Source: Clostridiales bacterium
Lineage (GTDB): Bacteria > Bacillota > Clostridia > Oscillospirales > Oscillospiraceae
Direction of reading: 5' to 3'
DNA: 37,264 nt
Assembly: GCA_021201635.1 (NCBI GenBank)
Contig: JAJQEM010000157.1
Coordinates: forward strand, 1 to 37,264
In this document: one piece after another, positions 1-37,264 of the stretch
Position numbering within the stretch: the first letter of the stretch is position 1
Layout: each line of letters opens with the position of its first letter
Program-made: the position numbers and the translations under genes
Notes under the pieces: model-generated
What the model saw: only the letters and a program-made list of their open reading frames with translations
What the model was told of the DNA's origin: nothing
Database searches by the model: none

Positions 1-144
1 CTTCCGCTACGCTCCCTGCCCTTTAAGGGGAGCCAAAGGAAAGCGATACCCATTACCTCCCCTGAAAGGGGAGGGGGACCGCCGTTAGGCGGTGGAGGGG
101 TGCGGTAGGGGCTGTCAATACGCTAAAATTTCCCGGCGAATTCG
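1..144. repeat. Dispersed palindromic repeat, copy A (left part cut by window edge)
   Basis: ttacctcccctgaaaggggagggggaccgccgttaggcggtggaggggtgcgg (53-105) is identical to 31930-31982; tail to ...ggcgaattcg resembles copy B at 27421-27460. Confidence 0.8.
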
Positions 145-299
145 CTGCCTGTCGGCAGCGCTCAAATCCCGCCTCGGTTTTGCGGAAAAGGTAGAGAGAA
201 AACCGCCGGTTTCGCCAAAAACCGAACGACATGACTGTCTATACACCGAAAAAACGTCTTTTCCGAATAAAAGAGCGGGGAAATTTAGTGAAAATGCCG

Positions 300-329
300 T
301 TGACGTGGCCGAGGGCAATCTGCTATGAT
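300..329 (+). promoter_or_regulatory. Sigma-A-type promoter for the HPr-like gene
   Basis: TTGACG (300-305), 18-bp spacer, TATGAT (324-329) preceded by TG (extended -10). Confidence 0.65.
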
Positions 330-364
330 GTTAGCATCATTCGACTACGTTGGGGGAATCACTC

Positions 365-628
365 ATGACCGTGAAAGAAGCTGTAGTCAACAACCAGGTG
401 GGCCTGTATGCCCGCCCGGCCACGTTCTTTATCCAGAAGGCCAACGAATTCAAGTGCTCTATCTGGATGGAGAAGGATGAGCGCCGCATCAATGCCAAGA
501 GCCTGCTGGGCGTCCTCTCTCTGGGGGTCGTTCAGGGGACGAAAATCAACCTGATCGCCGACGGCGTTGACGAGGCGGAGGCGGTGGACAGTCTGGTGGA
601 ACTGCTGGCCAACGGCCTGGACCGCTGA
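365..628 (+). CDS. HPr-family protein (Crh-like; His15 replaced by Tyr, Ser46 retained)
   Basis: MTVKEAVVNNQVGLYARPATFFIQKANEF...RRINAKSLLGVLSLG; HPr fold motifs; ATG at 365 with upstream GGGGGA. Confidence 0.9.
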   Translation: MTVKEAVVNNQVGLYARPATFFIQKANEFKCSIWMEKDERRINAKSLLGVLSLGVVQGTKINLIADGVDEAEAVDSLVELLANGLDR

Positions 629-645
629 TAAGCGACAAGCGAGAC

Positions 646-683
646 AAAGAGCACCGCACATCGTTTCTGCGGTGCTCTTTTCG
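646..683 (+). terminator. Intrinsic terminator
   Basis: AAAGAGCACCGCA - loop - TGCGGTGCTCTTTT. Confidence 0.8.
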
Positions 684-713
684 TTCCTTACAGAAACCGG
701 GGAGGCGAAGCAC

Positions 714-2543
714 ATGACCAAGGACGAGCTGCGGCAGAAGGCCCATTCTCTGCCACTGGCGCCGGGGGTGTATATCATGATGGACGCCGCCGGGGAGGTC
801 ATCTATGTGGGCAAGTCCCGGGCGCTGCGCAACCGGGTGAGCCAGTATTTTGCCGATCTCGCCAGCCATACCCCCAAGACACGGGCCATGGTGGCCCAGA
901 TCGACCACTTTGACTACCTCCTGGCCTCCAGCGAGTTCGAGGCCCTGGTGTTGGAAAACTCCCTCATCAAGCGCCATAAGCCCCATTATAACATCCTCCT
1001 CAAGGACGACAAGGGGTATCCCTATATCCGCCTGTCCAACGGGGAGTATCCCCGCTTTTCCCTGGCCTCCAAGCCCGCTAAAGACGGGGCAAAGTATTTC
1101 GGCCCCTACGGGGGCCGCAGCGCCACCGCAGAGAGCGTCAAGGCCATCTGCAACGCCCTGCGTCTGCCCACCTGCCGGAAGCAGTTTCCCCGGGACATCG
1201 GCAAGGAGCGGCCCTGTTTGAACCACCACCTGGGCATCTGCGACGGCTGGTGCCAGGGCAGGCTGACCCAGGCGGACTATCAGGAGCGCATCTACCAGGC
1301 GGAGCGACTGCTGGAGGGAAAATTCACCCAGGTGGAGCAGGAGCTGAGACGGGAGATGCTCCGGGCGTCTGAGGAGCTGCGCTTTGAGGCGGCAGCGGAG
1401 CTGCGGGACCGGCTCCAGGCCATCGAGCTGCTGGGAACGAAGCAGCGGGTGGTGGCCTCCTCCCGGGCGGATACCGACGTGGCAGGCTTTTACCGGGGCG
1501 AGGCCAAAAGCTGCTTTGTGGTGCTCCACTTTCTGGAGGGGGCGCTGGCCGACCGGGACACCCAGCTCATGCCAAACCCCATGGAGGAGGACGACGGGGA
1601 GGTTGTCTCCACCCTGGTCAAGCAGTATTACCTCAACCGGACCGTCCTGCCCCGGGAGATTTTGCTGCCCGGGGAGTTTGAGGACATGGAGGAGCTGGGG
1701 GAGTACCTCACCCAACAGGCGGGGCGCAGGGTGACCCTGAGTGCTCCAAAGCGGGGGGACCGGGTACGGCTGGTGGAGCTGGCGGAGCGCACCGCCCGGG
1801 ACGAGGTGGAGCGGGCCACCACCGCCCAGGAGCGGCAGAGCAAGCTGGTGGAGCTGCTGGGCCGCACACTGGGCATGGACCATCCTCCCCAGCGCATCGA
1901 GGCCTACGACATCTCCAACACTGGTTCGGCCAATATCGTGGCTTCCATGACGGTGTTTGTGGACGGCAAGCCGCTGAAACGGGACTACCGCCGGTTCAAG
2001 CTCCGGGATATGGAGCATCCGGACGACTACGCCTCCATGGAGCAGGTGCTCACCCGCCGGTTCCGCCGCTACCTGGAGGGAGACGAGAAATTTGACCAGC
2101 TCCCCGACCTGATCCTGATGGACGGCGGACAGGGACAGGTGAAGGTGGCCGTCCAGGTGCTGGAGGGGATGGGCCTCTCTGTGCCGGTGTTCGGCATGGT
2201 GAAGGACGGACGACACCGCACCCGGGCGCTGGTGGCCCCGGGAGGCCGGGAGATAGGCATCCAGCAGAACCAGGCCCTGTTCAGCATGGTGGGACGCATC
2301 CAGGAGGAGACCCACCGTTTCGCCATCACCTTCCACCGGGAAAGTCACGCCAGACAGACGGTGGCCTCCAGCCTGGAGGAAATTCCGGGGGTGGGGGAGG
2401 CCCGGCGCAAGGCATTGTTAAAGCAGTTCAAGACGGTAAAAGGTATCCGGGAGGCTTCCGGGGAGGAGCTGGCCGCTGTCATCCCCAAAAATGCCGCACG
2501 GGCGGTCTATCTGCATTTTCACGGGGAGGAGCATGAGACATGA
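714..2543 (+). CDS. uvrC: UvrABC system protein C (excinuclease subunit C)
   Basis: MTKDELRQKAHSLPLAPGVYIMMDAAGEVIYVGKSRALRNRVSQYF (GIY-YIG), C-terminal HhH IPGVGEARRKALLKQF. Start moved from ORF 567 to ATG 714. Confidence 0.95.
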   Translation: MTKDELRQKAHSLPLAPGVYIMMDAAGEVIYVGKSRALRNRVSQYFADLASHTPKTRAMVAQIDHFDYLLASSEFEALVLENSLIKRHKPHYNILLKDDKGYPYIRLSNGEYPRFSLASKPAKDGAKYFGPYGGRSATAESVKAICNALRLPTCRKQFPRDIGKERPCLNHHLGICDGWCQGRLTQADYQERIYQAERLLEGKFTQVEQELRREMLRASEELRFEAAAELRDRLQAIELLGTKQRVVASSRADTDVAGFYRGEAKSCFVVLHFLEGALADRDTQLMPNPMEEDDGEVVSTLVKQYYLNRTVLPREILLPGEFEDMEELGEYLTQQAGRRVTLSAPKRGDRVRLVELAERTARDEVERATTAQERQSKLVELLGRTLGMDHPPQRIEAYDISNTGSANIVASMTVFVDGKPLKRDYRRFKLRDMEHPDDYASMEQVLTRRFRRYLEGDEKFDQLPDLILMDGGQGQVKVAVQVLEGMGLSVPVFGMVKDGRHRTRALVAPGGREIGIQQNQALFSMVGRIQEETHRFAITFHRESHARQTVASSLEEIPGVGEARRKALLKQFKTVKGIREASGEELAAVIPKNAARAVYLHFHGEEHET

Positions 2544-2818
2544 GCAAACGGGGATTCAGTCTGGAGGGCTGGGAGGAAAAGGGCACCCTGGAGCGGGTGC
2601 TGCTGGTCATCGCCCTCTGTGACGGGGTAATCGCTGTTCTTCTGGCTGTGCTTCAGCTGACCGGGCTCATAGATACCTACGCTTTTTCTGGCCCCATGTT
2701 CCTGATTTATTTCCTCCTCATGGCCTATGAGGACAGGAGAGAACGGGCCAAAATGAGGACAAATCTGATCTGTAGCGGGGTGCTGATGGCCCTGTGGCTG
2801 GCAGGTCTTGTGCTGTAG
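2540..2818 (+). CDS. Small hypothetical membrane protein
   Basis: 92-aa ORF overlapping the uvrC stop by 4 bp; two hydrophobic segments. Confidence 0.6.
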   Translation: MSKRGFSLEGWEEKGTLERVLLVIALCDGVIAVLLAVLQLTGLIDTYAFSGPMFLIYFLLMAYEDRRERAKMRTNLICSGVLMALWLAGLVL

Positions 2819-2855
2819 CCCACGACCGGAAAGCGGAGATGAGGAGGAAAACCAT

Positions 2856-3410
2856 ATGCGAGTCATCACAGGAACTGCCCGGGGACGTCGCCTGGGAGAG
2901 CTGAAGGGGGAGGAGACCCGTCCCACCACCGACCAGGTGAAGGAGGGCATCTTCAACGCCATCCAGTTTGACATCGAAGGCCGGAGAGTGCTGGACCTGT
3001 TCGCCGGGACGGGACAGCTGGGCATCGAGTGCCTGAGCCGGGGGGCGGCCAGCTGCCTGTTCGTGGACCAGCGGCGGGAGGCTGTGGCCCTTATCCGGGA
3101 GAATTTGAAGCACACGGGCCTGGAGAACGGGGCCAGGGTCGTCCAGGGAGAGTCCCTGCGGTGCCTGAAAAGCCAGCGGGAGCCCTTCCATCTCATCTTT
3201 TTAGACCCGCCCTACGACACGGATCTGCTGGAAAATGCATTAAAAACCATTGCCGACATTGACATCCTTTCGGAAAATGGTATAATCATCTGTGAAAGCA
3301 GGGTGGAAAAGGAACTGCCCGCACTTTCTGCACCGTATCGGAAGGACAGGACATATCGGTATGGCAAGATCAAGATGACTCTGTACCGAAAGGACGCAAC
3401 AGCAATATGA
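2856..3410 (+). CDS. rsmD: 16S rRNA (guanine966-N2)-methyltransferase
   Basis: MRVITGTARGRRL...VLDLFAGTGQLGIECLSRGA...LIFLDPPY; ATG 2856 after AGGAGG. Confidence 0.93.
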   Translation: MRVITGTARGRRLGELKGEETRPTTDQVKEGIFNAIQFDIEGRRVLDLFAGTGQLGIECLSRGAASCLFVDQRREAVALIRENLKHTGLENGARVVQGESLRCLKSQREPFHLIFLDPPYDTDLLENALKTIADIDILSENGIIICESRVEKELPALSAPYRKDRTYRYGKIKMTLYRKDATAI

Positions 3411-3898
3411 GGACAGCCATTTATCCCGGCAGCTTCGACCCGGTCACCCGGGGGCATCTGGACATCATCAAGCGGGCTGCGGCCCAGTTTGACCGCCTGA
3501 TCGTCTGTGTGATGGTCAACTCCGAGAAAAAGGGCCTGTTTACCCCACAGGAGCGGGTGGAGCTGCTCCGGCGGGTGACGGCGGATATCCCCAACGTAGA
3601 GGTGGACGCCTCTCCCAGTCTGCTGGCGGACTATGCCAGAGAGAAGGGAGCGGGCTGCGTGGTCAAGGGACTGCGGGCCATGTCGGACTTTGAAAAGGAG
3701 TTCCAGATGGCCATGATTAACCGGAAGCTCAACCCGGGCCTGGAGACCATGTTCCTGTCCGCCCGTCAGAATTATACCTATCTAAGCTCCAGCATCGCCA
3801 AGGAGCTGGCCATGTACCGGGTACCCCTGGAGGACTTTGTCCCTGCGGAGATCGCAGCCGACGTTCAGGCCAAGATGGAAGAACAGCTTTGCCGGTAG
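3407..3898 (+). CDS. coaD: Phosphopantetheine adenylyltransferase
   Basis: MRTAIYPGSFDPVTRGHLDIIKRAA...VKGLRAMSDFEKEFQMAMINRKL. Confidence 0.96.
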   Translation: MRTAIYPGSFDPVTRGHLDIIKRAAAQFDRLIVCVMVNSEKKGLFTPQERVELLRRVTADIPNVEVDASPSLLADYAREKGAGCVVKGLRAMSDFEKEFQMAMINRKLNPGLETMFLSARQNYTYLSSSIAKELAMYRVPLEDFVPAEIAADVQAKMEEQLCR

Positions 3899-3937
3899 AC
3901 CCGGCGGACAGACTCAAAGAAAAGGACGGTAATACCA

Positions 3938-4453
3938 ATGGCAAACGGAGTAACGGAACTGCTGGATATGCTCTACCGGATGATCGACGACGCCAAGGGC
4001 GGCCTGGGCGGCACCTGCAAGATCAACCGGGACGACGCTCTGGATCTGCTGGACGAGATCCGGAATAAGTTCCCCGCTGAGCTCAGCGAGGCAAAAAAGC
4101 TGATGGCCACCCGGAACGAGTATCTGGACGGGGCCAAGACCGACGCTGACCGCATCCGGCAGCAGGCTATGGACAAGGCCCGCCAGATGGTGGACGAGCA
4201 TGAGATCGTCCGTCAGGCCCGGGCGGAGGCCAACAGCGTCACCGCCCAGGCGGAGAAGCGCTCTGAGGAGCTGAAGCAGGCGGCCAACGCCTACTGCGAG
4301 GACGCTCTGCGCCGCACGGAGGACGCCGTGAACGTGGCCCTCAACGAGGTGCGCCAGTCCCGCTCCAAATTCCGGGCGGTGGCCGGTATGGGCAGCTCAT
4401 CTCCCCGCCGTAGCCAGAATGTGGCCTATGACGCAGCCAAGGAAGAGGACTGA
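3938..4453 (+). CDS. Coiled-coil protein, DivIVA / ATPase-subunit-B-like
   Basis: Long charged helix (RQQAMDKARQMVDEHEIVRQARAEANSVTAQAEKRSEELKQ); position after coaD. Confidence 0.6.
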   Translation: MANGVTELLDMLYRMIDDAKGGLGGTCKINRDDALDLLDEIRNKFPAELSEAKKLMATRNEYLDGAKTDADRIRQQAMDKARQMVDEHEIVRQARAEANSVTAQAEKRSEELKQAANAYCEDALRRTEDAVNVALNEVRQSRSKFRAVAGMGSSSPRRSQNVAYDAAKEED

Positions 4454-4491
4454 GCAAAAAGAATTGGGCAGAGTATGCCCGTGACATCAGA

Positions 4492-4547
4492 GACAGCTGA
4501 CCGGACGGGCGGCGTGGAGACAGCGCAGCCCGTCCGGTCACGCTGTC
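4492..4547. other. Long near-perfect hairpin without U-tract
   Basis: GACAGC-TGACCGGACGGGC ... GCCCGTCCGGTCA-CGCTGTC. Confidence 0.6.
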
Positions 4548-4707
4548 TCGGGGCAATTGACATAATTCTAACCGCAATCTGTGAAAAATGGGGCGTATTC
4601 TCCGGTTTTTGCAACTTGAGTGAACATTTCACAAGACTTTTGACCTAAATTATCCGATTTGGAAGGAAAAACGGAAAGGATTTCTCCGGAAAAATAGTTA
4701 CAAGGGG

Positions 4708-4736
4708 TTGCAATTTTGGAACAAAAGAATTATACT
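4708..4736 (+). promoter_or_regulatory. Sigma-A-type promoter for the dcw cluster
   Basis: TTGCAA (4708-4713), 17-bp spacer, TATACT (4731-4736). Confidence 0.7.
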
Positions 4737-4804
4737 AGCTATATCACCGGAGACGATTTCAGGGCGGCTGCCCCGGGCCGGGGAGAAAGGCGGGTCGCTG
4801 TGCC

Positions 4805-5740
4805 ATGACAGAGTTCACCCATCGCCCGGTGCTGCTGGAGGAATGTATCCAGGGATTGTCCATCCGCCCGGAGGGCGTCTACGTGGACGGCACGCTGGGC
4901 CGGGCGGGCCATGCCAGAGAGGTGGCGGCTCGGCTGACCACCGGACGGCTCATCGCCATTGACCGGGACCAGGCGGCGCTGGACGCCGCACCGGGACGGT
5001 TTGGCTTCCTGATGGATCGGGTGACCCTGGTACACGGCAACTTTCGGGACATTCCGGAGATCTTGGACCAGCTCTCCATTGTCGGAGTAGACGGCATTTT
5101 GTTGGATTTGGGGGTTTCCTCTCCCCAGCTGGACGACGCCAGCCGGGGCTTCTCCTATAGCAAGGACGCTCTCCTGGATATGCGGATGGACCAGAGCCAG
5201 ACCCTGACCGCCGCCGACATCGTCAACACCTACGACGAGGAAGAGCTTCGTCTTATCCTCAGCCGGTACGGTGAGGAGCGGTATTCCCCCCGCATTGCTG
5301 CCGCCATCTGCCGCAGGCGGGAGGAGCGGCCCATCGAGACCACTCTGGAGCTGGTGGACATCATCCGCTCCGCCATGCCCGCCGCCGCCCTTCGGGAGAA
5401 GCAGCACCCTGCCAAGCGGAGCTTCCAGGCTTTGCGCATCGCCGTCAACGATGAGCTGGGGGCCATTGCCGACACCATGGAGGCGGTCATCCCCCGGTTG
5501 AACCCGGGCGGGCGGCTGTGCGTCATCACCTTCCACTCCCTGGAGGATCGGATCGTCAAGACTGCCATGGCCCAGGCGGCGAGAGGCTGCACCTGCCCGC
5601 CGGAATTTCCGGTGTGCGTCTGCGGAAAGACGCCTCAGGTGCGCCTGACCCCCAGAAAACCGATTTTACCCTCGGCTGATGAGTGTGTGGACAACCCCAG
5701 AGCCCGCAGCGCAAAGCTTCGTATCTGCGAGAAGTGTTAG
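4805..5740 (+). CDS. rsmH: 16S rRNA (cytosine1402-N4)-methyltransferase
   Basis: FTHRPVLLEECIQGLSIRPEGVYVDGTLGRAGHA...DGILLDLGVSSPQLDDASRGFSY. Confidence 0.96.
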   Translation: MTEFTHRPVLLEECIQGLSIRPEGVYVDGTLGRAGHAREVAARLTTGRLIAIDRDQAALDAAPGRFGFLMDRVTLVHGNFRDIPEILDQLSIVGVDGILLDLGVSSPQLDDASRGFSYSKDALLDMRMDQSQTLTAADIVNTYDEEELRLILSRYGEERYSPRIAAAICRRREERPIETTLELVDIIRSAMPAAALREKQHPAKRSFQALRIAVNDELGAIADTMEAVIPRLNPGGRLCVITFHSLEDRIVKTAMAQAARGCTCPPEFPVCVCGKTPQVRLTPRKPILPSADECVDNPRARSAKLRICEKC

Positions 5741-5773
5741 CCGTTTATGAGATAGGAAACGAGGCATCCCTTT

Positions 5774-6292
5774 ATGGCAAATGCAGCGAGACAATATTAT
5801 AGCTACGAAACTGCTGCTCCCCGCCGAAAGCGGGACAACGGGCCTCAGCTTCACGAGCTGCCTCTGGTCCGCCCCCGAAAGAAGGGACAGACCCAGGAGC
5901 AGGTCCAGAGCCGGATCAAGGTCAATCTTCGCCCGAAGGAGAGCATCAGCATCCTCCCGGTGCTGGGCTTTGCAGTGGCAGCAGTGATGGCTGTAATGAT
6001 TTTGTTCAGCTACACCCAGCTCAACGCCATCTATGCCGAGACGGTGACCGTCCGGGATGAGTTGAGCGAGCTCCAGGAGGAGGGGGAGAAGCTGGAGGCC
6101 CGGTATGAGGAGGTATTCGACCAGGCCGCTCTCCAGGAGGCAGTAGAAAACGCAGATGTGGGCCTGTCCGAGGCCGGCAGTGACCAGAAGATCTATGTGG
6201 ACCTGTCCGAGCCGGACAGCGCAGTGGTTTATGGTGAGAACACCAGTCTGCTGGAGCAGATCAAGGCGCTGTGGGACTCCCTGTGGTCATAA
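5774..6292 (+). CDS. ftsL: FtsL-like division protein / septum formation initiator-like
   Basis: Single TM followed by coiled coil (QLNAIYAETVTVRDELSELQEEGEKLEARYEEVF); position between rsmH and PBP. Confidence 0.7.
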   Translation: MANAARQYYSYETAAPRRKRDNGPQLHELPLVRPRKKGQTQEQVQSRIKVNLRPKESISILPVLGFAVAAVMAVMILFSYTQLNAIYAETVTVRDELSELQEEGEKLEARYEEVFDQAALQEAVENADVGLSEAGSDQKIYVDLSEPDSAVVYGENTSLLEQIKALWDSLWS

Positions 6293-6352
6293 GCGGGAAT
6301 CGTCTTACATAGGCTGAGAGCGGGATGGCTCCCACCAAAAAAGAATGTAAAC

Positions 6353-6389
6353 GGGGCGTAAGAAAACAGATATTTTCTTGCGCCCTTTT
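6353..6389 (+). terminator. Intrinsic terminator/attenuator inside the dcw cluster
   Basis: GGGGCGTAAGAAAA-CAGATA-TTTTCTTGCGCCCTTTT. Confidence 0.7.
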
Positions 6390-6428
6390 CGTCAGAGTAG
6401 CCGGGGACGGCTGGAAAGGCAGTAGACC

Positions 6429-8885
6429 ATGAACAAAGAACGGAAGATCCGCGAGGCGGGCAAGGCGGCGAACCGGCTGGTGTTCAGCCGTTCGGTCAAG
6501 CTGATGATCGTGTTCGGCATCGTCATCTTTATCCCTCTCATCTGGCAGCTCTATCAGCTTCAGATCGTGCAGCACGACGAGCTGGAGGAGATGGCAGTCA
6601 GCCAGCAGACATCCCAACTCTCGGTCAGCGCTTCCCGGGGAACCGTTTACGACGCCAACGGCAACGTACTGGCCATCAGCTCTACTGTCTACGACATTAT
6701 CATCTCCCCCAAGGCCATCGTCGAGAAGCAGCAGTCTCTGGACGAGAGCCTGGAGAACGCCAAGGAGAAGGGGAATGACACCTCCGATTATGATTGGAAC
6801 GTGGAGGATGTGGTCTGCTCTCAGCTGGCTGAGATTCTGGATCTGGACGAGGAGGAGCTCCACGAGAAGTGCCAGGACACCGACAGCCAGTACAAGCGTC
6901 TGGCCACCAAGGTGGAGTCTGACGTGGAGGACCAGGTGCGTGCGCTGATCGACGAGTATGACCTCACCGGCTGCGTCTATCTCCAACCCAATACCAAGCG
7001 GTATTATCCCTACGGGGATATGGCTGCCCAGATCATCGGCTTTACCAACGCCGACGGGGACGGAGCGTACGGCCTGGAGGCCAAGTACAACGACGAGCTC
7101 TCCGGCACGCCGGGCTATATCGTCACCGCCGTGGACGAGGACGGCACCGACCTGCTCAACTTTTTCCAGGACTACTACGACGCCGAGGATGGCAGCGACA
7201 TCTACCTGACCCTGGATGCCAACATCCAGGAGTATTGCGAGAGCCTGCTGGAGGAGTACTGCGAGAAGTACGAAACCACCAACGGCGGCACCATCATTGT
7301 CATGGAGTGCGATACCGGTGCCATCCTGGGCATGGCCTCCTCTCCTGGCTTCGACCTGAACAACTACAGTACCATCGAAGATGAGGACCTGCTGGACGAG
7401 GTGGAGGAGAACGCCCAGGCGCTGGTGGAGGAGTCCGAGGCGGAGGTGGCCGAGGCCATCGCCCAGGCGGAAAAGGAGGGCCTGACCCTCACCGAGGAGG
7501 AGACCACCGCCCTGGACTATGACTCCGCTTACAGTCAGGCCTATTCCGAGATGCTCTACTCCCTGTGGACGAACAAGGCCATCACCGACACCTATGAGCC
7601 CGGCTCCACCTTCAAGGCCCTGGTCCTGGCCGCCGCTCTGGAGGAGGGAGTTGTGGACGAGAACAGCACCTTCTACTGCGAGGGCAGCACCGAGCTGGAC
7701 ATCTACACCATCGGCTGCTCCGGCATCCACGGCACCCAGACCCTGGCAGAAGCCATCGGCCACTCCTGCAACATGGCACTGCTGGACATTGGCCAGCGGT
7801 TGGGGTACTCCACCTTCTATCAGTACTTCTACAACTTCGGTATTATGGAAACCACAGGCATTGGCCTGCCCTATGAGAACATCGGCGAGGTGTGGAGCTA
7901 CAGCGACTTCAACATCACTGAGCTGGCCACTGCCTCCTTTGGACAGCGGTTCGAGGTGACGCCCATTCAGATGATTACCGCCTTCAATGCGGTGGTCAAC
8001 GGGGGCTATCTCTACACCCCCTATGTGGTGGATAAGATTGTAGATTCGGATGGCAACACTACCTATGAGGCGGAGGCCACCGCCGTCCGCCAGGTCATCA
8101 GCGAGGAGACCAGCCAGACCTGCGCCGAGATTTTGGAAGGAGTCGTCTCCAAGTACACCGGCAAGAACGCCTATCAGGCGGGCTACCGCATCGGCGGCAA
8201 GACCGGTACCTCCCAGACCCTGGTGGACGGGGAGAACATCGTCTCCTTTATGGGTTTTGCCCCGGCGGACGACCCGGACGTGATCGTTCTGGTCATCTTT
8301 GACCGTCCCCTGGCAGTGGACGGCGGCGACTATACCTCCTCCGGCCTCTACATCTCCGGCGGCAACATGGCCGCTCCGGTGGCGGGAAAGCTGCTGGCCA
8401 AGGTTCTGGACTACCGGGGCTATGAGAAATCCTACAGCTCTGACGACCTGACCGGTGAGTTGACCTCTGTCCCCGACCTGACCGGACAGACCGAGGCCCA
8501 GGCGGAGCAGACCCTGAACAACAAGAAGCTGACCTACCGGGTGGTGGGCAACGGCGACACCGTCACCGGACAGATTCCCTCCTCCGGGACATACATCCCG
8601 CAAAACAGCACTGTCATCCTCTACATGGGGGAGGAGGTGCCCACCGACAATGTGGAGATGCCTAACCTGAAGGGGCTGACCCCGGACCAGGTGGTGGATG
8701 TGCTCAACGACCTGGGGCTGTATATGCAGGCCACCGGCACCTCCGGATACTACACCAGCACCACCGCCTGTGTCAGTCAGAGCATCTCCGCTGGGACCAG
8801 CGTTAAACGGGGCACCCTGCTGACGGTGGAGTTCGAGGACACAGACACCTCGGACGCAGACACCAGCACCGGGCTGACGGATTAG
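6429..8885 (+). CDS. Class B penicillin-binding protein (SpoVD/PBP2-type) with two C-terminal PASTA-like repeats
   Basis: EPGSTFKALVLAAALEEG (STFK), SCN in GHSCNMALLDIGQRLG, KTGTSQ; C-terminal TSVPDLTGQTEAQAEQTL and VEMPNLKGLTPDQVVDVL. Confidence 0.93.
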   Translation: MNKERKIREAGKAANRLVFSRSVKLMIVFGIVIFIPLIWQLYQLQIVQHDELEEMAVSQQTSQLSVSASRGTVYDANGNVLAISSTVYDIIISPKAIVEKQQSLDESLENAKEKGNDTSDYDWNVEDVVCSQLAEILDLDEEELHEKCQDTDSQYKRLATKVESDVEDQVRALIDEYDLTGCVYLQPNTKRYYPYGDMAAQIIGFTNADGDGAYGLEAKYNDELSGTPGYIVTAVDEDGTDLLNFFQDYYDAEDGSDIYLTLDANIQEYCESLLEEYCEKYETTNGGTIIVMECDTGAILGMASSPGFDLNNYSTIEDEDLLDEVEENAQALVEESEAEVAEAIAQAEKEGLTLTEEETTALDYDSAYSQAYSEMLYSLWTNKAITDTYEPGSTFKALVLAAALEEGVVDENSTFYCEGSTELDIYTIGCSGIHGTQTLAEAIGHSCNMALLDIGQRLGYSTFYQYFYNFGIMETTGIGLPYENIGEVWSYSDFNITELATASFGQRFEVTPIQMITAFNAVVNGGYLYTPYVVDKIVDSDGNTTYEAEATAVRQVISEETSQTCAEILEGVVSKYTGKNAYQAGYRIGGKTGTSQTLVDGENIVSFMGFAPADDPDVIVLVIFDRPLAVDGGDYTSSGLYISGGNMAAPVAGKLLAKVLDYRGYEKSYSSDDLTGELTSVPDLTGQTEAQAEQTLNNKKLTYRVVGNGDTVTGQIPSSGTYIPQNSTVILYMGEEVPTDNVEMPNLKGLTPDQVVDVLNDLGLYMQATGTSGYYTSTTACVSQSISAGTSVKRGTLLTVEFEDTDTSDADTSTGLTD

Positions 8886-9023
8886 ACTTTTTCACACAAT
8901 AACAGTAGAAAGAGAAGGCCAAATGTGATATGCTAGGGGCCGGGACAGTGTGATCCTGCCAGGAGACGGGCGAAAACCGGAGAGACTGTCCGCGGCGCAT
9001 TTGGCATACAGGAGGTTCCAAAG

Positions 9024-10013
9024 ATGAGAGTTGTACTCAGTTTAGTGATTTCGTTCCTGGTCTCCTATGGGATGGGCCGGATTTTGATCCCCCGGCTGAT
9101 CGCCCTCCATGCAGGGCAGACCATCAAGGAGATCGGGCCGAACTGGCATATGTCCAAGCAGGGAACACCCACCATGGGAGGCATCATGTTCATCATGGGC
9201 ATTCTGGTGGCCCTGCTGCTGGCGGGCATCCCGGACTTTCTGGAGGGTGACTTCGGCGGACTGTTCGTCTATCTCTTTGCCCTGGTGTTCGGGGGCATCG
9301 GCTTCTTCGACGATTTCATGAAGGTGAAGTACAAGAAAAATGAGGGGCTGACTGCGCCTCAGAAATTCCTGCTCCAGCTGGCGGCGGCGATCCTGTTTAT
9401 CGTCCTCATGCGCTCCTTTGGTTATCTCCAGTCCCATCTGTATATCCCCTTTTTCAACGTGACTGTTGAGATCCCCTGGGTGGTCTATATGATCTTTGCC
9501 GCCTTCGTCATCGTAGGCACGGTGAACTCGGTGAATCTGACCGACGGGGTGGACGGCCTGTCCTCCGGGGTGACCATGCCGGTGGCTCTGTTCTATGTGG
9601 CGGTAGCCGCCTACTGGGGCTACACCGAGCTGGGGGTCTTTGCCGCCGCCATCTTCGGCGGGCTGTGCGCCTTCCTGATTTACAACTTCCACCCGGCCAA
9701 GGCCTTTATGGGAGACACTGGTTCCCTGTTTCTGGGCGGCGCTGTGGCGGGGCTGGCCTTTGCCCTGGACATCCCCCTGGCCCTCATCCTGGTGGGCATC
9801 ATCTATATCGCCGAGACCCTGAGCGACATCATCCAGGTGACCTACTTCAAGGCCACCCACGGTAAGCGCATCTTCCGCATGGCGCCCCTCCACCACCACC
9901 TGGAGCTGGGGGGCTGGAGCGAGGAGAAGCTGTTCGCCGTCTTTACCACCATCTCGGCGGCGGCCTGTATCCTGGCCTTCTGGGGGGTTATGGACCGCTT
10001 CCCCACAGTGTGA
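9024..10013 (+). CDS. mraY: Phospho-N-acetylmuramoyl-pentapeptide-transferase
   Basis: GPNWHMSKQGTPTMGGIMF; FFDDFMKVKYKKNEGLTAPQKF; NLTDGVDGLSSG; APLHHHLELGGWSE. Confidence 0.97.
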   Translation: MRVVLSLVISFLVSYGMGRILIPRLIALHAGQTIKEIGPNWHMSKQGTPTMGGIMFIMGILVALLLAGIPDFLEGDFGGLFVYLFALVFGGIGFFDDFMKVKYKKNEGLTAPQKFLLQLAAAILFIVLMRSFGYLQSHLYIPFFNVTVEIPWVVYMIFAAFVIVGTVNSVNLTDGVDGLSSGVTMPVALFYVAVAAYWGYTELGVFAAAIFGGLCAFLIYNFHPAKAFMGDTGSLFLGGAVAGLAFALDIPLALILVGIIYIAETLSDIIQVTYFKATHGKRIFRMAPLHHHLELGGWSEEKLFAVFTTISAAACILAFWGVMDRFPTV

Positions 10014-10078
10014 GGGGAAGGCACCTGTATCCCATGGAGGATGGCGGTCTTGTCTGCCGTCCGTGAAAGGAGCAACCA

Positions 10079-11383
10079 ATGGCGTGGAAAACGAATCGGG
10101 ATACGCCCCGTGACCAGCAGTGGGCGAAAGGGCCCATCGACCTGCCCTTTCTGGCCCTGACCCTGCTGCTGCTGGGCATCGGGCTGGTCATGCTGTATTC
10201 CGCCTCCTCCTATACCGCCAGCACCGAGGCGGTCTCCAACTATGACGCAGCCTACTACTTTAAGCGGCAGGCCGTTTTTGCGGCCATCGGCATTGCGGTC
10301 ATGTACATCGTCTCCAAGATCGACTATCAGCAGATGCGCTGGCTGGGCGCTGTCGCCCTGGCCATTGCCATCTTCCTGCTAATCTTTGTGCTCATCCCCA
10401 CCCCCTTCAGCGTGGTGAGCAACAATGCCCGCCGTTGGATCAGCCTGGGCTTTACCACCTTCCAGCCCTCGGAGATCGCCAAGATCGCCGTGGTCATGTA
10501 TTTTGCATCCAGCTTATCCAAGCGCCCCCTGGCCCAGCTCCGCAGCGAGCATCCCCAGCCGGAAAAGCCCCGGGGCCGCCGCCCCAGGGGAGCCATCCGG
10601 GGCTTCTTCTACGACATGGGGACGATGTTCCGCCAGTTCCGCAAGCTGCCCGCCATCCAGGGCATCTATCGGTTTGGACAGCGCATCGGCCTGTGGGAGC
10701 TGATCCCCTATGTGGTGGTGCTGCTTGTCATCGGCGTGCTGCTGCTCATGGAGCCCCACCTGTCCGGCTTCCTGCTGGTCATGGTGGCCGCCGCCGCCAT
10801 CCTGTTCGCCTCCGGCGTCCACTGGGGCTGGTTCGTGGCGGGCGGCTGCGCCGTGGCGGGGGCGTTGGGCGTCATCGTCTTTGTCATCGGCTACAACAGC
10901 AGCCGTATCGCCGTCTGGCTGGACCCCTGGTCCGACGCCTCCGGTACGGGCTATCAGATCATTCAGGGCCTCTACGCCATCGCCTCCGGCGGGCTGTCCG
11001 GCCTGGGCTTCGGGGAGAGCCGACAGAAATTTGGCTACGTCCCCGAGGAGCAGAACGACCTGATCTTCTCCATCGTCTGCGAGGAGCTGGGCTTTATCGG
11101 GGCCACTATCATCATCATCCTGTTTGCCATGCTGGTGCTCCGGGGCTACTGGCTGGCCCTCCACTCCCGGGACCGGTTCGGCTCCCTGCTCATCGTGGGC
11201 ATTATCACCCTGCTGGCGGTCCAGGTATTCCTGAACATCGCCGTGGTCACCAACCTGATCCCCAACACCGGCATCGCCCTGCCCTTCTTCAGTTACGGAG
11301 GCACCGCATTGGTGATACAGCTGGCGGAGATGGGGGTCGTCCTGTCGGTCTCCCGGCAGATACCTGCGCCCAAACAGGGCTGA
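10079..11383 (+). CDS. ftsW: SEDS peptidoglycan polymerase / division protein FtsW
   Basis: VMLYSASSYTA; NNARRWISLGFTTFQPSEIAKIAVVMYFA; LPFFSYGGTALVIQLAEMGVVLSVSR. Confidence 0.93.
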   Translation: MAWKTNRDTPRDQQWAKGPIDLPFLALTLLLLGIGLVMLYSASSYTASTEAVSNYDAAYYFKRQAVFAAIGIAVMYIVSKIDYQQMRWLGAVALAIAIFLLIFVLIPTPFSVVSNNARRWISLGFTTFQPSEIAKIAVVMYFASSLSKRPLAQLRSEHPQPEKPRGRRPRGAIRGFFYDMGTMFRQFRKLPAIQGIYRFGQRIGLWELIPYVVVLLVIGVLLLMEPHLSGFLLVMVAAAAILFASGVHWGWFVAGGCAVAGALGVIVFVIGYNSSRIAVWLDPWSDASGTGYQIIQGLYAIASGGLSGLGFGESRQKFGYVPEEQNDLIFSIVCEELGFIGATIIIILFAMLVLRGYWLALHSRDRFGSLLIVGIITLLAVQVFLNIAVVTNLIPNTGIALPFFSYGGTALVIQLAEMGVVLSVSRQIPAPKQG

Positions 11384-11414
11384 TCTCTATTGTTGAATTT
11401 GTGAGGAAACGAGC

Positions 11415-12539
11415 GTGAGAGTGTTATTCACCTGCGGCGGTACCGCCGGACATATCAACCCCGGTCTGGCCCTGGCCCGGATGTTTCAGGAGCGGGACGG
11501 AGCGGAAATTCTCTTCGTGGGTGCGGACGGCGGCATGGAGCAGGAGCTGATCCCCAGAGAGGGCTTTCCCATCCGCACCGTCACGATCTCCAGCTTTTAC
11601 CGTTCGCTGAGCCTGGCGGGGATTCGGCACAACCTGAAAACGGTGAAAAACCTGGTGGTCTCCCGCCGCCAGGCTGCGCAGATTTTGGACGACTTTCAGC
11701 CCGATCTGGTGGTGGGGACGGGCGGTTACGCCTCCTATCCCGTAGTGCGGGCGGCGGCCAAACGGGGCATCCCCACCGCCGTCCACGAGTCCAACGCCGA
11801 ACCTGGACTCACCACCAAGACCCTGGCCAAAGAGGTGGACAAGGTGATGGTGGGCTTTGAGGAGAGCCGGAAGCACTACCCCCATCCGGAGCGGGTGGAG
11901 GTCACCGGCACGCCCGTCCGGGAGGACTTTTTCCACCTGACCCGTCAGGAGGCCCGGGACGCCCTGGGCTATGACGACGAGCGCCCGGTGGTGCTGACCA
12001 CCTGGGGCAGCCTGGGGGCCCAGGTGATGAACGAGCATATGGTAGATTTCGTCTGCCGGGAGTGCCGGGAGGGAACCCCCTTCCACCACATCTACGGCGT
12101 GGGCCAGCGGTACTATCCCCGGGTCACCGAGGAGCTGAAAAATCGGGGCATCGACCTGAAGGATTACCCCAGAGTGGATCTGCGGGAGTATATCTACGAT
12201 ATGCCGGAGTGCATGGCGGCGGCGGACGTGGTGCTCAGCCGGGCGGGAGCCTCCACCATTGCGGAGATCTCCGCCATCGCAAAGCCCAGTATTCTGGTGC
12301 CCAGCCCCAATGTCACCGCCAACCATCAGGAGAAAAACGCCCGTGTCCTTTCCGAGCAGGGGGGCGCTGTCCTGATGCTGGAGCCGGACTGCACCGGCGA
12401 CAAGCTCTATGACCAGGTGGTATCCATGCTCTCTGACCGTCCCGGCCTGGAGCGGATGAGCCGGGCCCTGACCCGGACGGGTATTTCCGACGCAAATGAG
12501 CGGATCTACCAGGTCTTGAAACGACTTTTGAAGCACTGA
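11415..12539 (+). CDS. murG: UDP-GlcNAc:undecaprenyl-PP-MurNAc-pentapeptide GlcNAc transferase
   Basis: LFTCGGTAGHINPGLALA; VVGTGGYASYPVVRAAAKRGIPTAVHESNAEPGLTTKTLA; LSRAGASTIAEISAIAKPSILVPSPNVTANHQEKNA. Confidence 0.96.
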   Translation: MRVLFTCGGTAGHINPGLALARMFQERDGAEILFVGADGGMEQELIPREGFPIRTVTISSFYRSLSLAGIRHNLKTVKNLVVSRRQAAQILDDFQPDLVVGTGGYASYPVVRAAAKRGIPTAVHESNAEPGLTTKTLAKEVDKVMVGFEESRKHYPHPERVEVTGTPVREDFFHLTRQEARDALGYDDERPVVLTTWGSLGAQVMNEHMVDFVCRECREGTPFHHIYGVGQRYYPRVTEELKNRGIDLKDYPRVDLREYIYDMPECMAAADVVLSRAGASTIAEISAIAKPSILVPSPNVTANHQEKNARVLSEQGGAVLMLEPDCTGDKLYDQVVSMLSDRPGLERMSRALTRTGISDANERIYQVLKRLLKH

Positions 12540-12598
12540 TATGCACCTCTGCCCCTTTCCCCTCATAGAATGACACAAAATCATGGGGAGGAAACGGT

Positions 12599-13849
12599 AT
12601 GAGCGTGATTGTGATCTCCGGCGGGCGGCGGCTGGAGGGCTGTGTCCCTGTCCAGGGCTCGAAGAACAGTGTGCTGCCCATTTTGGCGGCGTCTCTGCTC
12701 TCCGGCTGTGTCAGCGTGATACATAATTGCCCTGACCTGTCCGACGTGGCGGCTTCGGTGGCCATTCTGGAGCACCTGGGCTGTCGGATTGCCCGGGAGG
12801 GGGACACGATAACGGTGGACTCCAGCACTCTGGATCGCTGCGACATCCCGGAGCACCTCATGCGGGAGATGCGCTCGTCTGCGATCTTCCTGGGAGCAGT
12901 GCTGGCCCGGACGGGGGAGGCGAGGCTCTCTATGCCTGGAGGCTGTGAGCTGGGGCCCCGGCCCATCGACCTGCACCTGTCCGCCCTCCGCCGTCTGGGG
13001 GCGGAGATCGCCGAGCAGGGGGGAGGCCTCCGCTGCTCGGCCCGGAGCCTCCAGGGCTGCGACATCAGCCTGACAATCCCCAGCGTGGGAGCCACGGAGA
13101 ACGCTATGCTGGCCGCCTGCGCCGCCAGAGGGCGGACGGCCATCTACAACGCCGCCCGGGAGCCGGAGATCGTAGACCTCCAGCGGTTCCTCTGCGCCTG
13201 CGGCGCAAAGGTCCGGGGAGCGGGCAGCGACCTGGTGGTGATCGATGGAAGCGTGCCCCTCCATTCGGCGGAACACCGGGTCATCGCAGACCGCATCTGC
13301 GCCGCCACCTGGCTGGCGGCAGGGGCCGCCGCAGGAGGAGAGATCGAGGTGGAGGGCGTCCCCAGAGAGCAGCTTCTCCCCGTCACCGACCTGCTGGCCC
13401 AAGCGGGCTGTGATGTCCGGGAGGAGTCGCAGCGGGTGACCCTCATCAGCGACGGATACCTCCGGGCGGTCCCTCCGGTACGGACTGCTTCCTATCCTGG
13501 CTTTCCCACTGACGCCCATCCTCCGGTTATGGCTGCCCTGACGAAAGGGACGGGAACCACCGTCTTTGTGGAGATGATGTTTGAAAACCGCTACCGCCAC
13601 ACCCAGGAGCTGGCCCGTATGGGGGCGGACATCCGAGTGGAGGGCCGGGTGGCGGTGGTCTGCGGCGTGCCCGGATTGCAGGGGGCCAGACTGGAGGCGG
13701 CGGATCTCCGGGGCGGAGCCGCCCTGGTGGTGGCGGCCCTGGCCGCAGAGGGGGAGAGCCGCATCGGCGGCCTCCACCATCTGGACCGGGGCTATGAGCG
13801 ACTGACCGAGACCCTGCGCTCCCTGGGGGCGGATATTGTCCGGGTGTGA
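12599..13849 (+). CDS. murA: UDP-N-acetylglucosamine 1-carboxyvinyltransferase
   Basis: VQGSKNSVLPILAASLL (KN motif); MPGGCELGPRPIDLHLSALRRLGAE (catalytic Cys). Confidence 0.93.
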   Translation: MSVIVISGGRRLEGCVPVQGSKNSVLPILAASLLSGCVSVIHNCPDLSDVAASVAILEHLGCRIAREGDTITVDSSTLDRCDIPEHLMREMRSSAIFLGAVLARTGEARLSMPGGCELGPRPIDLHLSALRRLGAEIAEQGGGLRCSARSLQGCDISLTIPSVGATENAMLAACAARGRTAIYNAAREPEIVDLQRFLCACGAKVRGAGSDLVVIDGSVPLHSAEHRVIADRICAATWLAAGAAAGGEIEVEGVPREQLLPVTDLLAQAGCDVREESQRVTLISDGYLRAVPPVRTASYPGFPTDAHPPVMAALTKGTGTTVFVEMMFENRYRHTQELARMGADIRVEGRVAVVCGVPGLQGARLEAADLRGGAALVVAALAAEGESRIGGLHHLDRGYERLTETLRSLGADIVRV

Positions 13850-13884
13850 CACAGCCCGTGCGACACAAAAGGAGACAATGCCTT

Positions 13885-14661
13885 ATGGCAACGGTACGCA
13901 AGCACAAGCGAAAAGAGCGCCGGAGCAGCCAGTCCCTGTTTCGTCTATATATTCTGCTGTCGGTGGTGCTCATCGTGGCCGCCGTGGTGGCTGGCTCCCT
14001 GGTATTCTTTAAGGTCCACACCTTCCGGGTGGAGGGCAACGAGCGCTACACCGAGGAGGAACTGCTAGCGGCGGCGGGCATCGAGGAGGACACCAACCTT
14101 TTTCAGATCCCACGGCGGGAGATCGCCCAAGAGATGGAACTGTCTCTGCCCTATCTGAAGGAGGTCACCATCCGGCTGATTCCGCCGGAGACGGTGCTCA
14201 TCCAGGTCACGGAGACGGAGCCCGCCGCAGCGGTGGAGACGGACGGCAAGATCTGGTACATTGACTATGAGGGAAAGCTGCTGGAGCAGGTGGAGGAGAA
14301 CGGCGGCTATCCCACGGTCACCGGACTGACTCTCCTGGCCCCCTCTGCGGGCACCGATCTGGCGGTGGCAGAGGAGGACAGCCTGAAGGAAAAGGGCCTG
14401 CTGGGGCTGCTCTCCGCTTTGAATGAGCGGGAGGAGTTGGACCGGGTCACCTCCTTTGATCTGACCGATTCCGCCACCGTGACCATGCTCTACGACGGAC
14501 GGCTCCGGGTGAAAATGGGCCTCAACGACGATTTTGAATACGACCTGAAAATGCTCCAGGCTGCCCATGAGAGCTACATCGACGAAAACTGGTCCGACTC
14601 GGACACCGGCGAGCTGGACATGACCAAGACGGACGTGGCGGCAGCCCTGAGCAAGGACTGA
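13885..14661 (+). CDS. ftsQ: Cell division protein FtsQ/DivIB (POTRA domain)
   Basis: TM then FKVHTFRVEGNERYTEEELLAAAGIEEDTNLFQIPRREIAQEM; ATG 13885 after AAAGGAG (ORF begins 13846). Confidence 0.88.
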   Translation: MATVRKHKRKERRSSQSLFRLYILLSVVLIVAAVVAGSLVFFKVHTFRVEGNERYTEEELLAAAGIEEDTNLFQIPRREIAQEMELSLPYLKEVTIRLIPPETVLIQVTETEPAAAVETDGKIWYIDYEGKLLEQVEENGGYPTVTGLTLLAPSAGTDLAVAEEDSLKEKGLLGLLSALNEREELDRVTSFDLTDSATVTMLYDGRLRVKMGLNDDFEYDLKMLQAAHESYIDENWSDSDTGELDMTKTDVAAALSKD

Positions 14662-14768
14662 CGGTTAAGGCCGAAAATAGACCGGAATACCGCCTCCCAG
14701 GACGGGAAAGACTGTCGAACGGACAGAACTGCCTCTGAAAAAAACATTCGGAAATTCGGCAGAGGGTA

Positions 14769-14797
14769 TTGACCAGCCGCCAGATTCCGTTTACAAT
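14769..14797 (+). promoter_or_regulatory. Sigma-A-type promoter for ftsZ
   Basis: TTGACC (14769-14774), 17-bp spacer, TACAAT (14792-14797). Confidence 0.7.
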
Positions 14798-14995
14798 AAT
14801 GAATAGTTCATCACCGCCAGGCGGTTGATTTCATAGGGCATTTGACCTCACTCTGTGCCCAGAACAGTAATTTAAGTAAGCATTTTTGCGGCATGCAGGT
14901 CCGTCGGCCCTGCGCTGCCGTCACCACAGCACCCATCCATGACCGCACATCAGAAGGGCCAGACAGAGGGCCGAATGACATAGGAGGAAACAAAA

Positions 14996-16159
14996 ATGTC
15001 CATTGGATTTGAACCCGCTCCCGAAACAGTAGTCAACATCAAGGTCGTCGGTGTCGGCGGCGCAGGCAACAACGTTGTCAACCGCATGGCGGTCTCCGGC
15101 ACCAAGGGTGTGGATTTCATCGCCGTCAACACGGATAAGCAGCAGCTGGACTCCTCCAGTGCTACCACCAAGATCCAGATCGGCGAGAAGGTCACCGGCG
15201 GCAAGGGCGCCGGAGCCAACCCCGAGGTGGGCAAAAAGGCGGCGGAGGAGAGCCGGAGCCAGATCTCCAAGGTGCTGGAGGGCACGGATATGGTCTTTGT
15301 CACCTGCGGCATGGGCGGCGGCACCGGCACCGGCGGCGCCCCTGTGGTGGCCGAGGTGGCCCGGGAGCAGGGCATCCTCACCGTAGGCGTAGTGACCAAG
15401 CCCTTCGGCTTTGAGGGCCGTCGTCGGATGCAGCAGGCGGAGAAGGGCATCGCCGAGCTCAAGGGCAAGGTGGACTCCCTGGTCATCATCCCCAATGACC
15501 GGCTCAAGCACGCTACCGATCAGAAGATTACCTTCGCCAACGCCTTTGAGATCGCTGACGATGTCCTCCGCCAGGCGGTGGAGTCCATCTCCGACCTCAT
15601 CAAGAACGTGGGCTTCATCAATCTGGACTTTGCCGACGTGACCGCCATCATGAAGGACGCAGGCCAGGCTCACATGGGCGTGGGCCGTGCCGCAGGCAAG
15701 GGCAAGGCCGAGGAGGCTGCCCGGATGGCCGTCACCTCTCCGCTGCTGGAGACCTCCATCAACGGCGCAAAGGGCGTCCTGGTCAACGTCACCGGCTCTA
15801 TGGACATCGGCCTGGAGGAGGTGGAGACTGCCGCCAATCTGGTGCAGCAGGCTGCCAACCCCGACGCCAACATCATCTTCGGCGCCACCTTCGACGAGTC
15901 CTTGGAGGACGAGATCCGGGTCACGGTCATCGCCACCGGCTTTGACAAGCCCAGCGAGACGGTGGACAAGCCCTTCACTCAGGCGGCTCAGAAGGTAGCT
16001 GCCAGCGAGGTTGCTGCCCCTGTCGCAGCTTCCGCTGCTCAGGAGACTGTCGCTCCCGACTCCGAGGAAGAGGCCGCTCCCGCCGCCAGCCAGCCCTCCA
16101 CTCCCCGGGAGGAGGACCCCTTTGACGACATCTTCGCCATCTTCAACAAGCGCAGATAA
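14996..16159 (+). CDS. ftsZ: Cell division GTPase FtsZ
   Basis: [50 protein letters not shown]-terminal [14 protein letters not shown]. Confidence 0.98.
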
Positions 16160-16180
16160 TCGAACATCGGAAACCACAGA

Positions 16181-16206
16181 GGCCGCCAGGTATCTGGCGG
16201 CCTTTT
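16181..16206 (+). terminator. Intrinsic terminator after ftsZ
   Basis: GGCCGCCAG-gtat-CTGGCGGCC-TTTT. Confidence 0.85.
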
Positions 16207-16264
16207 CCACACCCTGTGCCGACTGTCGAGGCCGGGCGAATTTTGTAAAATGAGGTGATCTGTC

Positions 16265-17161
16265 ATGCCGGGACGGAGAGAACGAAAAGGAGCGGTCAAG
16301 AGCCGCAACCCCTTTATGGTGCTGCTGGTCTTTCTGGCACTGGTGGCGGCGGGACTGCTGGCTGCTGTGCTGACGGTGAGCATTGTCCGGCACCAGGCCG
16401 CCAACACAGTCGTCCAGGAGGCAGAGCAGGAGGAGACGGGGGAGACCGTCATCGTAGGCGGTCAGGAGGTAGAGATTGACGAGGAGCTGCCCCAGAGCGA
16501 CCTAGAGGAGGAACATTTTACCGTCAATGAGGACGGGACCGTGACCTACTCCGGCCAGGCGCTCTACGGCATCGACGTTTCCTCCCACCAGGGAGAAATC
16601 GACTGGACAGCCGTGGCGGCGGACGGAGTGGAGTTCGCCATCCTCCGCATCGGCTACCGTGGCTACTCCGAGGGCGCTATCAATCAGGACAGCCAGTTTG
16701 AGGCAAACTATGAAGGGGCCGCCGCCAACGGCCTGACGGTGGGGGTCTACTTCTTCTCTCAGGCCATCAGCGCCGAGGAGGCGGAGGAGGAGGCCCAACA
16801 GGTGCTCTCCTGGCTGGAGGAGCTGGAGATCGACGGCCCGGTGGTGTTCGACTGGGAAGAGATCGAGGACAGCGATTCCGCCCGGACAAACGGCCTGGAC
16901 GGGGAGACGGTGACCGCCTGCGCCAAAGCCTTCTGCCAGGTCATCCAGGAGGCGGGCTACACCCCCATGATCTACTGCAACGGGATGTTGGGTTATCTCA
17001 GCTATGACCTGACCGAGCTGGAGGGCGTGGGCATCTGGTACGCCGAGTACAGCGACTATCCCAGCTATGCCTACCAGGTGGAGATCTGGCAGTACTCCAA
17101 CACAGGCACAGTGGACGGCGTCTCAGAGCAGGTGGACCGCAATATCTGGTTCCAGAGCTGA
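16265..17161 (+). CDS. Membrane-anchored GH25-family muramidase (lysozyme)
   Basis: N-terminal TM; YGIDVSSHQGEIDWTAVAADGVEFAILRIGYRGY; GVYFFSQAISAEEA; GPVVFDWEEIED; IWQYSNTGTVDGV. Confidence 0.92.
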   Translation: MPGRRERKGAVKSRNPFMVLLVFLALVAAGLLAAVLTVSIVRHQAANTVVQEAEQEETGETVIVGGQEVEIDEELPQSDLEEEHFTVNEDGTVTYSGQALYGIDVSSHQGEIDWTAVAADGVEFAILRIGYRGYSEGAINQDSQFEANYEGAAANGLTVGVYFFSQAISAEEAEEEAQQVLSWLEELEIDGPVVFDWEEIEDSDSARTNGLDGETVTACAKAFCQVIQEAGYTPMIYCNGMLGYLSYDLTELEGVGIWYAEYSDYPSYAYQVEIWQYSNTGTVDGVSEQVDRNIWFQS

Positions 17162-17282
17162 CCTGTCTGGCGGGAAAGAGAAAAATTTACACCAAAGCTG
17201 TTCTATCACAGGAAAAAACGGGGCAGAGGAGAGAATAGGCCGAAAAAAATACTGCGAAATCTGAAAAACAGGCGTTAAGGCT

Positions 17283-17311
17283 TTGACAACGGCAATAAAA
17301 TCGGGTAGAAT
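17283..17311 (+). promoter_or_regulatory. Sigma-A-type promoter for the Lrp/AsnC gene
   Basis: TTGACA (17283-17288), 17-bp spacer, TAGAAT (17306-17311). Confidence 0.75.
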
Positions 17312-17352
17312 AGGGCCGTACGATGAGAATGGATGAAAAGGGGAGAACGGCC

Positions 17353-17781
17353 ATGGATCAGATGGATATGGAAATTTTGAGCTGTCTCCGGGAGAATGCC
17401 CGGCTCTCTGCCTCGAAGATCAGTCGGAAGGTGAATCTCTCGGTCTCCTCTGTGCTGGAGCGCATCCACCGGATGGAGGAGCAGGGAATCATTCTGCGAT
17501 ATACCGCCGTGGTGGATCAGGCCAAGCTGGGCCGTCCACTGACCATGGTGATGGGCATCTCCATGGAGAGCCCACAGTACTATGAGAGCTTTGAACAAAA
17601 GATCCTGGAGGAGCCGGGCGTGGTGGAGTGCGAGTACCTCACCGGAAATATGGACTATCTCATCCGGGTCACTGCTCAGTCCCATGAGCACTTGCAGGAT
17701 CTTCACCACCGCATTGCCATGCTGGAGGGTGTGGCCTCCATCACCAGCTATTATGTTTTGAAAAACGTCAAGGACGACTGA
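17353..17781 (+). CDS. Lrp/AsnC family transcriptional regulator
   Basis: MDMEILSCLRENARLSASKISRKVNLSVSSVLERIHRMEEQGIILRYTAVVDQAKLG; start 17353 fits promoter and AGGGGAG RBS better than ORF start 17323. Confidence 0.9.
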   Translation: MDQMDMEILSCLRENARLSASKISRKVNLSVSSVLERIHRMEEQGIILRYTAVVDQAKLGRPLTMVMGISMESPQYYESFEQKILEEPGVVECEYLTGNMDYLIRVTAQSHEHLQDLHHRIAMLEGVASITSYYVLKNVKDD

Positions 17782-17815
17782 GAATACAACACTTATCGTC
17801 ATCATGATATTGACC

Positions 17816-17848
17816 GCCGTCGGGCTGAGATTCAGCCTGGCGGCATTT
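17816..17848 (+). terminator. Intrinsic terminator
   Basis: GCCGTCGGGCTG-AGATT-CAGCCTGGCGGC-ATTTTG (12-bp stem with G-U pairs). Confidence 0.7.
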
Positions 17849-18110
17849 TGTCGTATCTCCTGAAATACCCGGGAATGAATCATCTTCGGCGGGACAGAGT
17901 AATTGTGAGAAGCTGCCGCTCTGAGGGATTTGCGACAGGAAACAGTTTCCTGTCATCTTTTGAAAACGGTTTCAGTGCCAGGATGTCAAAAGCTGGCTGC
18001 CCAAAGGTGGTTCCCATTGGCGTTTTTGGGGCGGGTGAAGGTCCAAAGGCCGGGACATAGTAACTGGGCGCAGCGGGTGCGCAATCGGAGGAGAAACGGG
18101 GGAATGGAAA

Positions 18111-19112
18111 TTGAAGGAAAAAAAGAAGAGACGGCCCTGGTGCTGGGTGGCTCTGGCGGCGGTCACCCTGCTGACCGTCCTGGGCCTGGCCCTTCTGCCG
18201 GGGGATGGATGGGCAGAGGAGACCGCCGCTTGTCTCAGCACCAGCCGATACCTGGTGCCGGTGGGCCATACGGTGGGCATCAAGCTGTTTTCCAGAGGCG
18301 TCATGGTGGTGGCCCTCTCTGACGTGGTCACACAGGAGGGGAGCAGCTCGCCCGCCCGGGACTGCGGCCTGAAAACAGGGGACATTATCACCTCCATCAA
18401 CGGTCAGCAGGTGAGCACCATTGAGGAGGTGCAGTCCGCCGTCCAGGACAGCGGAGGTGCGCTGGATATTCAGGCCAGCCGCAGCGGAAAAGAGCTGAGC
18501 CTGACCGCCCAGGCGGCTGCCTGCCTGTCTGACGGCAGCTACCGGCTGGGGGCCTGGGTGCGGGACTCCATGGCGGGCATCGGCACAGTGACCTTTTATG
18601 ACCCGGAGACCGGCGTATTTGCCGCTCTGGGCCACGGCATCAACGATGTGGACACCGGGCTGCTCATGCCTCTCCAGTCCGGAGCTGTGATGCCCTCCAC
18701 CGTCTCCGGCCTGGTCCGGGGAGAGCGGGGGCTGCCGGGAGAGCTTCACGGCAGTTTTGAGCTGACACACGACCTGGGTCAGCTCACCGCCAACACCGAC
18801 TGGGGCGTCTTTGGCGTCACCGGGGAGGACTGCTTTGACGGAGCGGCGGTGGAGGTGGCCGGTGCCCGGGAGGTCCAGACCGGGGCGGCAACCATCCTGG
18901 CCAACGTAGAGGGGGATACAGTAGAGGAGTATGCGGTGGAGATCCTCCGGGTCTATCCCTCCGGCGGCGACCAGCACCGGAGCCTGCTGCTCCAGGTCAC
19001 CGACGAGTATCTGCTGGACACCACCGGAGGCATCGTCCAGGGGATGAGCGGCGCCCCCATCCTCCAGAATGGGAAGCTTGTGGGGGCTGTGACCCATGTA
19101 TGGGTGACCTGA
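18111..19112 (+). CDS. spoIVB: SpoIVB-like signalling peptidase (S55, PDZ domain)
   Basis: PDZ ARDCGLKTGDIITSINGQQVSTIEEVQ; FAALGHGINDVDTG; GGIVQGMSGAPILQNGKLVGAVTHV. TTG start. Confidence 0.88.
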   Translation: MKEKKKRRPWCWVALAAVTLLTVLGLALLPGDGWAEETAACLSTSRYLVPVGHTVGIKLFSRGVMVVALSDVVTQEGSSSPARDCGLKTGDIITSINGQQVSTIEEVQSAVQDSGGALDIQASRSGKELSLTAQAAACLSDGSYRLGAWVRDSMAGIGTVTFYDPETGVFAALGHGINDVDTGLLMPLQSGAVMPSTVSGLVRGERGLPGELHGSFELTHDLGQLTANTDWGVFGVTGEDCFDGAAVEVAGAREVQTGAATILANVEGDTVEEYAVEILRVYPSGGDQHRSLLLQVTDEYLLDTTGGIVQGMSGAPILQNGKLVGAVTHVWVT

Positions 19113-19134
19113 TAATACCGACACAAGCGGACGC

Positions 19135-19172
19135 AAAAAAAGCGTGCATCCGATACAGATGCACGCTTTTTC
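19135..19172. terminator. Bidirectional intrinsic terminator (spoIVB / thrS)
   Basis: aaaaaaAGCGTGCATC-cgataca-GATGCACGCTttttt. Confidence 0.85.
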
Positions 19173-19189
19173 TATAATGGCTTAATGGC

Positions 19190-20938
19190 TCAGTCGATGG
19201 TCTTGTTGTCCACCACGTTCTTGAGCAGGGCCAGGAAGTCCTCCTGGCTCATGGCCCCCAGGTCCTTGCCGGAGCGGTGACGGATGGAGACGGTCTGGTT
19301 CTCCATATCCTTGTCGCCCACCACGATCATATAGGGGATCTTCTGACCCTGGGCCTCACGGATCTTGTAGCCCAGCTTTTCGGAGCGGTGGTCAACCTCC
19401 ACCCGATACCCAGCGGCGGTGAGCTTCTGCTCCACCTGGTCGGCATAATCGGCGGCCCGGTCGGTGACGGGCAGCACCTTCACCTGGACGGGGGCCAGCC
19501 AGGCGGGGAAGGCCCCAGCGAAGTGCTCAGTGATGACGCCGATGAACCGCTCGATAGAGCCGAGAACAACCCGGTGGATCATGACGGGGCGGTGCTTCTC
19601 ACCGTCGGGGCCGGTGTACTCCAGCTCGAACCGTTCCGGCAGCTGCATATCCAGCTGGATGGTGCCGCACTGCCAGGTACGGCCCAGAGAGTCCGCCAGA
19701 TGGAAGTCCAGCTTGGGACCGTAGAAGGCCCCGTCGCCCTCGTTGATGGCATATTCCTTGCCCATCTCGGTGACAGCCTGCTTCAGTGTCTCGGTGGCGA
19801 AGTCCCAGTCCTTCTCGTCGCCCATGTGGTCCTCAGGCATGGTGGAGACCTCGATCTGGTAGGTCAGGCCAAAGACGGAGTACACCTCGTCAAACAGCTT
19901 GACCACGTTTTTGATCTCATCCTTCATCTGGTCCCAGGTCATGAAGATGTGGGCGTCGTCCTGGGTGAAGCAGCGGACCCGGAACAGGCCGTGGAGGGCG
20001 CCAGAGAGCTCGTGGCGATGCACCAGGCCCAGCTCGCCCACCCGTAAGGGCAGGTCACGATAGGAATGGGGCTCGGACTTGTAGACCAGCATCCCGCCGG
20101 GGCAGTTCATGGGCTTGATGGCGTAGTCTTCGCCGTCGATAACGGTGGTGTACATATTCTCCTTGTAGTGGTCCCAGTGGCCGGAGCGCTCCCACAGGCT
20201 GCGGTTCAGGATCATGGGGGTGGAGATCTCCACATAGCCGTACCGCTTGTGTACCTCACGCCAGTAGTCGATGAGGGTGTTGCGCAGCACCATGCCCTTG
20301 GGCAGGAAGAAGGGGAAACCTGGGCCCTCGTCGGTGAGCATATACAGGCCCAGCTCCTTGCCCAGCTTCCGGTGGTCCCGCTTTTTGGCCTCCTCCTGCT
20401 GCTTCAGGTACTCGTCCAGCTGGTCCTTTTTGGGGAAGGCGATGCCGTAGATGCGCTGGAGGGTCTCCCGGTTGGAGTCGCCCCGCCAGTAGGCGGCGTT
20501 GCAGGCGGTGAGCTTGATAGCGTTGCCCTTCACCCGGCCAGTGGAGTCCAGATGGGGACCGGCGCACAGGTCGGTGAACTCCCCCTGCTTATAGAAGGAG
20601 ATGACCTCGTCCTCGGGCAGGTCGTTGATGAGCTCCACCTTATACGGCTCGTCCTTCATGAACTCCAGGGCCTCGGCCCGGGGCAGCTCGAACCGCTCCA
20701 GCTTCAGCTTCTCCTTGCAGATCTTCCGCATCTCCGCCTCGATCTGCTCCATGATCTCCGGGGTGAAGGAGAAGGGGGCGTCCAGGTCGTAATAGAAGCC
20801 GTTGTCGATGGAGGGGCCGATGGCCAGCTTCACCTCGGGATACAGGCGCTTCACCGCCTGGGCCAGGATGTGGGAGCAGGTGTGCCAGTAGGTGCGGCGA
20901 TACTGCTCGTTTTCAAAGGTAAATTGATTGTCCGCCAT
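19190..20938 (-). CDS. thrS: Threonyl-tRNA synthetase
   Basis: YRRTYWHTCSHILAQAVKRLYPEVKLAIGPSIDNGFYYD; GAKYFGP-type catalytic core, RVRCFTQDDAHIF; anticodon-binding domain APVQVKVLPVTDRAADYA. Confidence 0.97.
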   Translation of the reverse strand: MADNQFTFENEQYRRTYWHTCSHILAQAVKRLYPEVKLAIGPSIDNGFYYDLDAPFSFTPEIMEQIEAEMRKICKEKLKLERFELPRAEALEFMKDEPYKVELINDLPEDEVISFYKQGEFTDLCAGPHLDSTGRVKGNAIKLTACNAAYWRGDSNRETLQRIYGIAFPKKDQLDEYLKQQEEAKKRDHRKLGKELGLYMLTDEGPGFPFFLPKGMVLRNTLIDYWREVHKRYGYVEISTPMILNRSLWERSGHWDHYKENMYTTVIDGEDYAIKPMNCPGGMLVYKSEPHSYRDLPLRVGELGLVHRHELSGALHGLFRVRCFTQDDAHIFMTWDQMKDEIKNVVKLFDEVYSVFGLTYQIEVSTMPEDHMGDEKDWDFATETLKQAVTEMGKEYAINEGDGAFYGPKLDFHLADSLGRTWQCGTIQLDMQLPERFELEYTGPDGEKHRPVMIHRVVLGSIERFIGVITEHFAGAFPAWLAPVQVKVLPVTDRAADYADQVEQKLTAAGYRVEVDHRSEKLGYKIREAQGQKIPYMIVVGDKDMENQTVSIRHRSGKDLGAMSQEDFLALLKNVVDNKTID

Positions 20939-20974
20939 GGAAAATACCTCCTTATAATTGGGGGCGGGGAACAG

Positions 20975-21218
20975 AAAATCCCACCCCTGACAGAATCAGG
21001 GGTGGGATGAAAAATCATCTCACGGTTCCACCCTGCTTGGCCTGTCCGGATAGAGGACAGACCCGCTCATTGGCCGCGGTAACGGGCGGCGCACGGCAGG
21101 CTTTGTCACCTGCGGCTCCGGGGCGGTGTCACCGGTTCGGGCGGAAAGCGCTTGCAGCACAGGGCGCTTCTCTCTGGCCGACCTCTGCGGATTCGTCCCC
21201 TTCATCGCCAAATCACAG
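20975..21218 (-). promoter_or_regulatory. T-box riboswitch, thrS leader
   Basis: Minus strand AGGGTGGAACCGTGA (T-box core) followed by terminator ATCCCACCCCTGA-TTCTG-TCAGGGGTGGGAT-TTT; candidate specifier ACC in GTGACACCGCC. Confidence 0.88.
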
Positions 21219-21222
21219 GATG

Positions 21223-21251
21223 AATATAGCACGATTTTCCCACTGTGTCAA
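21223..21251 (-). promoter_or_regulatory. Sigma-A-type promoter for thrS
   Basis: Minus strand TTGACA (21251-21246), 17-bp spacer, TATATT (21228-21223). Confidence 0.75.
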
Positions 21252-21287
21252 GGGTGGGAAAGCCAGAGCACGAACTGCAAAAATTTC

Positions 21288-21316
21288 TTGACATCCTCCC
21301 CAACAGTGTTTAAAAT
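21288..21316 (+). promoter_or_regulatory. Sigma-A-type promoter for alaS
   Basis: TTGACA (21288-21293), 17-bp spacer, TAAAAT (21311-21316). Confidence 0.78.
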
Positions 21317-21322
21317 GAAAGC

Positions 21323-21567
21323 CGTACAAAACGTACAAAACGGCAATGCGGAAACCAGTCGGGAGTGCGGCGTCCAGAGCGAGCGGGGGAGAGTGCAAGC
21401 CCTGCGGAGGCCGTCCTGAACAGCCACTTCCAAGCCGGCTGCGACGAGCAGCACGACTCATCCCCGTTACCGGATGACCGAGATTCCCCTCAGTGCGGGG
21501 GAAAATCAGGGTGGTACCGTGAAGCGACGCTTCGCCCCTGAACCGGGGGCGGGGCGTTTTTTGCGGC
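21323..21567 (+). promoter_or_regulatory. T-box riboswitch, alaS leader
   Basis: AGGGTGGTACCGTGA (21508-21522) followed by terminator GCCCCTGAACCGGGGGC..GTTTTTT; candidate specifier GCC in GAACAGCCAC. Confidence 0.9.
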
Positions 21568-21609
21568 TTCCCATTGTCCCAAAAGAGTTAAAAGATTTCA
21601 CTGGAGGTC

Positions 21610-24270
<2,661 letters not shown>

Positions 24271-24289
24271 GCCGGACCGGGAGAGCGGA

Positions 24290-25639
24290 TTGGAAGAGAT
24301 CATCGAATACTGGAGCAAGCTGTTCGACCTGAGCCAGTATGACGCAGACGGGCTGATCGACCTGGGCACCATCGCCCTGTACTGCGTCCAGCAGATCAGC
24401 GTGGGCCTGTTCCTGCTGTGCGCCGGGAAGGTGAGGAGAAAATGGCTGCTCTGGGGGACAGTCCTCCTGGGCTGTGTGCCGTTCCTGCTGCTGGGAGACG
24501 CCTGGTATGAGCTCCAGCCTTGGCGGGCTGTCTTCTATCTCCTCTATTATTTCCTCGTTATCTGGGCCTGCTCCCTGGAGCCGCCCCGACGGAAGCTGGG
24601 CCTGTTTGGCATTCTGCTGGCCTGTATGATGGCAGCGGATACCATCGCATCGGCCATGGGAGCGCTGGCCACCGGGATCGGGCTGGGAGACATCGTGGGC
24701 CAGGGGTATGAGCCGGGCATCCTGCTGGGGACGCTGCTGTACACTGTGGAGTTCATGGCCCTGGGCACCATTTGCCTGACCTTTTTCAACCGTCTGGAGC
24801 GGACGGTGTGGGGAAAAATCATCCCCTTGATTTTAGCACTGGCGGTGAATCAGAACATCCTCATGGCGGCGATCTTTGTCGCTGGTGACGGAGAGGTCTG
24901 GATGACACACCGTTTCTGGCTGAGCGCCCTGGTGTCACTGACCTCCGTTGTGATTCAGTACTACGCCTACCAGGTCATCGTCAGCACCGCAGAGGCGACA
25001 AAGGCCCAACAGGAGCTGAAACAGCTTCAGATGCAGCAGGAGCAATCGGTGAAATACTATCAGCTGGCACAGGCCAGCGCAGAGCAGATGTCCAGGTTCC
25101 GGCATGACTTCCGAAATCAGCTCCAGGTGGCCTACGGCCTGGCCCGGGAGGACCCGAACCGGGCCACCACGTTGCTGGGCGAGCTGGAGGAGCGGCTGGA
25201 CGTTATCCGCCCTGTCCGCTACTGCGACGACCCCACCGTCAACATTATCCTGACGGTGAAGGCGGACCGGGCGGCGAAGGAAGGAATCCGCTTCGATGCG
25301 CAGACTGCGGTGGACGGCTGGAGCCTGGAGGCGGCAGACCTGACCAGCCTGTTTGCTAACCTGCTGGACAACGCCATCGAGGGCTGCCAGCGCAGCGGCC
25401 AGCCCGACCCGTTTATCCACATCACCGCCGGAGAGCGGCAGGGGTTTTATCTGGTGAAGGTGGTCAACACCTGCGGTCCGGGGGCGGGGGAGCCTAGCTC
25501 CAGCAAGGGCGAGGGCCACGGGCTGGGAATGAGCATCATCCGGTCAGTGACGAAGAAGTATCATGGCTCTTTCGCCACCCGGGCGGAGGACGGGGTCTTT
25601 ACCGCTCAGGTGGCACTGGAGAAGAAAACGTCGATTTGA
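24290..25639 (+). CDS. Membrane GHKL sensor histidine kinase, AgrC/CitA-like
   Basis: Multiple TM segments; FRHDFRNQLQVAYGLA (H box); SLFANLLDNAIEGCQ (N box); GHGLGMSIIRSVTKKYHG (G box). TTG start at 24290 in frame with ORF 24155. Confidence 0.85.
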   Translation: MEEIIEYWSKLFDLSQYDADGLIDLGTIALYCVQQISVGLFLLCAGKVRRKWLLWGTVLLGCVPFLLLGDAWYELQPWRAVFYLLYYFLVIWACSLEPPRRKLGLFGILLACMMAADTIASAMGALATGIGLGDIVGQGYEPGILLGTLLYTVEFMALGTICLTFFNRLERTVWGKIIPLILALAVNQNILMAAIFVAGDGEVWMTHRFWLSALVSLTSVVIQYYAYQVIVSTAEATKAQQELKQLQMQQEQSVKYYQLAQASAEQMSRFRHDFRNQLQVAYGLAREDPNRATTLLGELEERLDVIRPVRYCDDPTVNIILTVKADRAAKEGIRFDAQTAVDGWSLEAADLTSLFANLLDNAIEGCQRSGQPDPFIHITAGERQGFYLVKVVNTCGPGAGEPSSSKGEGHGLGMSIIRSVTKKYHGSFATRAEDGVFTAQVALEKKTSI

Positions 25640-25671
25640 CAGCATACGGTTGCGAAAGGAGCTGAATTCAT

Positions 25672-26007
25672 ATGAGCTGTCTGTTTTGTTCCATCGTCAA
25701 CGGGGACATCCCCTCCAACAAGGTGTATGAGGACGAGCTGGCCTATGCCTTTTACGACATCGACCCCCAGGCCCCGGTACACTTCCTGGTCATCCCTAAA
25801 GAGCACATCCTCTCCGCCGGGGCGGTGACTCCGGAAAACTCCGCAGTGGTGGCCCACTGCTTTGAGGTCATCGCTCAGGTGACAAAGGAGCTGGGCATCA
25901 CCGATTTTCGGGTGGTCTCCAACTGTGGCCTCCAGGCGGGGCAGTCGGTGCCCCACCTCCACTTCCACGTGCTGGCAGGCCGGGATATGACCTGGCCGCC
26001 GGGCTGA
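25672..26007 (+). CDS. HIT-family nucleotide hydrolase/transferase
   Basis: CLFCSIVNGDIPSNKVYEDELAYAFYDIDPQAPVHFLVIPKEHI; QSVPHLHFHVLAG (HIT motif). Confidence 0.95.
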   Translation: MSCLFCSIVNGDIPSNKVYEDELAYAFYDIDPQAPVHFLVIPKEHILSAGAVTPENSAVVAHCFEVIAQVTKELGITDFRVVSNCGLQAGQSVPHLHFHVLAGRDMTWPPG

Positions 26008-26222
26008 CGCATCCAGAGCGGCAGGCATGGCCGCCGGTCCCCTCCAATGGGGGAGGGCGGGCACTGTCGCCGCAGCCAACGGACATTCAGGGCTTCGCTG
26101 CACGAATCGGCGAGAGGGTCTGGCGGGACATTTGCGCCAGCAGCGCCTGCCGATTTATGGAGGGAAGCCCTTGCTTTTTTCCCCGAATGAAATCATAATA
26201 GGGGGAAAGAGGAGGACTTGCC

Positions 26223-26765
26223 ATGTATCCCTATCAGATCGTCCGCTCCCGGCGGAAAACCGTCTCTCTGGAGATCCGCCCGGACTGCTCCGTCCTCGTC
26301 CGTGCGCCCCTGAGGATGCGGGAGGCGGACATCCGGGACTTCGTCCTCCGCCACCAGGACTGGCTGGACCGGCATATGCCCCAGGTGCAGGCCCGCCAGC
26401 GTCCGGAGCCCACCCGGGAGCAGGCCGAGGCCCTGATTCAGCGGGCCAGGGACATCCTCCCCGGCAAGGTGGCCCACTATGCCGACATCATGGGGGTAAC
26501 CCCCACCGGCATCACTGTCACCGGGGCCAGAACCCGGTTTGGCTCCTGCTCCCCGAAAAACCGGCTCTGCTTCTCCTGGCGGCTGATGGCCTACCCGGAG
26601 GCCGCCATCGACTACGTGGTCGTCCACGAGCTGGCCCACATCCGCCACAGGAACCACAGCCCCGCCTTTCACGGGTTCGTGGCCTCTGTCCTCCCCGACC
26701 ATCTGGAGCGTCGGAAGCTACTGAAACAGTCGCCGGACTTCTCCCCATTTTCCCCAAAGGAGTGA
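26223..26765 (+). CDS. YgjP-like / M48-type zinc metallopeptidase domain protein
   Basis: SRRKTVSLEIRPDCSVLVRAPLRM; YVVVHELAHIRHRNHSPAFHGFVASVLPD (HExxH). Confidence 0.9.
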   Translation: MYPYQIVRSRRKTVSLEIRPDCSVLVRAPLRMREADIRDFVLRHQDWLDRHMPQVQARQRPEPTREQAEALIQRARDILPGKVAHYADIMGVTPTGITVTGARTRFGSCSPKNRLCFSWRLMAYPEAAIDYVVVHELAHIRHRNHSPAFHGFVASVLPDHLERRKLLKQSPDFSPFSPKE

Positions 26766-26771
26766 GCAACC

Positions 26772-27356
26772 ATGATTATCGCAGTCTCTGCCGTCCAGGG
26801 CACTTTCCTGGAGCACCAGAATCTCCTGACCCGTATCGGCGTGGAGTCCTTCCCACTCCGGGAGCAGGCAGACCTGGAGCGGCCCTTTGACGGGCTCATC
26901 CTCCCCGGGGGCGACTGCGACAAGCAGAGCAGGATCCTCCGGCAGCGGGGGCTGATGGAGCCCATCCGGGAGCGCATCAGCCAGGGGATGCCGGTGCTGG
27001 GCACCTGCTCCGGCATGATCCTCCTGGCCCGGCAGGTGGAGAACAGCAAAGCCCCCTATTATCTGGGCACCATGCCCATCACCGTCCGCCGCCGTCAGCT
27101 GCCCTCCTTCCAGGTGAACGGTGCCTTTGCCGCCATCCGGAGCATCCCCATGCGGTTCCTCAACGCCCCGGTGGTCACGGAGATGGACGACGAGGTGGAG
27201 ATTCTCTCCCTGACCCGGGGAGAGGTCACTGCCGCCCGGTACGAGAACCAGCTGGTCACCTCTTTCCACCCGGAGATGACCACCGACCCCTCCGTCCACC
27301 ACTACTTCAAGATCATGGTGGACCAGTCCATCAAGCGCCGGGAGCGGGGGGAGTGA
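26772..27356 (+). CDS. PdxT-like glutamine amidotransferase (divergent)
   Basis: AVSAVQGTFLEHQNLLTRIGVE; LILPGGDCDKQSRILRQRGLMEPIRE; PVLGTCSGMILLA (Cys); VTSFHPEMTTDPSVHHYF (His/Glu). Confidence 0.8.
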   Translation: MIIAVSAVQGTFLEHQNLLTRIGVESFPLREQADLERPFDGLILPGGDCDKQSRILRQRGLMEPIRERISQGMPVLGTCSGMILLARQVENSKAPYYLGTMPITVRRRQLPSFQVNGAFAAIRSIPMRFLNAPVVTEMDDEVEILSLTRGEVTAARYENQLVTSFHPEMTTDPSVHHYFKIMVDQSIKRRERGE

Positions 27357-27460
27357 GTGCGGCCCCTTGGCTCCCTCTCCGAGGGAGCTGGCTGCCCGGA
27401 GGGCAGACTGAGGGAGTGCGGCAGGGGCTATCGAAACGCTGAAAACCTTCGGCGAATTCG
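27357..27460. repeat. Dispersed palindromic repeat, copy B
   Basis: GGCTCCCTCTCCGAGGGAGC and GCTGCCCGGAGGGCAG hairpins; tail tgcggcaggggctatcgaaacgctgaaaaccttcggcgaattcg homologous to copy A tail. Confidence 0.7.
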
Positions 27461-27566
27461 TACCGACTTCAAGCGAATCTCCCCTCGTCATTTCCCCGTT
27501 TACTTTCCCTCCCAAATATGATATAACTTTGTCAATCAAAAACCGTTTCATCAGGAGGTATGAGCC

Positions 27567-28730
27567 ATGTCTGTTCCCAGTGTCTCCTCCGCTGTCCGTT
27601 ATATCGGCTGCGACGATAAGACCATCGACCTGTTTGAGAGCCAATACCTTGTCCCCAACGGCATCAGCTACAATTCCTACGTCATTCTGGACGAGAAAAT
27701 CGCCATTATGGACACCGCCGACCGCCGGGTGACTGAGCAATGGCTGGCCAATCTGGACGCCGCCCTGGAGGGCCGCACCCCGGACTATCTGGTGGTGCAT
27801 CATCTGGAGCCGGACCACGCCGCCAACATCCAGCGGGTCTGCGAGCGGTATCCCGATCTTCGCATTGTCGCCTCTGCCAAGGCGGTGAGCATGCTGCCCC
27901 AGTTCTTCACCCTGGACCTGACCGACCGGGTCATCCCCGTCAAGGAGGGAGACACCCTCTCCCTGGGCAGCCACGTCCTCACCTTCGTCATGGCCCCCAT
28001 GGTCCACTGGCCGGAGGTCGTGGTCAGCTACGAGTCCAGCGAAAAGGCCCTGTTCTCCGCCGACGCCTTCGGCAAGTTCGGCACTCTGGACACGGAGGAG
28101 GACTGGGACTGTGAGGCCCGGCGGTACTACTTCAACATCGTGGGCAAGTACGGCGCACCCGTCCAGACCCTGCTGAAAAAGGCCGCCAAGCTGGACATCC
28201 AGACCATCTATCCCCTCCACGGCCCCATCCTCACCGAAAACCTGGGCCACTACCTGGAGAAATATCAGATCTGGTCCAGCTACCAGCCGGAGGACGAGGG
28301 CGTCACCATTGCCTATGCCTCCATCCACGGCAACACCGCCCAGGTAGCCAAACGGCTGGCGGAGATTCTCACCGCCAAGGGGGCCAAAAAGGTGAGCCTG
28401 TTCGACCTGAGCCGTGACGACAAGGCGGAGGCGGTGGAGGACGCCTTCCGCTACAGCCGTCTGGTGCTGGCCGCCGCCTCCTATGACGGCGGGGTGTTCC
28501 CGCCCATGGAGAGCTTCCTGTGCTCCCTCACCGCCAAGGCCTACCAGAACCGGAAGGTCGCCCTGGTGGAGAACGGCTCCTGGGCTCCCTCCGCCGGACG
28601 GGTGATGAAGGGCTATGTGGACAGGATGAAGAACATCACCCTCTGTCCCACCGTCGTCACCATCAGGTCCACCCTGAAGGACACCGACCTCCCCAAGCTG
28701 GAACAGCTGGCGGAGGAGATGCTGGCCTGA
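27567..28730 (+). CDS. FprA-family A-type flavoprotein (flavodiiron protein)
   Basis: VVHHLEPDHAANIQRV (HxExDH diiron motif); APMVHWPEVVVSYESSEKALFSADAFGKFG; flavodoxin ASIHGNTAQVAKRLAEIL. Confidence 0.95.
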   Translation: MSVPSVSSAVRYIGCDDKTIDLFESQYLVPNGISYNSYVILDEKIAIMDTADRRVTEQWLANLDAALEGRTPDYLVVHHLEPDHAANIQRVCERYPDLRIVASAKAVSMLPQFFTLDLTDRVIPVKEGDTLSLGSHVLTFVMAPMVHWPEVVVSYESSEKALFSADAFGKFGTLDTEEDWDCEARRYYFNIVGKYGAPVQTLLKKAAKLDIQTIYPLHGPILTENLGHYLEKYQIWSSYQPEDEGVTIAYASIHGNTAQVAKRLAEILTAKGAKKVSLFDLSRDDKAEAVEDAFRYSRLVLAAASYDGGVFPPMESFLCSLTAKAYQNRKVALVENGSWAPSAGRVMKGYVDRMKNITLCPTVVTIRSTLKDTDLPKLEQLAEEMLA

Positions 28731-28746
28731 ACCTCATCACATTCTG

Positions 28747-28784
28747 CCCGCCGTCCTGTGTCACTCCGGGGCGGCGGTTTTTCG
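28747..28784 (+). terminator. Intrinsic terminator after the flavoprotein gene
   Basis: CCGCCG - loop - CGGCGG-TTTTT. Confidence 0.7.
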
Positions 28785-28785
28785 G

Positions 28786-29070
28786 TCATGTCCGCTCCCA
28801 GTTGTGTCGCCGGGGGCGTTCCTGGGGGATGGGCTCTCCCTCCACCAAAATCACGTCCGGGCCGAACCGCTTCACCTGCCCCCAGGGGACCAGTCGTATC
28901 TCCCGGCTGCCCAGCAGACCGAAAAAATACCACCGCTGTCCCGGCACCACCAGAGACAGGATGCGCCCGGTGTCCAGGTCAATGTTCAGGTCCCCCACAT
29001 ATCCGAACCGGCTCCCGTCGGTGACGGAAATGACCTCCTTGAACCGCAGCTCCTCCAGATTGCTCTCCAT
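28786..29070 (-). CDS. YlmC/YmxH-family PRC-barrel sporulation-associated protein
   Basis: LEELRFKEVISVTDGSRFGYVGDLNIDLDTGRILSLVVPG...IRLVPWGQVKRFGPDVILVE. Confidence 0.9.
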   Translation of the reverse strand: MESNLEELRFKEVISVTDGSRFGYVGDLNIDLDTGRILSLVVPGQRWYFFGLLGSREIRLVPWGQVKRFGPDVILVEGEPIPQERPRRHNWERT

Positions 29071-29148
29071 CGTCCCGCCTCCCTCTGGGAGACGGTATGC
29101 AGAGACGGGGATGTCCTATGCCCCCGCCCGTCAGAAAGGAACCACGCC

Positions 29149-30984
29149 ATGACGCCGGAACAGGCCCTCAAACAATATTTTGGCTATGACCGGTTCCGGC
29201 CCTACCAGGAGAAGGTGGTCCGGGCCATTCTCCGCCGCCGGGACGTGCTGGCGGTGATGCCCACCGGGGCGGGAAAGTCCGTCTGCTATCAGCTCCCCGC
29301 CGTCATGCTGGAGGGCGTCACCTTGGTCATCTCCCCCCTCATCTCCCTGATGCAGGATCAGGTTCAGGCCCTCATCCAGTCGGGCATCCGGGCGGCCTGG
29401 ATCAACAGCACCCTGACGCCCCGGCAGCAACAGCTGGCCCTGGAGCGGGCCGCCCAGGGGGCCTACCAGATCATCTACGTCGCCCCAGAGCGGCTGAGCC
29501 TGCCCGCCTTCCGGCGGTTTGCCCAGCAGATCCCCATCGCCCTGGTGACGGTGGACGAGGCCCACTGCATCTCCCAATGGGGCCACGACTTCCGCCCCAG
29601 CTATCTGGAGATCGCCGATTTCCTGGACTGTCTCCCCCAACGGCCCCCGGTGGCCGCCTTTACCGCCACCGCCACCCAGTCCGTCCGGGAGGACATTATC
29701 CGCTCCCTGGGGCTGCAAGACCCCCTCACCTTTGTCTCCGGCTTCGACCGGCCCAACCTGTATTTTGAAGTGCGGGAGTCCTCTCACCGGGACCAGGACG
29801 TGCTGGAGACCCTAGCCCGGTTCCCCGACCGCTCCGGCATCATCTACTGTCTTTCCCGGAAGAAGGTGGAGGAGCTGTGCCAGCTGCTCTGTGACAACGG
29901 CTATCACGCCACCCGGTACCACGCCGGGCTGGACCCTCAGGAGCGGAGGCAGAACCAGGAGGACTTTCTCTATGACCGGCGCACCGTCATGGTGGCCACC
30001 AACGCATTTGGCATGGGCATTGACAAGTCCAACGTGGGCATTGTCATCCACTGCGGCATGCCCGGCAGTCTGGAGAGCTACTACCAGGAGGCGGGCCGGG
30101 CCGGACGGGACGGCAGCCCCGCCCAGTGCATCCTGCTCTTTCAGCGCCGGGACATCGCCACCAACCGCTACTTCATCGAGCAGGGAGACGAGCGGGGCGA
30201 CCTCACCCCGGAACAGAGCCGGTTGCTCAAACAGCACGACCTCCAACGTCTCCAGCAGATGGTGCGCTACTGCTCCACCCCCGGCTGTCTCCGTCACGCC
30301 CTGCTCTCCTACTTTGGGGAGCAGTCCCCAGACCGGTGCGGCAACTGCTCCAACTGTCTGGGCGGACAGGCCCCGGAGGACGTGACCGCCGAGGGACGGC
30401 AGTTCGTCTACTGCGTGGCCCTTCTCTCCCGGGAGGGACGAGCCTTCGGCTCCAAGACCATCATCAACATTTTGCTGGGCACGGAGGACCCCTCCATCGA
30501 CTGGCTCCGGCCCCGGCGGCTGGACTGCTGGGGGGCGCTGGCGGGGACCTCCCCGGCCAGGCTCCGCCGGGTGGCCGCCGCACTGGAAGACCAGGGCTTT
30601 CTCCGTCGGACAGGAGGGGAGCGCCCGGTGCTGGAGCTGACCCGGCTGGCCCCGTCCCTGGTCTCCGGCAAGGCCCGGCTCACCATCAAGGCTCAGACCA
30701 CCAAAAAGGAGCGGCGTCAAATACAGGCCCAGGCCTCCGGCGGCCCGGACAGTCCCCTGTTTCCCGTCCTCCGTGAGGTGCGCACCCGTCTGGCCAAGGC
30801 GGAGTCCGTCCCCGCCTTTATCATTTTCAACGACGCCACCCTCCGGGAGCTGTGCCGGGTGCAGCCCCGAAACCGGGAGGAATTTCTCCAGGTCAAGGGA
30901 GTGGGGGCGAAAAAGGCGGAGCGGTACGCCGCCCCCTTTCTGGAGGCCATCCGCACCTATCAGGAACATCCCTCTAAGGAGTGA
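29149..30984 (+). CDS. recQ: ATP-dependent DNA helicase RecQ
   Basis: FGYDRFRPYQEKVVRAILRRRDVLAVMPTGAGKSVCYQLPA; VDEAHCISQWGHDFRPSY; zinc site; C-terminal HRDC. Start ATG 29149 within ORF 28804. Confidence 0.95.
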   Translation: MTPEQALKQYFGYDRFRPYQEKVVRAILRRRDVLAVMPTGAGKSVCYQLPAVMLEGVTLVISPLISLMQDQVQALIQSGIRAAWINSTLTPRQQQLALERAAQGAYQIIYVAPERLSLPAFRRFAQQIPIALVTVDEAHCISQWGHDFRPSYLEIADFLDCLPQRPPVAAFTATATQSVREDIIRSLGLQDPLTFVSGFDRPNLYFEVRESSHRDQDVLETLARFPDRSGIIYCLSRKKVEELCQLLCDNGYHATRYHAGLDPQERRQNQEDFLYDRRTVMVATNAFGMGIDKSNVGIVIHCGMPGSLESYYQEAGRAGRDGSPAQCILLFQRRDIATNRYFIEQGDERGDLTPEQSRLLKQHDLQRLQQMVRYCSTPGCLRHALLSYFGEQSPDRCGNCSNCLGGQAPEDVTAEGRQFVYCVALLSREGRAFGSKTIINILLGTEDPSIDWLRPRRLDCWGALAGTSPARLRRVAAALEDQGFLRRTGGERPVLELTRLAPSLVSGKARLTIKAQTTKKERRQIQAQASGGPDSPLFPVLREVRTRLAKAESVPAFIIFNDATLRELCRVQPRNREEFLQVKGVGAKKAERYAAPFLEAIRTYQEHPSKE

Positions 30985-30989
30985 GACAT

Positions 30990-31487
30990 ATGAAAAACAC
31001 CACCCTCTGCTACATCCAGCGGGAGGACGAATACCTGATGCTCCACCGCATCAAAAAGGCCCACGACCTGAACCATGACAAGTGGATCGGCGTGGGTGGC
31101 AAGTGCGAGGAGAACGAGAGCCCCGAGGAGTGTCTGCTCCGGGAGTGCTGGGAGGAGACGGGCCTGACCCTCACCGACTACCGCTACCGGGGACTAGTCA
31201 CCTTTGCCTCCGACGAGTGGGAGGGGGAGTATATGCACCTGTTCACCGCCGAGGGCTTCACCGGGACGGTAGGCCCCTGCAACGAGGGGGTGCTGGAGTG
31301 GATCGGCAAGGACGAGCTCCGGGCCCTCCCCATGTGGGAGGGGGACCACATCTTCCTCGACCTGCTGGAGGCGGAGGCCCCCTTCTTCTCCCTGAAGTTG
31401 GAATATCATGGGGACAGCCTGGCCTACGCCGCCCTGGAGGGCGAGGCCCTGGAGCTGCCCTATCAGGGGGAGTTCCGGCTGGGGTGA
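30990..31487 (+). CDS. NUDIX hydrolase (MutT / 8-oxo-dGTP diphosphatase-like)
   Basis: GVGGKCEENESPEECLLRECWEETGL (Nudix box). Confidence 0.93.
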   Translation: MKNTTLCYIQREDEYLMLHRIKKAHDLNHDKWIGVGGKCEENESPEECLLRECWEETGLTLTDYRYRGLVTFASDEWEGEYMHLFTAEGFTGTVGPCNEGVLEWIGKDELRALPMWEGDHIFLDLLEAEAPFFSLKLEYHGDSLAYAALEGEALELPYQGEFRLG

Positions 31488-31538
31488 TGAGATAAAGAAC
31501 GGTACAGGCCAAATGCGGATTTTTTGAGACAGACTGTC

Positions 31539-31574
31539 GGGCGGGGAGCCATATGCGGCTCTCCGCCCGAATTT
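31539..31574. terminator. Intrinsic terminator-like hairpin
   Basis: GGGCGGGGAGCC-atatgc-GGCTCTCCGCCC-GAATTTTG. Confidence 0.6.
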
Positions 31575-31579
31575 TGCGT

Positions 31580-31780
31580 CTATTGCACCCGCCTGGGCCG
31601 CAGACGTGCCCGCCATACCCGGTTTCCCCACAGCTCCCATTGGAGACAGCGCCAGTCCCAGCTGGGCTTGTCCAGCCTCCAGGCGGGGGACTGGAGAAAG
31701 TGTCCCCGGGGATGACGGGAGACGAAGGCGTCCAGCTCCTCCAGAGCGGCGGTATCGGCTGGGGTGAGCAGCTGTAGCAT
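31580..31780 (-). pseudogene. Truncated FemAB-family (peptidoglycan bridge aminoacyltransferase) N-terminal fragment
   Basis: MLQLLTPADTAALEELDAFVSRHPRGHFLQSPAWRLDKPSWDWRCL...; 66 aa then stop; full family members are several hundred aa. Confidence 0.6.
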
Positions 31781-31824
31781 GATGAATTCACTCCAGTTTT
31801 TGAGAATATTATTATTTTATCGAC

Positions 31825-32019
31825 GAATTCGCCGGGGGATTTTCGCTTGACGGAGGTGCGTGCCGCACCCCTCAGTCGCCTTGCGGCGACAGCTCCCCTT
31901 TCAGGGGAGCCAGAGCTTGCGCAACCCTTTTACCTCCCCTGAAAGGGGAGGGGGACCGCCGTTAGGCGGTGGAGGGGTGCGGCACGCATTATCGATAAGT
32001 GAAACCTTTCGACGAATCC
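31825..32019. repeat. MITE-like palindromic repeat, copy C (apparently complete)
   Basis: Left arm GAATTCGCCGGGGGATTTTCGCTT..GTGCGTGCCGCACCCCTC..CTCCCCTTTCAGGGGAG and reverse complement of right arm GGATTCGTCGAAAGGTTTCACTT..ATGCGTGCCGCACCCCTC..CTCCCCTTTCAGGGGAG match along most of their length. Confidence 0.8.
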
Positions 32020-32071
32020 GATCCAACTCCCTCACACATACCTCCGCCCGGCATCGGGACGGCATCATTGC

Positions 32072-32107
32072 AAAAAATCCGCCCCCGCCATCTGCTGGCG
32101 GGGGCGG
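32072..32107 (-). terminator. Intrinsic terminator of the P-type ATPase gene
   Basis: Minus strand CCGCCCCCGCCA-gcaga-TGGCGGGGGCGG-ATTTTTTG. Confidence 0.85.
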
Positions 32108-32126
32108 TGAGAGAACAGGGGAGGGG

Positions 32127-34745
32127 TCAGCCCTTGCCTCCAATGAGACCGCAGGCCTTGCAGATCTCCATGGCCAGAAGGGGGACCAGGGTGAGGCCCA
32201 CCCCTGCCAGATACAGATACCAGGGCAGGGCGACCAGGCCAAACACCGTGGTCAACGGGGTGAACAGCACCAGCGCCATCAGCGCCACAGAGACCAGGGC
32301 CGCCTGATTCAGCCTGCCGTTGGAGAAGGGGCCGATGCGGAACAGGGAGCGCTCTGAGCGCATATTGAACGACTGCACTACCTGGGACAGGGCCAGCACC
32401 ATAAAGGCCAGGGTTTGTCCCCCCTCGTCGCTGCCGGTGACGGAGGCACCCACCAGGAAGGCCGCCAGGGTCAGCAGGCCGAACATGAGACCCTGGAGGA
32501 CGATCTGCACGCCGAAGCCGTTGGCGAACAGGCCCTCGTCCCGGGGCTTGGGCTTGTGGTCCGTGACGTCCGGCTCCACCGCCTCCATACCCAGGGCGAT
32601 GGCGGGGAGGCTGTCGGTGACCAGGTTGACCCACAACAGCTGCATGGACTGGAACAGGGACTTGTGCCACAGCACCATAGCCAGAAAGACGCAGATCACC
32701 TCGCCGATGTTGGTGCCCAGGAGGTAGCCCACCACCTTTTTGATGTTGGCGTAGATGCCTCTCCCTTCCCGGACGGCGTCTACAATGGTGGTGAAGTTGT
32801 CGTCGGTGAGGGTCATGTCGGCGGCTCCCTTGGCTACGTCGGTGCCGGTGATGCCCATGGCGCAGCCGATATCCGCCGCCTTCAGGGCGGGGGCGTCGTT
32901 CACCCCATCGCCGGTCATGGCCACCACCTGGCCCTTCCGCTGCCAGGCCTTGACGATGCGTATCTTATTCTCCGGGGAGACCCGGGCGTAGACGGCGGTA
33001 CGCTCCACCTGGCGATCCAGCTGGGAGTCGGTCATGGCGTCCAGCTGTGCGCCGGTGATGGCCAGGTCGCCCTCCTCCAGGATACCCAGGTCCTTGGCGA
33101 TGGCGGAGGCGGTGATGACGTGGTCTCCGGTGATCATCACCGGTTTGGTGCCCGCCTGACGGCAGGTCTTCACCGCCTCCCGGACCTCGGGACGGGGCGG
33201 GTCGATCATCCCAACCAGCCCCAGGAAGGTCAGGTCACTCTCCAGCGCTTTCTCTGTGGGCTGAGCCGGGACCTCGTCCAGATCCTTATAGGCCACCGCC
33301 AGCACCCGAAGGGCGGAGGCACTCATCTCCCGGTTCACCCGGTGGGCAGTCGTCACGTCTCCACGGACGCAGAGGGGGGCGATGCCGTCAAAGGCACCCT
33401 TGACGATGGCGACGATCTTGCCGTCTATCCGGTTCACCGTAGTCATCCGCTTCCGGTCGGAGTCAAAGGGCAGCTCCGCCAGCCGGGGGCAGTCCCGGTT
33501 GAGCTGCTCTTTGGGCATGCCGTTGTTGTGGGCCGCCAGGACGATGGCCGTCTCGGTGGGGTCACCGATGTGCTGCACCGCTCCGTCGTCGTGGAACACC
33601 GCCGTTCCGTCGCTGCACAGGGTCCCGTATTGGAGCAGGCGGCATACCTCCGGGGGACAGCGGTCGGACACGTCCTCCGGGCCGTCAGCACCGTCCAGGT
33701 AGGTTTTGACCAGGGTCATGCGGTTCTGGGTCAGGGTGCCCGTCTTGTCCGAGCAGATGACCGAGGCGCTGCCCAGCGTCTCCACGGCGGGGAGACGGCG
33801 GATGATGGCGTTTTTCTTTACCATACGCTGGACGCCGATGGACAGCACCACCGTTACGATGGCGGGCAGTCCCTCCGGAATGGCGGAGACCGCCAGGGAG
33901 ACTGCCGTCATAAAGATGCTCAGGGGCTCCAGACCGTTGGCCAGGCCGATGACGAAGATAATGGCGCAGGCGGCTATTGCTACGATGCCCAGATACTTAC
34001 CCAACTGGCCCAGCTTCTGCTGGAGGGGGGTCTGCCCCTCCTCCTCACCCTCCAGAAGGTTGGCGATCTTGCCCATCTCGGTATCCATGCCGGTGGCGGT
34101 CACCAGGGCGGTGGCGGTGCCGTAGGTGATGCTGCACCCGGAGAACACCATATTGGTCCGGTCCCCCAGAGGGGCGTTCTCCGCCACCACTGCCTCGGCG
34201 TCCTTTTCCGAGGGCACCGACTCGCCGGTGAGGGCGGACTCCTCGCTTTTCAGGCTGACGCTGTGGAGCAGGCGGCTGTCCGCCGGGACGAAGTCCCCCG
34301 CCTCCAGACGGATGACGTCGCCGGGCACCAGCTGCGCCGCCTCAATGACCTGCTCCGCCCCGTCCCGGATGACCCGGGCGTGGGGAGCGGACATATTTTT
34401 TAGGGCGTCCAGGGCCTTCTCCGCCTGGCTCTCCTGCATGACGCCGATGACGGCGTTGACGATGACGATGAGTAAAATCAATGCAGGTTCAAAGAACTCT
34501 TGGGGGTCGCCCTGGACGCAGGCGATGGCGAAGGACACCGCCGCCGCAGCCAGCAGGATGAGGATCATGGCGTCCTTGAACTGGTCGATAAACCGCTGGA
34601 GGTTGGTCTTTTTCGGTTTCTCCCGGAGATGGTTCTCCCCATGCTCCGCCAGGCGTTCCGCCGCCTGCTGTCCAGTCAGGCCATTTTCCCGGTCCGAGCG
34701 GAGCTGCGCCAGCGCCTGCTCCCGGGTGGTGCTGTGGAATATCAT
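32127..34745 (-). CDS. Cation-translocating P-type ATPase, calcium (SERCA/PMCA) type
   Basis: CSDKTGTLTQNRMTL phosphorylation motif; MTGDGVNDAPALKAADIGCAMGITGTDVAKGAADM; ALTGESVPSEKDAEA. Confidence 0.95.
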   Translation of the reverse strand: MIFHSTTREQALAQLRSDRENGLTGQQAAERLAEHGENHLREKPKKTNLQRFIDQFKDAMILILLAAAAVSFAIACVQGDPQEFFEPALILLIVIVNAVIGVMQESQAEKALDALKNMSAPHARVIRDGAEQVIEAAQLVPGDVIRLEAGDFVPADSRLLHSVSLKSEESALTGESVPSEKDAEAVVAENAPLGDRTNMVFSGCSITYGTATALVTATGMDTEMGKIANLLEGEEEGQTPLQQKLGQLGKYLGIVAIAACAIIFVIGLANGLEPLSIFMTAVSLAVSAIPEGLPAIVTVVLSIGVQRMVKKNAIIRRLPAVETLGSASVICSDKTGTLTQNRMTLVKTYLDGADGPEDVSDRCPPEVCRLLQYGTLCSDGTAVFHDDGAVQHIGDPTETAIVLAAHNNGMPKEQLNRDCPRLAELPFDSDRKRMTTVNRIDGKIVAIVKGAFDGIAPLCVRGDVTTAHRVNREMSASALRVLAVAYKDLDEVPAQPTEKALESDLTFLGLVGMIDPPRPEVREAVKTCRQAGTKPVMITGDHVITASAIAKDLGILEEGDLAITGAQLDAMTDSQLDRQVERTAVYARVSPENKIRIVKAWQRKGQVVAMTGDGVNDAPALKAADIGCAMGITGTDVAKGAADMTLTDDNFTTIVDAVREGRGIYANIKKVVGYLLGTNIGEVICVFLAMVLWHKSLFQSMQLLWVNLVTDSLPAIALGMEAVEPDVTDHKPKPRDEGLFANGFGVQIVLQGLMFGLLTLAAFLVGASVTGSDEGGQTLAFMVLALSQVVQSFNMRSERSLFRIGPFSNGRLNQAALVSVALMALVLFTPLTTVFGLVALPWYLYLAGVGLTLVPLLAMEICKACGLIGGKG

Positions 34746-34924
34746 GAGAGGTGCCTCCTTCTGTCAGGGGGTTCGATGGATGCTCGGGGGCGGGAAACGG
34801 TCCCGCCTAATGGTATTATCATATCAGATGGAACGCCGTCTTGTATAGGACAAAAATTCATCCTGTCCCATTTTTCCCCACTGAACCGGTTTTGTCCCAA
34901 ATAAGCAGACAACATTCTACGCCG

Positions 34925-34953
34925 TTGACGCAGAGCGCCCGCCATGCTAAAAT
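34925..34953 (+). promoter_or_regulatory. Sigma-A-type promoter for the GAF/fRMsr gene
   Basis: TTGACG (34925-34930), 17-bp spacer, TGC-TAAAAT (34948-34953). Confidence 0.72.
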
Positions 34954-34995
34954 ACAGTCAGAATCCTTTTATCTTACCGCAAGTGAGGTGTGCCT

Positions 34996-35472
34996 ATGTC
35001 CGCTGTTCTGGAAGCTCCCTATGATACCCTGGTCTCCCGGCTCGCCGCCCTGCTGGAGGGGGAGCGGGACACCATTGCCAACCTGTCCAACGCCTCCGCT
35101 TTGCTCATGGACGCCCTGGAGGGGCTGAACTGGGCGGGCTTTTATCTGTTGCGGGAGGGCGTGCTGGTGCTGGGCCCCTTTCAGGGCAAGCCCGCCTGTA
35201 TCCGTATCCCCCTGGGCCGGGGGGTCTGCGGCACGGCGGCGGAACGGAAGGAGACGATCGTCGTCCCGGACGTTCATCAGTTCCCCGGCCACATCGCCTG
35301 TGACGGGGCCTCCCGCTCGGAGATCGTGGTGCCTCTCCACCGCTCAGATGGCAGTCTGGCAGGGGTGCTGGACGTGGACAGCCCCCATCTGGACCGTTTT
35401 TCTCACGCTGACCGGGTGGGCCTGGAGGCGTGCGCCCGGCTGATCGAGGCCGCCTGCGACTGGCGTATCTGA
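34996..35472 (+). CDS. GAF-domain free methionine-(R)-sulfoxide reductase
   Basis: ANLSNASALLMDALEGLNWAGFYLL; LVLGPFQGKPACIRIPLGRGVCGTAAERKETIVVPDVHQFPGHIACDGASRSEIVVPL. Confidence 0.92.
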   Translation: MSAVLEAPYDTLVSRLAALLEGERDTIANLSNASALLMDALEGLNWAGFYLLREGVLVLGPFQGKPACIRIPLGRGVCGTAAERKETIVVPDVHQFPGHIACDGASRSEIVVPLHRSDGSLAGVLDVDSPHLDRFSHADRVGLEACARLIEAACDWRI

Positions 35473-35477
35473 ACGCC

Positions 35478-35506
35478 TTGCATTTTCTGAAAAATCAGCC
35501 TATAAT
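35478..35506 (+). promoter_or_regulatory. Sigma-A-type promoter for nitroreductase gene
   Basis: TTGCAT (35478-35483), 17-bp spacer, TATAAT (35501-35506). Confidence 0.75.
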
Positions 35507-35553
35507 AATGGCATAAAACCAACAGATAACTCGACCAGAGGAGGTCAACTGTA

Positions 35554-36078
35554 ATGAGCAATCAGGTTATGGAATCTATTCTCTCCCGCCGGAGCGTCCG
35601 CAGCTACAAGCCCGACCCGGTGCCCAAGGAGCTGCTGGATCAAGTGCTGGAGGCGGGCACCTACGCCGCCACCGGCATGGGGCGGCAATCCCCTATCATT
35701 ATCGCCGTCACCGACAAGGCCCTCCGGGACAAGCTCTCCGCTATGAACGCCGCCGTCATGGGCAAGCCGGGGATGGACCCCTTCTACGGTGCGCCCGTGG
35801 TGCTGGTGGTACTGGCGGATAAGAGCCTCCCCACCCACGTCTATGATGGCAGCCTGGTCATGGGCAATCTGATGGAGGCCGCCCACGCCGTGGGCCTGTC
35901 CAGCTGCTGGATCCACCGGGCCAAGGAGGAGTTCGAGACGGAGGAGGGCAAGGCCATCCTGACCTCTCTGGGCATCCAGGGAGACTATGAGGGCATCGGC
36001 CACTGCATCCTGGGCTATGCCGACGGCCCCGCTCCCCAGCCCAAGCCCCGGAAGGACGGCTACGTCTACCGGGTGTGA
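35554..36078 (+). CDS. Nitroreductase-family protein
   Basis: MESILSRRSVRSYKPDPVPKELLDQVLEAGTYAATGMGRQSP; MGNLMEAAHAVGLSSCWIHRAKEEF. Confidence 0.93.
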   Translation: MSNQVMESILSRRSVRSYKPDPVPKELLDQVLEAGTYAATGMGRQSPIIIAVTDKALRDKLSAMNAAVMGKPGMDPFYGAPVVLVVLADKSLPTHVYDGSLVMGNLMEAAHAVGLSSCWIHRAKEEFETEEGKAILTSLGIQGDYEGIGHCILGYADGPAPQPKPRKDGYVYRV

Positions 36079-36100
36079 GCCGGTTTTTCACTCAAGACAG

Positions 36101-36146
36101 CAACAGCGCACGGAGACGGTTCCTGCGACTCCGGGCGCTGTTGTTT
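36101..36146 (+). terminator. Intrinsic terminator
   Basis: CAACAGCGC-a-CGGAG ... CTCCG-g-GCGCTGTTG-TTT. Confidence 0.65.
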
Positions 36147-36199
36147 ATCCCTGGGAAGCTAAAGTCAGGCTGGCGAATGCAGATGACATATGCTGCCGC

Positions 36200-36796
36200 T
36201 TAGAGAGCGGACCGCTGTTCATCCAGGGGAGAGGGCTGACCGGGCCAGATCTGCTGATAGAGGTGCCAGTATTCCTGCCAGGCGGGATAGTCCCGGAGAC
36301 AGTCGAGAGTGCCGCCCACCTCCCGATAGTACCAGCAGTGGGCCAAAGGGTCCTGCTGGTGAAAGCGGGTCCAGAGCGCATCCCCCTCCCGGATGAGGGC
36401 CTGGTGCATGGCCCGAAGGTTGGAGAGCTTGTCCCCCATGGCGATGATTTTGACCTCCCGGCGGGAGTCCTGGCGGAGGTGGCGGATGGCCTCCTCCTTT
36501 CGGAGCTGCCAGGTGGTCTCCGGGGCTTGGTCAGGACGCTTGTCTTCCGTCTCGGCGGCTACCAAGGACGCCACCCGGGAGCCGAAACGGTCCTCCAGCA
36601 GTTCCAGAGTGCAGGGGGTGTCCTCCACCACATCGTGGAGCACGGCGGCGGCCAGGACGGTCTGGTCCTCTGTGATGGAGGCGGCGATGGCGGCTGCCTC
36701 CAGAGGGTGGAGGATATAGGGGACGGAGCTGCCCTTGCGGACGACGCCGCTGTGGACCTGCGTCGCAAACAGAATGGCCTCTTCCAGTATCGTCAT
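36200..36796 (-). CDS. HD-domain phosphohydrolase, RelA/SpoT hydrolase-domain-like (standalone small alarmone hydrolase-like)
   Basis: ILFATQVHSGVVRKGSSVPYILHPLEAAAIAASI...AAAVLHDVVEDTPCTLELLEDRFG...KIIAMGDKLSNLRAM; RBS AAAGGAG. Confidence 0.88.
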   Translation of the reverse strand: MTILEEAILFATQVHSGVVRKGSSVPYILHPLEAAAIAASITEDQTVLAAAVLHDVVEDTPCTLELLEDRFGSRVASLVAAETEDKRPDQAPETTWQLRKEEAIRHLRQDSRREVKIIAMGDKLSNLRAMHQALIREGDALWTRFHQQDPLAHCWYYREVGGTLDCLRDYPAWQEYWHLYQQIWPGQPSPLDEQRSAL

Positions 36797-36844
36797 CTGT
36801 GTTCACTCCTTTGTGCAGAGCGGTATGGAATCAACGGAATTGCC

Positions 36845-37151
36845 CCAAGACATAGTGTGACCCCTATCCATCTCCTGCGGATAGGGGTCAGCACTGTGAA
36901 TTCTTGGTATCTAGCATCCGTTGTTTACCTCGCTTTCCCAGATTTGCGAGCCCCGACTCCTTTTGAGTAATGACTGCACCGCCTTACCTGCCGCAACGAT
37001 TTGACATCCTCTTTGATGTCCATGCCCCTTCTGGGCCGATTGCCGGAACTGCCGGAGTTATACATCCTTCAAAAGCTCGCACATTTCGATGGGCCTTGGC
37101 TCATCTCGGGATCTCGGCGTTGGCCGATTAGTGATCGCCTTTCTTTTGGGT
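36845..37151 (-). ncRNA. Putative structured RNA / long 5' leader, unassigned family
   Basis: Downstream of a strong promoter, no plausible CDS, several hairpins and a long-range CGTTG/CAACG pairing; ends in a 63-nt CCAAGA..TGACCCCTATCC/GGATAGGGGTCA..TCTTGG hairpin. Confidence 0.55.
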
Positions 37152-37157
37152 GAGATA

Positions 37158-37186
37158 ATCATAGCACAGAAACACACTTTTGTCAA
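37158..37186 (-). promoter_or_regulatory. Sigma-A-type promoter of the putative structured RNA
   Basis: Minus strand TTGACA (37186-37181), 17-bp spacer, TATGAT (37163-37158), A/T-rich upstream region. Confidence 0.75.
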
Positions 37187-37264
37187 CACCATTTTTGATT
37201 TATTTTTTAAAAAGCGAAAATTGCAAGTGCAAGTTGAACACATCCGCGAAAAATTTTTAATAGA

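Follow-up and report, generated by a model that had tools for sequence, protein, structure and literature searches.

A putative stand-alone RNA family of gut Clostridia with micro-ORFs at both ends

The leaders of antibiotic-resistance ABC-F (ARE-ABCF) genes carry short upstream open reading frames (uORFs), including MR[I/M] in C. difficile cplR, MIN in B. subtilis vmlR and MK[L/Q] in vmlR2, and L. monocytogenes lmo0919/rli53 is a further leader of this kind (PMC10201436, PMC11550727). By analogy, these three-codon uORFs appear to be the closest described architecture to the RNA analysed here, whose family has in common with them a structured leader, an intrinsic terminator, a seemingly translation-sensitive logic and, in most relatives outside the lineage of this RNA, a 5′ micro-ORF of about three codons. 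A uORF of 2–4 codons is found in 110 of the 116 units of Shine-Dalgarno (SD) and AUG in relatives of this RNA, its own lineage having an SD-like sequence only. It differs from ARE-ABCF leaders in that neither a resistance gene nor any other consistent gene lies downstream, a same-strand gene being consistently present only in one lineage linked to an HD gene. It also has a second conserved ORF of 8–10 codons that ends inside the terminator, and simulated occupancy of its uORF leaves the accessibility of the downstream SD unraised.

Minigenes such as lambda bar, which cause ribosome titration or peptidyl-tRNA drop-off, likewise consist of an SD and an AUG-NNN-stop ORF, whereas the ORFs described here sit in a conserved structured RNA with a promoter and a terminator. 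SgrS and RNAIII are dual-function small RNAs. A trans-acting attenuator RNA is exemplified by peTrpL (PMC7298713). The present RNA resembles all three in being small and structured and in encoding a short peptide, and differs in the peptide length of 9 amino acids, in a stop codon inside the terminator and in a second, 5′ micro-ORF; comparative evidence points to a translated small ORF, as in dual-function small RNAs. The raiA motif, or ModT RNA (PMC11706538, PMC11751092), is likewise structured, stands alone and measures a few hundred nucleotides in Bacillota; from it the family described here is set apart by its micro-ORFs and by another helix plan.

The window, meaning the whole 37,264-nt stretch of DNA that was analysed, carries this RNA on its minus strand, where contig C18 ends in a draft assembly that totals 1.85 Mb over 167 contigs. 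As the best overall explanation, to which we give a probability of roughly 0.45, the sequence comparisons point to a small stand-alone, ribosome-engaged RNA family of gut Clostridia.

Promoter, Rfam screening and structured interior

The following features define the upstream part and the interior of the RNA.

37158–37186, minus strand: sigma-A promoter TTGACA-17-TATGAT with extended −10 TG (11 of 12 matches)
37069–37081, minus strand: 5′ strand of helix P1, TGCGAG-CTTTTGA (covariation)
37035–37026 and 36996–36984, minus strand: small hairpins (consensus structure)
37003–37020, minus strand: hairpin GACATC/GATGTC inside P1 (both sides changed in two pairs)
36945–36966, minus strand: 3′ strand of P1, TCAAAAG (36966–36960) and CTCGCA (36950–36945) (covariation)

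A sequence-only reading had proposed that a promoter here drives a conserved, structured RNA, and this proposal is borne out by the homologues found, by their covarying helices and by an RNA strand that folds more stably than its dinucleotide shuffles (z = −3.6). The promoter named in that reading is the sole promoter-like site that a scan of 36500–37264 detected (37186–37158; 0.6 sites expected), and alignment shows that it is kept in relatives L002–L010 as TTGACAAAAG...TATNAT.

Searching the window RNA region against Rfam 15 returned zero matches, either at the gathering threshold or at E ≤ 10. Homologous RNAs (loci L001–L014 and L016–L021) gave low-scoring miRNA-like or chance overlaps with Rfam models, none above cut-off. 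A T-box leader scoring 92.1 bits, against a gathering score of 93, lies on the minus strand of L011 (984–1231), the locus where that genome has its copy of the RNA. The raiA motif, offered earlier as a candidate identity, was rejected: RF03072 (gathering score 101.3 bits) matched none of 59 genomes, comprising the window genome and its relatives, and the window region held no hit to it even at E ≤ 10, while the positive control worked, with matches in 7 of 61 genomes of the phylum, six of them above cut-off. Judged by these searches and by the homologues, we regard the ~300-base RNA as a member of a gut-Clostridia RNA family that is absent from Rfam.

In an alignment of genus members, P1 is a long-range helix of 13 pairs around the GACATC/GATGTC hairpin, with both sides changed in six of the 13 pairs and 97–99% of cells paired. 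Across the consensus structure, 15 of 41 pairs are changed on both sides, compared with 5.8 in shuffled alignments, none of 500 shuffles reaching 15. Another, separately aligned group of Clostridia has an equivalent helix, TTCGCCTTTTG/CAAAAGGTAGA, which covaries together with a TTCTC/GAGAA hairpin. Double-sided pair changes in both alignments exceed those of all 500 shuffles and of all slid versions, a comparison in which the consensus structures are somewhat favoured because they were predicted from the same alignments used for testing. The sequence and length of the interior vary among subfamilies and the ends of the RNA are common to the whole family, which we take to possess a conserved structured core.

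The local stems listed in the sequence-only reading are literally present in the window, and the alignments treat them unequally. GACATC/GATGTC is supported. CCGG/CCGG is paired in 72% of cells, and the inner pairs of GGCG/CGCC in 45%; the ACTC/GAGT hairpin, paired in 62%, was discarded as not conserved across the aligned relatives. The local CTCGC/GCGAG hairpin, whose fourth pair fails in 5 of 10 sequences, was likewise discarded. CTCGCA pairs instead with the distant TGCGAG in a helix extended by CTTTTGA/TCAAAAG. Taken as a whole, the earlier structure has 84% of cells paired and seven pairs changed on both sides, worse than the consensus.

Micro-ORFs and their Shine-Dalgarno sequences

Three features bear on translation of the window RNA.

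37133–37144, minus strand: SD-like AGAAAGGCGATC near the presumed transcript start (duplex with the 16S 3′ end, −11.2 kcal/mol)
36928–36937, minus strand: extended SD GAAAGCGAGG of the 3′ micro-ORF (16S duplex, about −14 kcal/mol)
36888–36917, minus strand: 3′ micro-ORF ATGCTAGATACCAAGAATTCACAGTGCTGA, from ATG at 36917 to TGA at 36888, peptide MLDTKNSQC (comparative sequence)

The region had been described as free of any credible CDS. This holds for long reading frames before the HD gene ATG at 36796, but the 9-codon ORF at 36917–36888 had been overlooked. In the family, the extended SD and a micro-ORF of 8–10 codons form an invariant 3′ block with the peptide consensus M(x)L[D/E]xKxxxK. A stop is reached after 8 or 9 codons in 138 of 141 loci (TGA 88, TAA 40, TAG 12), the patterns that selected these loci ending at the fifth codon and leaving the ORF end free.

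Since the same patterns fixed several bases in the first five codons, we scanned the order (295 genomes) with a looser pattern, in which the SD and ATG plus T-R-R-CCC were fixed and distances were varied over all three phases. The 42 members chosen by eye were all in phase. Their peptides include MLEPAHEMK, MLEPASSMK, MIEPKSFGK, MKLDNKTEMK, MTLDTKITEK, MKLDIKTEEK and MLDIKTEQK, the last with a CTC leucine codon, and synonymous, conservative and subfamily-specific changes are seen among them. Variants within the genus are MVLDFKIAES, MRLDFKIEQK and MKLDFKIEEN, and the genus comparison also places MVLDFKIEKG in the family. Because MLDIK also starts unrelated long proteins, matches were kept only when the ORF was very short.

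In the MLD subfamily the silent positions of GAT, AAG and TTA are strongly conserved, in part since the search patterns fixed them, and an RNA-level role for the same bases is thus conceivable. This conservation speaks for an ordinary noncoding, trans-acting small RNA whose ORFs are by-products of conserved motifs, an explanation that we consider very improbable: three types of stop codon occur at a fixed codon, ORF length varies in phase, substitutions are synonymous or conservative, and the 5′ ORFs of two to four codons are confined to frame 0. By comparative sequence, the RNA very probably represents a family that stands alone and whose 3′ micro-ORF is translated.

The peptide might itself be the functional product, the RNA being the mRNA of a cytosolic peptide of 9–10 amino acids whose translation is tuned by a structured 5′ UTR and a uORF. 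In favour of this possibility, no element is better conserved than the peptide among subfamilies whose interiors differ, and its conservation is position-specific, M(x)L[D/E]xK...K. Yet 9 amino acids without a signal sequence would make a very small protein product, the residues past LDxK are free to vary, each lineage conserves its interior structure as well, and a peptide product would not require the stop codon to overlap the terminator; overall, we find it unlikely.

At the other end of the RNA, most homologues outside the window lineage have a strong SD just past the promoter, followed by an AUG and by a stop after two codons, giving MYR, MYK, MNR, MKT, MRK and other peptides. Among 116 such SD-AUG units, collected with a motif that leaves the stop unspecified, 93 have two further codons and then a stop, and 110 reach a stop within three; in the other two frames a stop falls within three codons in only 5 and 7. 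Two units are present in 11 RNAs. The window lineage keeps the SD-like AGAAAGGCGATC at the position of its relatives' 5′ SD, with no AUG after it. Median energies of the SD-16S duplex are −13.0 kcal/mol for the 3′ ORF and −13.45 for the 5′ ORF, compared with −8.25 for ordinary ORFs of ≥250 aa, so that the SDs of both micro-ORFs bind the 16S 3′ end by ~5 kcal/mol more strongly than those of ordinary genes. Translation of the 5′ micro-ORFs in the relatives is, on these comparisons, quite probable.

Near-maximal SDs, ORFs of the form AUG-NNN-NNN-stop and tandem units in 11 RNAs, with four in L194, would also fit an RNA that titrates ribosomes or initiation, slowing translation under some condition through 30S capture or peptidyl-tRNA drop-off, as minigenes such as lambda bar do. 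We judge this explanation improbable, as it accounts neither for the structured interior nor for the constrained amino acids of the 3′ ORF, and as the window lineage lacks the 5′ ORF. A folding switch by which the uORF would expose the 3′ SD was also considered; in thermodynamic folding alone, mean accessibility of the 3′ SD was 0.70 with the 5′ uORF free and 0.67 with it blocked, which gives the switch no support.

Two further observations concern the 5′ ends. In most homologues, for example L017–L021, L024 and L028, a GG-N5-7-CC box stands directly before the AUG and after the 5′ SD (GGTACAGTCCAATG, GGTGATACCAATG). In L194, the sequence ~250 nt upstream of the 3′ ORF (MLEPANNSIK) can be read as a tandem of four minimal ORFs, ATGAACAAGTAG, ATGAAATAA, ATGAGATAA and ATGAGATAA, each with an SD-like sequence.

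Terminator overlap, neighbouring genes and proposed action

Downstream of the micro-ORF the window holds the following.

36854–36895, minus strand: terminator-type hairpin overlapping the stop TGA at 36890–36888 (99% paired)
36200–36796, minus strand: HD_4 protein of 198 aa, RelA/SpoT-type hydrolase-like (Pfam HD_4, 8.9e-20)
35554–36078, plus strand: nitroreductase-family protein, an ordinary neighbour
34990–35472, plus strand: GAF-domain protein of 160 aa, an ordinary neighbour
32127–34745, minus strand: cation-transporting P-type ATPase, an ordinary neighbour

The long terminal hairpin of the sequence-only reading stands, at 99% paired, without its outer CCAAGA/TCTTGG pairing, which is unsupported. 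Throughout the family the 5′ arm of the terminator starts before the end of the stop codon in 92% of members (median −5), compared with 14% (median +12) for the ordinary terminator-bearing genes of these loci. Provided that they coincide in time, the hairpin and a ribosome ending the micro-ORF must therefore be competitors.

At family level the RNA is not tied to a neighbour. The downstream gene lies on the same strand in 42 loci and on the opposite strand in 59, and the commonest Pfam family occurs only four times among 97 downstream proteins and five times among 103 upstream proteins. Mixed strands and the lack of a recurrent neighbour family indicate that the RNA is a stand-alone unit, with its own predicted promoter and terminator, and the same figures led us to reject a leader of the downstream gene as the family-wide role.

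The window lineage adds a specific arrangement. Its HD gene, whose product resembles the N-terminus of RelA/SpoT with a score far below the NCBIfam cut-off, lies on the same strand ~90 nt downstream (within ~110 nt in L001–L005, L007 and L008), and the promoter scan of 36500–37264 found no second promoter before it. The final hairpin had been said to lack a clear U-tract, and a terminator scan indeed detected none; the best 8 positions hold 3–6 T in this lineage and mostly 6–7 elsewhere, counts that overlap, so that a lineage-specific decay of the U-tract is suggestive only. The earlier suggestion of read-through into the HD gene is plausible for this lineage, with no U-tract, no second promoter found and a shared strand. 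We infer that the HD gene was captured by the RNA unit in this lineage specifically, and give a leader function for it there an even chance.

An RNA acting purely in cis, as an attenuator or leader of this RelA/SpoT-like gene, would account for the same-strand HD gene in L001–L005, L007 and L008, and for a degenerate U-tract in the HD-linked lineage where a second promoter was not found. Copies outside the lineage are found beside unrelated genes on either strand, and the window genome itself has a second copy elsewhere; an HD leader can thus only be a lineage-specific use, and as a full explanation it is quite improbable.

Under the preferred reading of a stand-alone, ribosome-engaged RNA, ribosomes would load at both ends. 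The 5′ ribosome complex might protect the RNA or report on it, and a ribosome finishing the 3′ micro-ORF would compete for bases that the terminator hairpin also needs. Translation could thereby affect the transcript end and lifetime, with the peptide made along the way. In most genomes the output would be a short RNA, a peptide or both, with an effect elsewhere than on the genes alongside; in the window lineage, with its decayed U-tract and an HD gene ~90 nt downstream, the unit would probably also be a translation-sensitive HD leader.

Competition between translation and the terminator as the working principle is a tentative proposal. The downstream gene is more often on the opposite strand, which would make read-through pointless in most members. 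To judge by B. subtilis, transcription in these bacteria may run uncoupled from translation, in which case the competition would be weak. Similarly tentative is the broader proposal of a new class of ribosome-organised RNA, combining one or more 5′ minimal ORFs under near-maximal SDs, a structured lineage-specific middle and a conserved ORF of 8–10 codons with its stop embedded in the terminator, that would act in trans as a sensor of translation state or as a ribosome-docking regulator. If the ribosome-terminator overlap is functional, the family would offer a compact natural system in which to study how translation is coupled to termination, a matter debated in such bacteria, and the HD gene of the window would exemplify an RNA of this kind turned leader of an alarmone-hydrolase-like gene.

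Distribution and copies of the RNA

Among the window genome and its relatives, 59 genomes in all, a DNA search located the RNA in 12. Identity reached 92% and fell to short core matches in a second genus of the family and in a different family; the promoter, a 5′ purine block and the 3′ block are the conserved parts in the alignment. The 3′-block pattern matched 7 of the 391 genomes scanned in the class, of which six belong to families from other orders, with 0 control matches, and at least 118 stretches in a GTDB contig collection; Oscillospiraceae, Ruminococcaceae, Clostridia, Candidatus Faecousia and Lachnospiraceae are represented among the contig matches listed. A related pattern applied to 399 genomes of the phylum gave one match outside the class, judged to be chance. 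Membership by pattern errs on the conservative side where copies have diverged, a few chance matches may be among the members, and many of the genomes compared are draft metagenome assemblies.

The core pattern of the family had no match in viral contigs, nor had the window RNA in plasmid and phage records, and a phage or plasmid origin was rejected on these grounds. A literature search for MLDIK or MLDTK found no paper with either, and the main text of a human-microbiome structured-RNA survey (PMC8040213) held no usable lead. The comparisons would bring to the abundant gut Clostridia an RNA and micropeptide family that is widespread and so far uncatalogued. Its two conserved micro-ORFs fall below the length that gene finders pick up, and its interior diverges too far for simple RNA searches to follow, which may explain why the family was overlooked.

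Within the genus, the order-wide loose pattern matches 22 of 32 genomes, a few by chance, at up to three copies of the RNA per genome. The second copy in the window genome (G000:C54:3525-3575, locus L249) encodes MLDIKQHR. It resembles second copies from two other genomes of the genus (L013, L014). Further genus paralogues (L222, L228, L236, L238) encode peptides that begin M(V/R/K)LDFK..., and their interior is a different one. Their sequences suggest that the structured middle may have been swapped between constant ends. L236 and L238 have the motifs CACAATGTCCGTGGTAA and CAGCGCTGACGTGTT in common.
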